This document shows positions 1-64,000 of a DNA stretch of 64,000 nucleotides, piece by piece. Every line of letters starts with the position of its first letter. Position 1 is the first letter of the stretch. A program made the position numbers and the translations under genes. Origin of the DNA: Nitrospiraceae bacterium (GTDB taxonomy: Bacteria; Nitrospirota; Nitrospiria; Nitrospirales; Nitrospiraceae); contig CAKKRE010000036.1 of NCBI GenBank assembly GCA_919902505.1, forward strand, positions 1-64,000. Direction: 5' to 3'. The notes under the pieces were generated by a model that worked only from the letters and a program-made list of their open reading frames with translations, did no database searches and had not been told where the DNA came from.

Positions 1-46
1 CACCGGGCCAGACTCGCCCTGGATAAGACAAGAACAGCATGAATCA

Positions 47-472
47 CTACACTAGTTCTCCAAGAATCGGATAGGTGTGGATGTCATGTAGGTAGGCGTG
101 ATTCCGCCAGGCCCTGGTCTGTTTTCCCGTGACGGCTCCGATTGCGGCAATGGTTCTTTCAATATCGCCGCGTTGCAGCGCCGCGGATCCGAGCACGGAC
201 CCTCCGAGGTATTTCGAGAGCCAGTGCCGGATCGAGCGAAAGGCGCAGAATGTGTGTCCGCCGATCTCGCAGTGGGAACGCCGGCTCAAGTCCTCCACGG
301 TGGCCTGTTCTTCCAGACAGGCCTTCCCGGTGACGAAGAGCGTCAGCTTCACATTGTGTCGTGCGGCAATGTCACAGTAGCGCAGGGCCAGTTGCGCTTC
401 GGTTTGCTTCGCATAGCGTGTATTAGCGCCGTGGTAGGACCGATGGTGCACGTCGCCGGTGAGACAGATCAT
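47..472 (-). pseudogene. Polysaccharide deacetylase-like (NodB fold), truncated
   Basis: The reading frame from the ATG at 472 gives about 141 residues. It begins MICLTGDVHH, which fits the first NodB motif with its metal-binding Asp. CEIGGHTF fits the His motif and RAWRNHAYLHD the third motif, so the fold is probably polysaccharide or peptidoglycan deacetylase. Such domains are usually about 200 residues or more, and here translation stops after ILGELV. A neighbouring frame in bases 1-46 reads SVVIHAVLV, which would suit the expected strand after that point. I infer a small frameshift, but the window edge prevents proof. The open frame extends upstream to 580 without convincing homology, and no good ribosome binding site precedes 472. 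Intact but short protein is the alternative. Confidence 0.5.
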
Positions 473-851
473 AGAAGTGGCCGATAGACGAATTCCGTGC
501 GCTCGCTCGCGCCGGCAAAGAGTCTCGCAGCATGTGTCGTGCCGTGAGAGAAGAGTAATGGGGTGTTTCAACAGAAGCAAGGTGCGTCGTAGGCCGAGAA
601 GTCTAGAGATTCTCCGATCCCGTAGACTTTGGAGCTGCGTCAGTATAGCCAGGACTTCACAGGAGGCCGATTCGGCACAGATGAAAAGAAGGGAAGACAG
701 CCGAGGAAACCTGATCGTGACGCATAGTTGGTTGTCACCGCTTTGTCGCAGCGCGGTTATTCAGGCAATCAGGTTGGTCTACTTGTCGCCTGCTTGGAGT
801 TTGGAGTAAGGTAAAGATGGCACGTATGTTCTATCAAGGTGAGACGTCGGG
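473..851. other. Intergenic region without a recognisable gene
   Basis: This is divergent spacer between the deacetylase remnant and the small exported protein. Short frames here have no recognisable domain. A weak promoter-like pair, TTGTCG at 783 and TAAGGT at 807 with an 18-base spacer, could serve the gene at 852, but the match to consensus is poor. Confidence 0.4.
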
Positions 852-1247
852 ATGAAAAGAAATGGGATGATCCGGTCACTGCTCGGAGCGGGATTGCTCG
901 TCGTTGCAGGGGCTGGAGTGGCGTTCGCTGAAGAGCCACTGAGCGAGGCGCCGGTGTGGAGTGGGGTACGCACCCAGCCTCCGAGCGCGTTGTCTGAGCT
1001 TCCCACGGTCAACGATCGCCGTCAGGATATTTTTCGACAGACGCCCACGTTAAGCGGGCGGTTACATGTCAGCGAGCAGACGCTGATCCCCTATGTCGGC
1101 GCGGGGTTCGGTGGCGGGTATGTGACGGAGCGTGATCGGGCGCTGGGACCCTCGTCGGTATTCCCGCAACAAAACCTCTTGGGCGAGTCGTTAGGCAAAG
1201 GCATGATGCCCAATGAGTTTCAGATGGGCATTCGCATCCCCTTCTAG
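852..1247 (+). CDS. Small exported protein of unknown function
   Basis: A protein of 131 residues with a clear Sec signal peptide: Lys/Arg at the N terminus, a hydrophobic stretch over residues 10-24 and a cleavage site after AFA near residue 26. The mature part is about 105 residues, rich in Pro and Gly, with a glycine-rich stretch (YVGAGFGGGYV) and a C terminus ending in MGIRIPF. An aromatic end is seen on outer-membrane beta proteins, but the chain is too short to be a barrel alone. I do not recognise the family. The palindromic repeat begins at the last base of its stop codon. There is no operon partner. Confidence 0.65.
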   Translation: MKRNGMIRSLLGAGLLVVAGAGVAFAEEPLSEAPVWSGVRTQPPSALSELPTVNDRRQDIFRQTPTLSGRLHVSEQTLIPYVGAGFGGGYVTERDRALGPSSVFPQQNLLGESLGKGMMPNEFQMGIRIPF

Positions 1248-1436
1248 CAGGATGCTGAAAAAGGCCGCCAGCTTCGTTCTCGCAAGACACTGCCGGCTCA
1301 CCGCCTCGCCGGCGTTCACAAACGTGACGCGCTTTATTCAGCGCGTCGTGAACCTCAGAGGCTCAACGTACCGGAGCGTACGCCTCGCCTCTTCGCTCGT
1401 TGCGGCCTTGCTGGATGGCCTTTTTGAACATCCTGC
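1247..1436. repeat. Palindromic intergenic repeat, copy A
   Basis: The element is bounded by imperfect inverted arms, GCAGGATGCTGAAAAAGGCC at the left and GGCCTTTTTGAACATCCTGC at the right. The left arm starts at the G of the upstream TAG stop codon. The right end shares the block TGCGGCCTTGC with the copies at 13404 and 13921. At about 190 bases it has extra internal sequence compared with the 84-base copy B. The folding potential suggests a REP or MITE-like element, or a 3' mRNA hairpin. The small frame across it (1213-1440) is not a gene. Confidence 0.75.
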
Positions 1437-1537
1437 GTAGTGTTCTCCTGTTGTCCCAGACGTGCGGACTAGTGAAGTTCCGACGTGCCCATATAGTTTT
1501 TCCGCAGCCTGCTAGTCTCCGTCCTTTCGTTGGTCCT

Positions 1538-2253
1538 CTAAAATAATCGGTGTGCGATCTCGGCGGGAGCGACTCCGTCCAGGTTTAGGAGGACGAGGTG
1601 CGCATCGCTCAGTTGGGACGCCGGATAGGTGGTGGCGACAGCGAGGACGCGTATGCCGGCCTTCAAGCCTGCCAGAACGCCTGCGCGAGTATCTTCGATC
1701 ACAAGGCACTCGCAGGCTCTGAGCAGCGGCGGTCTTGGGAGGCGCGCGTTCAATTGTCTGAGGGCGAAGTCGTAGATTGCCGGATCTGGTTTTCCGACGG
1801 GGCACTCGTCTGCGGAGACAATCAATTCGAATGCCCGTTCGATGGCGCTATGGGCTAGGGCGGAAAGAGTTTGTTCTCGCCGGCCGCCGGACGCGACTGC
1901 CAACCGATATGGTCCTGCCGCTTGCTGAATGAAATCGATCACCCAGGGGAACAGCGCCGGTTTGTGCAAGGCGGTATAGTCACGGAATAACGTAGCTTTC
2001 CGCTCGATGATCCTCGCGTGGAGCATGGCGTCGCAGGCCCCTCCCGCTTCAGTAACAGCGCGGCGGTGCAGGTCCGTTCGTCCATGCCAAGGTAGGTTCC
2101 GTAGTAGTCCTCCCTGCTCAACACGAGCCCCTGTTCTGCCAATGCCCGCTGAAAGCAATGCAGATGCGGTGTTTCATCGTCGGCGATGACGCCGTTAAAA
2201 TTAAAAATGATTGCGCGCAGTGGGGCCTCCTCTGAGCCGTCTATACGGGACAT
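1538..2253 (-). pseudogene. HAD-superfamily hydrolase (phosphoglucomutase-like), frameshifted
   Basis: Two frames together encode one HAD subfamily IA protein. The first (from the ATG at 2253) carries the N-terminal motif, cap start and GTYLGMDER. The second carries LAVASGG (motif II region), KPDPAIYDFAL (motif III Lys) and CLVIEDTRAGVLAGLKAG (motif IV). They join near 2050-2056, where restoring one base would give a continuous protein. In motif I the sequence reads IIFNFNGV, so the nucleophilic Asp expected in DFNGV is Asn (codon 2200-2202). Frameshift plus a lost nucleophile makes a decayed gene the best reading. A sequencing error could explain the frameshift, but not both defects. Confidence 0.8.
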
Positions 2254-2384
2254 GGGCGCCACTGTAGCCGAGCGCGACGCTTCGAACAAGCGGAACTGCT
2301 TGTTCGGCTGAGTGCCCTACGGTATGCTGCGTGACGATCACGCACGGGTGCTCGATCCAAACCACATCCGGACCCCCTCGCACG

Positions 2385-4409
2385 ATGAGTGACTACGCAG
2401 TTCTTGGCGATCTCCTGGTGATCTATACGGTGTCCACGGTTGTGGTCTTCGTCTTTCATCAGTTCCGCTTACCGTCGATCGCTGGCTTTCTGGTGGCGGG
2501 CGCCCTCATCGGTCCGCATGGGCTCCACCTGATTCCGGATGTGTCTCAGGTGCAAGTGCTGGCCGAGATCGGAATTGTGCTCCTCCTCTTCACGATCGGG
2601 ATTGAATTTTCATTGGCGCATTTTGCGTCCGCTCGCCGCATTCTCACGGTGGCCGCCCCAGTGCAGACCGGGGGCGTCCTGATCTTGGCGATGCTGGGGG
2701 CTCTGTTAGTGGGACTGTCGTATCAACAGGGAATCTTCTGGGGTTTTCTCCTCTCATTAAGCAGTACGGCCATCGTCCTGAAAGCGCTCTCCGAACAGGG
2801 CGATAGCGATTCGTTTCATGGCCGCGCCACGGTCGCGATTCTGATCTTCCAGGATCTCGCAGTCGTGCCGATGATGCTCGTCACGCCGATTTTGGCCACC
2901 CCGAGCGGAAGCGCGATGGGGACGGTTCTGATGACATTGTTCAAGGCGGCGATCGTCGTCGGGTTGATTGTCACGGCGGCCTGGTATCTCGTGCCGGTAT
3001 TGTTGCGTCACATTGTCCGGAGCCGCAGCCGGGAGCTCTTCTTGCTGTCGATCATCGTGCTCTGCCTTGGCATTGCCTGGTTGACCTCGCTGGGCGGACT
3101 GTCGCTGGCCCTCGGCGCGTTTATCGCTGGTCTGGTCATTTCTGAATCTGAATATAGTCACCAGGCACTTGCGGAGGTCCTGCCGTTCCGCGACAGTTTT
3201 AACAGCCTGTTTTTTGTATCCATTGGGATCTTGATGGACCTGCGCGTGGTGTTGGACCATCCGTTCATTGTCCTGGGGTTGTTACTGGCGGTGATTGTTG
3301 GAAAGCTGGTGGCCGGAGCCGGAGCGATGATCGCGGCGGGGGCTCCGCCGAGGTCGGCGGTCCTGGTCGGGGTGGCGCTGGCGCAGGTAGGTGAATTCAG
3401 CTTTATCCTGGCGCAGCAAGGGCAGGACGCGGGGTTGTTGACCGGGGACTTTTATCAGTTATTTCTAGCGACGTCGGTCTTGACGATGGTGGTGACCCCC
3501 TTCTTAATGCAGTGGTCGCCTCACTTAGGGCGGCGGATCGAAGCGATGCAACGGGTGCGGCGCTGGCTGCCGACCCGCACGGCTGCGCGTGTCGAGCAGC
3601 TGGAAGGGCCGCAGGTCCGGATCAAGGACCATGTGATTATTGTGGGGTATGGGCTCAACGGTCGAAACCTTGCCCGTGTGCTGAGCGAAACGGAGATCCC
3701 GCACGTGGTTCTCGATTTGGATGGCGACACGGTGCGCCGCGAGTCGCGCCATGGCGTGCCCATTTACTATGGCGACGGCTCGAATGCCAACGTCCTGCGG
3801 CACATGAGAATCGAAGCCGCCAAAGTGCTGGTCGTGGCGGTATCCGATCCCTTCACGGCCAGGCGGACGGTGAAGGTCGCGAAGGGATTGAACCCGACAT
3901 TGCACATCGTGGTGCGGACGCGCTATTTGAGAGAGTTGGAAGAGTTGCATCAGTTAGGTGCGGACGATGTGGTGCCGGAAGAGTTCGAGACGTCGATCGA
4001 AATCTTTGCCCTGGTGCTGCGCACCTACAGTTTGCCGCAGGAATTTGTGGCACGAAAAGCGGAACAAATCAGGCGGGAAGGGTATGCGCTGCTGCGGCGG
4101 AGCGAGATGCCGGAGCTGGCTCATCATCTCCGCGGAGGCACGTTGACCGATGTCGAGGTGGAAACCTGCCGGATCGATGGCGAGGCTCCGGCGGTGGGGA
4201 AGTCGCTGACGGAACTCTCCATTCGCCCACGGACCGGCGCGTCGGTGATCGCCTGGACTCGCAGCCAGGTCACCCAGTCGAATCCGTCTGAAACCGTGCG
4301 TCTGCAGGCCGGCGATGTCGTCACCTTGCTCGGATCCCGCGACCAGATTCGTCGGGCCATGGCACTCTTGAACGAGCCCAATCATGGCACGAGTCACCAG
4401 CTCACATAG
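2385..4409 (+). CDS. CPA2-family cation:proton antiporter with TrkA domains (KefB/Ybal-like)
   Basis: A 674-residue inner-membrane protein from the ATG at 2385; an upstream in-frame ATG at 2331 adds 18 unconserved residues. About the first 380 residues form 11-13 hydrophobic segments of the Na+/H+ exchanger fold, with FTIGIEFSLAHF and LAQVGEFSFILAQQG typical of CPA2 transporters. A cytosolic RCK/TrkA-N domain follows, with the nucleotide-binding glycines in HVIIVGYGLNGRNLA, and then a TrkA-C domain (residues about 560-650). The family exchanges K+ or Na+ for protons and is gated by nucleotides or thiols. It is a single gene, convergent with the Rieske oxygenase 9 bases downstream. Ion specificity cannot be read from the sequence. 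Confidence 0.92.
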   Translation: MSDYAVLGDLLVIYTVSTVVVFVFHQFRLPSIAGFLVAGALIGPHGLHLIPDVSQVQVLAEIGIVLLLFTIGIEFSLAHFASARRILTVAAPVQTGGVLILAMLGALLVGLSYQQGIFWGFLLSLSSTAIVLKALSEQGDSDSFHGRATVAILIFQDLAVVPMMLVTPILATPSGSAMGTVLMTLFKAAIVVGLIVTAAWYLVPVLLRHIVRSRSRELFLLSIIVLCLGIAWLTSLGGLSLALGAFIAGLVISESEYSHQALAEVLPFRDSFNSLFFVSIGILMDLRVVLDHPFIVLGLLLAVIVGKLVAGAGAMIAAGAPPRSAVLVGVALAQVGEFSFILAQQGQDAGLLTGDFYQLFLATSVLTMVVTPFLMQWSPHLGRRIEAMQRVRRWLPTRTAARVEQLEGPQVRIKDHVIIVGYGLNGRNLARVLSETEIPHVVLDLDGDTVRRESRHGVPIYYGDGSNANVLRHMRIEAAKVLVVAVSDPFTARRTVKVAKGLNPTLHIVVRTRYLRELEELHQLGADDVVPEEFETSIEIFALVLRTYSLPQEFVARKAEQIRREGYALLRRSEMPELAHHLRGGTLTDVEVETCRIDGEAPAVGKSLTELSIRPRTGASVIAWTRSQVTQSNPSETVRLQAGDVVTLLGSRDQIRRAMALLNEPNHGTSHQLT

Positions 4410-4418
4410 CCCGGTCGA

Positions 4419-5507
4419 CTAACTTCTCCAGCGAAGCGTCACGCGGTCTTTCAGCGGATGGTCTAGGGGACGTCCGGTCTGGATGGCTGCGAGATGGGCG
4501 GCTTTCAGTTTGTAGTACCACTTGGCGGGCGTATCGGCGTCATCGATCAACATGAGCGCCGGTTTGTATTTCAGACCCACGGCTTGCCGCTCCATCGCCT
4601 GCTTGTCCTGCTTCATGAAGATGTTGGCGAAATAACGGAACAGCGGCTTGGCAAAGGGCAGCCAGGGAAGGATGTTCCAGGCGGCGGCAAAATCGATCCG
4701 GCATTGTTGCTCGCCCACGGGCGTGACCGTGGCGCGCGACGAGACGTACATCGAACCGCATTGCACGAACTCGAAGCGTTGGTTGGGGAGCACGAAGTCG
4801 ATAGTCGTCGTCAACGGCCCGCCATAGAGCCGGTTGAGGAGCTTGTAGGGCCCGCTGTTTTTCGACGGCGCATGGGGAACCATGCTAAACCCGTTCGGGA
4901 TCGGCTCGAAGGTTTTCGCCTTGTCGTGCATGCTGGCTTTGGTTCGCCACCAGGAACTCTGGTGCACGAAGGGACCGTGGGCCGGGTCCATGAGTCCGAC
5001 GATGCCGTCATCGATCGTGCAGTCCAGAATCGTCGAGATCTGAATCATGCGATAGGGTTCGGAGGGGAGCGGGAGGCGCGGGAGTTCCGGAACCGGTTGT
5101 TTCGGCTGTTGCGGATCAGGGAGAAACACCCAGACGTACCCATCCTGATCCTGGCAGGGATAGGACGTGATGCCGATCTTTTCGGGTTGGAGCGGGGACC
5201 CTTCCACGAGTGCCGGAATATGGCGGCAGCGGCCGCAGGTATCGAACTGCCATCCATGATAGGCGCATTCGACGCGTTCCCCATCAAAGTGCCCGAACGA
5301 GAGCGGCATGCCGCGATGGGGGCATATGTCGCGCATCGCCGCCACCGTGCCTTGGCGGTCACGGCAGACGAGGATCGGTTGTCCTAACATCACCTGGGTT
5401 TGCATCTGGCCGACTGCCAGAGACGTGCTCGTGGTGGCCGGATACCAGAAGCCGAAGAGCGGGGCGCTCTTACCCGGTTTGAGTTCGGTGATGAGGTCTG
5501 TGCTCAT
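4419..5507 (-). CDS. Rieske non-heme iron oxygenase
   Basis: A 362-residue protein with an N-terminal Rieske [2Fe-2S] domain: CPHRGMPL and CAYHGWQFD supply the Cys-x-His and Cys-x2-His ligands around residues 60-90. A catalytic domain follows with a likely 2-His-1-carboxylate iron site in DPAHGPFVHQ (residues about 172-181). It resembles the pheophorbide a oxygenase/vanillate demethylase branch of ring-hydroxylating oxygenases. It needs an external electron donor; no reductase gene is adjacent, although a separate Rieske ferredoxin lies at 33035. The substrate is unknown. It is transcribed away from the DsrE-TusA operon across a shared 240-base upstream region. Confidence 0.88.
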   Translation of the reverse strand: MSTDLITELKPGKSAPLFGFWYPATTSTSLAVGQMQTQVMLGQPILVCRDRQGTVAAMRDICPHRGMPLSFGHFDGERVECAYHGWQFDTCGRCRHIPALVEGSPLQPEKIGITSYPCQDQDGYVWVFLPDPQQPKQPVPELPRLPLPSEPYRMIQISTILDCTIDDGIVGLMDPAHGPFVHQSSWWRTKASMHDKAKTFEPIPNGFSMVPHAPSKNSGPYKLLNRLYGGPLTTTIDFVLPNQRFEFVQCGSMYVSSRATVTPVGEQQCRIDFAAAWNILPWLPFAKPLFRYFANIFMKQDKQAMERQAVGLKYKPALMLIDDADTPAKWYYKLKAAHLAAIQTGRPLDHPLKDRVTLRWRS

Positions 5508-5665
5508 GAGTGGTGCAGTCGCCCAGTTTGTCGCGATACGTGAGGCGGCCCGTCGCCGAATGGACTATAACGGCGGGCCCGCAACAGGTCAAGTAAGCGG
5601 CAGCCCAGGGTGAAGGCCGCAGACGGTACGATCTGGATGGCCAAACCCCGCTGACCCCGCATTTC

Positions 5666-5695
5666 TTGACAAGAAAAAGAAGCGGAGACTATAGT
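5666..5695 (+). promoter_or_regulatory. Sigma70-type promoter of the DsrE-TusA operon
   Basis: TTGACA at 5666-5671 and TATAGT at 5690-5695 are separated by 18 bases, close to the vegetative consensus. The expected start is near 5702, giving a leader of about 48 bases before the ATG at 5750. Confidence 0.7.
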
Positions 5696-5749
5696 CAATT
5701 TCCATCGCAAGTGGCTCCATCTTCCGACTCCGAGAGGCGAGGTACCCCC

Positions 5750-6280
5750 ATGACAACCGCACAAATCGAGCCCACGGCTGCGTTGGCGGAACTCCGCGAG
5801 TCGAAGGCGGATCGTGTCACGATCGTGCTCCTCAGTGGAGACCTCGATAAGGCCATGGCTGCCTTCATCATCGCCACCGGCGCGGCGGCGATGGGGATGC
5901 AGGTCACGGTGTTCTTTACGTTCTGGGGCCTCAATACGATCCGTAAGAAGGGCGCGAGCAGTTCCGCGTCTGACTGGCTGCGTCGGATGTTCGGGTTCCT
6001 CAACAAGGGCGGAGCCGATACGTTGCCCCTCTCGCGTTTTCATTTCTGGGGGTTGGGCACGAAGATGATGCAAGTGGTGATGAAGCAGAATCGTATGCCA
6101 GGCGTGCCGGAGCTCATGCAGATGGCGCTGGACCTCGGTGTCCGGTTCATCGCCTGCACGACGACGATGGGTCTGATGGGCATCACGAAAGATACGTTGA
6201 TCGACGGGATCGACCAATTTGCCGGTGTGACGACCTACCTGGCCGAAGCCAAGCAGGGCAGCGTCAATCTGTTTATCTAA
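5750..6280 (+). CDS. DsrE2-like sulfur-carrier protein
   Basis: A 176-residue protein of the DsrE/DsrF/DrsH superfamily. VTIVLLSGDLDKAMAAFIIA is the first strand-helix unit, a hydrophobic unit with FFTFWGL follows, and the candidate active Cys is in IACTTTMGLMGI near residue 135. The hydrophobic helix and the length match DsrE2 proteins, which can be membrane-attached. DsrE2 proteins pass persulfide sulfur to TusA and related acceptors, and the next gene is a TusA homologue 23 bases downstream, so the pair probably works together. The start at 5750 is preceded by the promoter at 5666. No sulfur-oxidation genes are in the window, so the role may be sulfur trafficking for cofactors. Confidence 0.85.
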   Translation: MTTAQIEPTAALAELRESKADRVTIVLLSGDLDKAMAAFIIATGAAAMGMQVTVFFTFWGLNTIRKKGASSSASDWLRRMFGFLNKGGADTLPLSRFHFWGLGTKMMQVVMKQNRMPGVPELMQMALDLGVRFIACTTTMGLMGITKDTLIDGIDQFAGVTTYLAEAKQGSVNLFI

Positions 6281-6303
6281 GCGAGAGGTTGAGGAGCGGC
6301 ACG

Positions 6304-6546
6304 ATGCAGGCTGATGTGAAACTCGATACGCTCGGGTATTTTTGCCCGATGCCGATTATTCTGACGTCCAAGAAAATCAAGGAACTGACGACCGGTCAGG
6401 TGCTGGAAGTCGTGTCGGACGATGAAGGCATCAAGAAGGATATGCCGGCCTGGTGTGAGACGACCGGCCACGAAATGGTGGGGCTCGAAGAGGAGCAGAG
6501 TGCCTCCAAGCGGATCTACAAGGCCTTCGTCAAGAAAACCAAGTAG
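6304..6546 (+). CDS. TusA/SirA-family sulfur-carrier protein
   Basis: An 80-residue protein with the TusA signature LGYFCPMPII, in which Cys at about residue 14 is the sulfur-accepting residue and CPxP the conserved motif. Its length is typical of the family. The chosen ATG follows AGGAG at a normal distance; an upstream TTG in the same frame is less likely. It forms an operon with the DsrE2-like gene and ends in a strong intrinsic terminator at 6590. TusA proteins relay persulfide between cysteine desulfurase, rhodanese or DsrE-type partners and targets such as tRNA thiolation or molybdenum cofactor. The exact acceptor cannot be inferred here. Confidence 0.93.
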   Translation: MQADVKLDTLGYFCPMPIILTSKKIKELTTGQVLEVVSDDEGIKKDMPAWCETTGHEMVGLEEEQSASKRIYKAFVKKTK

Positions 6547-6589
6547 GGGCAGCGACAGGCGCGCGAACGCGGAGCCGTCAGATGATGCA

Positions 6590-6626
6590 AAGCCGGAGGG
6601 CATGATTCCCAGCCTCCGGCTTTTTT
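6590..6626 (+). terminator. Intrinsic terminator after tusA-like gene
   Basis: AGCCGGAGG and CCTCCGGCT form a stem with a loop of about 12 bases, followed directly by TTTTTT. Confidence 0.88.
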
Positions 6627-6686
6627 ATTGCCTCAGACTCCCCGAAGCAGGCGGGAGAAGCGGGATTAGGGGAGAGAGGAAGCGTA

Positions 6687-8249
6687 GTGAGCCAAATCGT
6701 CGAATGTGTTCCAAATTTCAGCGAGGGACGGAATCCCGATATCGTCGATGCGTTGGCCGGAGTGGTCCGCTCGGTGCCCGGTGTCGTCCTGCTGGATGAG
6801 ACGAAAGATCCGGACCATCACCGCGCCGTGCTGACCTTTGCCGGGCGGCCCTATGCCGTGGCTGAGGTGGCCTATCAGATGGCGCGGATGGCCTCCCGAT
6901 TGATCGATCTTCGAAACCATCATGGCGAACATCCCCGCGTCGGGGCGACGGATGTGATGCCGTTTGTGCCGATTCGTGGCGTCAGTATACAGGAGTGTGT
7001 GCAATTGGCTCGCATGGTCGGCCAGCGTATCGGGAATGAATTGAAGATCCCAGTCTTCCTGTACGAACAGGCGGCGTCCAGGCCTGAGCGGAAACAGCTG
7101 GAGTGGATTCGGAAGGGTGGCTTGAAGGGACTGGCGGATCGGATGGCAAGCGACCCTGCGTGGGTGCCGGATTTCGGCCCGAAGCATCTGCACCAGACGG
7201 CCGGGGCCACGGTGGTGGGGGCGCGATGGCCGCTGATCGCCTTCAACGTGAATTTGAAGAGCCGCGATCTTTCAGTCGCCAGGGCCATCGCCAAGGTGGT
7301 GCGCCAGTCAAGTGGCGGGCTCCCGTACGTCAAAGCGATCGGCGTGGAGTTGAAAAGCCAACAACTCGTGCAGGTATCGATGAATGTGACGAACCATGAA
7401 GAGACGCCGCTCCATGTCGTGTTTGGGGCGGTGCAGCGGGAAGCGGCGGCTCGTGGCGTGGAGGTGGCCGGCACAGAGATCGTCGGGTTGGTTCCCGAAC
7501 AGGCGCTCATGGAGACGGCGCAGCAGGCGTTGCGCTTAAACCAATTCGACGGCCGACAGGTGCTTGAGGCGCGATTGGACCGTCCCGAGTCGCGGGAGGC
7601 AATCGGGCGGATGGCGGCGTCGCAGCCGGTGAAGGAGCCGTCGCCGTCGCCCGCGAAGGTCGGGGCGCCGGACGGGAAGATGCCGGATCTTCAGGGGCTG
7701 ACCGGGGGGAGCGTGGGGGCTCAATCGGCGGCGTTTGCGGCCGGGTTGGGGATGATGGTGGCGAAGCTGAATCGCGCACACGCAGTTGAAACGCGTTTGT
7801 CTGAAATTCGTACTCGTCTCCATGAATTGGCGCAGGCAGATCGAGAGGCCTATGCACGGGTGCTCCAAGCGAGAAAGCTTCCGATCACCCATCCTGACCG
7901 CCCACTCCAACTCTCATCGAATTTGCTCGGGGCGATAGAAACGCCGCTGGAAATTGTGAAGCTGTCTTGTGAACTCATCCCCTTGCTGCGGGGCCTTCAG
8001 GCGCCAACGAAACCGGAGCTTCAGCCGGATCTGAAGATGGGCCTGCGACTCGCCGATGCCGTCATCGATGGGTGTCTCGGAATGGTCGAGGAGAACATGA
8101 AAATTCAACCGAATCAGCTATTTATTGCATCGATTCGGGAGCGATTCTCCGTTGCGGAACAAATGCTTGTGGATGCGAAATCGCTATGCTACACTCCGCC
8201 CTTCGATTCGTGGGCCCAAAACATGTTGAATATCCTGAAACTTCGGTGA
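6687..8249 (+). CDS. ftcD: Glutamate formimidoyltransferase fused to formimidotetrahydrofolate cyclodeaminase
   Basis: A 520-residue bifunctional enzyme starting at a GTG. Residues 1-300 form the transferase, with the family start VECVPNFSEGRN and the catalytic region DHHRAVLTFAG. After a Pro/Ala-rich linker (about 307-335), residues 340-515 form the helical cyclodeaminase, with GGSVGAQSAAFAAGLG in place of the usual GGGSVAAL motif. The N half moves a formimino group to tetrahydrofolate; the C half releases ammonia, giving 5,10-methenyl-THF. Fusion of the two activities is known in vertebrates and in several bacteria. No other histidine-degradation gene is present, so its physiological donor here is unclear. 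Confidence 0.93.
   Translation: MSQIVECVPNFSEGRNPDIVDALAGVVRSVPGVVLLDETKDPDHHRAVLTFAGRPYAVAEVAYQMARMASRLIDLRNHHGEHPRVGATDVMPFVPIRGVSIQECVQLARMVGQRIGNELKIPVFLYEQAASRPERKQLEWIRKGGLKGLADRMASDPAWVPDFGPKHLHQTAGATVVGARWPLIAFNVNLKSRDLSVARAIAKVVRQSSGGLPYVKAIGVELKSQQLVQVSMNVTNHEETPLHVVFGAVQREAAARGVEVAGTEIVGLVPEQALMETAQQALRLNQFDGRQVLEARLDRPESREAIGRMAASQPVKEPSPSPAKVGAPDGKMPDLQGLTGGSVGAQSAAFAAGLGMMVAKLNRAHAVETRLSEIRTRLHELAQADREAYARVLQARKLPITHPDRPLQLSSNLLGAIETPLEIVKLSCELIPLLRGLQAPTKPELQPDLKMGLRLADAVIDGCLGMVEENMKIQPNQLFIASIRERFSVAEQMLVDAKSLCYTPPFDSWAQNMLNILKLR
8167..8195 (+). promoter_or_regulatory. Possible rpsU promoter inside the ftcD 3' end
   Basis: TTGTGG at 8167-8172 and TACACT at 8190-8195 are spaced by 17 bases and lie about 75 bases upstream of the rpsU start. 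This would uncouple the ribosomal protein gene from ftcD. It is a sequence match only. Confidence 0.4.
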
Positions 8250-8272
8250 AAGAGAGTCGAAGGTAGCTGACG

Positions 8273-8467
8273 ATGGAAATTAAGGTTTTCAATAACAACG
8301 TCGAAAAAGCCCTGAAGGTCGCCAAGAAGAAATTGGCGGGCGAAGGATTGTTCCGCGAACTGAAGCGCCGCCGCTACTACGAAAAGCCGAGCGTTCGGAA
8401 GAAGGCGAAAGAGCGAGAGGCTCAGCGTCGCCGGCAGAAGTGGCTCGCGAAGAGACGGCCCGAATAG
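8273..8467 (+). CDS. rpsU: 30S ribosomal protein S21
   Basis: A 64-residue, very basic protein. It has the typical S21 start MEIKVFNNNVEKALK, the central LFRELKRRRYYEKPS and a Lys/Arg-rich tail. S21 binds the 3' part of 16S rRNA on the small subunit platform and helps initiation. It lies 23 bases after ftcD and upstream of nth. The length and composition are normal for the family. Confidence 0.97.
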   Translation: MEIKVFNNNVEKALKVAKKKLAGEGLFRELKRRRYYEKPSVRKKAKEREAQRRRQKWLAKRRPE

Positions 8468-8538
8468 ACGTCAGGCGTTCGTTTCCTCCGCCGACTAGTT
8501 CGACCACTCCTGGTTAAGTTCCCCACTCCGGCAGATTC

Positions 8539-9198
8539 ATGCAGGCGCAAGAGATCCACGCCGTCATCCGAACGGTCAAGCGGGAAATCGCCCGCTGGCC
8601 CGAGCCGGTTGTCGGCGTGGTCGCCAGGCAATCCGGCCGTGATCCGTTCCTCGTCCTCATTTCCTGCCTTCTCAGTCTCCGCACCAAAGACAAGACCACT
8701 GCCGAAGCCAGTGAGCGGCTTTTCGCTTTGGCATCCACACCGGCCACCATGCAGACGTTGCCCCTCTCGGTCATTGAGCGCGCCATCTATCCCGTCGGGT
8801 TCTATCGGACAAAGGCCAAACAGATTCAGCAGATCTGCGCCCAACTCCTTGGGCGGTACCAAGGCCGCGTGCCGGATAAGATCGATGAATTGCTGACGTT
8901 GCCGGGAGTCGGGAGGAAGACGGCCAATCTGGTGGTGACGGTTGGGTATGAAAAGCCTGGGATTTGCGTCGATATTCACGTCCACCGGATCAGCAACCGG
9001 TGGGGGTACGTCAAGACCAAGAGCCCCGATGAAACAGAAACGGCACTGCGCGACAAGCTGCCGAGCAAGTATTGGATCACATTCAACGATCTACTCGTGC
9101 CGTACGGACAGCACCTCTGCCAGCCGGTCTCGCCGTTGTGCAGCCAGTGCAAGATTGTGAAGTATTGCGATCGGGTGGGCGTGACGAAGAGCCGTTAA
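8539..9198 (+). CDS. nth: Endonuclease III, DNA glycosylase/AP lyase
   Basis: A 219-residue protein of the HhH-GPD family. The helix-hairpin-helix LPGVGRKTANLVV contains the catalytic Lys, and VDIHVHRISNR contains the catalytic Asp (around residues 120-145). The C terminus has four Cys in the spacing C-x6-C-x2-C-x5-C for the [4Fe-4S] cluster (residues about 194-210). It removes oxidised pyrimidines and cleaves at abasic sites in base excision repair. It is an independent gene, convergent with the DsrE gene downstream. Confidence 0.97.
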   Translation: MQAQEIHAVIRTVKREIARWPEPVVGVVARQSGRDPFLVLISCLLSLRTKDKTTAEASERLFALASTPATMQTLPLSVIERAIYPVGFYRTKAKQIQQICAQLLGRYQGRVPDKIDELLTLPGVGRKTANLVVTVGYEKPGICVDIHVHRISNRWGYVKTKSPDETETALRDKLPSKYWITFNDLLVPYGQHLCQPVSPLCSQCKIVKYCDRVGVTKSR

Positions 9199-9271
9199 GC
9201 GTCGAGCGCCGATACGTCCCAAGTCACCAGCCGTTCAGCGAGATACGAACAACGAGATACGAGAGACGTGG

Positions 9272-9691
9272 TCAAATGAACAGTTTGGTTTCCGCCTGCG
9301 CGGTGAGCGAGAGGATGGAGGGGAGACCGAGCACTTCGTCCACGTTGCGTTCCACCGCACCCGCTTCCACTCCCATATATTCCAGGCCAGCGCTGCAGGC
9401 GATGAGACGAAACTGTCCGACGAGACGGGCTTCGTGAAACATTTCGGAAATCGTCGGGACCTTCTTTTCCTTCAGGAGGCGGGTGACCTGCTCCGCCGAA
9501 GCGGCATATTCAGGCGGAAAGTCGATCTGGTCGATCCTGCCCTCGGCCAGTTTCTTGATCGTCCAAAACAGCAACACCACGATGACATCCTTGCCCATGG
9601 CGGCGGCGGTGAGCCCCAGAGTCGCGACCTGGTGTAACTTGTCGTACGTGGCGTTGTGGGCGAAGATGACGAACTTTGGTTTGTCGGCCAT
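9272..9691 (-). CDS. DsrE-family sulfur-relay-like protein
   Basis: A 139-residue soluble protein. KFVIFAHNATYDKLHQVATL is the phosphate-loop-like DsrE beginning, and LIACSAGLEYMGVE holds the Cys that could carry persulfide (about residue 108). It differs from the DsrE2-like protein at 5750 in length and in lacking the long hydrophobic insert, so the two are paralogues rather than recent copies. It is probably cotranscribed with the upstream gene at 10092-9697, 5 bases away. Both DsrE-like proteins end in a similar LFI tail. Confidence 0.85.
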   Translation of the reverse strand: MADKPKFVIFAHNATYDKLHQVATLGLTAAAMGKDVIVVLLFWTIKKLAEGRIDQIDFPPEYAASAEQVTRLLKEKKVPTISEMFHEARLVGQFRLIACSAGLEYMGVEAGAVERNVDEVLGLPSILSLTAQAETKLFI

Positions 9692-9696
9692 GGCGG

Positions 9697-10092
9697 CTAT
9701 TGGACTTTCTGTCTGGTCTTGACGCTATTCACAAAATCGGTGATGGCCGCATCCACTTCGGCTGGTGTCATGGCGCGATCGTGCATTTCGCTCTCATCGA
9801 GGAGGTAGCGCTCCCCTTCTTTTTCCTGCCGCACCACCACGGAATTTTCCGGTGTCACTTCCACCCGCATGAACCATTCTTTCTTGCCCTTGGTAATCAC
9901 CACTTCTTTGCCGAGTCCGATCCGGGCGATGTCGATCTGCAATTCCGACTCAGTGGTGCCGTCACCTGCCCAAGCCGCTAGGCGACTGAGCGTGATGGGG
10001 TATAGCGACAGGACGAATCCGAGCACGGCCAGGCCGAAGGCCTGAAGGCAGACTCTCATCAGTTGCGCGCTGCTGGGTCGCATCGGCAGCAT
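9697..10092 (-). CDS. Membrane-anchored protein of unknown function
   Basis: A 131-residue protein with one N-terminal hydrophobic segment (about residues 15-37) acting as anchor or signal peptide. A small beta-rich domain of about 90 residues follows, with alternating charged residues (KKEWFMRVEVTPENSVVVR). I do not recognise it. Its stop lies 5 bases before the start of the DsrE gene, so it is probably the first gene of a two-gene operon. The domain is likely periplasmic. Confidence 0.65.
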   Translation of the reverse strand: MLPMRPSSAQLMRVCLQAFGLAVLGFVLSLYPITLSRLAAWAGDGTTESELQIDIARIGLGKEVVITKGKKEWFMRVEVTPENSVVVRQEKEGERYLLDESEMHDRAMTPAEVDAAITDFVNSVKTRQKVQ

Positions 10093-10185
10093 GGTGCGGA
10101 ATTATAGCTGGCGGAGCAGGGAACGTAAACCGGCTGGGCTCCGGTACCCTTTCCGCCATGCAAAGCCCCATGCTAGGATGCGTCG

Positions 10186-10620
10186 GTGATAAGCGAACTC
10201 CTGACGCAGATCGAGTCCTACGTGCCGGCGAATGTGCTGATCTGGTTTGCCGTCTCCTCCGTGTTCATGTTCGTGGGAACCCTGATTGCCATTCCCATCA
10301 TTCTGATGAGGCTGCCGGCGGACTATTTCGATGTCCGCATTCCGCGCCCCTGGATGGAGAACCACCATCCAGTCCTCCGCTTGATCGGCCATGTGGTGAA
10401 GAACGTCGTGGGCGCGATATTTTTGTTCGCGGGATTTCTCATGCTGTTCCTGCCCGGGCAGGGCGTGCTGACGATGTTGATCGGCCTCTCCTTGATTGAG
10501 TTTCCCGGCAAGCGGCGGGTGGAGGCCAAGATCGTGGGGCAATCCACCGTGCTCAGCACCATCAACGCCATGCGGGCCAAGTTCGACAAACCACCACTGA
10601 TCATCGCGCCGGATAAATAG
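10186..10620 (+). CDS. PGPGW-family membrane protein
   Basis: A 144-residue protein starting at a GTG, with two strong membrane segments (about residues 18-42 and 72-105). The second contains FLPGQGVLTMLIGLSLI, which resembles the PGPGW signature of putative transmembrane proteins, with Gln where the motif usually has Pro. The basic C-terminal tail is probably cytosolic. The family has no established function. It stands alone between the divergent small membrane gene and polA. Confidence 0.7.
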   Translation: MISELLTQIESYVPANVLIWFAVSSVFMFVGTLIAIPIILMRLPADYFDVRIPRPWMENHHPVLRLIGHVVKNVVGAIFLFAGFLMLFLPGQGVLTMLIGLSLIEFPGKRRVEAKIVGQSTVLSTINAMRAKFDKPPLIIAPDK

Positions 10621-10757
10621 TATTCAGCTGTCGGCTCTCCGCGCACAGAATCTTGAGGCTGAAGCAGAAGAAAGATTCGACGCAAGCATCATCGCATTCC
10701 CTTCGTGTGGATTGCAGATATATGACAGCTGATCACTGAAAACTGAGGTCTGTTCAC

Positions 10758-13403
10758 GTGCCGACTCTCTATCTCATCGACGGCAGCGCCTATATCTATC
10801 GGGCGTTCTTTGCCCTGCCGCCCCTGGCCAATTCCAAGGGCCTGCAGACGAACGCGGTCTACGGCTTCACGACGATGTTGCTGAAGGTCCTGCGGGATCA
10901 TCGGCCGGACTATGTGGCCGTGGTGTTCGACGAGAAGGGCCCGACTCATCGTCATGAAGCGTTCAAAGACTATAAGGCGCAACGGCCACCCATGCCGCAA
11001 GGTATGAGCGCGCAGATTCCTTATATCCATCGCGTGGTGGAGGCCCTCTCTCTGCCGGTGATTCGACAGGCCGGGTACGAGGCCGACGATTTGATCGGCA
11101 CCCTGGCGAAAAAAGGCGAAGCCGAAGGCCTCGACATCGTGATCGCCACCAGCGACAAAGACATGTTCCAACTGCTTACTCCGAAGACGCGTATTTATGA
11201 TCCGGTGAAGGACAAGTGGTTCGGTGAAGCGGATTCGCAGGCGCGGTTCGGGGTGGAGCCGGCACGTGTGGTCGAAATTATGGGGCTCATGGGTGATGCC
11301 AGCGATAATATTCCCGGCGTGAAAGGCATCGGCGAAAAAACCGCAATGAAATTGATTGCGCAGTTCGGCACGATTGAAGAACTGCTGAGGCGAATCGAAG
11401 AAGTCACGCCGGCAAAAACAAAGAACTTATTGTTGGAGCAGGGTGAGCAGGCGCGAATGAGCAAGCAGCTCGCGACGATTCAACTGGACTGCCCGCTTGA
11501 ATTTGTCCCGGCCCACTTCCAGGCGAAGGCACCGCAGACTGAAACCCTGGTGAGCCTGTTGCGCGAATTGGAGTTCATGACGCTCGCCAAGGCCTTCCAG
11601 GGAGAGACGCCTGAGCAGAATCGGTTGGGGGCTGATGTCGAACAGATTTACGATGCTGCAGCGGCGGACGCGTTTCTGAAGAAGCAACCGGCAGATGCGA
11701 TGTTGGGCGTAGCCTGCGTCCTGACCGGTGGGCCGGGGGTGCGCGCCGATATTCAAGGCTGCGCGTTGGGTCGGTCCGATGGGAACGCGGCCTTCGTGCA
11801 GGGCGAGGCGCGTGGCTGGCCACGCCCACTCATTGAATGCCTGCATGATGGGAGTAAGCCGAAAGCGGTACAGGATCTCAAACCGCTGTTGTTGGCACTC
11901 CACCGTCAGGGCATCGACATGCCCGGGCCCTATTTCGACACGATGGTGGCGGACTATCTGTTGAATCCGAATCGACGCGCCCATACCTTGGAGGCCATTG
12001 CCATGGACCTGCTGAGTTATCAGCTGGGTGCGGGCGAACAAGAAGATTCAGGCAAGGGCCCGCAATCCCTGTTCGATGTGGATGAGAATCTGGTTCGTCG
12101 AACCGGCGAGGCGGCAGCCGTGACGGCCAAGGTGGCCCCGATGCTTCGCGAGCGCCTGAAGGAGCAGGGAAGCCTGTCACTCTTTCAAGATGTGGAGATG
12201 CCGCTGGTGCCGGTCTTAGCCGAGATCGAACGGAATGGCTTTCTGCTCGACGTCGCGGGCTTGCAATCTCTGAGTAAGGAGTTAGAGCGTGAGCTGGAGC
12301 AGATGGTGGGCAGCATTTACCGTCTCGCCGGCGGTGAGTTCAACATCGGCTCGCCGAAGCAGTTGGCCACCGTGCTCTTCGAGACCCTCGGCCTGAAGCC
12401 GTTGCGAAAAACGAAAACCGGCTACTCCACGGATGAAGATACCCTCACACAACTAGCCAGCCAGCATGAGTTGCCGGCGCAGATCCTCAACTACCGGACC
12501 CTGACGAAGCTCAAATCGACCTATGTCGATGCCCTGCCGCAGTTGGTAAGTTCCGAAACCAAACGACTCCACACCTCCCTCAATCAGACGGTGGCGGCGA
12601 CGGGACGACTGTCTTCGACCGATCCCAATCTGCAGAACATTCCGGTGAAGGGTGACTACGGCTTGCGTATCCGCGAAGCCTTCATTGCGCCGCCGGGCCA
12701 TCAATTGCTCTGCGCGGATTACAGTCAGGTCGAGCCCCGTATTCTGGCGCATCTCTCGCAAGACCCTCGGTTACTGCAGGTGTTCGAGCAGGGAGAAGAC
12801 ATTCACATGGCCACGGCCATGGAGATTTTCAATCTGCCTGCCGGAGAGGTCACGCGTGAAATGCGGCGCGCGGCGAAGAGCGTGGTGTTCGGGATTGTGT
12901 ATGGCATCAGCCCGTTCGGCCTCGCATCCAACATCGGTGTGCCGCAAGCGGATGCCAAGAAATATATCGAGACGTTCTTCGAAAAGTTTGCGGCCGTGCG
13001 GGTGCTGATGGACCGCAATATCGACGACGGCAAGACCAAGGGTTATACGACCACGATCCTCGGCCGCCGCCGCCCGATTCCTGAATTGCAGAGCGGCGAT
13101 CCATCGCAGCGCGGCGTCGGCGAGCGCATGGCGGTCAATAGTCCGATTCAAGGATCGGCCGCCGATCTGATCAAGGTCGCGATGATCAAGGTCCATCAAC
13201 GCCTCCAGAACGAATTGCCTCGCTGCAAGATGATCCTTCAAGTCCATGACGAGTTGATTTTCGAGGTGCCGGATCAGGAATTGGAACAGGCGAAGCAGCT
13301 TGTAAAAGCGGAAATGGAAGCCACCGGCGCGGCGTTGGGCTTGTCGGTTCCGCTCAAGGTGGATCTGGGGGTGGGCTGTAACTGGCGAGTCGCCCATCCC
13401 TAG
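10758..13403 (+). CDS. polA: DNA polymerase I
   Basis: An 881-residue protein starting at a GTG. Residues 1-290 are the 5'-3' exonuclease (YLIDGSAYIYRAF; DKDMFQLLT; GIGEKTAMKLI). Residues 300-460 keep the fold of the 3'-5' proofreading domain but lack its acidic metal ligands: there is no Asp-x-Glu in the first motif, and the later Asp positions read DLKPL and GEAAAVT. Residues 470-881 are the polymerase, with motif A DYSQVEPRILAHLS, motif B RRAAKSVVFGIVYGIS and motif C QVHDELIFEV. It fills repair gaps and replaces primers. Proofreading is probably absent, as in Thermus-type enzymes. The palindromic repeat copy B begins right after its stop. Confidence 0.98.
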   Translation: MPTLYLIDGSAYIYRAFFALPPLANSKGLQTNAVYGFTTMLLKVLRDHRPDYVAVVFDEKGPTHRHEAFKDYKAQRPPMPQGMSAQIPYIHRVVEALSLPVIRQAGYEADDLIGTLAKKGEAEGLDIVIATSDKDMFQLLTPKTRIYDPVKDKWFGEADSQARFGVEPARVVEIMGLMGDASDNIPGVKGIGEKTAMKLIAQFGTIEELLRRIEEVTPAKTKNLLLEQGEQARMSKQLATIQLDCPLEFVPAHFQAKAPQTETLVSLLRELEFMTLAKAFQGETPEQNRLGADVEQIYDAAAADAFLKKQPADAMLGVACVLTGGPGVRADIQGCALGRSDGNAAFVQGEARGWPRPLIECLHDGSKPKAVQDLKPLLLALHRQGIDMPGPYFDTMVADYLLNPNRRAHTLEAIAMDLLSYQLGAGEQEDSGKGPQSLFDVDENLVRRTGEAAAVTAKVAPMLRERLKEQGSLSLFQDVEMPLVPVLAEIERNGFLLDVAGLQSLSKELERELEQMVGSIYRLAGGEFNIGSPKQLATVLFETLGLKPLRKTKTGYSTDEDTLTQLASQHELPAQILNYRTLTKLKSTYVDALPQLVSSETKRLHTSLNQTVAATGRLSSTDPNLQNIPVKGDYGLRIREAFIAPPGHQLLCADYSQVEPRILAHLSQDPRLLQVFEQGEDIHMATAMEIFNLPAGEVTREMRRAAKSVVFGIVYGISPFGLASNIGVPQADAKKYIETFFEKFAAVRVLMDRNIDDGKTKGYTTTILGRRRPIPELQSGDPSQRGVGERMAVNSPIQGSAADLIKVAMIKVHQRLQNELPRCKMILQVHDELIFEVPDQELEQAKQLVKAEMEATGAALGLSVPLKVDLGVGCNWRVAHP

Positions 13404-13487
13404 CCGGATGTTGAAACAGGCTGCCAGCGGCGTTCTCAGTCGCACGCCTCCCTGCGGCCTTGCCGGACAGCCTGTGTGAACATCCTG
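13404..13487. repeat. Palindromic intergenic repeat, copy B (short form)
   Basis: This 84-base copy starts one base after the polA TAG stop. The left arm GGATGTTGAAACAGGCTG pairs with the right arm CAGCCTGTGTGAACATCC. The bases that differ from copies A and C change on both arms in two places, so pairing is maintained. The inner block CGCACGCCTCCCTGCGGCC is shared with copy C. Confidence 0.75.
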
Positions 13488-13534
13488 AACTAAAGCGGGT
13501 GTTGTGCAGAGCGTAAGTCGATACGGTTCAGCCT

Positions 13535-13921
13535 ATGCCGCCGCGAAAGCGTACCTTGACCATACCCGAACCGGAGTTCCAGGCGTTAGTGCAGGAAGCG
13601 CTGGACGGCCTGCCGGACGAATACGCCAAACTCATCACCAACGTCGCCGTCGTGGTGGAAGAAGAGCCCTCACCCGAGGTCCTCGCCGATCTTGAAATGG
13701 AGGAAGACGAAGATCTCCTCGGTCTCTATCAAGGTCTTTCTCTCGACAAAGAATCATTCTTCCAGGCAGGCGGACAACTGCCGGCCAAAATCTCTATCTA
13801 TCGCGGGCCGATCCTCCGACTTTGCCACACCAGGAAAGAAGTGGTGCAGGAAGTGCGCGACACGGTCGTGCACGAGATCGGGCATCATTTCGGGTTTGAC
13901 GACGACGAGATGCCCTACTAG
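13535..13921 (+). CDS. Minimal zincin-like metallopeptidase family protein
   Basis: A 128-residue protein with the zinc motif VVHEIGHHFGFDDDEM (residues about 111-126), in which two His and the final Asp are expected metal ligands and Glu the catalytic base. The preceding ISIYRGPILRL strand is typical of this small family (formerly DUF1025). The protein is probably cytosolic, and its substrate is unknown. A second, internally deleted copy of its 3' half lies at 14741-14902. The stop codon is TAG where the remnant has TGA, and the palindromic repeat starts at that G. Confidence 0.88.
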   Translation: MPPRKRTLTIPEPEFQALVQEALDGLPDEYAKLITNVAVVVEEEPSPEVLADLEMEEDEDLLGLYQGLSLDKESFFQAGGQLPAKISIYRGPILRLCHTRKEVVQEVRDTVVHEIGHHFGFDDDEMPY

Positions 13922-14090
13922 CAGGATGGTGAAAAAGGCGTCAATCTTACCCGCCCGACCCCAGCGCACCAAGATGCGCTTCTCCGCGGCGGCTTTCTCG
14001 GTCGCACGCCTCCCTGCGACGTACCCACGTGTACGCCTCAGTCGTCGCGCTTCCTGCGGCCTTGCCGGACAGCCTTTTTGACCATCCTGC
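13921..14090. repeat. Palindromic intergenic repeat, copy C
   Basis: The arms GCAGGATGGTGAAAAAGGC and GCCTTTTTGACCATCCTGC are inverted copies with one mismatch. The left arm starts at the G of the metallopeptidase stop codon. The interior contains the block CGCACGCCTCCCTGCG twice in related form plus the shared CTGCGGCCTTGCCGGACAGC near the right end, so the extra length over copy B looks like internal duplication or insertion. Confidence 0.78.
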
Positions 14091-14163
14091 AAGATCTTTT
14101 GTGACCATTGGAAGGTAGAATCGATCAAGAAGTAACTGGGATATGCCGTCACAGGTCATTTCC

Positions 14164-14192
14164 TTGACAGCTAAAAAGGCTGCGCATAGACT
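14164..14192 (+). promoter_or_regulatory. Promoter of the toxin-antitoxin module
   Basis: TTGACA at 14164-14169 and TAGACT at 14187-14192 are separated by 17 bases. The antitoxin ATG is at 14226, preceded by TAGGGAG. Such modules are usually autoregulated at this promoter; no clear operator palindrome was identified. Confidence 0.65.
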
Positions 14193-14225
14193 CGAATCAG
14201 AACCTTTTAGTAGGGAGCGAGTGGT

Positions 14226-14399
14226 ATGCCGACGACCAAGAAACAGGCCCTTCAGATGATCAAGAGTCTGCCGGAGAAGGCGACGTGGGATGACATCATG
14301 TATGAGATCTATGTCCGGAAAAAAATCGAGGCCGGTGTGGTGGCTGCCGATGAGGGCAAGGTCATGCGTCATGAGGATGTGAAAAAGCGATTCCTGTAA
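14226..14399 (+). CDS. Small antitoxin of a type II toxin-antitoxin pair
   Basis: A 57-residue protein beginning MPTTKKQALQMIKSLPEK and ending VMRHEDVKKRFL. The central DDIMYEIYVRKKIEAG and the end pattern (E-G-x-V-x-x-H-E-x-V-K-x-x-F) are typical of small antitoxins encoded ahead of ParE/RelE-type toxins. It should bind and neutralise the toxin and repress the shared promoter. The ATG follows AGGGAG. The stop is 2 bases before the toxin start, the usual tight coupling. Confidence 0.85.
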   Translation: MPTTKKQALQMIKSLPEKATWDDIMYEIYVRKKIEAGVVAADEGKVMRHEDVKKRFL

Positions 14400-14401
14400 A
14401 G

Positions 14402-14713
14402 ATGATCCGACTTGAATGGACCGATCCCGCCGTTGCAGACTTGGAAAATATTCGGGATTACGTTGCTCGAGACTCTCCCGAGTATGCCCGGGCCTTGATA
14501 GACCGTCTCATCGTATCCGTCGAACAACTTGCCCCATTCCCGGCCAGTGGGCGTCGTGTGCCTGAATCTAGCGATCCAAGAATCCGTGAATTATTGGTGG
14601 AGGGCTATCGCCTGATTTATCGCGTCAGGAAGAGTAACATTCAGGTTCTCGCTGTAGTTCATGACGCACGCAGCCTTTCGAGAATAAAACCCAGACCATG
14701 GAGGGGTCGGTAG
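14402..14713 (+). CDS. ParE/RelE-family toxin
   Basis: A 103-residue basic protein of the RelE/ParE fold: IRLEWTDPAVADLENIRDYV at the start, a central FPASGRRVPE turn, and the strands ELLVEGYRLIYRV and IQVLAVVHDARSL. The helical LENIRDYVARDSP region fits the ParE (gyrase poison) branch better than the ribosome-dependent RelE branch, but the target cannot be settled from sequence. It is cotranscribed with the antitoxin 2 bases upstream. The module sits between an intact metallopeptidase gene and a broken paralogue, which suggests acquisition by insertion or by rearrangement of a duplicated locus. Confidence 0.88.
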   Translation: MIRLEWTDPAVADLENIRDYVARDSPEYARALIDRLIVSVEQLAPFPASGRRVPESSDPRIRELLVEGYRLIYRVRKSNIQVLAVVHDARSLSRIKPRPWRGR

Positions 14714-14740
14714 GCACTAGCTCTGGTATGCCAGTCACGC

Positions 14741-14902
14741 ATAAAGTCGGGATTCGGCGTTCTTCCCACAATCTGTTTGGGAGCGCTTACGAGAGTCTCC
14801 ATCTACCGCGGCCCGATTCTCCGACTCTGTCGCACCAAGAAAGAAGTCGTGCACGAGATCGGGCATCATTTCGGGTTTGACGACGACGAGATGCCGTACT
14901 GA
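14741..14902 (+). pseudogene. Remnant of a second metallopeptidase gene
   Basis: From about 14793 the frame reads VSIYRGPILRLC, then KKEVVHEIGHHFGFDDDEM and a TGA stop at 14900-14902. This matches the last third of the gene at 13535, but eight residues (24 bases) between KEVV and HEIGHH are missing; the deletion lies between short direct repeats like GTSGTGCA. No N-terminal half or good start is present. The zinc motif survives, so decay or duplication appears recent. The rest of 14714-15016 shows no gene. Confidence 0.8.
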
Positions 14903-14948
14903 GATGAGGGCCATCATTTGTGTTTTCCTAGAGAACCGTATCTCTCCT

Positions 14949-14981
14949 GGCTCTGTGCCAAAAATGTCATGGCGCAGAGCC
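14949..14981. other. Stem-loop upstream of the DUF2007-like gene
   Basis: GGCTCTGTGCC and GGCGCAGAGCC pair over 11 positions with one G-U pair and an 11-base loop. No T-run follows on the + strand. It could end transcription from upstream or shape the leader of the gene at 15017. Confidence 0.35.
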
Positions 14982-15016
14982 GTCGTGCGATTGTTCCTCT
15001 CATGCGTGGGTGACTG

Positions 15017-15838
15017 ATGAAGAAACTCCATGTCTCCCAATCGCTGGTCGAGGTCGAATCACTGAAAGATTTGCTTGAAGGTGCGGGCATTGCCTGTATG
15101 GTGAGGAATCAACAGAGTTCATCACTGGCCGGATCGGTTCCGTTTGTCGAAGTGTTCCCAGAACTCTGGGTGCTCAACGATCAGGACTATGACATCGGAA
15201 AAGAGTTGCTTGCTGGGCAGCCTTCAACGGCCACACCGGGGCCCGATTGGACATGTGCAGTATGCGGCGAGTGTCATACGACGGAATTTGTCACTTGTTG
15301 GAAGTGTGGTGCGGAGAAGGGGGTGGAAGGATCTCAAAAAGTTGCGATTCAGTCAGAGGCGTCGCCTTCAGGGGCCTCGTTCGGATTTGGTGTTTTGCTC
15401 GGGGTCTGTCTCGGAGTTGTCGCCACACTGTGTATGTATTGGCTGTGGCGGTATTCTTCAATGACAAGCACAGCCTATGATCGGAACGCGGACGGCAAGG
15501 ACGACGTTGTCTATGAGTATAGGGGGCAATTTCCATGGGCTGCCAAGTTAGATAATGATTTTGATGGGTATTTCGAGACGGCGCTTTTCTACAACCAAGT
15601 TGGTGAAGTCATTCGTAGGGAAATCGACCGCGATCGGGCCGGACGGCCGGACCTAATTGAATACAATGCACTGGGAAGACTTGATTCTGTTGAATTTATT
15701 GATCGAACCACAGGTGGAGTCAAAAAACGCGTGTATTACAAGTTAGATGCGAAGGTGCGTGAGGAGATCGATGAAGATGGTGACGGCAAGTTTGAACGGG
15801 TTATTGTGTTTGATGAGCTCGAAAATCCGAAACCATAA
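15017..15838 (+). CDS. DUF2007/zinc-ribbon membrane protein with calcium-loop-like repeats
   Basis: A 273-residue protein in four parts. Residues 1-70 resemble the DUF2007 (putative signal transducing) domain: LVEVESLKDLLEGAGIACMV. Residues 78-102 hold a zinc ribbon, CAVCGEC followed by CWKCG. Residues about 122-146 are a membrane segment. The rest has four Asp-rich loops, DRNADGKDD, DNDFDGYFE, DRDRAGRPD and DEDGDGKFE, like the calcium-binding loops of EF-hand or dockerin-type repeats. The topology would put the ribbon in the cytosol and the loops outside. I know no family with this whole architecture. It stands alone. Confidence 0.75.
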   Translation: MKKLHVSQSLVEVESLKDLLEGAGIACMVRNQQSSSLAGSVPFVEVFPELWVLNDQDYDIGKELLAGQPSTATPGPDWTCAVCGECHTTEFVTCWKCGAEKGVEGSQKVAIQSEASPSGASFGFGVLLGVCLGVVATLCMYWLWRYSSMTSTAYDRNADGKDDVVYEYRGQFPWAAKLDNDFDGYFETALFYNQVGEVIRREIDRDRAGRPDLIEYNALGRLDSVEFIDRTTGGVKKRVYYKLDAKVREEIDEDGDGKFERVIVFDELENPKP

Positions 15839-15962
15839 ACATGTGCGACTATTCCACCTCTGGCAACTCCCTATACATCAAGTACACAACCCCTCCATCT
15901 CTTGATCGGACACCGGCCGACCTTGCAGATTCTCACCACTCAATTCAGCAGGGTCGAAAGAC

Positions 15963-16499
15963 CTAACGGTCAACGAGTCCGAGCGTAGTTTTCCACTGAT
16001 CGACGTACGCCCAGTCGATGTGCAAGTCGCTCTGCCGTGCGCGGATCTTCTCCAAGTCAGCGCGATCCTGGAGTCGTCCCGCCACCATCTTGAGGATGAC
16101 GAGATCCTCGATCGACAGCATAGGGATTTGGAGCGTGCCAAATGGGACCGTCTGTCTCCTCTCCAATGCGGTTCGAAGATAGGCCGAGTCTGCCAGGAGG
16201 AAATCGATCACGACTTCCTGTCCGGAGCGGATTCCCACAATTCGCCAAATCGAGATCCCCTGAAAGACCATAGGGCTCGGATGGATGATGGTGGAGTCGA
16301 AGAGGGATGAGACGAGCGCCTGTATCTGTTCGCGTGAAGGCGGATCCAGCAGAAGAAGGAGGTCGATGTCCGTCGTGGCTCGAGGCTCCACCAAGGCGCT
16401 GTAGGCCCAGCCTCCGGCAAGCGCATAGGTCACGCCGCGTCGGTTGAAATCGGTAATGAGGTCGGAGAACGCTTGGACTAGGATTGGCTTTGCCGCCAT
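15963..16499 (-). CDS. Nucleotidyltransferase-fold protein, possible toxin
   Basis: A 178-residue protein with a DNA polymerase-beta-type nucleotidyltransferase core: LAGGWAYSALVEPRATTDID supplies the GG motif and the two metal-binding Asp, and VVIDFLLAD the third. SIEDLVILKMVAGRLQDRADLEKI is typical of AbiEii- and MNT-like families, many of which are toxins or antitoxins of type IV or type VII modules. The start overlaps the end of the small gene upstream by 22 bases, so the two are translationally coupled. Function as a toxin is inference; stand-alone nucleotidyltransferases of unknown role also exist. Confidence 0.8.
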   Translation of the reverse strand: MAAKPILVQAFSDLITDFNRRGVTYALAGGWAYSALVEPRATTDIDLLLLLDPPSREQIQALVSSLFDSTIIHPSPMVFQGISIWRIVGIRSGQEVVIDFLLADSAYLRTALERRQTVPFGTLQIPMLSIEDLVILKMVAGRLQDRADLEKIRARQSDLHIDWAYVDQWKTTLGLVDR

Positions 16500-16675
16500 G
16501 CCTGCTCTTTGGCCAGTCTAATTTCGTGCATGACCTGCGCGATTCCCTCGCCCGGTCCATCCCGTTGCTCGATGATGGCTCGGCGCAAGGCCAGCCCCAA
16601 CTCCGTCAGTTCGACCGTGCGGCGCAAATTGTCGGCAATACGTACGTGGTCTGGGGATGGGGGTGATGGTGACAT
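16478..16675 (-). CDS. Small protein coupled to the nucleotidyltransferase
   Basis: A 65-residue protein from the ATG at 16675, which follows CGGAG at a suitable distance; a TTG six codons earlier is less likely. It is mostly helical and charged (RRTVELTELGLALRRAII), with a Pro/Ser-rich N terminus. I do not recognise the family. Its 22-base overlap with the nucleotidyltransferase suggests a cognate partner, for example an antitoxin or target-binding subunit. Confidence 0.6.
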   Translation of the reverse strand: MSPSPPSPDHVRIADNLRRTVELTELGLALRRAIIEQRDGPGEGIAQVMHEIRLAKEQAWRQSQS

Positions 16676-16839
16676 AACCGAGGCTCCGAGCAAAGACGGA
16701 TTCTGAAGGAGAGTCTACTTGACGACTCGGTCGGGAGCAAGCGGGAAGGCGCGCGCTGCCAGGGTTCTCCCTCTCGGAGAAGGAGTGCATCGGACATTGA
16801 TGGGAGATCAACAAACCCTGACGGGGTCAGTGGTCAGGC

Positions 16840-18093
16840 TTATGCATACAGCCGAGTGACGATCTGATTGAAGTTGAAGAGCATCGCGTTCGTGCGCGTG
16901 TAGGCGGCGTGGCCGTAGTAGTGGTCGCGGACATTGGTTGAGCTGGTGCAGTCTTTGTAATCAACCAGCAGGCACTGGCCTTCGTTCGGGAAACGTCCGG
17001 CGCGGCGCGCGCATTCCACCCAGCGTTCGAACCCATCGTAGGGCTCCAGTAATTCCCAGACGGCTTTATTGGCGGTTTTGGCGTTCTCAGCGGGCAAGGC
17101 ATCGCTTCCGGCCACGGCCAGTTCCTGCACGTAGTCGCCGCCCCAGGCGATCGGCATCTCGACGGTGATCTGCGGCAAGTCCATTTTGGAGAGCCAGGTT
17201 TTTCCATCGGTGCGCAGATTGCGATGGTTCACGACGTGGAGCAGCTTGCCGATGCCGGACGGATCCCAACCGTACCGCACCGGTGTGCCGAAGGTGACGA
17301 TATCGAGCGCTACGCCATTGAGTAAGGTGCCATTGGTCAATAGTGGATCGATGCGCTGAATGGCCTGCGCATCCGGTCCTTGTGGATTCGCGGCGAGGAG
17401 AAGATCGAAGAGGGTCTTCCGTCCCGTGATCGGCGAAGGGCAGAGGAGATTGGAGGCCAGCGCAAGGACGAGACCGGCCTGGCCATGGGCTTGAATCAGG
17501 ATACGATTGCCGGCGCCCAGGTGCTGTTCGACGACGAGGACGCGTAGGCGGTCCAACAACCGGCAAGCGGCCAGGGCGCGGCCGAGATGATGGTGTTCGC
17601 TGGACCAGAGCTCCCGGGTGCAGGTGATGGGTGTGGTCAGTTTCTGATTCAAGGCTTTCCGGCATTGTTCGACCGTGGTGGTCGTAAAGTTTCCCGCGTC
17701 GCCGATCTGACTGTCGAGCAGGGCCTTCGTGGCGTCATCGTTGGCCAGTGGCGGTTTCATGCCACCCGGCAGCGGAGTGATGCCGTTCGTGCCTTCCCGC
17801 ATGAACGAAAGAAGCGAATCCAAACCTGAGATGCCGCGTGAATAGCCCCGCTTGAGCCCGCCCACTTCATCGAGCCGTCCTAGGCCGAAGACATCGGTGC
17901 CGGGGATGGCGCCATGCAGAAACATGATCAGCCGTACACCGGCTTGTGACAGCTTCTGGCCGAGCTGGCTCATCGCGTCTTGCCAGGCAGGAGAGTCGGC
18001 GTCGGGCGGCGTGGTCCAGTCCGCGTAGGTCAGCCGGTCGCCGGGATTTTTGCGGGAGAGCTCGTCGTGCTGAAAATTGTTTTCGATAGGCAT
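16840..18093 (-). CDS. Alpha/beta-hydrolase-like protein lacking the serine nucleophile
   Basis: A 417-residue protein without signal peptide. RLIMFLHGAIPGTDVFG looks like the oxyanion strand of lipase-type alpha/beta hydrolases, and DIVTFGTPVRYGWD fits a strand after the core. HYYGHAAYTR near the C terminus could carry the His. At the nucleophile elbow, expected as G-H-S-x-G, the sequence is AHGQAGLVLALA near residues 203-214, so Gly replaces Ser. It may be a binding or scaffold protein, or may use another residue. It is in the same direction as the exported pair upstream (18166-19892), 72 bases away. Confidence 0.6.
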   Translation of the reverse strand: MPIENNFQHDELSRKNPGDRLTYADWTTPPDADSPAWQDAMSQLGQKLSQAGVRLIMFLHGAIPGTDVFGLGRLDEVGGLKRGYSRGISGLDSLLSFMREGTNGITPLPGGMKPPLANDDATKALLDSQIGDAGNFTTTTVEQCRKALNQKLTTPITCTRELWSSEHHHLGRALAACRLLDRLRVLVVEQHLGAGNRILIQAHGQAGLVLALASNLLCPSPITGRKTLFDLLLAANPQGPDAQAIQRIDPLLTNGTLLNGVALDIVTFGTPVRYGWDPSGIGKLLHVVNHRNLRTDGKTWLSKMDLPQITVEMPIAWGGDYVQELAVAGSDALPAENAKTANKAVWELLEPYDGFERWVECARRAGRFPNEGQCLLVDYKDCTSSTNVRDHYYGHAAYTRTNAMLFNFNQIVTRLYA

Positions 18094-18165
18094 GGGAAGA
18101 TTGTCTTACCCGAAACGGAGCGCGAAGTTCAATGGAGGAGCTGCGGATTCGACCTGGAAGGTGGT

Positions 18166-18723
18166 TCAGCGATGTGCTGCCGATTCGTGGCCGTTCGATT
18201 CCGTGGATGCGGGTGCAGGTGCTCGGGGCTTGGGCATGACCGCCGTCGCTGAGCAGGTCTTGGCTGCTTCATCGGTGCGGCGTTCGACGATCCGGACGCC
18301 CTGCAAATATTCCTGAACGATTTCCTCCCGCACGACTTCGATGTCCTGCTCGGCCTCCCGACCGGTGCGTTCCCGCAGGCGATCGGTGGCATGTTCCTTC
18401 ACCAGCACGCGGATTTGTTTGGCAATGTCGGCCCTGGCTGCCAGTTCGGAGACCCGCTGACAGACGAGTTTCCCTTTGCTCAGGTCGCCCTGTCCCTGGC
18501 CGGTCAGCAACTCCTCTGAGCTGGATGTCGCCTGTGTGGGCGTGGCATGGCCGGCGCTGGTTTGCGACTCCGCGCGCTCTCGTGTTTGGAGGTGATTGAA
18601 GGTTTGGTCGGCATGGTCGCGCACAGCCGGTGCCGTCAGGTCTGCAGCTAGTGCCGGCGATGCGATCAGCAGTGCGCAGAGAGGCCACCATCCTTTTCTA
18701 ATGGGTCCAGCCGTCAGCGACAT
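18166..18723 (-). CDS. Exported protein of unknown function
   Basis: A 185-residue protein with a signal peptide (Arg/Lys, then a hydrophobic run ending ASPALAA near residue 27). The mature chain is highly charged and helical, with two Cys (LVCQRV and AKTCSA) that could form a disulfide and a Pro/Ala-rich tail. The region IEVVREEIVQEYLQGVRIVE resembles helical parts of LPP20-type proteins, but I cannot assign a family. Its ATG shares one base with the stop of the gene upstream, so the two are translationally coupled. Confidence 0.65.
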   Translation of the reverse strand: MSLTAGPIRKGWWPLCALLIASPALAADLTAPAVRDHADQTFNHLQTRERAESQTSAGHATPTQATSSSEELLTGQGQGDLSKGKLVCQRVSELAARADIAKQIRVLVKEHATDRLRERTGREAEQDIEVVREEIVQEYLQGVRIVERRTDEAAKTCSATAVMPKPRAPAPASTESNGHESAAHR

Positions 18724-19892
18724 TATTGCCTACCTCCCTGGTGAGTTCCGTTTCCGGGGATCTGTTGCGAGGGGGATGCTGGGACGGGCACCGGTTTCTT
18801 CGGCACCTGGTAGATGATGGCGGGCGGGGTCCCGCGAGGGGCACCGGTCGATGGTTGTTCCGCAGCAGGAGCGACTCGGTCGCCTTCTGGTCGGTGTGTA
18901 TGGAGTGTCCGCGCTGTCGGTCGGCCGTTTGGCGGTGCGACTTGTCGATAGGTCGGCATCGTCCCGTGCCTCCCTTGCGATGAGAATGGCCTGGACTGGT
19001 CGGGTGGAGTTGCATCGGGTTGAGCCGGTTCGACTATGTAGCCAGGCAAAAAGGGAACGGTATGCGGCACGGGCGGTTTGCGAGGCTGGGGCGGCGCCGG
19101 GGGCGCTTTCGTTCCCAGGGTCTGCTGCGCGATGGCCAGGTGGGGATTGTCGGGGTTCAGCCGACTCGCCAACCCAAGTAGAGCGTAAATTTGCGCGAGG
19201 CCGGCCGATGGAGAGGGTTGTGCGAACGGAGCGAGTAACACCCAGTCGGTCCAGGCTTGCGCGACCATCGCATCGGACTCCGCGCGGTTGAGCAGTTCGT
19301 TCCGGTCATGACTCAGTTGTTGGACCTGTTCGGGCGAGGTGGCTGCGGCGAGGGTGTCGTTGGCTGCGTCGAGTTCCTGTTGCAACGATTCCACATCCCG
19401 TCTGAGCGCCAGCAACTGCTCCCGCGCGTCCTCGTTCTGCCGTAGGGCGGCAATGGCCCCGGCGACTTCGTCGGTGTCCACCTGTGCCGTCAGCTCGACG
19501 CGGACCACCACGAAGTCTCCATCCAACGTGGTCGTCACTTGTTGATCGAGGACCAGCACCATTCCGGCGGTGTAACTGCGGATGTCATCCAGAGTGACAT
19601 CCAGATCCCGCACGACCGTGACGCTTTCCAGATACGAGGCGACCTGCTCCAACGCCTGCTTCTTAGCCTGCTCGGTGGCGAGTCTGATCCCATCCGTTTT
19701 GGTTTCGTGATCGTTCATTCGATGTTCGCCCGTTCCGGTGACGACTCGAACCTCAGCTTGACTTGGACTCGGGCAGGTGAGGCGTAGGGACAGGGCGATA
19801 GTGAGCAGACCGATAAAAAGGTGGATCGATTGAGCCCGCGGGGACGTGTGGGGGATGAAGCGGAGGCCGCTGTCGAACCGGTTTTGGGGCAT
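18723..19892 (-). CDS. Exported LPP20/FlgT-N-like protein with coiled coil
   Basis: A 389-residue protein with an N-terminal signal segment (about residues 22-44, cleavage near SQA). A domain starts VRVVTGTGEHRM and continues TEQAKKQALEQVASYLESVT, a pattern found in LPP20 and FlgT N-terminal domains of cell-envelope proteins. Residues about 160-215 are a predicted coiled coil (LLALRRDVESLQQELDAAND). Residues 265-389 are Pro-rich and probably disordered, as for proteins crossing the cell wall or periplasm. The coupled gene at 18723-18166 is the likely partner. No flagellar gene is nearby, so an envelope role seems more likely than motility. Confidence 0.68.
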   Translation of the reverse strand: MPQNRFDSGLRFIPHTSPRAQSIHLFIGLLTIALSLRLTCPSPSQAEVRVVTGTGEHRMNDHETKTDGIRLATEQAKKQALEQVASYLESVTVVRDLDVTLDDIRSYTAGMVLVLDQQVTTTLDGDFVVVRVELTAQVDTDEVAGAIAALRQNEDAREQLLALRRDVESLQQELDAANDTLAAATSPEQVQQLSHDRNELLNRAESDAMVAQAWTDWVLLAPFAQPSPSAGLAQIYALLGLASRLNPDNPHLAIAQQTLGTKAPPAPPQPRKPPVPHTVPFLPGYIVEPAQPDATPPDQSRPFSSQGRHGTMPTYRQVAPPNGRPTARTLHTHRPEGDRVAPAAEQPSTGAPRGTPPAIIYQVPKKPVPVPASPSQQIPGNGTHQGGRQ

Positions 19893-20077
19893 TGCCTCAC
19901 CACCGCGGAGCGTCTGACTGAGTGTGGTTGTCGAGCGAGTTGTTCCGATCGGATCAGGATACCATCGATCCCGCTTCGACGCTATGAGAGGCGGGGTTCG
20001 CGCCTTGCCTTCGCGGAAAACAGCATGCTAAGGTACTTTCTCTTCGCTTCTCAAAAGATCGTATGGTGGGGCAGGTT

Positions 20078-21127
20078 ATGAGTCGTATCCGCAGCAGTAT
20101 GACAGTCACGGCGGCCCTCTGCATGGTTGTCGGTCTGGGGCTGGCACTCGTGGCGCCCTCGTCCCAATCCGTTGCCTTTGCGGCACGCGGTGGGGGCGAA
20201 GTGGCCACTCCCGCTCAGGCAGGCGTCACGGAACATGTGATTCTCTTCGTGTTGGAAGGGCTTGGCCAGGAATCGCTCAAGAGTGGTGCGATGCCGGTGT
20301 TGTCGTCCCTTGTGAAGGACGGGGCCGTGACCTGGTCCGCCACCGCAGTCGCCCCTGCGCGCCGGTTGCCGACGATGGCATCGCTCGTGACGGGCATGCC
20401 GGTCGCCAAACATGGGATCACGTGGAACGTCTTTGAATTCAGTCGGGGCTATCCCCGCGCGCCGACGGTGTTTGATTATCTAGACCTGAGCGGCGGACGG
20501 GACAGTGCCATTTTCTATATGGACGAGTCGTTGTATCAACTCGCGAAGCCGGAGCCTTATACGGATTATCAAATGTGTGGGCCGCTCCGGGCCGAATGTA
20601 ACCCTGATCGTCTCGTCGGCTACGTGCGTGATTATTTCAAGAAGGCGACGAGTGGTTCCGGGTACGGTCATGCCATTCCAGCCTTGCCGCATCTTCTGGT
20701 GGTCCATCTGCCGGCTCCCGGGCGTGTCGGAGAGACGCAGGGATGGAAATCGGTTGCCTACAAAGATGCGCTGAAGACTGTTGATAAAGCGATGGGGACG
20801 GTGCTCGATTTATACCGGGAACATGGTTTGATCAAGCGGACCACGGTGTTCGCCACCTCACTGAGCGCATTCGGAGAGACGCAATTCTCGGCCGGTGAAG
20901 TCTCGGGTGAGCAGGCGAGCAATGTTCCGGTGGTGCCATGGATTGCCTCCGGCGTCGGTATCAAGGCCGGGCATACGATTCGCCAGCCGATGTCGATAAT
21001 CGATACGGGCGCGACAGTGATGCGCGCGCTCGGCCTCACGACCTATACCGAATGGGAGAGCCACCCGGTCGAAGAAATCTTCAAGACCGCGTTCGCCGCG
21101 GCTCCCGTCAGCCCACTCCTGCAATAG
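20078..21127 (+). CDS. Exported phosphodiesterase/alkaline-phosphatase-fold protein, probably catalytically dead
   Basis: A protein of 349 residues from the ATG at 20078 (preceded by GGGGCAGG), with a signal peptide ending near SVAFAA. The body matches type I phosphodiesterase/nucleotide pyrophosphatase proteins: HVILFVLEGLGQESL, MPVLSSLVKDGAV and LPTMASLVTGMPVAKHGITWN align well. The residues that bind metals and substrate differ. The first Asp is Glu (LEGLG), the nucleophilic Thr position before PxxxSLVTG is Arg, and the usual S-D-H-G-M reads SLSAFGE. I infer a pseudoenzyme, perhaps a binding protein. It opens a co-oriented run of seven genes with five HEAT proteins. Confidence 0.75.
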   Translation: MSRIRSSMTVTAALCMVVGLGLALVAPSSQSVAFAARGGGEVATPAQAGVTEHVILFVLEGLGQESLKSGAMPVLSSLVKDGAVTWSATAVAPARRLPTMASLVTGMPVAKHGITWNVFEFSRGYPRAPTVFDYLDLSGGRDSAIFYMDESLYQLAKPEPYTDYQMCGPLRAECNPDRLVGYVRDYFKKATSGSGYGHAIPALPHLLVVHLPAPGRVGETQGWKSVAYKDALKTVDKAMGTVLDLYREHGLIKRTTVFATSLSAFGETQFSAGEVSGEQASNVPVVPWIASGVGIKAGHTIRQPMSIIDTGATVMRALGLTTYTEWESHPVEEIFKTAFAAAPVSPLLQ

Positions 21128-21134
21128 AGGACCG

Positions 21135-21626
21135 ATGCGTTCATCATCGCACAGAGGATTCGCCGGACGGCAGGTGTGCTTCTGGATCGTTGCGCTGACC
21201 TGCGTGGTGCTCGTCGGACAATCGGGACGGCTCTTGGCGGCCGGTCCTCCCCCTGCCTATGGAAAAGAGCATCCGATTACCATCGATCCGACTCCGTTGG
21301 TGCCGCAATCCTGGTGGCAGGTTCCTGGTGTGACGCCGCCGCTGTGGGTCTTGGACCCGGAGACCTCGGATGCCTACCGGACGACGGAAACGCGCGAGTT
21401 GAAGCTCAAGCCGGGACCATACAAGTTCATCAGTTTTACCTTCGACTTTCCCTTCACGGTGAGTTTGGACGGGAAACTGGAATACTCCAAGTCACTCGAT
21501 CAATGTGTGGAGGGCCGCGGGACTCAGACCCTGGTGATACGGTGCAAGCGCACCTATCCTCATGGCGGTCAACGTGATGCCTATTATGGGAATAGTGAGG
21601 TGGGTGATGGCACAGGCACTCGATGA
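21135..21626 (+). CDS. Small exported protein of unknown function
   Basis: A 163-residue protein with a signal peptide (hydrophobic residues 15-35, cleavage near LLAAG). The mature domain looks beta-rich (YKFISFTFDFPFTVSLDGKLEYS) and has two Cys (SLDQCVEGR and LVIRCKRTY) spaced for a disulfide. I do not recognise it. It starts 7 bases after the phosphodiesterase-like gene and overlaps the first HEAT gene by 20 bases, so it belongs to the same transcription unit. Confidence 0.68.
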   Translation: MRSSSHRGFAGRQVCFWIVALTCVVLVGQSGRLLAAGPPPAYGKEHPITIDPTPLVPQSWWQVPGVTPPLWVLDPETSDAYRTTETRELKLKPGPYKFISFTFDFPFTVSLDGKLEYSKSLDQCVEGRGTQTLVIRCKRTYPHGGQRDAYYGNSEVGDGTGTR

Positions 21627-22977
21627 TCTGCTGGATTCCCTCGAAGATGCGGACGACGCCACGCGTGAAGAGGCGGCGAAAGCCCTCGCCGAGTTAGCGA
21701 ACCCGGCCACGCTGGATGCGCTGATCGGCGCCTGCGGCGATGAGTTTTGGTCGGTGCGGACTCGTGCCGGCTGGGGCGTGGCCAAGATCGGCGGCCCGAA
21801 GGCGATCGAAGCGTTGATCGTGCTCTTCAACGATCCGATCATGGAAGTCCGCAACGAAGCGGTGTCGGCCGTCGTGTCGCTCGGCACGGGCCAGATAGAT
21901 CGGCTCCTTGCGGCGATGAAGGATGAGCGGTGGCGGGTTCGGGAGCATGCGGCCAAAGCCTGCGGGGATCTCCGTGACTCGCGCGCCGTCGATGCGTTGA
22001 TATTTGCCTGCCGGGATCGCGACGGTGCCGTGAAGAGTGCCGCCGCGGAAGCGCTGGGAGAAATCGGCGATCCGAAAGCCGTCCCCCCGCTGGTGAAATT
22101 ATTCCGTGATTCATCCAAGATCGTCCGTGAAACCGCCGGTATTGCCCTGGTGGCGATCGGACAGCCCTCCGTCGATTTGTTGCTCGAGACGTTGAAGGAC
22201 AAAGATTTCGTCGTGCGTTGTCATGCGGCTCGCGCATTGGGAGGCATGACGACGGACTATCAAATCGGCCGGAGTTGGGTGAGCGAGCCACGTGTCGTCG
22301 ATGCCTTGATCGAGGCGCTGAAAGATCCCGATCGGGCTGTGCGTGAAGATGCCACGATAGCATTGGGCATGATCGGCGATCCTCGTGCCATCGATGGATT
22401 GCTGGAAGCGATGAAAGACGGTGCGGTGAAGCGCCATGCCATCGCCTCGTTGGGTATGATCGGCGATCCTCGAGCCCTTCCTGCCGTCTTGGCTGCGCTC
22501 AAGGGAAAAGGTGTGCGTCAGGATGGCACTCCGACACCCGGGTGCATCGTCAGTGAAGACGCCTTTATCAAGGAGGCAGCGGCCACGGCGCTCGGTCACT
22601 TCCGCGATCCGCGCGTGATTCCCGATCTGATCATGCTGTTGAAGGACGGGGTCTTACGTGAGAAAGCGGCGGCGGCGCTGGTGCTGATCGGTGACTCGGC
22701 TATTGAGCCGCTCATCTCCTTTCTCTACGATCCCAAGGCTTCGGAAGTTGAAGCCGAGGGCGAACGCGTCCTGTCCTACGCCTCCGTGCGGCTGACGGCC
22801 AAAGATTCCCTGCGGCTACTCGTGGTTGAAACGTTGGAGCATCTTGGGTGGACGCCTCCGGATGAAGAGACGTCGGTGGACTCCAGTCAGGCCGACAATC
22901 TTCGTGTCGACCGCCCGCTGGGCGACATCGGACGGTTCGGTCCGAGCGGAGATTTTGCGAAAGGATCGGTGCGGTAA
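21607..22977 (+). CDS. HEAT repeat protein 1 (PBS-lyase type repeats)
   Basis: A 456-residue cytosolic protein from the ATG at 21607 (an AGGTGG lies just upstream); in-frame starts back to 21562 are possible. It is built of roughly 12-13 helical repeats of about 31 residues with the consensus pattern ALGxIGDPRAVxxLxxxLxD. An insertion around residues 215-225 (YQIGRSWVSEP) breaks the regular array. The array ends LEHLGWTPPDEE and is followed by a flexible tail of about 40 residues. Such arrays bind proteins or, in the lyases, bilins. No phycobilin genes are present, so a scaffold or adaptor role is more likely. It overlaps the exported gene before it. Confidence 0.85.
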   Translation: MAQALDDLLDSLEDADDATREEAAKALAELANPATLDALIGACGDEFWSVRTRAGWGVAKIGGPKAIEALIVLFNDPIMEVRNEAVSAVVSLGTGQIDRLLAAMKDERWRVREHAAKACGDLRDSRAVDALIFACRDRDGAVKSAAAEALGEIGDPKAVPPLVKLFRDSSKIVRETAGIALVAIGQPSVDLLLETLKDKDFVVRCHAARALGGMTTDYQIGRSWVSEPRVVDALIEALKDPDRAVREDATIALGMIGDPRAIDGLLEAMKDGAVKRHAIASLGMIGDPRALPAVLAALKGKGVRQDGTPTPGCIVSEDAFIKEAAATALGHFRDPRVIPDLIMLLKDGVLREKAAAALVLIGDSAIEPLISFLYDPKASEVEAEGERVLSYASVRLTAKDSLRLLVVETLEHLGWTPPDEETSVDSSQADNLRVDRPLGDIGRFGPSGDFAKGSVR

Positions 22978-23164
22978 TCACCGGCTTCCTCCCCCCGGGT
23001 CCGTTCCCGGGGATGAGCATCTCCGGCGCTCCTACCGGCTACTCTCCTCTGTTTAGACCAGATGCGCGGGGACGGTTCGATGCCAGGTCGCACGGCCGAC
23101 CCTGCGTTGACCCCTCAAAAAATCCTGTGTTAAGGTCGATGGCCTCACCAGAGGCCGAGGTACC

Positions 23165-24247
23165 ATGGCCGACACTGTCAGTGAACAGATCGCAGCGCTG
23201 TCGGACGAAGATTGGGCGATTCGAGAAGAGGCTGCGACCTTGCTGGGTGCGCTCAACGACGCCCGGGCAGTTCTGCCGCTGACGAAGTTGCTCCGTGATA
23301 CCGATCGGGCTGTCCGTGAGGCGGCGATCGGGTCGCTCTCCGCACTCGGGTCAGCATCGGTTCCCGCTCTGGCCGGTTGTTTGGCCGATCCGGCCTTGCA
23401 GGTGCAGGAAGCGGCTTCGGCCATTTTGGCTTCGATTGCCGATGCGCGGGTCTTCCGCCCGCTGGTCGAGGCCCTGGGCAGTCGCGATTGGATCGTGCGC
23501 ATGCACGCCGCGAAGGGGCTGGGACGGATCGGCGATCCGGAAGCCGTCGCTGCCTTGATGCCGCTCTTGCAGGACAAGGTCAAGGCGGTTCGCGAGGAGG
23601 CCTCCAGCGCGCTGGCCGCCATCGGCGCCGCCGCGGTGTTGGGGTTGATCCAAGCCCTGGAACACGATGACTGGTTGGTCCGCCTCCATGCCGTGGAGGC
23701 GTTGGGTAAGCTGAAGTCTCCGGATTCTGTCGATCCGTTGCTGCGCGCCCTGTTCAATGAGCGGGACTCGGCGATTCGCGAAGATGTCGTGCGGGCCTTG
23801 GGTGCGATCCGGGATGCGCGGGCGGTCGATTATCTGGTGACGGTGATGAAGGAGCCGGGGTTGCGGCTGCTCGCCGTCGAGGCGCTCGGCCATATCGGTG
23901 ACCCTCGTGCCGTGCCTCTTCTTCGGCGGGTTGTGGAGGGGGTACCACTGGGCGAGCCTCGCGATACGGCCACCCCTTGTGCCGACGGGTGGACGGACGA
24001 GATGGCGACCATGGGGATGGCGGCTCGCGCGTTGGGGATGATCGCCGACGGCGTGGCTATTCCGTCTCTGATCGTGGCCTTGCGGAATACCATTACCCGG
24101 TCTGAGGCGGCTGCGGCTTTGGCCAAGTTCGGCCCGGCGGTGATTCCGTCCCTGCTCCCGATGCTGGCAAAGGAACAAGACGAGAATATTCGGTATCACG
24201 TTCGAGAGACGTTGACGGCTGTCGGCTGGCGTCCGGGACGGGTTTGA
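23165..24247 (+). CDS. HEAT repeat protein 2
   Basis: A 360-residue protein without signal or membrane segment, formed by about 11 HEAT repeats (DEDWAIREEAATLLGALND, GRIGDPEAVAALMPLLQDK and others). An irregular loop at residues 263-275 is rich in Pro/Thr (GEPRDTATPCADG). It ends ETLTAVGWRPGRV, similar to the ends of HEAT proteins 1, 4 and 5. A 187-base gap precedes it, containing a CCCCGGG stem-loop near 22992 and a weak promoter pair (TTGACC at 23107, TTAAGG at 23130), so it may also be expressed separately. Function unknown. Confidence 0.85.
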   Translation: MADTVSEQIAALSDEDWAIREEAATLLGALNDARAVLPLTKLLRDTDRAVREAAIGSLSALGSASVPALAGCLADPALQVQEAASAILASIADARVFRPLVEALGSRDWIVRMHAAKGLGRIGDPEAVAALMPLLQDKVKAVREEASSALAAIGAAAVLGLIQALEHDDWLVRLHAVEALGKLKSPDSVDPLLRALFNERDSAIREDVVRALGAIRDARAVDYLVTVMKEPGLRLLAVEALGHIGDPRAVPLLRRVVEGVPLGEPRDTATPCADGWTDEMATMGMAARALGMIADGVAIPSLIVALRNTITRSEAAAALAKFGPAVIPSLLPMLAKEQDENIRYHVRETLTAVGWRPGRV

Positions 24248-24342
24248 CAGGGTATTAGTTCGTGATGTGGTGAGGTAGCCACGGCGGATCTTCGTCTCTG
24301 GCACGCACCGAATCAGAAAACTTCGCACTCGCCAACGAACAC

Positions 24343-25443
24343 ATGTCTAAAGAAAGTATCGATACACTCGTTTCTGAGCTGACCCACGAGGAAGAGTGGC
24401 GGCGTATGCGGGCCACAGCGGCCTGTTTGGCCGGTGGGCCTCGGGCGGTGCAGGCGTTGACGCAGGCCTTGGAATCGGGCGATGTTGCTCTCCGCGTTGA
24501 AGCGGCGGCGATGTTGTCGCGGATCAAGGATCCGGCAGCCGGGCTTTCTTTGGTCGGGTTGCTTCGGGATTCCGAGGAGGCCGTCCGGCAAGCCGCTTTT
24601 TCAGCTCTCGAACAGATGGCCGGCAATCTGGACGACGAGACTGCCGCGGGTCTGGTGCGCAATCTTCACGAGTCTCCGGATGAGGATGTGCGGAACCGGG
24701 TCCGTCAGCTCCTGGGTGTGATTCCCAACGCAATCACTCCCCTGTGCGAGATGTTGACTCATCCGGAGGTTGAAGCGCAGACGACCGCGGCGACGATCCT
24801 CGAACACTTGCTGGATCCGCGCTCGGCAGACGGTTTGATCGATGCTATGTCGTCTCCCGCGGTTCGCGACACCGCTGTGCGCACGCTGAAGAAGCTGGGG
24901 GCGATTCGGGACCGGATCGATGCGACGTTTAATGCCTTGCGTGACGTGGAGGGGGCGAGCGAGCGAGAAGAAGCCCGTATGTCCACGGTCATGGATCTGC
25001 TGGGGATCGGGCGACCCTCGGTCGAGATTTTGATCGAGTACTTGGAGGATGACGATTGGGTGGTGCGTGAAGCGGCTGCGGACTTGCTGGGGAAAATCGG
25101 GGATGTGCGTGCGGTCGAGCCGTTGATGAAGCGGCTTCAGTTGGACAAGGATACCGGAGTCAAAGAGTATGCCGTGAAGTCGCTGGGGCTCATTGGAGAC
25201 CCGCGTCCGGCACAATTGTACATTGAGGCGATTCCGATCAGGCCCTTGCGGGTGATGGCGATCGAGGCTTTGGCAAAAATCAAGGACGTCGAGGTCTTGC
25301 GCCCGTATAACGAGCTGTTCAACCGGTTGCGGACCGACCGGGACGGCATTGTGTCGTATAGCGCGGGCCTCATCGCGGACAAACTTGCAGCGCTGGAAGG
25401 CGAACAGCCGGTCGGACAGGAGGAGTCGGACGATCATGAGTGA
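24343..25443 (+). CDS. HEAT repeat protein 3
   Basis: A 366-residue protein of about 10 HEAT repeats. Here the repeats are less uniform than in its neighbours, with a region at residues 180-220 (TFNALRDVEGASEREEARMS) that probably forms longer helices. LEDDDWVVREAAADLLGKIG is the best preserved unit. The end is acidic (GQEESDDHE) and lacks the LGW-type cap of the other four. The stop overlaps the start of HEAT protein 4 by 8 bases, indicating coupled translation and perhaps fixed stoichiometry. Confidence 0.85.
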   Translation: MSKESIDTLVSELTHEEEWRRMRATAACLAGGPRAVQALTQALESGDVALRVEAAAMLSRIKDPAAGLSLVGLLRDSEEAVRQAAFSALEQMAGNLDDETAAGLVRNLHESPDEDVRNRVRQLLGVIPNAITPLCEMLTHPEVEAQTTAATILEHLLDPRSADGLIDAMSSPAVRDTAVRTLKKLGAIRDRIDATFNALRDVEGASEREEARMSTVMDLLGIGRPSVEILIEYLEDDDWVVREAAADLLGKIGDVRAVEPLMKRLQLDKDTGVKEYAVKSLGLIGDPRPAQLYIEAIPIRPLRVMAIEALAKIKDVEVLRPYNELFNRLRTDRDGIVSYSAGLIADKLAALEGEQPVGQEESDDHE

Positions 25444-26197
25444 TGCCGAGCGAATTGCACAATTAATCTCCGCGCTACGCGATGACAACGAAGCGTTGCG
25501 GGACCATGCGATGGCGAGTCTCGGGCAGATGGGCATTGAGGCCGTTCCGCAGCTGATCGGCCTGATGGCCGATGAAGACGTGGTGATTCGTGAAGCGGCC
25601 GCGACGGCCGTGGTGCGGATCGGGCCCGTGGCGTTCGACCAGATGCTGGAGGCGCTGACCGACGATGAGTGGGCGATTCGCGAGCAGGCGGCGAATGCAC
25701 TGGGGCGTTTCCGCGATCCGCGTGCGGTGGATCCCCTCATGGTGGCCTTGAAAGATAAGGACGGAGCCGTCCGGACGGCGGCCGTCTGGGCTCTGGAACG
25801 GATCGGCGACTCCCGCGCGACGCCGGGATTGATCGAGGCACTCGGCGACGGGACGGTGCGAGAGGATGTCGCGAGGGTCTTGAAAAAAATCGGTGATACC
25901 AGGGCCGTCGATGCGCTGATCGGCGGACTATTGGGCCCCAATTGGATGGTGCGGCGCCATGCCGCGGAAGCACTCGGCAAGATCGGTGATCCACGCAGCG
26001 CCGATGCATTGATCCAGTCGCTCCAGGATGAGGACTGGCTCGTGCGACGGAATGCCGCCGAATCGTTGGCGCGCTTGGGGGCGAAGCAGGCCATTGAACC
26101 GCTGCTTCCCCTCTTGGAAGACGAAAACACGATGGTGCAGGAGACCGTCGAAGGTGTCCTTGCGAGTTTGGGATGGAAACAGGCGACCTCGTCATAA
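25436..26197 (+). CDS. HEAT repeat protein 4
   Basis: A 253-residue protein from the ATG at 25436 (an upstream in-frame start at 25349 would lie inside the previous gene and adds unrelated sequence; GGAGGAG precedes 25436). It is almost pure HEAT array of about 8 repeats (DDEWAIREQAANALGRFRD, ALGKIGDPRSADALIQSLQD) with Trp at the same repeat position several times (DEWAI, PNWMV, EDWLV). It ends VLASLGWKQATSS. It is tightly coupled to HEAT protein 3 and lies 20 bases before HEAT protein 5. Confidence 0.87.
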   Translation: MSDAERIAQLISALRDDNEALRDHAMASLGQMGIEAVPQLIGLMADEDVVIREAAATAVVRIGPVAFDQMLEALTDDEWAIREQAANALGRFRDPRAVDPLMVALKDKDGAVRTAAVWALERIGDSRATPGLIEALGDGTVREDVARVLKKIGDTRAVDALIGGLLGPNWMVRRHAAEALGKIGDPRSADALIQSLQDEDWLVRRNAAESLARLGAKQAIEPLLPLLEDENTMVQETVEGVLASLGWKQATSS

Positions 26198-26217
26198 CCC
26201 GATAAAGGAACTCTACT

Positions 26218-26928
26218 ATGGCAGAAGAAGCACCGGTAAAACTGATTCAGATCGGACCAAAGGGCGGGACCAAAAAGGACGGGTTCAACCTGGTGACGGA
26301 ACGCGTGGTAGCCGTCAATCCCGAAGCCAAGCAGTTGGAGGTGGAGCTGCTTGCGTACGACGGAAAGACCGTCGTGTTGGATGTCGGCGATGAGGCCCTG
26401 GAAGATTTCCTCAAGATCAAGCCCGGCGATGGGGCGACGATCCGTGTGGTTGAAGAAGGCGGCAAGCGCATTGCGAAGAGTTTCCGGATCCGGGCGAAAG
26501 ACCCGAATGCGGCCAAAGCCGATGCCATGTTGATCGACCTCAAGGATTCCCATTGGCTCAATCGCAAATATGCGGCGGAAGTGCTGGGTGAGTTGAAAGA
26601 TCCGCGAGCCGTTCTGCCGCTCGTCGAGGCCCTGACCGACGAGGTGGGCGATGTGCGGCAGCGAGCCTATGATTCTTTGATCAAGATCGGCGGGACCGCC
26701 GTCGCGTCACTCGTACCGTTGTTGGCTTCTGAAGAAGACGACGTGCGCCAGTCGGCGACGGAAATTATCCGGAAGATCGGCAAGCCGGCCGTCGAGCCCC
26801 TCGCTATAGCCCTGGCAGATGCCGATGATCGGCTGAAAACCAGAATCATGAAGGTGCTCGATCGGATGGGCTATAAGCCGAAGGCCAAAGAGGGTGCTCA
26901 GGCCGAGCCCGCAAAGCTGCTCAGTTAG
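26218..26928 (+). CDS. HEAT repeat protein 5 with N-terminal beta domain
   Basis: A 236-residue protein with two parts. Residues 1-100 are beta-rich (VKLIQIGPKGGTKKDGF; VVAVNPEAKQLEVELLAYDG; KPGDGATIRVVEEGGKRIA), suggesting a small barrel domain I cannot name. Residues 102-220 carry three to four HEAT repeats ending VLDRMGYKPKAK, the Tyr version of the LGWxP end seen in proteins 1, 2 and 4. It is the last gene of the cluster, 20 bases after HEAT protein 4, and ends just before the stem-loop at 26939. Confidence 0.83.
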   Translation: MAEEAPVKLIQIGPKGGTKKDGFNLVTERVVAVNPEAKQLEVELLAYDGKTVVLDVGDEALEDFLKIKPGDGATIRVVEEGGKRIAKSFRIRAKDPNAAKADAMLIDLKDSHWLNRKYAAEVLGELKDPRAVLPLVEALTDEVGDVRQRAYDSLIKIGGTAVASLVPLLASEEDDVRQSATEIIRKIGKPAVEPLAIALADADDRLKTRIMKVLDRMGYKPKAKEGAQAEPAKLLS

Positions 26929-26938
26929 TGTGAGCCGT

Positions 26939-26961
26939 CCGGCCGCCGGTTAGGCGGCCGG
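26939..26961. terminator. Perfect stem-loop between the HEAT cluster and ugd
   Basis: CCGGCCGCC and GGCGGCCGG form a nine-pair stem with a five-base loop. It lies between the convergent gene ends and contains the ugd stop codon. There is no T-run on either side, so termination efficiency is uncertain. Confidence 0.5.
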
Positions 26962-28269
26962 ATCCTTGGTGGGACGACCGACCGAGACGTGGCGGAATCC
27001 GAAGCCGACCACGCGGTCTGATTCATAGGTATTACGGAGATCCAGCAGGAGTGGTTGCCGCATGGATTTCTTCAGCCGATCGAAATCCAGATTCCTGAAC
27101 TGGTTCCACTCGGTCATGATGATCAAGCCGTCGGCTCCTTCTGCGACGTCGTAGGTGTCCTGGCAGGGCACCATCCCCGGCAAAAGTTTCGTCGACTCTT
27201 CCATCGAGGCCGGGTCGTAGGCGCGAATCGTCGCCCCTTCCTTCATCAGTTCGCTCAAGATGGTCAGTGACGGGGCTTCCCGCATATCATTGGTGTTGGG
27301 TTTGAACGACAGGCCCAACACGCCGAGCGTTTTTCCCTTCACGCCGTCGCAGGCATCTTTCACCTTCTCGACCATCCGCAGATGTTGTTCGCAGTTCACC
27401 TTGGCCGCGGCCCCTGCGATCTGGAACGGGTACCCCACGCGCTCGCCGGTCTGCACGAGTGCAGCCAAGTCCTTCGGGAAGCACGAGCCTCCGAATCCCG
27501 GCCCCGCGTGCAAAAATTTGTTCCCAATGCGATTGTCGAGACCCATTCCTTTGGAGACCATCTGCACGTCGGCGCCCACCTTTTCGCAGACCGTGGCGAT
27601 TTCGTTGATGAAGGAAATCTTGACGGCAAGAAATGCATTGGAGGCGTACTTGATCATTTCCGCCGTCGGAATGTCGGTCACGACAATCGGGGTTTCCAGC
27701 AGGTACAGCGGACGATAGAGGTCTTTCATGATCGCGACCGCTTGCTCGCTGTCCGCGCCGATCACGACGCGGTTGGGACGCATAAAGTCTTCAATGGCGG
27801 ATCCTTCGCGGAGAAACTCCGGATTGGAGACGATGTCGAAACGGAAGCGGCCGGTTTGGTTGGCCTTGATGACTTCACGCAATTTTTCGCCGGTGCCGAC
27901 AGGGACGGTGGACTTCGTGACGATGACCTTGTAGCCGGTCATGTTTTTGGCGATTCCGCGGCCCACTTCTTCGACATAGGACAGATCGGCTGAGCCGTCC
28001 GATTTCGGGGGCGTGCCGACGGCAATGAAGATGGCCAGCGCTTTGTCGACGGCCTTGGCGACATCAGTGGTGAAATGAAGGCGGTCTTCTTTGATGCCTT
28101 TGGCGACGAGTTCGGTGATACCGGGTTCGAAAAACGGGACTTCACCCTTCTCGAGTCTGGCGATGCGGCGCGCGTCCGTGTCCATGCAGGTGACGTTCAC
28201 GCCGAATTCCGCGAAGCAGGCACCGGTGACTAAGCCGACATAGCCCGTTCCAATCACACTGATATGCAT
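26950..28269 (-). CDS. ugd: UDP-glucose 6-dehydrogenase
   Basis: A 439-residue enzyme from the ATG at 28269, which follows AGGAGGAG; the longer open frame upstream crosses the promoter. The N-terminal NAD fold has MHISVIGTGYVGLVTGACF. The central dimerisation domain precedes the catalytic Cys in GPGFGGSCFPKDLAAL (around residue 265), and LGLSFKPNTNDMREAPS begins the UDP-binding domain. It oxidises UDP-glucose twice to UDP-glucuronate for capsule, lipopolysaccharide or exopolysaccharide. No glycosyltransferases are adjacent. Confidence 0.97.
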   Translation of the reverse strand: MHISVIGTGYVGLVTGACFAEFGVNVTCMDTDARRIARLEKGEVPFFEPGITELVAKGIKEDRLHFTTDVAKAVDKALAIFIAVGTPPKSDGSADLSYVEEVGRGIAKNMTGYKVIVTKSTVPVGTGEKLREVIKANQTGRFRFDIVSNPEFLREGSAIEDFMRPNRVVIGADSEQAVAIMKDLYRPLYLLETPIVVTDIPTAEMIKYASNAFLAVKISFINEIATVCEKVGADVQMVSKGMGLDNRIGNKFLHAGPGFGGSCFPKDLAALVQTGERVGYPFQIAGAAAKVNCEQHLRMVEKVKDACDGVKGKTLGVLGLSFKPNTNDMREAPSLTILSELMKEGATIRAYDPASMEESTKLLPGMVPCQDTYDVAEGADGLIIMTEWNQFRNLDFDRLKKSMRQPLLLDLRNTYESDRVVGFGFRHVSVGRPTKDPAA

Positions 28270-28332
28270 GGAAGCATCTCCTCCTGAAGATAAGCCGTCG
28301 AAACTGTGGGTACGTACGTGTGTAGAATCGGT

Positions 28333-28361
28333 AGTATAGCAACGCGTACGAACGTGCGCAA
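28333..28361 (-). promoter_or_regulatory. Promoter of ugd
   Basis: On the minus strand TTGCGC (28361-28356) and TATACT (28338-28333) are separated by 17 bases, with the start expected near 28326. The GTACG-rich sequence between and around the boxes contains short palindromes (CGTACG, ACGTACGT) that might be an operator. Confidence 0.6.
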
Positions 28362-28473
28362 ACATAAGGCAGGTTTTTGACGAGAGACGGAGACGAGAGA
28401 CGAAGATGGGTGAATTGCAGATTGCTGCGCACTTCCAGTAGAATTCGGCCCTCTTCGAAGGAGACGCCGGAAA

Positions 28474-28884
28474 ATGGCAGGTTCAGGCGGGCCCATCCAA
28501 CGACCGTTGGCGATGATGATGCGTCCCATCACCAGGACCGTGCATCCCGACGATACGTTGTTGGCTGTAGCCAGGCAACTGCGCGACGCCCGCGTCGGGG
28601 CCATGCTGGTCGCCGACCAGGGTGACTACGTGGGTATCGTCAGTGAGGCTGACCTCGTCCGCAAGGCGATGGCCAGCGGGGCAGCTGCGGAACAGGTCAT
28701 CGCTCGCTCCGTCATGAGTACGCCGGTCATGACGATCGATATCGCCCAATCCGCGCATGAGGCGAGCGACGTGATGGCTGAGCGAGGAATCCGTCACCTC
28801 GTGATTACGGAAGAGGGCCGTGTCGTGGGGATGATTTCGGTGCGCGATCTGCTTCGCTATTTCAAGAATTGGGGAACGTTGTAA
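28474..28884 (+). CDS. Tandem CBS domain protein
   Basis: A 136-residue protein made of two CBS domains: residues 14-70 (MRPITRTVHPDDTLLAVARQ; VGIVSEADLVRKAM) and 75-133 (VMSTPVMTIDIAQSAHEASD; VVGMISVRDLLRYF). The pair should form one Bateman module that binds adenine nucleotides such as AMP, ATP or S-adenosylmethionine. It has no effector domain, so it must act on a partner protein or as a sensor. It is divergent from ugd and lies just upstream of the spermidine-synthase-like gene in the same direction. Confidence 0.92.
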   Translation: MAGSGGPIQRPLAMMMRPITRTVHPDDTLLAVARQLRDARVGAMLVADQGDYVGIVSEADLVRKAMASGAAAEQVIARSVMSTPVMTIDIAQSAHEASDVMAERGIRHLVITEEGRVVGMISVRDLLRYFKNWGTL

Positions 28885-28947
28885 CATGGCGTGCCTCCAC
28901 TTCGGACGTCATTGTCTCGCGTCAAGCCCATCCCCGGTCTCCTGTTG

Positions 28948-30522
28948 ATGATGGAACAGGGAACCACCGCCTCTCCCATCCCGCGTCTCTTTCTACTCAT
29001 TACGGCGCTCATCACCGGGGCCATTGTCATGGCACTGGAAATTCTGGGAAGCCGTTTGCTGGCCCCCGTGTTCGGGAATTCGCTGTTCGTCTGGGGGGCG
29101 TTGATCGGGATCATCCTGGCGGCCATGTCGTCAGGGTATGCGTTCGGCGGCTGGGCGTCGGATCGGTATCGAGTGGCGGCGGTGCTGGCCTGGCTCCTGC
29201 TCGGTTCCGGCGCCTGGACGTTGCTGATGTCCTGGATGGGGCAGGTTGCCATTTTTAAGGTTGCCAAGCTTGTCGAGGACCCGCGGTGGGGCCCCAGCCT
29301 TGCGGCCTGCGTGTTATTGGCCCCCCCGGCATTCGGATTGAGCGGCGTCATGCCGGCATTGCTTCGGTTGGCCGTGGTCGATATGGGGTATATCGGCCGC
29401 CACGCCGGCAGCATGATTGCTCTGTCCACGGTCGGGAGTCTGGCGGGGACCTGGGGTACGGCGTTTTTCCTTCTCTCTTGGCTGGGTACCCAGGCGCTTG
29501 TCGCCTCATTGGGAGTGCTCCAGCTGTTGTTGGGGTTGTTGTGGTTGCAGCAGGGGAGTCGGAAGGTCATAAGAGTGATGGGTCTGTTGCTGGCCGGTCT
29601 GCTCATTCTGAGTTGGCAATTGTTCGGGCAGGCGCCGTCGGTTGCCGGGTTGGTGTACCAGGAGGATAGCCCGTATCAGCAGGTGCGCGTTCGTGACGAC
29701 GATCTATTTCGCTATCTTGTTCTCGACCGTACCTGGCATGCGGTCATGTGGCGGGCCGATCCTACGACCCTCTTTCTTCCCTATAGCCAACTCATGGTTG
29801 CAGCGGTTGCGTTGACTCCGGAGCCCAAACGCGGACTCATTTTGGGGCACGGTGGTGGATCGCTCGCCAAGTGGCTGGCTCAGGTCTGGCCGGAGTTGGA
29901 ATTGGATGTGGTCGAATTTGATCCGGTCGTCGTGCGTATGGCCCAGGAGTATTTTGAGTACCATCCTCCCGCCAATCATCATGTCTTTGTCAAAGATGCC
30001 CGCGTGTTTTTACGCGACACTCAGGTGAAGTACGACGTCATCTGGGTCGACGCCTTTGCCCGGCACCTCATCCCCTTTCATTTGACGACGGTTGAGTTTT
30101 TCTCAGAACTCCGGAGTCGTCTTAATCCTCTCGGCGTGCTGGCCCTCAACCTTGCCTCATCCGGTGAGGGGGGGGATCTGCAGCGTGCGAGTGCGGTCGT
30201 GCAGACCTTGAAGACGGCATTCCCCACGATCCAATCGTTCGGAGTGAAGGGGCCATGGCGGGCACATCAGACCACGGCGGAGAATTTGATTTTTTTCGGC
30301 GGGGGTCCCATCGATACCATGCCGTACGACGAGGTTGTGAAGCGTATTCAATCGCATGTCGAAGCTCGGCGACTGCCACCCGAAGCGACGGCCTTGTTGG
30401 CGGCGCGACGCACCCAGCCCTGGTCGCCGGGCCTGACCTTGACCGACGACTATACGCCCTACGATTTGCTGATCGGATCGCATGCGGTAGAAATATCCCC
30501 TGACGGAAAAGCTTTGCCATAA
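28948..30522 (+). CDS. Membrane spermidine-synthase-like protein
   Basis: A protein of about 524 residues. The start is uncertain: ATG at 28948, ATG at 28951, or GTG at 28891; none has a good ribosome binding site. The first 230 residues hold about six to seven membrane segments (GAIVMALEILGSRLLAPVFG; LIGIILAAMSSGYAFGGWAS). The rest is a Rossmann methyltransferase-like domain with LILGHGGGSLAKWL, DVVEFDPVVVRMAQEYF and YDVIWVDAF, typical of spermidine synthases. Fused membrane/spermidine-synthase proteins are widespread, but their product is usually unproven. Nothing nearby supports polyamine synthesis. Confidence 0.85.
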   Translation: MMEQGTTASPIPRLFLLITALITGAIVMALEILGSRLLAPVFGNSLFVWGALIGIILAAMSSGYAFGGWASDRYRVAAVLAWLLLGSGAWTLLMSWMGQVAIFKVAKLVEDPRWGPSLAACVLLAPPAFGLSGVMPALLRLAVVDMGYIGRHAGSMIALSTVGSLAGTWGTAFFLLSWLGTQALVASLGVLQLLLGLLWLQQGSRKVIRVMGLLLAGLLILSWQLFGQAPSVAGLVYQEDSPYQQVRVRDDDLFRYLVLDRTWHAVMWRADPTTLFLPYSQLMVAAVALTPEPKRGLILGHGGGSLAKWLAQVWPELELDVVEFDPVVVRMAQEYFEYHPPANHHVFVKDARVFLRDTQVKYDVIWVDAFARHLIPFHLTTVEFFSELRSRLNPLGVLALNLASSGEGGDLQRASAVVQTLKTAFPTIQSFGVKGPWRAHQTTAENLIFFGGGPIDTMPYDEVVKRIQSHVEARRLPPEATALLAARRTQPWSPGLTLTDDYTPYDLLIGSHAVEISPDGKALP

Positions 30523-30617
30523 GCATATGAAATCATGAATGGAATGAAGCCTGTCGAGTCTTTGGTCCGTAAGACATTTCGTGGACAACTAGGTCCGCTT
30601 CACGTCCAAGAACTTTC

Positions 30618-30647
30618 TTGCTTCCTTTTTAATCCCTATGCTATAAG
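30618..30647 (+). promoter_or_regulatory. Possible promoter of the cupredoxin gene
   Basis: TTGCTT at 30618 and TATAAG at 30642 are separated by 18 bases. The leader to the ATG at 30797 would be about 140 bases. Nothing else is recognised in 30523-30796; the open frame covering it lacks homology. Confidence 0.4.
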
Positions 30648-30796
30648 GTGTCCCTCATCAGCCTATTATTTAGGACATTTTCGAGTAGTGGAGGCTAGGC
30701 TCCTGGGCGGAGTATCTAGCAGATGGTTCAGAGCGCGGTGGTCATTATTCACCAACCTAATCGCATCTCTTCTTAATCTCTTTAAGGAGGTAGGTC

Positions 30797-31276
30797 ATGG
30801 GTAAGACGATGGTAGCAGTGTTTTTCGGCCTGGTCATGCTGGTGGCTGGGGCATCAGGCGCATATGCGCTTCAAGCCGGCGGTGTCGAAATCGGTGATTT
30901 GGATACCGGTTCTGTCGTCGGTCAGCCGTTTAAGGAATTGGTCGTGGATGCGGAATTGTACGCTGTGGAAATCGGTAGCTTGAAGGCCTGGTATCCGCCG
31001 GTCACCGTAATCGATTTTAAGGTTCGTCCGGGCCGTCCGGTCGTGTTGAAAGTGACGAACAGCTCCACCAGTGAGCATGGCTTCCAGATGACCGACGCCA
31101 CCAATGTTGGGTCACCATTTGTCATGAAGGCTGAAGTAGTGCTGAAGCCCGGTGAGACGAAGTATATCGGTATTCCGACGAGTGATATGTTCTATGCCAC
31201 GCAGGGGAATACACTTATCTACCGTTGCCATTTGCACCCGGCCCACGTCGGTGGCAAGATCTTGATGATCAAGTAG
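30797..31276 (+). CDS. Exported cupredoxin-like copper protein
   Basis: A 159-residue protein whose ATG follows AAGGAGG. The signal peptide covers about residues 1-24 (ends GAYA). The cupredoxin fold is seen in VIDFKVRPGRPVVLKVTNSS and EHGFQM, and the copper site in YRCHLHPAHVGG, giving His (about residue 92), Cys and His ligands of a type 1 or CuA-like site. It probably carries electrons in the periplasm. In nitrite oxidisers such proteins are candidates for links between nitrite oxidoreductase and the terminal oxidase, but that is not shown here. It is a single gene ending at a strong terminator. Confidence 0.88.
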   Translation: MGKTMVAVFFGLVMLVAGASGAYALQAGGVEIGDLDTGSVVGQPFKELVVDAELYAVEIGSLKAWYPPVTVIDFKVRPGRPVVLKVTNSSTSEHGFQMTDATNVGSPFVMKAEVVLKPGETKYIGIPTSDMFYATQGNTLIYRCHLHPAHVGGKILMIK

Positions 31277-31301
31277 TCGACGTTTCAAATACGTATAGTG
31301 C

Positions 31302-31335
31302 AACGCCCCATCTGCAGTGATGCAGATGGGGCGTT
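31302..31335. terminator. Bidirectional terminator
   Basis: A perfect 15-pair stem (AACGCCCCATCTGCA with its inverse) and a four-base loop lie between the convergent cupredoxin gene and the small exported gene. A short T-rich tract follows on the + strand. Confidence 0.8.
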
Positions 31336-31381
31336 GTTGTATCGAGCGCATCGCCATTGGTATCGCGGAAATGTTTCCTCC

Positions 31382-31717
31382 CTAGGCGTCCTGCTCCTTT
31401 TGGCATTCGGCTTCGGCGTCCAGAGGAATATTCTGAATGCCTCTGAGTCTCCCGTCTACGATGAGTAGCAAAAAACGGCTTGCTGTGGGGACATCCTGCC
31501 GCCGCTCGGTCACTATTGCGTTCATATCCACGATCATTTCGTCGCCGTCCCATTGTGTGTCATTGACGATCCAGAAATGATTGGCTGCATCCGGGAACTG
31601 TTTCGTTACGAAGCTTTCTATGATGGTTCCGATGTCTCCGGTGTCCGCCATCGTTTGGAGGGGGAGCAGGCTAAGGCCGAGGCTGGCGAATAGGATGAGG
31701 CGACTTACGCGTGTCAT
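31382..31717 (-). CDS. Small exported protein of unknown function
   Basis: A 111-residue protein from the ATG at 31717, preceded by GGGAGG; an in-frame GTG at 31723 is possible. It has a signal peptide ending around QTMA (residue 24). The mature part (FPDAANHFWIVNDTQWDGDE; FLLLIVDGRLRGIQNIPLD) looks like a small mixed alpha/beta domain with one Cys. I do not recognise it. It is downstream of the ferredoxin gene on the same strand, but a stem-loop separates them. Confidence 0.65.
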   Translation of the reverse strand: MTRVSRLILFASLGLSLLPLQTMADTGDIGTIIESFVTKQFPDAANHFWIVNDTQWDGDEMIVDMNAIVTERRQDVPTASRFLLLIVDGRLRGIQNIPLDAEAECQKEQDA

Positions 31718-31868
31718 GAGCACCTCCCGCTGAGAGGGTGACGAATGGGCGGGATGCAGCGAGGCCAGGAGAGAGGGGAATGGCCTGCGCAGGCCGCATC
31801 TCTCTTAAAGTCTACAGCTGTCGGCCAGTGAAAGCCAAGGAGTGATCTCTTTTGCAGCGCAGAAACGC

Positions 31869-31892
31869 CGAAGGCTCCCGGAGGAGCCTTCG
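31869..31892 (-). terminator. Stem-loop after the ferredoxin gene
   Basis: CGAAGGCTCC and GGAGCCTTCG form a ten-pair stem with a four-base loop. On the minus strand it is followed by a weak T tract (GCGTTTCT). Confidence 0.55.
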
Positions 31893-31925
31893 TGGTGTCA
31901 CCTATAGGAGAATGACGTATTCCGA

Positions 31926-32273
31926 CTAGTTTCGAACCCCGCTCCACACCTTGGCCGGATCAATTTCCTTATCCGGATTCAAGGTCTTGGCCTTGTCGAG
32001 CAACACCTCGGTTGTTTCGGGGTAGGTCGGATCGGCAATGCAGCAATTGTCTACCGGGCAGACCGCCGCGCACTGAGGCTCGTCAAAGTGCCCGACGCAT
32101 TCCGTGCAACGATCATGAGTGATGACATAAATGTTGTCACCGACTCCCTGACCGTCGCCGACGTGGTTGCCCTTGCCTTCAGCGTCGCTACGGGTTTCAA
32201 AGATCGCTTCGTTGGGACATTCTGGCAGGCATGCCCCGCAGGAAATACACTCATCGGTGATCAGAAGCGCCAT
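31926..32273 (-). CDS. 2[4Fe-4S] ferredoxin (Alvin type)
   Basis: A 115-residue ferredoxin. The first cluster motif is CISCGACLPECP (residues about 9-20). The second is CTECVGHFDEPQCAAVCP, with the eight-residue insert between the second and third Cys seen in Alvin-type ferredoxins of low potential. About 30 extra residues with a Gly/Asp-rich stretch (GKGNHVGDGQGVGDN) separate the two motifs, longer than usual, and a C-terminal helix of about 30 residues follows. It should be cytosolic and feed low-potential reactions; in Nitrospira-like organisms the reductive TCA cycle needs such donors. Confidence 0.93.
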   Translation of the reverse strand: MALLITDECISCGACLPECPNEAIFETRSDAEGKGNHVGDGQGVGDNIYVITHDRCTECVGHFDEPQCAAVCPVDNCCIADPTYPETTEVLLDKAKTLNPDKEIDPAKVWSGVRN

Positions 32274-32520
32274 GGCCTGTGCCTCCTTCTCAGTTCCTTT
32301 AATGACGGATAAGATGTTGACAATTTCGTGCCGCCGCGACCATAGTTCGCGGCGAAACAGGTCCGTATTCTATGCCGCCGTTCTTCGGCAAGTCAACAGA
32401 GTGAGACTCGGGAAGAAGGCCTAGCACTCGGAAAGTCATGGGGCTTTGGGCCCAATGTACATGCGGCTCTGCGCGTGTGCGATCACATGAGGATGCATCC
32501 ATGTTCGACCGCATTTGGTT

Positions 32521-33018
32521 ATGGTGAAGCGCGTGAGTGCGGCTGAGTCGGAGCAGCGTCGCAAGAAAATTGTGACGTTCGTGCTCTTGCTCATTTTACT
32601 GGTGAGTGTGATCTTGTTTCTCGGGGGGCCGAAGGAGTCCGAGCTCATCATCGTGGAATTTCCCAACGGAAAGACGATGGAAACGGAGGTGGCCAGTACC
32701 CCTGAGAAATTGCTGTTCGGTTTGGCGTTTCGAGAAGGATTGCCAGCCGATACGGGGATGCTTTATATCTTTGAGTCGACGGGTTTGCATCGCGTTCAGA
32801 CTCGGCAGTTTCGCATCGCCGTCGATATGGTGTGGATCGATGAGAGCCACCATGTGGTCCAGCTCCTGGAGCAGGTGCCTCCCTGCGAGAAGGATCCCTG
32901 TCCGTTGTACGGGCCTCCCCCTGAGCCGGTTCGTTACCTCATCGAGGCCGAGGCGGGCTCCATCCGGCGCGCGGGCATCACGACGGGGATGGAGCTCAAG
33001 TTTACGCTTCGCATGTAA
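32521..33018 (+). CDS. DUF192 membrane-anchored protein
   Basis: A 165-residue protein from the ATG at 32521 (an in-frame TTG lies at 32515). A single membrane segment over about residues 18-38 anchors an extracytoplasmic DUF192 domain, recognised by LLFGLAFREGLPADTGMLYIF, FRIAVDMVWID and the closing RAGITTGMELKF. Members of this family are small beta proteins with no assigned enzyme activity. It is followed 16 bases later by the Rieske ferredoxin. Confidence 0.85.
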   Translation: MVKRVSAAESEQRRKKIVTFVLLLILLVSVILFLGGPKESELIIVEFPNGKTMETEVASTPEKLLFGLAFREGLPADTGMLYIFESTGLHRVQTRQFRIAVDMVWIDESHHVVQLLEQVPPCEKDPCPLYGPPPEPVRYLIEAEAGSIRRAGITTGMELKFTLRM

Positions 33019-33034
33019 GGAATCGGAGCCGTCT

Positions 33035-33352
33035 ATGGAAGGGTTTCAGTGCGTGGCCAAGGTCGAGGACATTCTCCCTGGCCAGGTGAAGGTTGTCACG
33101 GTCAAGGAGCGGGCTATAGCGGTATTTAATATCGAGGGGCACTTTCACGCCATTTATAATGAGTGTCCGCATGAGGGGGGTCCCCTGAATAAGGGGCGCG
33201 TGAAGGGACATGTTGTTTCCTGTCCCTGGCATGACTTGAAGTTTGATATTCGCAATGGGCAAGGGACCGACGGGGGAGGCTACTGTGTCGGTAGCTATGA
33301 TGTGTGGGTGGAGGATGGGCAGGTGTTTGTCGGGGGGCGGCGCAAGGTATAG
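33035..33352 (+). CDS. Rieske-type [2Fe-2S] ferredoxin
   Basis: A 105-residue soluble protein formed by one Rieske domain: CPHEGGPL and CPWHDLKFD provide the two Cys and two His ligands (residues about 44-68). It lacks signal and membrane segments, as in the ferredoxins of bacterial dioxygenases and nitrite reductase small subunits. It might deliver electrons to the Rieske oxygenase at 4419, though the genes are far apart. It is cotranscribed with DUF192 and the next two genes. Confidence 0.92.
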   Translation: MEGFQCVAKVEDILPGQVKVVTVKERAIAVFNIEGHFHAIYNECPHEGGPLNKGRVKGHVVSCPWHDLKFDIRNGQGTDGGGYCVGSYDVWVEDGQVFVGGRRKV

Positions 33353-33390
33353 CCGGGCGAGTGATTGCCTCGGAGCAGCATGAGAATATT

Positions 33391-33723
33391 ATGAGTCCAT
33401 TAAGCAAGGCAGTGCCAACCGGGACTGAACAGGAACCGGGTGCGAAGACGCTCAAGGCTCGGGTGGAGGCATCGGTGCACATTCGGCTGTGGGAGGACCG
33501 CACGCGTGGGGAGTTATGGGTTCCCACCTACGACGCCACCGCTATGCCCCTGGTCGAGGACGATTTTCTCCGCACGGCCAGCAACAATGCGGTCGATGCG
33601 GGGCAGCGTACGTTTGAGTTCAAGCCGATGGTCGTCGGGACTCACCGGTTGGTGTTTGAAAAGCGGATGGGGTGGAAATTCACTGCTGAGGACCGGCAAA
33701 TCTTCTATGTGACGGTGTCGTAA
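33391..33723 (+). CDS. Possible chagasin-type (I42) protease inhibitor domain
   Basis: A 110-residue protein from the ATG at 33391; a GTG at 33364 is possible and no start has a strong ribosome binding site. The pattern GELWVPTYD, a middle region QRTFEFKPMVVGTHRLVFEK and the ending WKFTAEDRQIFYVTV follows the beta-sandwich order of chagasin-family cysteine protease inhibitors (G-x-x-W, then G-x-x-x-L-x-F-x-x-x-x-x-W). The similarity is by eye only. It has no signal peptide, unlike many bacterial members. It stands 1 base from the open frame of the aminotransferase gene. Confidence 0.5.
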   Translation: MSPLSKAVPTGTEQEPGAKTLKARVEASVHIRLWEDRTRGELWVPTYDATAMPLVEDDFLRTASNNAVDAGQRTFEFKPMVVGTHRLVFEKRMGWKFTAEDRQIFYVTVS

Positions 33724-33751
33724 CGTGGCGGGAGGCGATGAGAACTGGGGC

Positions 33752-34591
33752 ATGCCTGACATTGCCTGTGTGAACGGCCGCTTCGGTCCACTGGCTGACG
33801 CGGTTGTCAGTATTGAGGATCGGGGTTTTCAGTTCGGCGACGGGGTCTACGAAGTCATTCGGACCTATCGCCGGCAGCCCTTCGCCCTGGACGCGCATTT
33901 GGCTCGGCTCGAGCGGAGCGCTCAGGCCCTGCAACTGTCGAGCGGGTATACGAGGGCTCAGTGGGTGTCCTTGATTCAGGAAGGCCTTCAGCGGAGCCAA
34001 TTTCCTGAAACTAAAATTTATTTGCAGATCACTCGCGGGCAGGCTCCCCGCGACCATCCGTTTCCTGCCTCGTCCGCGCCGACCACCGTCCTCACCTTTC
34101 GAGAACTTCACCCGCTGGATGTTTCCGTTCGCACTGCCGGGGTCCAGGCCATCTCGGTCGAAGATATTCGTTGGGGGCGGTGCGATATCAAGAGCGTCAA
34201 CCTCCTGGCAAATGTCCTGGCGCGGCAACGGGCCAAGGAGGCGGGGGTGTTTGAGGCGATTTTGGTCCGAGAGGGGGTTGTCACGGAAGGTTCGGTCAGC
34301 AATGTCATGGTGGTGCGGAACGGCACCGTTCAGACGGCGCCGGAAGGGCACAGGATTCTGTCCGGGGTAACGCGCGCGATCGTCCTGGAGTTGGCGCGCA
34401 AAGAGGGTATCCCGGTGGCGGAATCGTTCGTCACTCGGGAAGAATTACTCGCGGCATCGGAGGTATTTCTGACAGGCACGACGGTGGAGGTGTTGCCGGT
34501 CGTGGGTGTCGACGGACAGCTGATCGGATCCGGATCGCCTGGGCCTATTTCTCGGCTGTTGTCCCGCCGTTTGGAAGCGCTGGTCGGCTAG
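33752..34591 (+). CDS. Class IV aminotransferase (D-amino-acid transaminase-like)
   Basis: A 279-residue PLP enzyme from the ATG at 33752; an upstream GTG at 33725 would add nine residues. Fold-type IV marks are SIEDRGFQFGDGVYEVIRTY at the start, the PLP Lys in RCDIKSVNLLANVLA (about residue 147), EAILVREGVVTEGSVSNV and EVFLTGTTVEVLPV. The RGFQFGDGVYE and GTTVEV patterns are closest to D-alanine or branched-chain transaminases. D-alanine aminotransferase would supply D-Glu or D-Ala for peptidoglycan; the alternative is a branched-chain enzyme. It is the last gene before the terminator at 34639. Confidence 0.88.
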   Translation: MPDIACVNGRFGPLADAVVSIEDRGFQFGDGVYEVIRTYRRQPFALDAHLARLERSAQALQLSSGYTRAQWVSLIQEGLQRSQFPETKIYLQITRGQAPRDHPFPASSAPTTVLTFRELHPLDVSVRTAGVQAISVEDIRWGRCDIKSVNLLANVLARQRAKEAGVFEAILVREGVVTEGSVSNVMVVRNGTVQTAPEGHRILSGVTRAIVLELARKEGIPVAESFVTREELLAASEVFLTGTTVEVLPVVGVDGQLIGSGSPGPISRLLSRRLEALVG

Positions 34592-34638
34592 CGTCCCCTT
34601 GCTTTCACTCCTATGGCATGGTAAGGTCTCGCGCTGTA

Positions 34639-34662
34639 AGTGGGCCAAGGCCCACTTTTTTG
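34639..34662 (+). terminator. Intrinsic terminator before rimP
   Basis: AGTGGGCC and GGCCCACT form a stem with a two-base turn, followed by a T-run, 18 bases before the rimP ATG. A weak promoter pair (TTGCTT at 34599, TAAGGT at 34622) lies upstream, so the hairpin could also act as an attenuator in the rimP leader. Confidence 0.7.
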
Positions 34663-34679
34663 TTTGAGCAACTTTTTCT

Positions 34680-35198
34680 ATGAGTGACACGGGTGTGGTT
34701 TCGGCAGGGAAGCCGTCGGTGAAACGCGCTGAGGCGTTAAATCTCCGTGTTCAAGAAGTCGCAGCTCCTATTTTGCAGTCGCATGGGCTGGAGTTGGTCG
34801 AGGCCGTCTGTGTCGGTCAGGGGCCTAGGACGGTGATCCGTGTTTTCATCGACAAGCCCGGAGGGATCACGCTGACGGACTGTGAGCAGGCGCATCGCTC
34901 GTTGAGTCCGGCGCTTGATGTCATTGATCCGTTTCCGCATGCCTATACGCTTGAAATCTCGTCGCCAGGACTGGATCGTCCCTTGCGGAGTGTGCCGGAC
35001 TATCGGCGTCTGATTGGAAAGCCGGTGACGCTCAAATTGCGCGAGCCCATTCAGGCGCAGTGGCGGCTGGTGGGCATAGTGGTCGAAGTGGACGATCGTG
35101 GAGTGGTCCTTACCATCCCGCAGAAGAAAGTCACGGAGACGATCCGAGTTGAGTTTGATCAAATCGCCCTGGCGCGGCGGAAGGTGGAGTTCTCGTAG
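34680..35198 (+). CDS. rimP: Ribosome maturation factor RimP
   Basis: A 172-residue protein. VQEVAAPILQSHGLELVEAV begins the N-terminal domain, TDCEQAHRSLSPALDVIDP the conserved helix, and LEISSPGLDRPLR is the family signature; the C terminus is an SH3-like barrel (GKPVTLKLREPI). It helps 30S subunit maturation. It heads the rimP-nusA-infB-DUF503-rbfA-truB-rpsO-pnp series, the usual bacterial order. Confidence 0.95.
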   Translation: MSDTGVVSAGKPSVKRAEALNLRVQEVAAPILQSHGLELVEAVCVGQGPRTVIRVFIDKPGGITLTDCEQAHRSLSPALDVIDPFPHAYTLEISSPGLDRPLRSVPDYRRLIGKPVTLKLREPIQAQWRLVGIVVEVDDRGVVLTIPQKKVTETIRVEFDQIALARRKVEFS

Positions 35199-35240
35199 CA
35201 GCAGGTGCCGGGGTGATGTGTTAACCATGAGGTGTGAGCT

Positions 35241-36380
35241 ATGAACCGAGAGTTGATCGCCGTCATCGATGAAATCGGCCGTCAAAAAGGGATCGATAAG
35301 GCCAGGGTCATTGGCGCGATCGAGTCAGCCCTTCAAACCGCTGCCAAGAAACGATTCGGCCAAGCCGAAAACATTCAAGTAGAAATCGATCCGAAAACCG
35401 GCGAAATTTCGGTCGTCTCAAAGAAAATCATTGTCGATACGGTGGCCAACCCGAAGGCGGAAATCTCGCTGAAGGAAGCGCGCGAATATGATGAAGGCGC
35501 GGAGGTCGGTGATGAGATCGGCTCCCTGATCGAGATGGATGAGTTGGGTCGCATCGCAGCTCAAACAGCCAAACAGGTGATTTTCCAGAAGGTGCGCGAG
35601 GCGGAGTGGGAAGCGGTTCAAAAGGAATACTCGACCAGGCAGGGCGATCTGGTGAACGGCATTATTCTCGGCATGGAGCGACGGAATTTTCTGGTCGATC
35701 TCGGCAAAACCGAAGCGATTCTTCCCATCCAGGAGCAGATCCCGCGTGAAACCTATCGGCGTGGAGATCGCGTAAAGGCCCTGCTGTTGGAGGTGCGTCG
35801 CACCCCCAAGGACGTGCAGGTCATTCTTTCTCGCAGCCATCCGCAGTTTGTGGCGAAGATGTTCGAACTCGAAGTGCCGGAAGTCGGCGAAAAGATCGTT
35901 GAAATCAAGTCGATCGTGCGTGAGCCAGGCGATCGCACCAAAATTGCGGTCTCGTCGCGAGACAAGGCTGTCGATCCGGTGGGGGCCTGTGTCGGCATCA
36001 AGGGGTCGCGCGTGCAGGCTGTGGTTCGTGAGTTGCGCGGGGAAAAGATCGACATCATCACGTGGACGCAGGATCCGCGGGTCTTTATCGCCGAGGCCTT
36101 GAATCCGGCCACGATCGAGAAGGTCGGGATCGACGAAGAAAAGAAGTCGGCCCTGGTCGTGGTGGCCGATTCGCAGTTGTCTCTGGCCATCGGGAAAAAC
36201 GGACAAAACGTGCGATTGGCCGCGCGCCTGACCGGTTGGAAGATCGACATCATCAGCGCGACTGAATACGAGAAGGAAAAGGCAGAGCGGGATCGGGATA
36301 TCAAGGCAGCCCTGGCAGAAGAAACCGAGGCGCAGCGCCAGCAGGATGAAGCGCGGGCTGCCGCGCAACAGGCGGAATAA
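35241..36380 (+). CDS. nusA: Transcription factor NusA
   Basis: A 379-residue protein. The N-terminal RNA-polymerase binding domain (residues 1-125) is followed by an S1 domain (GDLVNGIILGMERRNFLVDL, residues about 135-200), and KH1 and KH2 domains (VGACVGIKGSRVQAVVREL; LSLAIGKNGQNVRLAARLTG). It lacks the C-terminal acidic repeats of the E. coli protein, as most bacterial NusA do. It controls pausing, termination and antitermination. It lies 42 bases after rimP. Confidence 0.97.
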   Translation: MNRELIAVIDEIGRQKGIDKARVIGAIESALQTAAKKRFGQAENIQVEIDPKTGEISVVSKKIIVDTVANPKAEISLKEAREYDEGAEVGDEIGSLIEMDELGRIAAQTAKQVIFQKVREAEWEAVQKEYSTRQGDLVNGIILGMERRNFLVDLGKTEAILPIQEQIPRETYRRGDRVKALLLEVRRTPKDVQVILSRSHPQFVAKMFELEVPEVGEKIVEIKSIVREPGDRTKIAVSSRDKAVDPVGACVGIKGSRVQAVVRELRGEKIDIITWTQDPRVFIAEALNPATIEKVGIDEEKKSALVVVADSQLSLAIGKNGQNVRLAARLTGWKIDIISATEYEKEKAERDRDIKAALAEETEAQRQQDEARAAAQQAE

Positions 36381-36443
36381 GGCGACTCGACATTCACGGG
36401 CTGAATGGCAATTATTTAAGCGGGTGGAGCTGAGCGGTACTGT

Positions 36444-39029
36444 ATGCGCGTGTACGAATTAGCAAAGCAGCTGGGGATGGAAAATCGGGAGCTGATTCCT
36501 GAACTGAAACGGCTCGGCATTCCGGTGGCGTCCCACAGCAGCGCCTTGGATGACGATTCGGTTCGCCTGGCCTTGGAGAAGCTGGCCTCGAAGGCGAGGA
36601 GCGGTGAGGCGGTGCCCGGCGGGCATGAGGCGAAAAAGGTGGTGCGTTCGTCAAAAGAGACGGGTGCGTCTCACGAGCGAGGGCACGCGGTCGCGCACGA
36701 GGAGCCTCAGAAGCCTGATAAGAAGCGCATCCTCATTAAGAAAAAAAGAGAAGAGGGTGCTGAGGACGTCGCGGCGTCTCTGGCGGCGGCTGAGGCGGCC
36801 TTTGCGCCGACCGTTCCTGCCGGATCCGAAGTGCCGGTGGCCGGCGCTGGTGTGGACGGGCCGGAAGCCGTTTCGGTTGAATCGACCCCGGCCGATGAGT
36901 CAGTCGCCCAGCCGCCTGTCGTGACAGTGTCAGAGGAACCGCAGGTGAAGCCGGTTCAGGCGCCTCCGGTCATGGCTCCTCCGCTTGACGCGCTGGCGAC
37001 GGCGAAGAAGAAGAGTGCGGCCACCGAGGCCATGGAGGCCGAAGCCGCGGCGCGCGAAAAATTGAAAAAGGCCAAGAAGGCTCCGCGGACCCGTGAGGAA
37101 GATGAAGCCAAGTTTAAGAACGACGCCACTCGATGGGGAGATCTGCGGGCAATCCCGGTGCAGCGGCGCGAAGACCGATCCAAGCATATTCACCATGCCT
37201 CGCCAACGGAAGTCACCAAGCCGAGAAAGAAAAGCGTGAAATTGAGCGCGGGAGTGAGCGTCAAGGAATTCGCGGAACTCATCGGTCAGCGGCCTGCGGA
37301 CGTGGTCCGGAAGCTGATGGAGATGGGGCAGATGGTGACCTTCAACCAGTCGATCAATCTCGAGGCGGCCTCCTTGATTGCCGAAGAGTATGGTACCAGG
37401 GTCGAAGTGTCGACGGAAAAGGTCGGCGAGGCGTTGCTGGAAGAGGCTGCGCAATCGTCGGGTGAGGAACATGCGGTCTTGCGGCCACCGGTCGTCACGA
37501 TCATGGGGCATGTCGATCACGGGAAAACGTCTTTGCTCGATGCGATTCGCCTGACCAAGGTGGCGGAAGGCGAGGCTGGAGGGATTACGCAGCATATCGG
37601 CGCCTATATCGTCGGGGTCCGCGGCAAGCAGGTGACCTTCCTCGATACTCCGGGTCACGAAGCCTTTACGGCCATGCGCGCCAGGGGCGCGAAGGCCACG
37701 GACATCGTGATTCTGGTTGTGGCCGCCGATGATGGCGTCATGCCGCAGACGGTGGAAGCCATTCATCATGCCAAGGCTGCCGGAGTGCCATTGATCGTCG
37801 CCATCAATAAGGTCGACAAGCCGGGAGCCAATATCGATCGCGTCAAGAATGCCCTGACCGAGCACGGACTCGTTCCTGAGCCCTGGGGTGGTGACACGAT
37901 TATGGTTGAGGTGTCCGCGAAGCAGCGGACGGGCCTGGATCAGTTGTTGGAAATGATTCTCCTGCAGGCGGAAGTGTTGGAGCTGAAGGCGGACCCGTCA
38001 CGCATGGCGAAGGGCTTGGTCATTGAGGCGAAGCTGGATCGCGGGCGTGGACCGATCGCGACGGTGTTGGTGCAGAGCGGGACGCTCCATGTCGGGGATG
38101 CATTTGTGGTCGGCAATTTCAGCGGTCGCGTTCGCGCGCTGATCACCGACACGGGGAGCAAGGCAACGGAGGCCGGACCCTCGATCCCAGTTGAGGTGAT
38201 CGGTCTGCCGGGTGTGCCGTCCGCCGGCGATTTATTCACCATTGTGAAAGATGAGCGAGTTGCCCGCGAGATTGCGCAGGAGCGGGCCATGAAGCAGCGG
38301 GCGGCGGATCTGGCCGGGCCGGCGAAGGTCAGCCTGGACGATCTGTTTGCCAAGATTCAAGAGGGGAATGTCAAAGAGTTACCCATCGTCATCAAGGCCG
38401 ATGTGCAGGGGTCGGCCGAGGCCTTGGCTGCTGCGGTGGAAAAAATGCCGGCTGGCGCAGTCAAGTTGCGTGTGATGCATACCGGTGTGGGCGGGATTAC
38501 CGAAACCGACATTCTCTTGGCGGCCGCGTCCAAGGCCATCGTGATTGGGTTCAATATCCGGCCGGAGCCGAAGGCGTCGGCGTTAGCCGAGCGCGAAGGC
38601 GTCGATGTGCGCCTATACAGCATTATTTACGATGCGCTCAACGATATCCGCGCCGCGATGGAGGGCTTACTCGAACCCACACTCAAGGAGCGTGTCCTTG
38701 GTCGAGCGGAGGTGCGGCAGATGTTCACGATTCCCAAGGCCGGCCTGGTGGCCGGCTGTTACGTGGTGGATGGCGTCATCTCGCGGGCCAGCGTCGGCGT
38801 GCGCGTGATTCGGGACAGCGTGGTGGCCTATGAAGGCAAGCTGGGCTCGCTCCGACGGTTCAAGGACGATGTGCGTGAAGTGCAGCAGGGGTATGAGTGC
38901 GGTATCACGGTTGAGAACTTCAATGACCTCAAGGCTGGGGATATTATCGAGGCGTACGCTGTCGATAAGATTGCCGCAAAGCTTGAGCCGGCGAACCGTG
39001 GGACCTCACCGCAAAGTCATCGGGCATGA
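36444..39029 (+). CDS. infB: Translation initiation factor IF-2
   Basis: An 861-residue protein. Residues 1-55 form a small N-terminal domain ([20 protein letters not shown]). A long Ala/Glu/Pro-rich linker runs to about 265, then a second IF2-N unit ([20 protein letters not shown]). The GTPase domain begins near residue 350 with [17 protein letters not shown] and NKVDKPG, followed by the beta barrel, domain III and the C-terminal domain that binds initiator fMet-tRNA. Four bases overlap the next gene. Confidence 0.98.
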
Positions 39030-39307
39030 TCGTCGGGCTTTGCACGGTTGAGTTGTTCATTCCGGACGGGCATTCACTGAAAGACAAACGGCAGGTCCTG
39101 CAAAGCCTGAAGACCCGGTTGCGAGACAAGTTTAATCTGTCGGTCGCTGAAGTCGGAGATCAGGATTTGTGGCAGAAAGCGATTCTGGGGTTGGCTTGCG
39201 TGGCGAATGAGTCTGCGCACGTGAACCAGGTGCTGGATCAAGCCGTGAACGTGATTCAGTCTGTGCCCACGATTCAACTGCTGCGCTCGCGAATCGAGTT
39301 GCTCTAA
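39026..39307 (+). CDS. DUF503 protein (YlxP-like)
   Basis: A 93-residue protein with the DUF503 pattern [40 protein letters not shown] and a short C-terminal helix. The family commonly lies between infB and rbfA and is tied to ribosome biogenesis, perhaps as an RbfA partner. It overlaps the infB stop by 4 bases and precedes rbfA by 9 bases. Confidence 0.9.
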
Positions 39308-39316
39308 GGCGGCGTC

Positions 39317-39715
39317 ATGTCCAAATCGACGTATAGCCGAGCCGATCGTGTGGCAGATCAGATCCGCATGGAAGTGGCCGATATCCTGATGCGGAAGATC
39401 AAAGATCCGCGTGTGCGCTCGGTCACCGTCACCGATGTGGAGTTGACCAAAGATCTTCGCATCGCGCGCGTCTTTGTGACGACCATGGAACAGAATAAGG
39501 ATGAGCGGCTGGTGTTCGACGGGCTGGCGAAGGCCAGTGGTTTTGTCCGGGCTGAGTTGGGACGACGGTTGGCACTGCGGTATTTGCCTGAGCTGATTTT
39601 TATGAAGGACATCAGTGGGCCCAGGGCCGACCGGGTTCTGGAGTTGTTGGATGGACTGCATCGCGACCCATCCCGCGATGAGCGATTGAATGAGACCCCG
39701 CGCAGCGATGCCTAG
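39317..39715 (+). CDS. rbfA: Ribosome-binding factor A
   Basis: A 132-residue protein with a KH-type fold: RADRVADQIRMEVADILMRK, DPRVRSVTVTDVELTKDLRI and LRYLPELIFMKD. It binds the 30S subunit near the 5' end of 16S rRNA and helps late maturation. A loop of about 20 residues continues beyond the fold (ending NETPRSDA). It starts 9 bases after the DUF503 gene and precedes truB by 3 bases. Confidence 0.95.
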   Translation: MSKSTYSRADRVADQIRMEVADILMRKIKDPRVRSVTVTDVELTKDLRIARVFVTTMEQNKDERLVFDGLAKASGFVRAELGRRLALRYLPELIFMKDISGPRADRVLELLDGLHRDPSRDERLNETPRSDA

Positions 39716-39718
39716 CAC

Positions 39719-40750
39719 ATGACCATGATTGTCTCGACGGAGCCACGTACGACCACTGTGCTGCAAGACGGAGTCTTGAATGTCCGTAAGGAAGCCGGGT
39801 GGACGTCGCACGATGTGGTGGCTCGCATTCGTGGGAAGTTGCGCGGTATGAAATTGGGCCATGCCGGAACATTGGATCCGGCGGCGACGGGCGTGCTGCC
39901 TTTGCTCGTCGGCCGTGGCACGCGTATCGCTGAATATTTGCTGGAGTGGGACAAGACCTACCTCGCAGGGTTACGGCTTGGTGAAACGACCGATACGCAG
40001 GATGCCACGGGGACCGTGCTCCTGCGTGCACCGATTGAGTCGTTGTCCGAAGCCCGCATCCGTGAAGTGGTAGCTGGGTTTGAGGGGCGCATTCAGCAAC
40101 TGCCTCCGATGTACTCCGCGGTCAAGGTCGGGGGGGTTCCGTTATACAAAGCGGCGCGAGCGGGGCGAGAGGTGTCTCGGCAGGCTCGCGAGGTGACCGT
40201 CTTTCGTCTTGATATTGTGGATATGCAGATTCCCAATGTGACGCTCCGGGTAGCCTGCTCAAAGGGTACGTATATCCGGACGCTGTGTGCGGATATCGGC
40301 GACAAGTTAGGGGTCGGCGGTCATATGGCGACGTTGGTCCGCGAGCGTGTGGGGCCGCTCACGGTAGATCAGGCGTTGACGGTGGACGAGGTCGAATTAC
40401 GGTTGGAGCAGGGGACGCTCGCGGCGTCGATGTTGGCGCTGGATGAGGCGCTGGTCGGGCTGCCGGTGTGTACCGTGGGGGCGGGAACGGCCGGTCGGGT
40501 CTTGCATGGCATGCCGGTTCCTTGTTCAGAAGTGCTGGCGTGGCAAGGTCTGCCCTCGAGGCTTGCCGAGGGGGAGACGCGACCCATCCGCATCAAGGAC
40601 GACACGGGCCGCTTACTGGCCATCGGCACGATGCCGATCGGCATGGATACGCAGGCACCTGGAGTCAGTGGGCAGCCGATCGCTGTCTCGAAGGTCTTGG
40701 TTACAGAAGCATCACAAGGTGGTAGCATCGCGAACTCAATAGAGGAGTAG
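39719..40750 (+). CDS. truB: tRNA pseudouridine-55 synthase TruB
   Basis: A 343-residue enzyme. GHAGTLDPAATGVLPLLVG contains the catalytic Asp (about residue 57), and the family signatures GLRLGETTDTQDATG and YSAVKVGGVPLYKAARAGR follow. The C-terminal part (residues 255-343) is a PUA-like domain. It makes pseudouridine 55 in the T loop of tRNAs. Two start ATGs lie close together (39719 and 39725), and the usual one cannot be chosen from the sequence. Confidence 0.95.
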   Translation: MTMIVSTEPRTTTVLQDGVLNVRKEAGWTSHDVVARIRGKLRGMKLGHAGTLDPAATGVLPLLVGRGTRIAEYLLEWDKTYLAGLRLGETTDTQDATGTVLLRAPIESLSEARIREVVAGFEGRIQQLPPMYSAVKVGGVPLYKAARAGREVSRQAREVTVFRLDIVDMQIPNVTLRVACSKGTYIRTLCADIGDKLGVGGHMATLVRERVGPLTVDQALTVDEVELRLEQGTLAASMLALDEALVGLPVCTVGAGTAGRVLHGMPVPCSEVLAWQGLPSRLAEGETRPIRIKDDTGRLLAIGTMPIGMDTQAPGVSGQPIAVSKVLVTEASQGGSIANSIEE

Positions 40751-40756
40751 AGACGT

Positions 40757-41026
40757 ATGGCACTGGTAAAAGAAGTGAAGACGGAATTGGTCAAGAGTTT
40801 TCAGCAGCATGGCAAGGATACCGGCTCTCCGGAAGTGCAGATTGCCATTCTGACGAACCGGATTACGTATTTGACGGAACATTTCAAATTGCACAAGAAG
40901 GACCACCATTCCCGGCGCGGGTTGTTGACGTTGGTCGGCCGTCGTCGTCGCCTGTTGGATTATCTCCGGAAAGTTGAAGAGGCTCGGTATCGCGCCATTC
41001 TGGAGCGCCTGGGCATTCGTAAGTAG
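40757..41026 (+). CDS. rpsO: 30S ribosomal protein S15
   Basis: An 89-residue basic protein with the S15 core: [36 protein letters not shown] and [20 protein letters not shown]. It binds helices 20-22 of 16S rRNA early in assembly. It follows truB by 6 bases and precedes pnp, the standard arrangement. The leader after rpsO contains a long hairpin (41041). Confidence 0.98.
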
Positions 41027-41040
41027 TCGTGTGAGCGAGT

Positions 41041-41067
41041 CGGCCGCCACCGTGTGGGTGGCGGCCG
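41041..41067 (+). other. rpsO-pnp intergenic stem-loop
   Basis: CGGCCGCCACC and GGTGGCGGCCG form an 11-pair perfect stem with a 5-base loop, 14 bases after rpsO. There is no T-run. In E. coli the equivalent pnp leader is an RNase III and PNPase autoregulation site, so the hairpin may be a processing element here. The remaining bases to 41217 show only the strong GGAGGAG site before pnp. Confidence 0.55.
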
Positions 41068-41217
41068 CACCATTGTCCCCGCAGGTGAACACTGAAACGC
41101 GTTCAACACTAGGGATCGACATTCAACGGAGGGCAGAGCGATGCCGTTGGATGTGCGGCGCGCCGGTTGAACGTATTTCTGTGGGCATCTGTGGGATTTA
41201 AACGGAGGAGACCATAG

Positions 41218-43335
41218 ATGAAACATGTTGTAGACATTGAGCTGGCGGGTCGCCGCTTGACGCTGGAGACCGGTCGTATCGCGAAACAGGCGGACGGCGC
41301 TATTTGGGCTACCTATGGCGACACCGTGGTGCTCGCGACGGCTGTGGCCTCGCAAAACGCCAAGCCGGGAGTGGATTTCCTCCCGCTGACCGTGGACTAC
41401 CAGGAAAAGACCTACGCAGCGGGGAAGATTCCGGGCGGCTATTTTAAGCGGGAAGGCCGGCCTTCTGAGCGAGAAGTGCTGACCAGTCGGTTGATTGATC
41501 GACCGCTTCGGCCGCTGTTTCCTGAAGGGTATTACTTCGAAACCCAAGTTATCGCCTCGGTGCTGTCTGCCGACAAGACCGGCGTGTCGGATGTGATCGG
41601 CATCACTGCGGCCTCCGCGGCGTTGGCAGTCTCGTCGATTCCGTTCAACGGACCGATTGCCGGTGTGAAAATCGGTCGGGTGAATGGGCAGTTTGTGGTG
41701 AATCCCGATCTGGAAACTCTGGAAACTAGCGATCTCCATCTCGTGGTAGCGGGAACCGCCGATGCGGTGATGATGGTCGAAGCCGGAGCGAATGAATTGC
41801 CGGAAGCGACCATGTTGGAAGCGATCGAGCTGGCGCACAGTGAGATCAAGAAAATCGTCGCGAAGATTGAAGAGTTGCGCAAGTTGGTCGGCAAGGCGAA
41901 GCGGGTGGTGGTGCAGGAGCCGATCGATGCCGCGTTGACCGAGCAGGTGCGGGCGCTCGTGGCCGGTCCGATTCGCGAAGCCATTCTCATTCCCAATAAG
42001 AGTGCGCGGCAGGAACGTCTGGATCAGGTGTTGGCCGAGGCGGTCGCGAAGCTCAAGTCGGATGAGCCCAATCGGGATCGGCACGTTAAGATTATTTTCC
42101 ATGGACTGGAGTACACCGAAGTCCGCAACATGATCCTTGAGAAGCGGGTGCGCGCCGACGGGCGTGGCCCGGCGGACATCCGCCCGATCACGTGCGAAGT
42201 CGGCGTCTTGCCCCGTGCGCACGGCTCCGCAGTCTTCACCCGCGGAGAAACGCAGAGTTTGGCGGTGGTGACGCTGGGCACAGCCGACGATGAACAGCGC
42301 ATTGATGCCTTGGAGGGCGAATACATGCGCACCTTCATGCTGCACTACAATTTCCCGCCCTTCAGCGTCGGCGAAGCGCGGCCGCTGCGGTCGCCGGGCC
42401 GTCGTGAGGTGGGGCATGGCGCGCTGGCCGAGCGAGCCCTCAAGTCGATTATCCCTGGCAAAGATAAGTTCCCCTATACGGTGCGGATCGTCTCAGAAAT
42501 CCTGGAGTCGAACGGATCTTCTTCAATGGCCACGGTGTGCGGCGGTACATTGGCGCTGTTGGATGCGGGCGTGCCGATCAAGGAGCCGGTGGCGGGGATC
42601 GCGATGGGATTGATCAAGGAAGGCGATCAGGTATTGGTCCTGTCCGACATTCTCGGTTTGGAAGACCATCTGGGCGATATGGACTTCAAAGTGACGGGGA
42701 CGAAGAACGGCGTCACGGCGCTGCAGATGGATATCAAGATCGGCGGCATCACCGCGACGCTGATGCGTGAGGCGCTATCCCAGGCCAAAGCGGGTCGGTT
42801 GCACATTCTCGGGTGTATGGCCCAGGCCTTGACTGAACCGCGAACCAAGCTGTCAGCCTTCGCTCCGCGCATATTCCCCATGAAAATTAAACAAGACAAG
42901 ATCCGGGACGTCATCGGCCCAGGTGGGAAGATGATCCGCAGCATCATCGCCGAGACCGGCGTGAAGATCAGTGTCGAAGACACCGGTGATGTGACGATTG
43001 CCTCCTCGGACGAAGCGTCGGCCCAGAAGGCCATCGAGATGATCAAGCGTCTGACTGAGGAAGTCGAAGTCGGCAAGATCTATCGTGGAACCGTTCGGAA
43101 GATTATGGATTTCGGCGCATTTGTCGAAGTGTTGCCCGGAACGGATGGTCTCGTGCACATTTCCCAGCTCGCTCACCATCGCGTCAAGGCGGTCACCGAC
43201 GAGGTGTCCGAAGGCGATCAGGTGATGGTAAAGGTGTTGGAAATCGATAAGCAGGGGAAGATTCGTCTGAGCCGGAAAGACGCCATGCCGGCGCCGGCTG
43301 GTTCCCCCACCACCGAACCAACGCCCGCGGGATAA
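41218..43335 (+). CDS. pnp: Polyribonucleotide nucleotidyltransferase (PNPase)
   Basis: A 705-residue enzyme from an ATG with GGAGGAG upstream. It has two RNase PH domains ([20 protein letters not shown] in the first; [20 protein letters not shown] in the second), a helical linker, a KH domain ([20 protein letters not shown]) near residue 560 and an S1 domain ([20 protein letters not shown]) near 625. It degrades RNA 3'-5' using phosphate and can synthesise tails. The end ([15 protein letters not shown]) is low complexity. Confidence 0.98.
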
Positions 43336-43341
43336 TCGATC

Positions 43342-44595
43342 GTGTATCGCAAGATCGTGCTCGACAACCGGTTGCGCATTGTGGCCGAACTCCTCCCGAC
43401 GTTGAAGTCCGTGACGATCGGCATATGGGTGAACGTCGGGTCGCGCGATGAGCAGCTGGGAGAAGAGGGCTTGTCTCACTTCCTGGAGCATATGTTTTTC
43501 AAGGGGACGCGCAGCCGCACGGCGACGCAGATTTCCCGTGAGATTGATGCGCTGGGTGGTGAGATGAATGCGTTCACCACCCGAGAAACGACGACTTTTT
43601 ATGTGAAGGTGCTGGATCAACAGTTGGAGGCAGCTTTGGAGCTGCTCTCGGATCTGTTCTATCGGTCCCGGTTCGAGTCGAAAGAAGTTGAAAAAGAAAA
43701 GCAGGTGGTGCTCGAAGAGATCCGGATGGTCCAAGACGATCCGGAGGATCTGGTTCAAGAGCTTCACATGAAGCACACGCTCGGAAGCCATCCGCTGGGC
43801 CGGCCGATCCTGGGGCAGGCTCCGAGAATCCAGGCCCTGGGGCGAAACGATCTGGTGTCCTATGTTGGCTCGCACTACGATCCGGAGCGTACCGTCGTCG
43901 CCGTGGCGGGCAATTTTACCTGGAGGCGGCTGGAGCAGTTGTTGGCGCGGTATTTTTCCGACTCGCACAAGGGTGTGGCCGCTCGGCCAAGCCGTCGCCC
44001 GCCTGAAGTGAAGGGTGGGGTGCTGGTCAAACGTAAGGCTCTTGAACAGGTCCATCTTTGTTTGGGCCTTCAGGGTCTGAGTGCCGGGCATAAGGATCGA
44101 TATGCGGCGCATGCGCTCAACGGGGTGCTAGGCGGGAGTGTCAGTTCGCGCCTGTTTCAGGAGGTGCGGGAAAAGCGTGGCCTCGTGTACTCGATCTATT
44201 CGTTTCTGTCCACTTACTCCGATGGCGGAATGACCACGGTCTATGCGGGTACGCGCCCGAAAGAGGTTGAGCGTGTCGTGGAAGTTGTCTGCCGGGAGCT
44301 GAAGAAGCTCCGCACGCATGGAATCGATGCGAAGGATTTGGCCCGGGTGAAAAACCAAATGAAGGGCAGTCTGATGCTCAGCCTGGAGAGTTCGCACAGT
44401 CGCATGAGCAAGTTGGCGAAGGACGAACTGACGCAAGGCAATCACGTGTCGCTCGAGCAGATGATTGCGGAAATCGATCGCGTGACGACCGATCAAGTGT
44501 ATCGGGTGGCGCAAACGTTACTGGATCAGCGCTGTCTTTCCATTACGGCACTTGGCCCGATTCCGACCAAGAGTCTGCAGTCGTTTGCGTCATAA
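43342..44595 (+). CDS. M16 family zinc peptidase
   Basis: A 417-residue protein starting at a GTG 6 bases after pnp. The inverted zinc motif is SHFLEHMFFKGT (residues about 46-57, H-x2-E-H), and the third ligand Glu is in the helix EKQVVLEEIRMVQDD about 75 residues later. A second, inactive half (GVLGGSVSSRLFQEVREKRG) completes the M16B pattern. Cytosolic members of this type often follow pnp and are thought to degrade peptides. It is the last gene of the translation/RNA operon. Confidence 0.93.
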   Translation: MYRKIVLDNRLRIVAELLPTLKSVTIGIWVNVGSRDEQLGEEGLSHFLEHMFFKGTRSRTATQISREIDALGGEMNAFTTRETTTFYVKVLDQQLEAALELLSDLFYRSRFESKEVEKEKQVVLEEIRMVQDDPEDLVQELHMKHTLGSHPLGRPILGQAPRIQALGRNDLVSYVGSHYDPERTVVAVAGNFTWRRLEQLLARYFSDSHKGVAARPSRRPPEVKGGVLVKRKALEQVHLCLGLQGLSAGHKDRYAAHALNGVLGGSVSSRLFQEVREKRGLVYSIYSFLSTYSDGGMTTVYAGTRPKEVERVVEVVCRELKKLRTHGIDAKDLARVKNQMKGSLMLSLESSHSRMSKLAKDELTQGNHVSLEQMIAEIDRVTTDQVYRVAQTLLDQRCLSITALGPIPTKSLQSFAS

Positions 44596-44748
44596 TCAGT
44601 CAGGCGTACTGACGTTCTGTTGTGGTGCAGCGAGGCGGATTCAGTGAGTTCGGACGGTGATTTTGGTTTTATGAAGGGGCTCACGGTGTGATACGCTCGG
44701 CCTGCCTGGCCCACTGGGCTGGAGGCTGAATTTGGGCAAAACATTTTC

Positions 44749-44777
44749 TTGACACGTTTCGTGGATTTAAGTACCAT
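44749..44777 (+). promoter_or_regulatory. Promoter of the two exported protein genes
   Basis: TTGACA at 44749-44754 and TACCAT at 44772-44777 are separated by 17 bases. The leader to the ATG at 44972 is about 190 bases and contains an AAGGAGG site. The 376-base gap 44596-44971 contains nothing else I recognise. Confidence 0.65.
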
Positions 44778-44971
44778 GGCCCCGTTTTCATCCTATAAGT
44801 CTGAATTTATTTCGGCTGCATTACAGGGGAAGGTAAGCAGAGAGAAAGGGGGTGTGGGTCGCACTTCCTCCTCCTAGCGCGTTCTCTGGATTTTTGTTTT
44901 TTCTGAACTTTTTTTGGGATACTGTGATTCAACGGTTCTCTGGTCATCATTTTTCCAAGGAGGGTAGGGTT

Positions 44972-45484
44972 ATGAATAGGGTCGGAATTCTAGCCGCACT
45001 TGCAGTCTCCTCCGTTGTCGGCTTGTTGACCGCTGGTATTTCGATGGCGGCCGACGCTCCAGCCGGGGGCGGACCGAGCGAAGTCACCACGGGTAGTGGA
45101 AAATTTTTCAAGGGCGAGACCACCAATACCCTGAAGGGTCGCGTGTGGTCGCAATGGGCAGACAATCCTGATAGTGAACTTCTCTTCGGTATTCAGTACT
45201 GGAATACGGGCGAACCGGCTTCCGGCGAGGGGGGCGGTCGGTCTTCAACGTCAATGGATGTGAAGCCGCCGGATCCTTTGTTCGTCTGCTGCGGCTGGGG
45301 CTTCACCGGTGGTACGGACAAGAACAATCCTTACGCCGGCTGGCACCATGCGCAAACCACCGTGCGTTTGGCCGTTAAGGATAAGAGTTTGATGGATCAG
45401 ATCATCAAGGCGTCGCAGGAACTCGTGGCGATGGAAGTCACCCTTGATGGTCGGACCATTACCGGATTCAAGGTTTTGAAATAG
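44972..45484 (+). CDS. Exported protein of unknown function A
   Basis: A 170-residue protein from the ATG at 44972, preceded by AAGGAGG. The signal peptide ends at SMAA (residue 27). The mature protein has a Gly-rich segment (GEPASGEGGGRSSTS), a double Cys in FVCCGWGFTGG, and WHHAQTTVRLAV. The chain LKGRVWSQWADNPDSELLFG at the start of the domain resembles the LQGRVIILDPYDEA stretch of the next gene, so the two proteins may share a small beta domain. Function unknown. The strong ribosome binding site suggests high expression. Confidence 0.72.
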   Translation: MNRVGILAALAVSSVVGLLTAGISMAADAPAGGGPSEVTTGSGKFFKGETTNTLKGRVWSQWADNPDSELLFGIQYWNTGEPASGEGGGRSSTSMDVKPPDPLFVCCGWGFTGGTDKNNPYAGWHHAQTTVRLAVKDKSLMDQIIKASQELVAMEVTLDGRTITGFKVLK

Positions 45485-45541
45485 AATTTATACGCGAGGC
45501 GACATTCTTGAGACTTTTTTGTCTTCTTTAAGGAGGATGTG

Positions 45542-46219
45542 ATGATGAAGCTTCAAAAGCAGGGGTGGACCTTTATGGCTGCCGTGGCTTTGGTGGTAGG
45601 GTTTACCTCCACTGCGCTGGCCATTGAGGCGTTCCAGGAGCGATTCGAGTGGGGAGATCTGAGCAAGCCCACCACGCTGCAGGGGCGTGTCATTATTCTG
45701 GATCCGTACGATGAGGCGGTTTGGCTCAACATCGCCGTGTTCGGTGGCAACGCTGAGAGCGGTTTATTTTGGCAGAGAATTCACCCAGGCAAGAACCTCA
45801 AGTTCTATCCTGCGGACAAGAATGTGTGGGAACAGCTGAAGTCCATGGCGCGTCCGCATTCCGGGCCGGCTGCAGCGAAGGAAGTTCCGCCGGGTTCTCC
45901 GACCACCTTGGTCGAGTTTGTGGCCCAGGAAGTCGAGCAGAATCGTCGCGTGATTTCGTCGGTCAAGAAGTTGGCCGACAATGCCGGCGAAATGGGCAAG
46001 CCAAAGAGTATCTCGTCCCTTCGTTTGAAGGAATGTGAAGGCAAGACGGAAGTGGATGCTCCTTGTCATGCCGCTAAGACCATGTTGAATACGTCGCCGA
46101 AGACTCCAGATGGAGCTCTGTTGCCTCTGCAGTATGATGTGTTGTTACCCAATGGCAAGCCGATTGCCAACTTGATTCCCTGGACTGCCAAGTACAACCA
46201 GGGTGGTGGACATCACTGA
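45542..46219 (+). CDS. Exported protein of unknown function B
   Basis: A protein of 225 residues. ATGs at 45542 and 45545 both lie after AAGGAGG; the second has the better spacing. The signal peptide ends at STALA (residue 27). The domain TTLQGRVIILDPYDEAVWLN and WEQLKSMARPHSG is similar in style to exported protein A. Two Cys (LRLKECEGK; VDAPCHAAK) could pair, and the tail ends with a short Gly/His run (GGGHH) that could bind metal. I do not recognise the family. It is cotranscribed with A (57 bases apart) and ends at the terminator at 46251. Confidence 0.72.
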   Translation: MMKLQKQGWTFMAAVALVVGFTSTALAIEAFQERFEWGDLSKPTTLQGRVIILDPYDEAVWLNIAVFGGNAESGLFWQRIHPGKNLKFYPADKNVWEQLKSMARPHSGPAAAKEVPPGSPTTLVEFVAQEVEQNRRVISSVKKLADNAGEMGKPKSISSLRLKECEGKTEVDAPCHAAKTMLNTSPKTPDGALLPLQYDVLLPNGKPIANLIPWTAKYNQGGGHH

Positions 46220-46250
46220 GTAGTAGAAGGCCATTGGCCTGAAGTAAGAT

Positions 46251-46285
46251 GGCGGCATTCCGAAAGGGATGCCGCCTTTTTATTT
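46251..46285 (+). terminator. Intrinsic terminator after exported protein B
   Basis: GGCGGCATTCC and GGGATGCCGCC form a stem with the tetraloop GAAA and one G-T pair, followed by TTTTTATTT. Confidence 0.85.
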
Positions 46286-46324
46286 GCAACGTCGAGGCAA
46301 GAACTGTCTAGGCCTGGATGTGAG

Positions 46325-48973
46325 CTATTCCTTTAGCAGCCGTTGTTGCAGCTCAGCAAGTCGATTGAGGGCGTCGAGGGGCGTCATGGAGAAGAGATCC
46401 ATTTGGCGAACTTCCTCAAGCATAGGGTGAGGCGCAGGGAGCGTGGCATCAAATTGAAGTGACTGCTGGTTCTCCTGCACTGGCCGTCCGGATGACGACG
46501 AGGACTCAAGTTGAGCAAGGACGGCCTTGGCCCGGTGTATCACCTGATCGGGGAGACCTGCCAGTTGAGCAACATGGATTCCGTAGCTGCGATCGGCGCC
46601 CCCTCGAATAATCTTTCGCAGAAACAGCACCTTCCCGTCACGTTCCTGTACCGCAACGCAATAGTTTGTAATCCCTTCCCGTAGACTCTCCAATTGCGTC
46701 ATTTCATGATAGTGAGTCGCGAAGAGCGTCCGCGCGCCGAGACGCTGAGGAGCTTGGATGTATTCTGCAATTGCCCAGGCAATGCTCAGCCCGTCATAGG
46801 TGCTCGTGCCGCGTCCGATTTCATCCAGGAGGATCAAGCTGCGAGGTGTGGCGCAGTTGAGGATATGGGCTGATTCCGTCATCTCAACCATGAAGGTACT
46901 CTGGCCACCTGCGAGATTGTCGGATGCGCCGACTCTGGTAAAAATGCGATCAGTCAGCCCGATCCGGGCTTCGGTGGCGGGGACAAAGCTTCCCATCTGA
47001 GCCATCAATGTAATGAGAGCGACTTGTCGGAGGTAGGTGCTCTTCCCGGCCATGTTGGGGCCGGTCAGAATGTGTAGCCGGCTGGTAGCTAGATCCAGAT
47101 GGGTGTCGTTCGGGATAAATCCGCCGGAGAGATCAAGGCGTTCGACGACCGGGTGTCGTCCTTGAACAATATGGAGGCCATCACCTTCATCGATGGTTGG
47201 TCGCACGTAGCGATTGAGCGCGGCGGTTTCCGAGAGGGCGGCTACTACGTCAAGGGTGGCTAATCGTCGGCTGATCTCCTGAAGGCGGGCTGTTTCCTCA
47301 GCGAGCCGTGTCCGGAGTTGTTCAAACAGCGCTTGCTCCAGGGCCGTCAGTTTGGTGTCGGCTCCCGTGACCCGCTCTTCGAGTTCCTTTAACTCGGCAG
47401 TCATGAAGCGTTCGGCGTTGACCAGGGTTTGCTTGCGGATATAGTCGGGCGGTACTTTCCCGAGATTCGCCTTCGTGAGTTCAATATAGTACCCGAAGAC
47501 TTGGTTATATCTGATTTTAAGCGACTCGACGCCGGTGCGTTCGCGCTCTTTGGCTTCCAGCCCGGCAATCCAGCCTTTGCCCTCCCGGCTCGCCTTGCGA
47601 AGTTCATCGACCTCAGGGTGGTATCCGCTCTTCAGGATGCCGCCGTCGCGAATCGATACGGGCGCCTCCTGCTCTATGGCTCCTTCGATCAGCTCGTAGA
47701 GATCCTGGGCGTTATCCCATGACGCCATGAGGTCGGCGATGAGTGCAGAATCGAGCCCGGACAATTCGGCCTGAATTGCGGGGAGCGAAGAGATGGAAAT
47801 CTTCAGCGCGAGGACATCCCGCGGATTGGCAACTCCGAGGGACATGCGGCTACAGAGACGGGAAATGTCTTGGACGGTTCGCAATGCCGTTCGGAGGCGA
47901 ACTCGTGCGTCGATCTGTCGTTTGAGTTCGTCAACCGCTGTCAGTCGGGCCTCGATTGCCGCACTGTTGACCAATGGCCGCAGGAGCCATTCACGGAGCA
48001 ACCGGCTTCCCATGGCGGTGACGGTGCGATCCAGAACGCCCAATAACGTATAGGTGGACTGGTTCGACGATTCCTCCGCACGACCGGCAGGCCTGACGAG
48101 TTCCAGGTTACGGATGGTGACGCTGTCCAGGTGCATGGCGTCATGACCCTGTCTCACTCGTGGCGGGCGGATATGGTCGAGAGGGGCCGACGGTTGAGTC
48201 TCCCTGACATATCGCAACACTGCCGCCCCGGCTTGGATGCCCAGTGTGAGCCGGTGGCAGCCGAAGGCTTCCAGGGAATGCACGCGAAACTGTTCTTGTA
48301 ACGTCATGCGACCCTGCTCCAGGTTGAACCAGGTCGCAGGTCGTGCGCAGCATCGGGGGCCGGTCAGATCGGCGGTCCATTGCTGTTCGTCCGGAGAGAG
48401 ATCTTCGGGAAACAGCAATTCTTTCGGTTCAAGGCGCGCCAGTTCGTCCCGCAGGGAGGCCTCGGCCTGGATCCCATGAAACTCACTGAGCCAATAGTCT
48501 CCGGTCGAGACTTCAAGCGTTGCGAGGCCATAGGAGGGCTCTTTGCGTCCGGTCCCTGCGGATCGAAGGCGCACGCATACCGCGGCCAGCACGTTGGATT
48601 CCGTCGAGGGAAGGAATTCGCTATCGATGAGTGTGCCGGGGGTATAGAGCCGGACGACTTCCCTGCGCACCAGACCCTTGGCCAGTTTGGGGTCTTCGAC
48701 TTGCTCGCACAGGGCGACGGTTCGTCCCGCACGGAGGAGTTTCGCGATGTAATTGGTGGCGGCGTGATAGGGGACCCCGCAGAGAGGGATCGGGGTCTCG
48801 CTGGATTTATCTCGTGATGTCAGCGCAATGGAGAGAAGTTTGGACGCCTCCACCGCGTCTTCCTGGAACATTTCATAGAAATCGCCGACACGGAAAAAGA
48901 GGATGGCATCGCGATAGGCTTGCTTGATGTCGCGATATTGCCGCATCAATGGGGTGCCGTCGGCGTCACCCAT
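46325..48973 (-). CDS. mutS: DNA mismatch repair protein MutS
   Basis: An 882-residue protein from the ATG at 48973 (preceded by GGGAG); the open frame extends to 49114 without homology. The mismatch-binding Phe-x-Glu is in FFRVGDFYEMFQ (residues about 27-38). The ATPase has the Walker A LTGPNMAGKSTYLRQ, RSLILLDEIGRGTSTYDG and TLFATHYHEM. The C terminus has a helical tail. It recognises mismatches and recruits MutL. It is the last gene of the pdxJ-nnr-tsaE-lapA-mutS operon and overlaps lapA by 8 bases. Confidence 0.98.
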   Translation of the reverse strand: MGDADGTPLMRQYRDIKQAYRDAILFFRVGDFYEMFQEDAVEASKLLSIALTSRDKSSETPIPLCGVPYHAATNYIAKLLRAGRTVALCEQVEDPKLAKGLVRREVVRLYTPGTLIDSEFLPSTESNVLAAVCVRLRSAGTGRKEPSYGLATLEVSTGDYWLSEFHGIQAEASLRDELARLEPKELLFPEDLSPDEQQWTADLTGPRCCARPATWFNLEQGRMTLQEQFRVHSLEAFGCHRLTLGIQAGAAVLRYVRETQPSAPLDHIRPPRVRQGHDAMHLDSVTIRNLELVRPAGRAEESSNQSTYTLLGVLDRTVTAMGSRLLREWLLRPLVNSAAIEARLTAVDELKRQIDARVRLRTALRTVQDISRLCSRMSLGVANPRDVLALKISISSLPAIQAELSGLDSALIADLMASWDNAQDLYELIEGAIEQEAPVSIRDGGILKSGYHPEVDELRKASREGKGWIAGLEAKERERTGVESLKIRYNQVFGYYIELTKANLGKVPPDYIRKQTLVNAERFMTAELKELEERVTGADTKLTALEQALFEQLRTRLAEETARLQEISRRLATLDVVAALSETAALNRYVRPTIDEGDGLHIVQGRHPVVERLDLSGGFIPNDTHLDLATSRLHILTGPNMAGKSTYLRQVALITLMAQMGSFVPATEARIGLTDRIFTRVGASDNLAGGQSTFMVEMTESAHILNCATPRSLILLDEIGRGTSTYDGLSIAWAIAEYIQAPQRLGARTLFATHYHEMTQLESLREGITNYCVAVQERDGKVLFLRKIIRGGADRSYGIHVAQLAGLPDQVIHRAKAVLAQLESSSSSGRPVQENQQSLQFDATLPAPHPMLEEVRQMDLFSMTPLDALNRLAELQQRLLKE

Positions 48974-49310
48974 CGGAGGGCTCTCCCTCAGCGGGAATGT
49001 CCGAAGACGTCCCCACGCGGCGGGCGGCTTTGTCGAGGGCCTGCCGGAGGCGCTCCAGATCCACCTCTGCCTCCTGCAGCGCCTTGGTTTTGCGCCGGAG
49101 TTCGATGCGGCCACGTACCCAGGCCGGAAACAGCAGAATCCCGGACACTAACAGTCCGACGCCGAAGGCCGCCAGAATCGGTTTATAAATCAGGATTGAG
49201 GCGGATCGAAGACCGAAAAAATACCGCAGAGTGACTTCCTGCTCCTGGTTCTGCAAAAAAAACGACAGCGCGAGTAGCAGCAACGTTCCCACCAATATCA
49301 ATCGGATCAA
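48966..49310 (-). CDS. LapA-like (DUF1049) membrane protein
   Basis: A 114-residue protein with two membrane segments (residues 3-20 and 43-62) joined by NQEQEVTLRYFFG, the typical LapA domain motif. A cytosolic coiled coil (KTKALQEAEVDLERLRQALD) follows. In E. coli LapA works with LapB in controlling lipopolysaccharide synthesis; a bare LapA domain in other bacteria has no fixed role. It overlaps tsaE by 4 bases and mutS by 8 bases. Confidence 0.85.
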   Translation of the reverse strand: MIRLILVGTLLLLALSFFLQNQEQEVTLRYFFGLRSASILIYKPILAAFGVGLLVSGILLFPAWVRGRIELRRKTKALQEAEVDLERLRQALDKAARRVGTSSDIPAEGEPSDG

Positions 49311-49933
49311 TGCGAGGCCCTCCTTGGCCGGCTCAATTGTACACGGGTTTGCTGAGCCGCTCTAGTGGGGCGATTTGCGGAGAGCCGGGAGCGAAGCGCG
49401 TCCAGCAGACGCCGTGCAGCAGGACCTCTGGCTGTGAGAATTGCGCGGCGGGTTGCCGGAGGGCGGTGCGACAAGTGGACATCGAGACGGTCCGACGGAA
49501 GACCGTCGCCCCATCGATCCGCCCATTCGATCGCCGTGACGGTATGGCCGTCTAAGTAGTCGTTGAGGCCGGTGTCTTCGAGTTGGGCTGCGGTCAGCCG
49601 GTAGAGATCGGAGTGGACCAGTGGAAGTCGTCCTTGGTATTCGTGGATCAGTGTAAATGTGGGGCTGCTCACCTCGGTCGGTTCGGCGAGTAGTCCGTCG
49701 GCGATGCCTTTGACCAGTGAGGTCTTGCCTGCGCCCAGTTCACCGAACAGGGCAAGGACTTCGCCTCCCTGAAGGAGTGTGCCCAGGCAGCGTCCCAGGC
49801 GGTGCGTGTGTCGCGGAGATCGAAGCACAATGCGCCAGGGTTTGCCGACAGGGGGCGGCCCAGCGTGTGGTGGTCCGACAGGTGCCGCGGATGATGGCAA
49901 CGGCTTAGGTGTGTGTGGTCTGCGCGAGGGCAT
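49307..49933 (-). CDS. tsaE: tRNA threonylcarbamoyladenosine biosynthesis ATPase TsaE
   Basis: About 208 residues from the ATG at 49933; starts from 49963 (TTG) also fit. The core has the Walker A ALFGELGAGKTSLVKG, SSPTFTLIHEY and YRLTAAQLEDTGLNDYLDG, and IEWADRWG. TsaE with TsaB and TsaD makes t6A37 of ANN-decoding tRNAs. The protein is longer than the usual 150 residues because of an N-terminal Pro-rich extension and a basic C-terminal tail (AAQQTRVQLSRPRRASH). It overlaps the nnr end by about 29 bases. Confidence 0.93.
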   Translation of the reverse strand: MPSRRPHTPKPLPSSAAPVGPPHAGPPPVGKPWRIVLRSPRHTHRLGRCLGTLLQGGEVLALFGELGAGKTSLVKGIADGLLAEPTEVSSPTFTLIHEYQGRLPLVHSDLYRLTAAQLEDTGLNDYLDGHTVTAIEWADRWGDGLPSDRLDVHLSHRPPATRRAILTARGPAARRLLDALRSRLSANRPTRAAQQTRVQLSRPRRASH

Positions 49934-51461
49934 GGGGGATGTGCTGAATGAGATCGCTCGCAATCATACCGGCTTGGCCGAGATGTTGCGCGGCCAAATC
50001 TCCGGCCAGACCATGAAAGTAAGTCGCCGCGCAGGCGGCGTCCCAAGGGGCCAAGCCTTGAGCGAGTAGCCCGCCGACCATGCCCGTCAAGACATCACCG
50101 GTGCCGGCGGTGGCCATTCCGGGATTGCCGGTCGGGCAGATGGCTGCCAGGCCATCCGGGCGTGCAATCACTGTCCGGGCCCCTTTGAGGATGACAAAGA
50201 CGCCGCGTTCACGCGCAAATCTGGTGGCCGTGCCAAGACGGTCTTCATTGACCGATTGCGTGGTTGCCTCGGTTTCCAACCTGGCCATCTCGCCTGGATG
50301 AGGGGTGATAATCGGCGGTCGCTTGCACTCGGTCAGTAACGAGGATTTCCCCGCCAATGCATTCAACGCATCGGCATCGAGTACGCAGGGCTTGTCGATT
50401 CGCTTCACGAGTTCCTGTACCAGGTCGACGGTCTCGGGATGGGTGGTCAGGCCCGGTCCGATCGCGACGGCATCCCGGGCGTCGGCGAACGCGAGCAGGC
50501 GATCCAAGCCGGAACGCGCGAAGGTCCGGGCTTTGGTCTCCGGCATCGGCAAGGTCATCACTTCCAGGAGTTTTGCTTCTAGAATATCATTGGCGCTCGA
50601 GGGGATTGCGGCCGTCACCAGGCCGGTTCCGATGCGCAGGGCTGAGAGCGCTGCCATGGCCGCCGCGCCTGTCTTGCCGACCGAGCCGGCGATGACGCCG
50701 AGATGGCCGTAGGTGCCTTTATGCGCCGAGGGACGTCGTGGGGGGAGTGCCGCACGGGCGGCCGTATCGGTCAGCAGCATCAGCCGACTTCCGACGGACT
50801 CGACAAATGAGGCGGGAATTCCAATATCCACGAGTTGAACCGTTCCGGCGCAATCGATGCCGGAACCACTATAGAGCCCCGCCTTCGGCAATCCCAACGT
50901 CACCGTGAGATCCGCGCGCACGGCGGCTCCCAGCACCGCTCCTGTATCGGCATGTAGGCCTGATGGAAGATCGACGGCTACGGTCGGGCGGCCGGAGGCG
51001 GTTATGGCTTCGATCGCATCACGATAGAGCCCGGTGACGGGGGTGGAGAGGCCGGTGCCTAGAATCGCATCGACAAGAATGTCGCCGGTCGCCAACCGCT
51101 GCTGTATCGCCTCGGCGTCAGTAGGGCTTGTGACGGCCGATTTCCCTGCCGATCGGAGAAATCGCTGGTACATCGTCTTTGCACCGCGACTGAGATCCTC
51201 GGGGGGCGCGAGCAGCAGGATGTGGACCCGGGCCTGTTTTCGTCGTAACAGCCGTCCGACGACAAAACCGTCTCCACCATTATTCCCTTTCCCGCAGAGG
51301 ATGATGACCGATTTCCCGGCAAGCGGTGCATACCGTGCCTCAAGGTGCGTGACGACCCCCGCTCCGGCTCGCTCCATCAGCGTCAGGGACGGCACCAAGG
51401 CCTCCGTGATTGTCCGCTGATCCAGGGCTCGCATTTGCTCGGCGGTCACGATCGGTATCAT
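49905..51461 (-). CDS. nnr: Bifunctional NAD(P)HX epimerase/dehydratase
   Basis: A 518-residue fusion. Residues 1-215 are the epimerase (LCGKGNNGGDGFVVGRLL; PVTGLYRDAIEAI). Residues 230-510 are the ADP-dependent dehydratase, with PHPGEMARLE, GIPVNPGM-like turns and the nucleotide-binding CPTGNPGMATAGTGDVLTGM. It repairs hydrated, damaged NADH and NADPH. The fusion is the common bacterial form. It follows pdxJ by 67 bases on the minus strand. Confidence 0.95.
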   Translation of the reverse strand: MIPIVTAEQMRALDQRTITEALVPSLTLMERAGAGVVTHLEARYAPLAGKSVIILCGKGNNGGDGFVVGRLLRRKQARVHILLLAPPEDLSRGAKTMYQRFLRSAGKSAVTSPTDAEAIQQRLATGDILVDAILGTGLSTPVTGLYRDAIEAITASGRPTVAVDLPSGLHADTGAVLGAAVRADLTVTLGLPKAGLYSGSGIDCAGTVQLVDIGIPASFVESVGSRLMLLTDTAARAALPPRRPSAHKGTYGHLGVIAGSVGKTGAAAMAALSALRIGTGLVTAAIPSSANDILEAKLLEVMTLPMPETKARTFARSGLDRLLAFADARDAVAIGPGLTTHPETVDLVQELVKRIDKPCVLDADALNALAGKSSLLTECKRPPIITPHPGEMARLETEATTQSVNEDRLGTATRFARERGVFVILKGARTVIARPDGLAAICPTGNPGMATAGTGDVLTGMVGGLLAQGLAPWDAACAATYFHGLAGDLAAQHLGQAGMIASDLIQHIPHALAQTTHT

Positions 51462-51528
51462 ATGTTCTGTGACTCCCGGTCGGTTTCTCGCGGCGAGGCT
51501 GAGAGCCCGTGCCGTGGTGGTGCTCGAA

Positions 51529-52242
51529 TTAGGCGACCAATTCCTTCATTTCGCGCACAGCCTGGACTAATCCGACCATGACGGATCGGGCGATGATGCT
51601 GTGACCGATGTTGAATTCCACAATCTCGGGCAATTTGGCGAGTCGTTTCACATTTTTATAGGTCAAGCCATGCCCGGCGTTGACGCCGAGGCCGAGCTTG
51701 TAGGCCAGTTTGGCCGCCTGGGTGATGGCCTCGAATTCCTCGTCTTCTTCCTTCGACCGCTTGGCGTTGGAGTAGCGGCCGGTATGTAACTCGACATAGG
51801 CTGCACCGATTTTGTGCGCCGCCTTGATTTGATCGAGACTCGGCTCAACGAACAGGCTTGTGGGGATGCCTCCGTCGCGGAGCAGATCGACGATTTTCTG
51901 AATGCGATCGCGGTGGTTAGCGACATCGAGACCGCCTTCGGTGGTCAGTTCCTGTCGGCGTTCCGGGACGAGTGTCACCAGGTCCGGTTTGACGCTCAGG
52001 GCGATCTTGGCCATGGCGTCGTCGGCGGCCATCTCCAGATCCAGTTTGGTTCGCACGATTTCCCGCAACATGGTGAGGTCTCGATCTTGAATATGCCGGC
52101 GGTCTTCCCGAAGATGCACAACCAGGCCATCGGCGCCGGCCAGCTCCACGAGAATGGCCGCGGTCAAGGGGTCGGGATCGGTCCCTCCTCGCGCCTGCCG
52201 CAGTGTCGCCACATGATCGATATTTACACCCAGTCGAGCCAT
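51529..52242 (-). CDS. pdxJ: Pyridoxine 5'-phosphate synthase
   Basis: A 237-residue TIM-barrel enzyme from the ATG at 52242; the open frame extends 8 codons upstream without support. [17 protein letters not shown] starts the protein. [40 protein letters not shown] and [13 protein letters not shown] are conserved stretches around the substrate site, and LGVNAGHGL and [12 protein letters not shown] close it. It condenses 1-deoxyxylulose 5-phosphate with 3-amino-2-oxopropyl phosphate. It is the first gene of the minus-strand operon. Confidence 0.97.
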
Positions 52243-52443
52243 TACGCCTCCGCAATTTCCCTGCATGTCATAGGAGAAAGATTTCGGAACTGGTCGAAAT
52301 TCATAGACAATTCTCTCGGTGCTGAGGCATTATTAACAGAAGACGGTACGGGGGAGCAAGGAGGCAGGTCCTGGGATGCCTTACTGTTTTGAGTGTGACC
52401 ACGGTAGGGTGCTCGCCCCCAAGTCCTGACAATCGTAGCGAAA

Positions 52444-52472
52444 TTGACTCGTTTTGAGGCCTCCATTAAAAT
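52444..52472 (+). promoter_or_regulatory. Promoter of the threonine/isoleucine operon
   Basis: TTGACT at 52444-52449 and TAAAAT at 52467-52472 are separated by 17 bases, giving a leader of about 65 bases before the ATG at 52544. The rest of the 301-base gap 52243-52543 contains no gene I can support; I saw no leader peptide of Thr/Ile codons. Confidence 0.7.
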
Positions 52473-52543
52473 ACGCCCCTTTCAGAGGCATGGCGACTGA
52501 ACCTGTTCGGCAGAGGACCCGCCTGTAGGAGTCTGACAAATTC

Positions 52544-53740
52544 ATGGCGATCGGCGACGGCTTTTACCGCATTAAACGACTTCCCCCCTACGTATTTGCG
52601 CAAGTACAAACCCTGAAACTTGAGGCGCGTCAGCGGGGAGAGGATATCATCGACTTCGGGATGGGCAACCCGGATCAGCCCACGCCTCCTCATATCGTCG
52701 ATAAATTGATCGAAGCGTCGAGGAAGGCCAAAAACCATCGTTATTCAGCTTCACGCGGGATCACGAAGCTGCGCCATGCGATTACCGGTTGGTATAAGCG
52801 CAATTACGATGTGGATTTGGATCCTGAGACCGAAGCGATCGTGACGATCGGCTCCAAGGAAGGCATCGCCCACTTGGCGCTGGCCACGATCGGGCCAGGC
52901 GATGTGGTGTTGACGCCCACGCCCACCTATCCCATCCATATGTACAGTTTTATTATCGCCGGCGGGGAAGTGCGCGGGATCGAGCTGCGCCAGGACAGCG
53001 ACTTTTTCGATGACCTGTTGCGTGTCTATCGCCAAACTTTGCCGCGTCCGCGTATTCTCGTGATCAATTTCCCGCACAACCCGACGACCGCCGTGGTCGA
53101 CCTTGAGTTTTTTAAGAAGATCGTCGCGTTTGCCAAGGAACACGATGTGATCGTCATTCACGATCTGGCCTATGCCGATATTGCGTTCGACGGCTATAAG
53201 GCGCCGAGCTTTCTGCAAGTGCCGGAGGCGAAGGATGTGGGCGTGGAGTTTTATACGCTGTCCAAGGCCTACAACATGCCCGGCTGGAGAGTCGGATTCT
53301 GTGTCGGCAACCGTGAAGTGGTCGGCGCGCTCGCCAAGCTGAAGAGTTATCTCGACTACGGAATTTTTCAGCCGATTCAGATTGCCAGTACCGTCGCGTT
53401 GAATGGGCCGCAGGACTGCGTCAAGGAAGTCGTGCAACGGTATCAAAACCGGCGCAATGTGCTCGTGAACGGGCTGAATCGTATCGGCTGGCCGGTGGCG
53501 TTACCCCGCGCGACCATGTTCGTCTGGGCTCGTATTCCGGACCCGTTCCGGCATATGGGGTCGCTGGAGTTTTCGAAGCTGCTTCTCCGGGAAGCCAAGG
53601 TCGCCGTATCGCCGGGAATCGGTTTCGGAGAAGGCGGAGATGAATTCGTGCGGTTTGCGCTGGTGGAAAATGAGCATCGCACCCGGCAGGCTCTGCGCGG
53701 GATCCGCAAAGTATTGAATTTGGATGACCAGGAATCATGA
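52544..53740 (+). CDS. Class I/II aminotransferase (AlaC-like)
   Basis: A 398-residue PLP enzyme. [18 protein letters not shown] lies near the N terminus, [16 protein letters not shown] follows, and the PLP Lys is in [20 protein letters not shown] (about residue 241). [12 protein letters not shown] holds the substrate Asn. The sequence resembles alanine transaminase AlaC and close relatives of LL-diaminopimelate aminotransferase. It is the first gene of the hom-thrC operon and overlaps hom by 4 bases, which supports a role in aspartate-family or glutamate/alanine nitrogen transfer. Confidence 0.9.
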
Positions 53741-55050
53741 AGAGTGAGATCGGGGTCGGGTTAATCGGATTCGGAACGGTCGGCACCGGTGTGGCTCGTG
53801 TGTTGATCGAGAATGCTGAGCTGATTCGTCGGCGGGTGGGTGTGCCCGTCACGCTGGTTCGCATCGCTGACCTGGACATCACACGCGATCGCGGCATTGC
53901 GATTCCGCCGGGCGTGCTCACGACGGATATCCAGCAAGTCCTCACGGATCCACGGGTGGATATCGTCATCGAGTTGATGGGCGGGTACGATCTCGCCAAG
54001 CGCGTGATTTTGGATGCCGTGCAACGAGGCAAACATGTGGTCACGGCCAACAAAGCCTTGCTGGCCGTGCATGGCGAAGAGATTTTTGCCGCGGCGTCGC
54101 GTCAAGGCATCGACCTCGGCTTCGAGGCGAGCGTGGGAGGCGGAATTCCGGTCATCCGCGCATTGATGGAAGGATTGGCCGCGAACAATATCCAGTCGAT
54201 CTACGGCATCATCAACGGCACCTCGAATTATATTCTCAGCCGCATGACGAGTGAAGGCCAGCGTTTTGACGTGGTGTTGGAGGAGGCGAAACGTGCCGGC
54301 TATGCAGAGGCCGATCCCACGTTCGATGTGGCGGGCACTGATTCGGCGCACAAGCTGACCATCATGGTCAGTTTGGCCTACGGTACACCTGTCAATTTTA
54401 AAGAGATCTACACCGAAGGTATCACCGGGCTCACGCCGCTCGATATTGCTTATGCGAAGGAGTTCGGGTTTACAATCAAGCTGCTGGCGATCGCAAAATA
54501 TTCCGATGGCGAAATCGAGGCGCGCGTGCATCCGACGATGGTGCCGTCGGCCTCTCAAATCGCGAAGGTCGACGGTGTCTATAATGCGATTCAGCTGGTG
54601 GGCGATGCCGTCGAAGATGTCGTGCTGTATGGCCGGGGCGCCGGGTCTATGCCGACGGGCAGTGCGGTCGTGAGTGATGTCATGGCCATCGCGCGCAATC
54701 TGCTCAAAGATGCTGCCGGGCGTGTCCCGCCTGCATCCTATCAGCCCGATCAGCGGCGGCCGTTGCGCATGCGGCCGATGGAAGAAATTACCTCGCTCTA
54801 CTACATTCGATTTATGGTGGTCGACCGGCCGGGTGTGTTGTCGCAGATTGCCGGGGTGCTGGGTCGTTATGGGATCAGCATTTCGTCGGTGCTGCAGCAG
54901 GGACGCAAAGAGGGGCAGACGGTGCCGGTGGTGATCATGACGCATATGGCAAAGGAGCGGGATATTCAAAACGCGCTCCGTGAAATCAACCCCATGTCCT
55001 ACATCTCTGAGCCCACGACGCTCATCAGGGTCGAAGGGCGGGATGAATGA
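53737..55050 (+). CDS. hom: Homoserine dehydrogenase
   Basis: A 437-residue enzyme. The NAD(P)-binding domain starts [19 protein letters not shown]. The catalytic domain has [20 protein letters not shown] and [19 protein letters not shown] with the active Asp and Lys. The C-terminal ACT domain ([20 protein letters not shown]) probably senses threonine. It reduces aspartate semialdehyde to homoserine. It follows the aminotransferase (4-base overlap) and precedes thrC by 45 bases. Confidence 0.97.
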
Positions 55051-55095
55051 ATGGGACTCGCAGGTGTTGCTGAGAGGATGGTCGAGTAGACTCTT

Positions 55096-56154
55096 ATGAT
55101 TCGTTGGCGTGGGATCATCGAAGAATACCGGAAGTTCCTGCCGGTCACGGCGCAGACGCCTGTGGTCACGCTGGGCGAGGGCCATACGCCACTGATCCGC
55201 GCGGCGCGGCTTGCGAAGAAGATCGCTCCGGGGATCGATCTGTATCTGAAGTATGAAGGCATGAATCCCACCGGATCCTTCAAGGATCGCGGCATGACCA
55301 TGGCGATCTCCAAGGCTGTCGAGGGGGGCGCGCGGGCGGTCATTTGCGCCTCCACCGGAAACACGTCTGCCTCCGCTGCGGCGTACGGGGCCAGGGCGGG
55401 CATTGCCGTGTATGTGCTCATTCCGGCCGGCAAGATCGCGCTGGGGAAGTTGTCGCAGGCGATGATGCATCAGGCCACCGTCATTCAAGTCGAAGGAAAT
55501 TTTGACCAGGCGCTGACCATCGTCAAAGAGCTGTCGGCCACGTACCCCGTTGAGTTGGTCAATTCTCTGAATCCGTTCCGGATCGAAGGGCAGAAAACGG
55601 CGGCGATGGAGATTTGCGACGATCTCGGCGATGCGCCGGCTATGCATGTACTTCCTGTAGGGAATGCAGGTAATATCACCGCCTATTGGAATGGCTACCG
55701 GGAGTATCGTGCGGCCAATCAGACGACGCGGTTGCCTCGGATGATGGGATTTCAGGCCGCTGGTGCGGCGCCGATTGTGTTGGGCCATATCGTCGAAGAG
55801 CCACAGACGGTGGCCACGGCGATTCGAATCGGCAACCCGGCCAGTTGGCAATCGGCTCTCACTGCGGTGAAGGAGTCGTCCGGTGCCATCGATATGGTCA
55901 CCGACGAAGAAATTCTGCATGCCTATGCGTTGGTGGCCAGTGAGGAAGGCGTCTTTTGCGAACCAGCATCCGCCACCTCCGTGGCCGGTGTCATTAAGTT
56001 GAGTCAGGCCGGACAATTAAAAGAAGGTGCCACGGTTGTGTGTACGTTGACCGGGCATGGTTTGAAAGATGCCGATACGGCGATCGGTATTTCACGTCAG
56101 CCTCAAACAGTGAAAGCCACCCGCGACGATGTGGCCCGCCTCCTTCATGTCTGA
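55096..56154 (+). CDS. thrC: Threonine synthase
   Basis: A 352-residue fold-type II PLP enzyme. The PLP Lys is in [16 protein letters not shown] (residues about 53-68), [20 protein letters not shown] is the phosphate/PLP loop, and [16 protein letters not shown] binds cofactor phosphate. It converts phosphohomoserine to threonine. It lies directly before the apgM-type gene, which probably supplies its substrate because no classical thrB is present in the operon. Confidence 0.97.
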
Positions 56155-56172
56155 TTACCTCAGGAACATTGC

Positions 56173-57423
56173 ATGAAATATTTGATCCTGCATGCCGACG
56201 GGATGGCAGATCTCTCGTGTCCGGAACTTGGTGGAAAAACACCGCTTCAGGTGGCCTCAACTCCGAACCTTGACCAGATCGCCCAGCGTAGCGAAGTGGG
56301 GCTGTTGAGCCTTCCCTCGGAAGCCGGAGCCGCTGGGAGCGATGTCACGGGTGTGGCTGTGTTGGGGTATGATCCGAAGAAGTACTATCCGGGCCCCGGC
56401 CCGCTGGAAGCAGCCGGTCTCGGCGTCACGGTGGGCGAGCAGGATGTGGTGTTCCGGTGCACCATGCTGACGGTGCGGGGGGAGTCTGCCTCCGGTAGCA
56501 AAGATCGGGCAACCGACATCAAGAAACTCGGACAGCATGTCCTCATGGAGGACGCGACCGCCGGTCTCATCGACACGGAGCAGGCTCGTGAGTTGCTCGA
56601 AGCAGTGAATGAGCAGCTTGGCTCGGAGTCGATTCAGTTCTACCCCGGTTCCGGGCATCGACACCTCATGGTCTGGGTCGGAGGAAAATCCCGCGCGACG
56701 TGTCTCGATCCACAACCGTTGGTCGGCCGGTCGATTGCCGATGCGTTGCCGAGCGGTGATGGCGCCGACGTGCTGCGCAAGATCATGGATGCGGCGTTTT
56801 TCATCCTGCGCGACCATCCGGTGAATGAGGAACGTGAGCAGGAGGGGTTGAAGCCCGCCAATTGCCTGTGGTTGTGGGGTCAGGGCCGTGCCGCCGTGTG
56901 GCCGCCCTTGCCGGAGCGATACCAGATTGCCGGTGTGGTGGTGTCATCCAGCGATGTCCATCGTGGAGTTGGGGTGTGCGCCGGGTTGGATGCGGTCGAG
57001 CTTCCGCTTGCTGACGGAAACGACGCGAATGAGTTCACGGGTTGCGTGCAGACGGCGGTGCAGGAGTTGGCCAAGAAGGACTTCGTCTATCTGCATGCCG
57101 GGCTTTCCGACGACGTGCTGCACGCGACTGATGTGCAGGACAAGGTGCGGGCCATTGAGCGGTTCGATGCCCAGGTCGTCGGGCCGATTCTCGCGGCACT
57201 GGCGACGCATCCCGCCTATCGGTTGCTTGTCGTGTGTGATCCCGGCCTCGCAAAGAGCCACGGTGCTGAGGTTCCGCCGATCCTGTATGCGCTGTGTGAT
57301 AGTGCCGCCAAGCCGTCGGCCGGAGTCACCAAACGGTTTCACGAGCAGGATGCGAACATCGCCGGGACCGCGCCTCGCGATGCGACGAAGTTGATGCTGC
57401 GATTATTCCCGCGCGGAGTATAG
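56173..57423 (+). CDS. ApgM-family phosphotransferase, probable homoserine kinase (ThrB2-like)
   Basis: A 416-residue alkaline-phosphatase-superfamily enzyme. [10 protein letters not shown] opens the chain with the metal-binding Asp. [18 protein letters not shown] leads to a Ser in [15 protein letters not shown] as the likely phosphorylated residue, [14 protein letters not shown] lies in the middle, and the closing [20 protein letters not shown] matches the metal loop of the family. Annotation tools often call it cofactor-independent phosphoglycerate mutase. Its position between thrC and lysC with no thrB points to homoserine kinase, as reported for members of this family in other phyla. This is inference from context. 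Confidence 0.85.
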
Positions 57424-57427
57424 AGCT

Positions 57428-58663
57428 GTGGCGCTGATCGTTCAAAAATACGGAGGAACATCCGTCGGTACGGTCGAACGGATTCATCGCGTCGCCGAAC
57501 GTGTCGAACGCGCTCAGAAAGACGGCTACCAGGTGGTAGTGGTGTTGTCGGCCATGAGCGGGGAAACCGATCGACTGCTGAAGTTGGCGCATGAGGTCAC
57601 TGGTGCACCGGACGAGCGGGAATTGGACATGCTCCTCTCGACGGGGGAGCGGGTGACGATCGCGTTGCTGGCCATGGAACTCCGGGGGCGAGGGGTGAAT
57701 GCCCGGTCCTTCACGGGCCGGCAGGTCGGCATTCACACGGACAGCGCGCACACCAAAGCTAGAATTTCCCGCGTCACGGCCGATCGAATCAAGGAAGCGT
57801 TGTCTGCGGGCGTGATCCCCGTTGTGGCGGGGTTCCAGGGCATTAACGCCAGCTCGGATGTCACCACGCTGGGCCGGGGAGGTTCCGATCTGACAGCCGT
57901 TGCCCTGGCGGCGGCGCTCAAGGCCGACCGCTGCATTATTTATACGGATGTGGACGGTGTCTACACTGCCGACCCGAACATCGTGCCGGCTGCGCGACGT
58001 CTGGATAAGATCTCCTACGAAGAGATGTTGGAAATGGCCAGCCTCGGCGCCAAGGTGCTGCAGAGTCGCTCGGTGGAGTTTGCGGCCAAGTACTCCGTGC
58101 CGGTGGAGGTCAATTCAAGTTTCAAAGAAGGAAAGGGAACGCTCGTGACACGTGAAGATGCCGATATGGAAGGGGTCATGGTGTCGGGTGTGACGGGGGA
58201 CCGCAATCAGGCCAAGATTACGATTGTCGGTGTGCCGGATCGTCCAGGGATCGCCGCGCGCGTGTTCGGGGCCGTGGCCCATGCCAACATCGTGGTGGAT
58301 ATGATCATCCAAAACGTCAGCCAGGCCTCCACAACCGACATTTCGTTCACGGTCCCCAAGGCTGATTTGCGTAACGCCGTCGATCTCGTCCAGCGTCTGT
58401 CCGAAGAGATCGGCGCCCGGTCCGTGGCTGTGACGGAATCCATCGCCAAGGTGTCGCTCATCGGGGTGGGTATGCGGTCGCATTCCGGAGTGGCGGCACA
58501 GATGTTCGAGGTGCTCTCGCGCGAAGGCGTGAACATTATGATGATCAGCACGTCGGAAATTAAGATTTCCTGTGTCATCGAGGAAAAGTATTTGGAATTG
58601 GCCATGCGTACGCTTCACACGGCGTTCGGCCTGGATCGGGTTTCGGCGCCTGCCCTGGGCTAG
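57428..58663 (+). CDS. lysC: Aspartate kinase
   Basis: A 411-residue enzyme starting at a GTG. The kinase domain opens [20 protein letters not shown] and contains [20 protein letters not shown] and [19 protein letters not shown]. Two C-terminal ACT domains ([40 protein letters not shown]) bind lysine or threonine for feedback control. It phosphorylates aspartate, the first step of the Lys/Thr/Met pathway, and ends the aspartate-family part of this operon. Confidence 0.97.
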
Positions 58664-58739
58664 TCTGCTCGGCGGGCGGTCACGGTCGGTGTGCCCGTCT
58701 CCTCGACAGGTCCGTCATGACCCTGCTACTCTCACATCT

Positions 58740-60383
58740 ATGAAACGTCGCAATACAGCGCCGCGGCGCCCTCGCGGTTCGGAACCTGTTTCGGTGCCGT
58801 CGCTCACGGCGGCGCAGGCATCCGCGCTCGAAATCTACGATACCACCTTGCGGGATGGGGCTCAGGCGGAGGATGTCAGTTTCTCCGTGGAGGATAAACT
58901 CCGCGTGGCGCAACGGCTGGATGAACTCGGTGTGCATTTCATTGAGGGTGGGTGGCCTGGCGCGAATCCGAAAGACATCGAGTTCTTTCGCATGGTCAAG
59001 ACCATTCCCTTTAAGAATGCGACCATCGTGGCGTTCGGGTCGACGCGCAAAGCCAGCAACTCGGTTCGAAAAGATAAAAACCTTCACGAACTGCTCGCGT
59101 CAGGCACTCCGACCATTACGCTCTTCGGCAAGAGTTGGTCGTTTCAAGTGACGGATGCACTAGGCATTGCGCTCGCCAAGAATTTGGAGTTGATCGAAGA
59201 CTCGATTCACTACCTGCGCTCCAAGGATCGTCGGGTGTTTTACGATGCCGAGCATTTTTTTGACGGGTATAAGGCCAATCCCGACTATGCGTTGCAGACG
59301 ATTCGCAGAGCGATTGCCGGGGGAGCTGAGCGGGTCATTCTCTGTGATACCAACGGCGGGACCATGCCGTGGGAAATCCGTGAAATTTGCCGCATTGTGA
59401 AGCAGGAATGTCCCGTGCCATTGGGGATTCATGCGCACAACGACAGCGAAATGGCGGTGGCTAACTCCCTCGTCGCCGTGGAGTCGGGCATTCTGCAGGT
59501 GCAGGGGACGATTAACGGAATCGGTGAGCGATGCGGCAATGCCAACCTTTGCTCGATCATCCCAAATCTACAGTTGAAAATGCAGCGACCTGCTATTGGG
59601 AATAAACTGACACGCCTACGAGATGTGTCGGGCTTCGTGACCGAGATCGCCAACCTGATGCCGAACAAGCGGCAGCCCTATGTCGGAGATGCGGCCTTTG
59701 CGCACAAGGGCGGCGTGCATATTCATGCGGTGCTCAAGAATGCGGCGACCTACGAACACATCGATCCCGCTGCGGTCGGAAACCGTCGTCGGATCTTGGT
59801 GTCGGATTATGCGGGGCGCAGCGGGCTCCTGGAAAAGGTTGAAGCGTACGGCATTTCGCTGAACAAGAATCACGCAAAGTTGCAGGAACTGGTCGAGACG
59901 CTCAAGGAGCGGGAAAGCCAAGGGTATCAATTCGAAGGCGCGGAAGGATCGTTTGAGCTGCTAATGCGCAAGACGATGGGCAGCCATCGCCCATCCTTTC
60001 AGCTGCTTGGTTTCCGGGTGATCGTCGAAAAGAAACAGGAGCACGGTTTGCTGCTTTCGGAAGCCACCGTGATGGTAAAGGTCGGGGAGGTCGTCGAGCA
60101 CACGGCCGCCGTCGGGGCTGGTCCTGTCAATGCCCTCGACCATGCGCTTCGCAAAGCCTTGGGAAAATTCTATCCGCAACTTCGGGAAGTGAAGCTCCTC
60201 GACTATAAGGTTCGTGTGCTCTCTGCGGATAAGGGGACGGAATCAAAGGTGCGCGTCCTGATTGAGTCGGGCGATCACAAGGACAAGTGGGGCACCGTCG
60301 GTGTGTCGGAAAACATCATGGAAGCGAGTTGGCAGGCGTTGGCGGACAGCATTGAGTATAAATTGCTGCTGGCGGATCGCTAG
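58740..60383 (+). CDS. cimA: Citramalate synthase
   Basis: A 547-residue enzyme from the ATG at 58740; the open frame extends into lysC without homology. The TIM-barrel has YDTTLRDGAQAEDVSFSVED (metal-binding Asp), FIEGGWPGANPKDIEF, IHAHNDSEMAVANSLVAVES with the HxH metal ligands, and QGTINGIGERCGNANLCSII. The C-terminal regulatory domain is about residues 400-520. The sequence pattern is citramalate synthase, not 2-isopropylmalate synthase. It combines pyruvate and acetyl-CoA as a threonine-independent route into isoleucine. Confidence 0.95.
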   Translation: MKRRNTAPRRPRGSEPVSVPSLTAAQASALEIYDTTLRDGAQAEDVSFSVEDKLRVAQRLDELGVHFIEGGWPGANPKDIEFFRMVKTIPFKNATIVAFGSTRKASNSVRKDKNLHELLASGTPTITLFGKSWSFQVTDALGIALAKNLELIEDSIHYLRSKDRRVFYDAEHFFDGYKANPDYALQTIRRAIAGGAERVILCDTNGGTMPWEIREICRIVKQECPVPLGIHAHNDSEMAVANSLVAVESGILQVQGTINGIGERCGNANLCSIIPNLQLKMQRPAIGNKLTRLRDVSGFVTEIANLMPNKRQPYVGDAAFAHKGGVHIHAVLKNAATYEHIDPAAVGNRRRILVSDYAGRSGLLEKVEAYGISLNKNHAKLQELVETLKERESQGYQFEGAEGSFELLMRKTMGSHRPSFQLLGFRVIVEKKQEHGLLLSEATVMVKVGEVVEHTAAVGAGPVNALDHALRKALGKFYPQLREVKLLDYKVRVLSADKGTESKVRVLIESGDHKDKWGTVGVSENIMEASWQALADSIEYKLLLADR

Positions 60384-60416
60384 GCTCTTTTCACCTCCGT
60401 CGGGCTCACATAATCC

Positions 60417-60445
60417 TTGACAGGACAGGTAACCTCACGTAACTT
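60417..60445 (+). promoter_or_regulatory. Promoter of ihfA
   Basis: TTGACA at 60417-60422 and TAACTT at 60440-60445 are separated by 17 bases; the ihfA ATG is at 60529. This separates ihfA from the amino acid operon. Confidence 0.6.
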
Positions 60446-60528
60446 ATGGGGAAATTCTTTGTCTTGGACGCTCGACACCAAGAAGCACTTCCTGAGGAAC
60501 GACTCTAGTGGATGGCGGGGGGAAAGGC

Positions 60529-60804
60529 ATGAGAAAGGCGGATATCGCGAACGAAATCTTCAAGCAGGTGGGAGTGTCCAAGAACGATGCAGCCGATATC
60601 GTCGAACTCGTGCTCAATCTGCTGAAGGGCGTGCTGCAAAAAGGTGACGCGGTCAAGATTGCAGGATTCGGGAATTTTGTAGTACGGAGCAAAGGCGCAC
60701 GTAAGGGTCGGAACCCGCGAACCGGCGAAGAAATCGGGATTACTCCCCGTCGCGTGGTCACGTTTCGACCCAGTCAGGTGTTTAAAAAGTACGTCAATTC
60801 CTAG
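60529..60804 (+). CDS. ihfA: HU/IHF-family DNA-bending protein (IHF alpha-like)
   Basis: A 91-residue protein from the ATG at 60529, which follows GGGGGAAAGG; a frame start at 60508 is possible. Core elements are RKADIANEIFKQVGVSKNDA, KIAGFGNFVVRSKGARKGRN and the conserved RNPRTGEEIGI beta arm with the Pro that intercalates DNA. It resembles IHF alpha more than HU. In many bacteria this gene is followed by a MerR-like regulator, as here. Confidence 0.92.
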   Translation: MRKADIANEIFKQVGVSKNDAADIVELVLNLLKGVLQKGDAVKIAGFGNFVVRSKGARKGRNPRTGEEIGITPRRVVTFRPSQVFKKYVNS

Positions 60805-60845
60805 TCGCTACCTTGCCACGAGCACACGCAGCATGAGGACCGGTC

Positions 60846-61199
60846 ATGGGGAATGAGCCCAGGCTGGGAAGTAAAGTTTTCTACAAAATCGGCGAAGTCA
60901 GCAAGATTTCCAAACTGCCGGCTTATGTCTTGCGGTTTTGGGAATCGGAGTTCAGCTTCCTGAGACCGAAGAAGAGCCGTGGGAATCAGCGGCTCTATGT
61001 GCAGAAAGATGTAGATACGGTACTGGAGATCAAGCGGATGCTCTATGACGAGGGGCATACGCTGGCTGGGGTCAAGCGCTACTGGGCTCGTCGAGGACGA
61101 GTCATCGTGAAGAAGCTGAGCTCGCGGAAAGAACTGGCACAACGTGTCAGGGGCGATCTCCAGGCGATCATCAGAATGATCGATTCCCATTCGTCCTGA
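60846..61199 (+). CDS. MerR-family transcriptional regulator
   Basis: A 117-residue protein. The winged-helix domain has [40 protein letters not shown] and [21 protein letters not shown] short dimer helix with a basic end follows. It lacks the metal-binding Cys of the classical MerR sensors, so the ligand is unknown. It lies 41 bases after ihfA and is commonly found next to ihfA in other genomes, which suggests a housekeeping role in nucleoid or translation genes. Confidence 0.9.
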
Positions 61200-61258
61200 A
61201 CGGTTCTTGTGATGCAGGCGGCTGCGTCCACTTGTGGGTACATCGATGTCGTGTGTGT

Positions 61259-61335
61259 CGGGGCGTAGCGCAGCCCGGTAGCGCACTCGCTTGGGGTGCG
61301 AGGGGTCGTGGGTTCAAATCCCGCCGCCCCGACCA
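61259..61335 (+). tRNA. tRNA-Pro (anticodon GGG)
   Basis: A 77-nucleotide cloverleaf. CGGGGCG pairs with CGCCCCG in the acceptor stem, CTCGC and GCGAG form the anticodon stem around the loop TTGGGGT, and GTGGG and CCCGC form the T stem around TTCAAAT. The anticodon is GGG, reading CCC and CCU. The CCA end is encoded. Confidence 0.95.
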
Positions 61336-61501
61336 TCGGCACGATGTTCTCTACCACTGTCAGTGTCCTGAGGGACGTTGATCATTGCGGACGATCTTGT
61401 GAGTTTGTTCGAGTGTTTTCCTGCCTCTTTCGTGCCCACTCTTGACCCAGCGGTTTCGGTGCTCCCCTTTCACGACGTGTGCGAAGCATAAAGGAGCGGT
61501 T

Positions 61502-62317
61502 GTGGCGCGTGTACGGATTCTTGTGACCAATGACGATGGCATTACGTCTCCCGGGATTCACGCGGTCGCGGCGGCGTTGGGTGCATTGGGGGAGGTGTGG
61601 ATTGTCGCACCCGATCGGGAGCGCACGGCAGTCGGGCATGCGGTCACGTTGCATAAGCCCCTTCGTATTACCAAGATGGCGCCCCGCGTATTTATGGTGA
61701 ACGGGACTCCGGTAGACTGTGTCAACTTGGCTCTGGTGAAGGTATTGCCAGGGCGGCCGTCGTTGATTGTGTCGGGGATTAATCGAGGGGTCAATCTCGG
61801 CGACGATGTGATGTATTCCGGTACCGTGTCGGGGGCTTTGGAAGGAACGATCCTAGGCATTCCTTCGATCGCCGTGTCTCAGGAAGGCGACGAGACCTTT
61901 CGATTCGATGTCGGGGCGCAGTATGCGGCACGAGTGGCCGCTGAAGTGCTGTTGCAGGGATTGCCGCCCGAAACCATCCTGAACGTGAATATCCCGAATG
62001 TTCCCTTACGGTCCATCAAGGGTGTGAAAGTGACATGCTTGAGTCGGCGTCGTTTCAACAACCCCATCGTTGAAAAAGTCGATCCGAGGGGTCGGAAGTA
62101 TTACTGGATCGCCGGGACGCGTCAGTCGTGGAGTCGCGAGAACGATGCCGACCACGAGGCGCTGGAGCAGCGCATGGTGTCGGTGACCCCGATTCATCTC
62201 GACACGACCCATCATGAGGTGCTGGAACAGTTCAAGGCGTGGGAGCAACCGCTCTCGCGACCATCCGCGCGTACGAAAACGGTGAAGCCGCATCCTCGAA
62301 GGAGAGCCCAGGCGTGA
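61502..62317 (+). CDS. surE: 5'/3'-nucleotidase SurE
   Basis: A 271-residue enzyme from the GTG at 61502, which follows AAGGAG; the open frame reaches 61442 without homology. ILVTNDDGITSPGIHAVAAA holds the metal-binding Asp-Asp, IVAPDRERTAVGHAVTLHKP the nucleotide region, and GINRGVNLGDDVMYSGTVSG the Asn and Ser metal-site loop. It dephosphorylates nucleoside monophosphates in stationary phase or under stress. The C-terminal extension is basic. It overlaps the DedA gene by 4 bases. Confidence 0.95.
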   Translation: MARVRILVTNDDGITSPGIHAVAAALGALGEVWIVAPDRERTAVGHAVTLHKPLRITKMAPRVFMVNGTPVDCVNLALVKVLPGRPSLIVSGINRGVNLGDDVMYSGTVSGALEGTILGIPSIAVSQEGDETFRFDVGAQYAARVAAEVLLQGLPPETILNVNIPNVPLRSIKGVKVTCLSRRRFNNPIVEKVDPRGRKYYWIAGTRQSWSRENDADHEALEQRMVSVTPIHLDTTHHEVLEQFKAWEQPLSRPSARTKTVKPHPRRRAQA

Positions 62318-62949
62318 CCGGACTCATCGAGTGGTTGATAGAAGTGCTCGGCCGGTTCGTGATCGCGACGATTTCGACGTTCGGCTATACGGGTATTGTC
62401 ATTACGATGGCGATCGAAAGCGCCTGTATCCCGCTGCCGAGTGAAATCATCATGCCGTTTTCCGGCTACCTGGTCTCCACCGGCCAATTCTCGATGCTGG
62501 GCGTGACCCTTGCCGGCGCCATCGGTAACGTGCTGGGGTCGTTGGTCGCCTACTACGTGGGTGTGTGGGGAGGGCGACCGTTTGTCGAGCGCTATGGCCG
62601 ATATTTTCTAGTGTCGCAGCATGATATGGAACTGGCCGATCGGTGGTTTGCGAAGCATGGAGAAGCGGCGGTGTTGATCGGCCGTCTACTGCCCGTGGTT
62701 CGAACGTTCATCTCTCTTCCGGCGGGGATTGCGCGCATGGACGTCAGGAAGTTCGTGCTCTATTCATTTGTCGGAGCGCTTCCCTTCTGTTATGCGTTGG
62801 CCTATGTGGGCTTGAAGATGGGGGAGCACTGGAATCAATTACGTCAGTATTTCCATCACGCGGACCTGGTGATCGGGTTGTGTCTTGCCGTGGGCCTCGG
62901 GTATTTTCTCTGGTCCCACTGGCCGAAGCGTCGTCCGTCTATGGAGTAG
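62314..62949 (+). CDS. DedA-family membrane protein
   Basis: A 211-residue membrane protein from the GTG at 62314, preceded by AAGGAGA; earlier in-frame starts fall inside surE. It has four to five membrane segments with the DedA marks ESACIPLPSEIIMPFSGYLV, GNVLGSLVAYYVG and LIGRLLPVVRTFISLPAGIA. Family members are lipid flippases or transport undecaprenyl phosphate and polar lipids; the exact substrate is not known here. It is coupled to surE and precedes cysS by 6 bases. Confidence 0.93.
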   Translation: MTGLIEWLIEVLGRFVIATISTFGYTGIVITMAIESACIPLPSEIIMPFSGYLVSTGQFSMLGVTLAGAIGNVLGSLVAYYVGVWGGRPFVERYGRYFLVSQHDMELADRWFAKHGEAAVLIGRLLPVVRTFISLPAGIARMDVRKFVLYSFVGALPFCYALAYVGLKMGEHWNQLRQYFHHADLVIGLCLAVGLGYFLWSHWPKRRPSME

Positions 62950-62955
62950 CGCGTC

Positions 62956-64000
62956 ATGTTGCGTCTCTACAATACCCTGACCGGAAGCAAAGAGCCGTTC
63001 GAACCATTGGTGCCCGGCAAGGTCCGCATGTATGTGTGCGGGGTGACGGTGTACGACTATTGTCACATCGGACATGCCCGGAGTGCGCTGGTGTTCGACG
63101 TGTTGCGCCGGTATCTGGAATATTCAGGTTTCGTCGTCGAGTTTGCCAAAAACTTCACGGACGTCGATGACAAGATCATCAAGCGGGCGAATGAACAGGG
63201 CGTGAGCTGCGAGCATGTCACTACCACTTACATCAACGCCTATTACGAGGATATGGAGAAGCTCGGTGTGCGCCGCGCGACGCTTGAACCCAGGGCGACA
63301 GAACATATCGCCGACATTGTGACGCTTGTCGACACCTTGCTCGCCAAGGGAATGGCGTATCGTGTCGACGGCGATGTCTATTTCCAGGTCGATCGGTATC
63401 CGGTGTACGGCCGGCTCTCGAAGCGAAACGTCGATGATTTACAGGCGGGAGCGCGGGTGGATGTCGATGAGCGTAAACGTCACCCGATGGATTTCGCGCT
63501 GTGGAAAGGCAGCAAGCCCGGTGAGCCGTCCTGGGACAGCCCTTGGGGCCCGGGTCGTCCCGGCTGGCATATCGAATGTTCCGCTATGGCCATGCGGCAT
63601 CTTGGTGAAACTTTCGATATCCATGGCGGCGGGATGGATCTCATTTTCCCGCACCACGAAAATGAGATCGCGCAATCCTGCGGGGCTACGGGCAAGGAGT
63701 TCGCGCGGTACTGGGTGCACAACGGGTTCGTGCAGATCAATCAAGAGAAGATGTCCAAGTCGTTGGGCAACTTTTTTACCATTCGAGAAATCTTTCAGAA
63801 ATCGGAATGGCCCGACACGGTGACCGGCGAGATGCTGCGCTATTTTCTGCTCACCACGCACTATCGAAGCCCATTGGATTTTTCCGATCAGAGTCTGAAG
63901 GAAGCCAAAAACGCACTCAACGGATTCTACGATCTCTTTGAACGGCTGAATGAATCCGCTCCGGTCCATAGTGCGGGCGATCAGCCGATGCAGGAGGTCA
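62956..64000 (+). CDS. cysS: Cysteinyl-tRNA synthetase (5' part, runs off the window)
   Basis: The visible 348 residues start [29 protein letters not shown] holds the first zinc Cys and the HIGH motif. GWHIECSAM provides the second zinc Cys and [14 protein letters not shown] the His/Glu ligands. The KMSKS loop is in [13 protein letters not shown]. Usual length is about 460-490 residues, so about a quarter is missing beyond the window edge. It charges tRNA-Cys. Confidence 0.97.

Follow-up and report, generated by a model that had tools for sequence, protein, structure and literature searches.

A putative periplasmic pseudoenzyme of the NPP branch and its constant partner gene in the Nitrospirales

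Introduction

In Enterobacteria, YejM/PbgA/LapC carries a periplasmic alkaline-phosphatase-superfamily domain and has been presented as a pseudo-hydrolase scaffold that regulates by binding, with lipid A as its described ligand (PMC13125744). Its inactivity is disputed, since a Mg-dependent phosphatase activity has been reported for YejM (PMC7576196). Among solved structures, the best relative by sequence profile of the protein described here is Xanthomonas NPP (Xac NPP; PDB 2gsn, 7mw8 and 7n1s), which has a Thr nucleophile and all the metal ligands. Bacterial pseudoenzymes are rarely caught alongside their ancestor.

Here we analyse gene A, located in a 64,000-nt stretch of a Nitrospiraceae contig (CAKKRE010000036.1, assembly GCA_919902505.1; hereafter, the window), together with the genes that follow it, B and C (Table 1). 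A literature search found no paper describing the gene A protein. An earlier note had taken it for a probable pseudo-phosphodiesterase of the envelope, selected for binding; the extent of the catalytic loss, its fixation in two families, the intact sister family, a new conserved segment and partner B are additions made here. Throughout, f1 denotes the family of the window's protein, f2 a second family and f3 a third one, sister to f1 and f2 together.

Table 1. Features of the gene A locus, in coordinates of the window
Feature	Position	Strand	Description
Divergent neighbour of A	16840..18093	-	417 aa, no Pfam or NCBIfam match
Gene A	20078..21127	+	349-aa NPP/alkaline-phosphatase-superfamily protein, catalytically dead by sequence
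N-terminal hydrophobic, signal-peptide-like segment of A	20078..20185	+	residues ~1-36, ending ...SVAFA-AR
E60, replacing the first metal Asp	20255..20257	+	alignments to f3 and homologues
R96, replacing the nucleophilic Thr of Xac NPP	20363..20365	+	alignments
Residues 119-168, cluster of new invariants common to f1 and f2, different in intact f3	20432..20581	+	
Invariant Cys pair C167/C174	20576..20599	+	likely disulfide; conserved in homologues
G215 ... E219, replacing the D-x-x-x-H metal ligands	20720..20734	+	alignments
L262 S263, replacing Asp-His of SDHG	20861..20866	+	alignments
Gene B	21135..21626	+	163 aa, predicted secreted, beta-rich, no Pfam match
Gene C	21607..22977	+	HEAT-repeat protein, 456 aa, third gene of the conserved cluster

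Results

Gene A belongs to the NPP family

The frame of gene A is intact from ATG to stop codon, and an alternative in-frame start is possible at ATG 20063. That the frame is real is indicated by its presence in 166 of 175 genomes of the family, with changes that are mostly synonymous. The window's genome holds a single copy, and the orthologue of Candidatus Nitrospira defluvii is 97% identical. The alkaline-phosphatase-superfamily frame proposed in the earlier note was borne out. Gene A is a homologue within the PF01663 type I phosphodiesterase/NPP family (E = 2.1e-19, 70.8 bits vs a Pfam cut-off of 23), a profile of the A family matched Xac NPP in the PDB at E = 1e-14 with the same order of motifs, and Xac NPP was also the top Foldseek match of the gene A model. 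This AlphaFold2 model was poor (mean pLDDT 50.8), probably because its input consisted of close relatives only, and the VIA-align superposition on 2gsn (Z 12.4, rmsd 3.8 over 211 residues) is that of a low-confidence model. The structural comparison proposed earlier supported the fold, at low confidence, and did not give residue detail; we used the model for the fold only and mapped residues by sequence alignment. We consider the NPP fold assignment sound. Matches in the plasmid set were rejected as ordinary alkaline-phosphatase-family proteins.

The nucleophile and every metal ligand are changed

Active NPPs have a Thr or Ser nucleophile and the ligands D, D-x-x-x-H, D-H and H. Alignment of gene A to Xac NPP and to intact orthologues showed that the nucleophile and every ligand of the bimetal site are changed. 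The three alterations that had been read before, first metal Asp to Glu, nucleophilic Thr to Arg and SDHG to SLSAFGE, proved exact, the last one lying within T-S-L-S-A-F-G-E at residues 260-267. The loss at several catalytic positions had even been understated: gene A has also lost the D-x-x-x-H pair, with G215 and, at a variable position, E219 where the intact f3 orthologue has D-V-A-G-H, and it lacks the loop with the final His (THG in f3). In alignments to solved NPP structures, neither an intact nucleophile nor six ligands were recovered. The Thr position is marked by Xac chain 7mw8, which has Ala there, the other Xac chains having Thr.

The substitutions recur among orthologues. E60 and R96 are invariant in f1 (54/54 sequences), while in f2 E60 is found in 13 of the 14 sequences and Thr is retained at position 96 in 12. 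Asp215 and the DH pair (262/263) have disappeared from all 68 f1 and f2 sequences. The six f3 sequences compared all retain Thr, Asp, His, Asp and His, and five of them the first metal Asp; the remaining one (L159) has Glu there, with the other motifs intact. These f3 phosphodiesterases (e.g. L065/L164 in genome G383) are the closest active-looking homologues of gene A, at 34-36% identity. They have W116, R123, C167 and C174 in common with it but, unlike gene A, keep their catalytic motifs and are not linked to B or C.

Canonical phosphodiesterase activity might in principle persist through E60 and the other substitutes. The change from Asp to Glu is conservative and occurs in L159 beside otherwise intact motifs, Thr is mostly kept in f2, and YejM, called inactive by some, was phosphatase-active in one paper (PMC7576196). 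However, with G215, E219, L262 and S263 in place and the last His absent, neither metal site is left, and Arg at position 96 cannot act as nucleophile. We regard retained canonical activity as highly improbable.

By analogy, YejM/PbgA would be the nearest functional parallel of gene A. Nevertheless, YejM has five TM helices, is nearer to LtaS/arylsulfatases and keeps Thr302, whereas gene A has one N-terminal hydrophobic segment, belongs to the NPP branch and retains none of the ligands unchanged. An identification of gene A as YejM/PbgA was rejected: it lacks the five-TM domain, and the YejM model does not match it.

The altered copies are near-universal and conserved

Gene A was found in 113 of the 114 high-quality genomes of the family and in 148 of 153 genomes of the order; the phylum outside the order essentially lacks it. 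Its dN/dS against congeners was 0.06-0.10, a value that points to strong purifying selection, and 55 columns were invariant across 22 divergent f1 and f2 sequences. Gene A thereby shows the sequence hallmarks of a putative pseudoenzyme, with catalytic residues absent, the gene intact and purifying selection across orthologues, and the earlier view that it stays intact and selected agrees with these data.

Decay of the gene after the need for it was lost would be compatible with the existence of intact f3 orthologues and with genome G406 (f2), in which A and most of B have been lost and C is kept. Against this, the frame is open and near-universal, dN/dS is low and the same substitutions have become fixed in two families, the intact orthologues being a sister clade. 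Gene A is not simply decaying, given that its altered form has become fixed, is nearly universal and evolves under purifying selection, and we give decay hardly any credence. The loss in G406 does imply that A is not indispensable in every lineage.

Loss of catalysis appears stepwise and old

In a maximum-likelihood tree, f1 and f2 formed one clade (support 100/99), and support for the single families was 100/99 for f2, 99/99 for f3 and 94/84 for f1. A long stem of 1.88 changes per column leads to f1 and f2. The outgroup branches were very long, which makes the placement of the root between f3 and f1+f2 less certain than the clades. On this tree catalytic loss appears stepwise and old. In its simplest and likely order, the metal site would have been lost before the split of f1 and f2, and the nucleophile would then have been replaced by Arg in f1. 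Given that an intact f3, a half-dead f2 (Thr mostly kept) and a fully dead f1 (Arg) all survive, each step on the way from enzyme to binder is open to a separate test.

A newly conserved segment follows the old nucleophile loop

At 24 sites, both f1 and f2 are fixed, and f3 is fixed differently. Residues 119-168 make up one sixth of the aligned length and hold fifteen of these sites (p = 1.2e-7); this segment comes after the nucleophile loop. This clustering, as read from the alignments, is evidence of new constraint, beyond mere loss. An invariant acidic cluster (D133, D136, D142, D149, E150 and D163) is new in f1 and f2. W116, R123 and H112 are invariant in the gene A family and also present in f3; their retention, together with R96 in place of Thr, suggests that an anion site may survive. 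A binding role of A would fit both the purifying selection and the cluster of new invariant sites.

The same residues could be taken to mean that A is still an enzyme, with a new, non-canonical active site, perhaps in the new acidic cluster, and a different reaction. The Asp/Glu-rich nature of the new invariants, their position after the old nucleophile loop and the strong purifying selection speak for it. Nonetheless, the nucleophile and the canonical metal ligands are absent from all f1 sequences, and invariant acids could equally serve structure or binding, which leaves a new active site improbable in our judgement.

Gene A is followed by a constant partner, gene B

The start of B lies 7 bases past the stop codon of A. 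B follows A in 148 of 149 loci and in all 148 loci with a dead copy, the sole exception being an intact f3 locus. The fold of B gave no significant Foldseek match (best E = 0.03; weak CnaB/SpyCatcher-like matches). A large ORF in a genome from another family of the class (L155 6806-8156, genome G271) also has B-like domains, repeated in tandem.

Two features support the envelope location that had been proposed for A: 72 of 74 A homologues begin with a hydrophobic segment (few, 4, have a lipobox), and C167 and C174 are invariant. A hydrophobic N-terminal segment is also present in 68 of 76 B proteins, and no export signal was found in C. On the basis of the hydrophobic N-termini of A and B, their absence in C and the invariant Cys of A, we infer that A and B are probably periplasmic and C cytoplasmic.

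Catalytic loss and a constant partner gene, taken together, suggest that an old enzyme has turned into a binding or scaffold protein. In a strict form of the latter, A would be a purely structural or regulatory subunit that forms a two-protein envelope scaffold with B and has no small-molecule ligand. The tight linkage of A and B, second copies (see below) included, and the tandem B-like domains of L155 favour such a scaffold, but R123, H112 and W116 of the ancestral pocket are kept, so that a ligand site may survive. We therefore think a pure scaffold unlikely, though less so than a new active site, and retain ligand or surface binding by A, together with B, as our preferred reading.

A, B and C form a conserved cluster in the dead families

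The likely start of C overlaps the end of B, and B begins immediately after A; from this arrangement (A end 21127, B start 21135, C start 21607, B end 21626), A, B and C probably form one transcript. Throughout f1 and f2 the gene order is 417-aa gene (divergent) / A - B - C, C being usually third. The 417-aa gene lies beside A in f1 and f2 and was not found in f3. Across two families beyond the genus of the window, C keeps 65-86% identity. Like CpcE/PBS-lyase-like proteins, it has HEAT repeats of the HEAT_2/HEAT_PBS type, but it scores far below the NCBIfam cut-offs for these proteins and has no phycobilin context. As C is linked yet without export signal, linked genes do not necessarily encode proteins in contact.

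In f3, A, B and C are present on separate contigs, and no B was found near A in these draft genomes. From this, clustering and catalytic loss would have occurred on the same stem, as far as the draft genomes show.

Several genomes have a second A copy. Second copies carry B and lack C, and most are then followed by a signal-bearing protein of 795-800 aa with no Pfam match and a weak LapB-like TPR match. Such second cassettes were seen at L142, L046, L048, L069, L043, L045 and L150, several of them near a gene for a CysD-like sulfate adenylyltransferase subunit or near an RND pump. In the window, C is the first of five HEAT-repeat genes in a row (21607-26928), and a gene of the LPP20-like lipoprotein family (18166-18723, minus strand), conserved in many f1 genomes, lies upstream of A. 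At L156 4554-6292 (genome G032), the HEAT run occurs a second time, after a B remnant beside an N stretch; this may be a duplication or an assembly artefact.

A model for the function of gene A

We propose, with moderate confidence, that gene A encodes a putative periplasmic pseudoenzyme which now serves binding, in association with B. It would descend from an NPP-branch phosphodiesterase of the Nitrospirales that f3 still has in intact form. The bimetal site would have gone in the ancestor that f1 and f2 share, f1 afterwards swapping the Thr nucleophile for Arg. The protein would have retained its fold and some of the former pocket, with new residues fixed at 119-168 near the old nucleophile loop. 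A would then most likely bind rather than cleave, its target being a ligand that is phosphorylated or anionic in some other way, or else the surface of a protein, and A and the predicted secreted, beta-rich B may act as a stable pair in physical contact. More speculatively, and with considerable doubt, three scattered genes, for an active phosphodiesterase, a small secreted beta protein and a HEAT-repeat protein, would have been gathered into an operon on the f1+f2 stem while the phosphodiesterase lost catalysis, giving a periplasmic binding complex that possibly serves the nitrite-oxidising machinery.

Position of the locus relative to nitrite oxidation genes

Nearly all Nitrospira, a group of major nitrite oxidisers in soils, waters and treatment plants, have the gene A protein. 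A strict tie of A to nitrite oxidation was rejected, on account of NxrB in most f3 genomes and in the A-lacking genomes G010 and G319; the failure to find NxrB in many draft genomes may stem from binning. From nxrAB, the A locus is about 30 kb away in some f1 genomes and about 10 kb away in f2 genomes G361 and G284, with transhydrogenase genes in between in these two f2 genomes. This proximity is a lead that could simply reflect inherited synteny. At two f2 loci (L168 and L169), pntAB-like transhydrogenase genes lie between the A locus and nxrAB.
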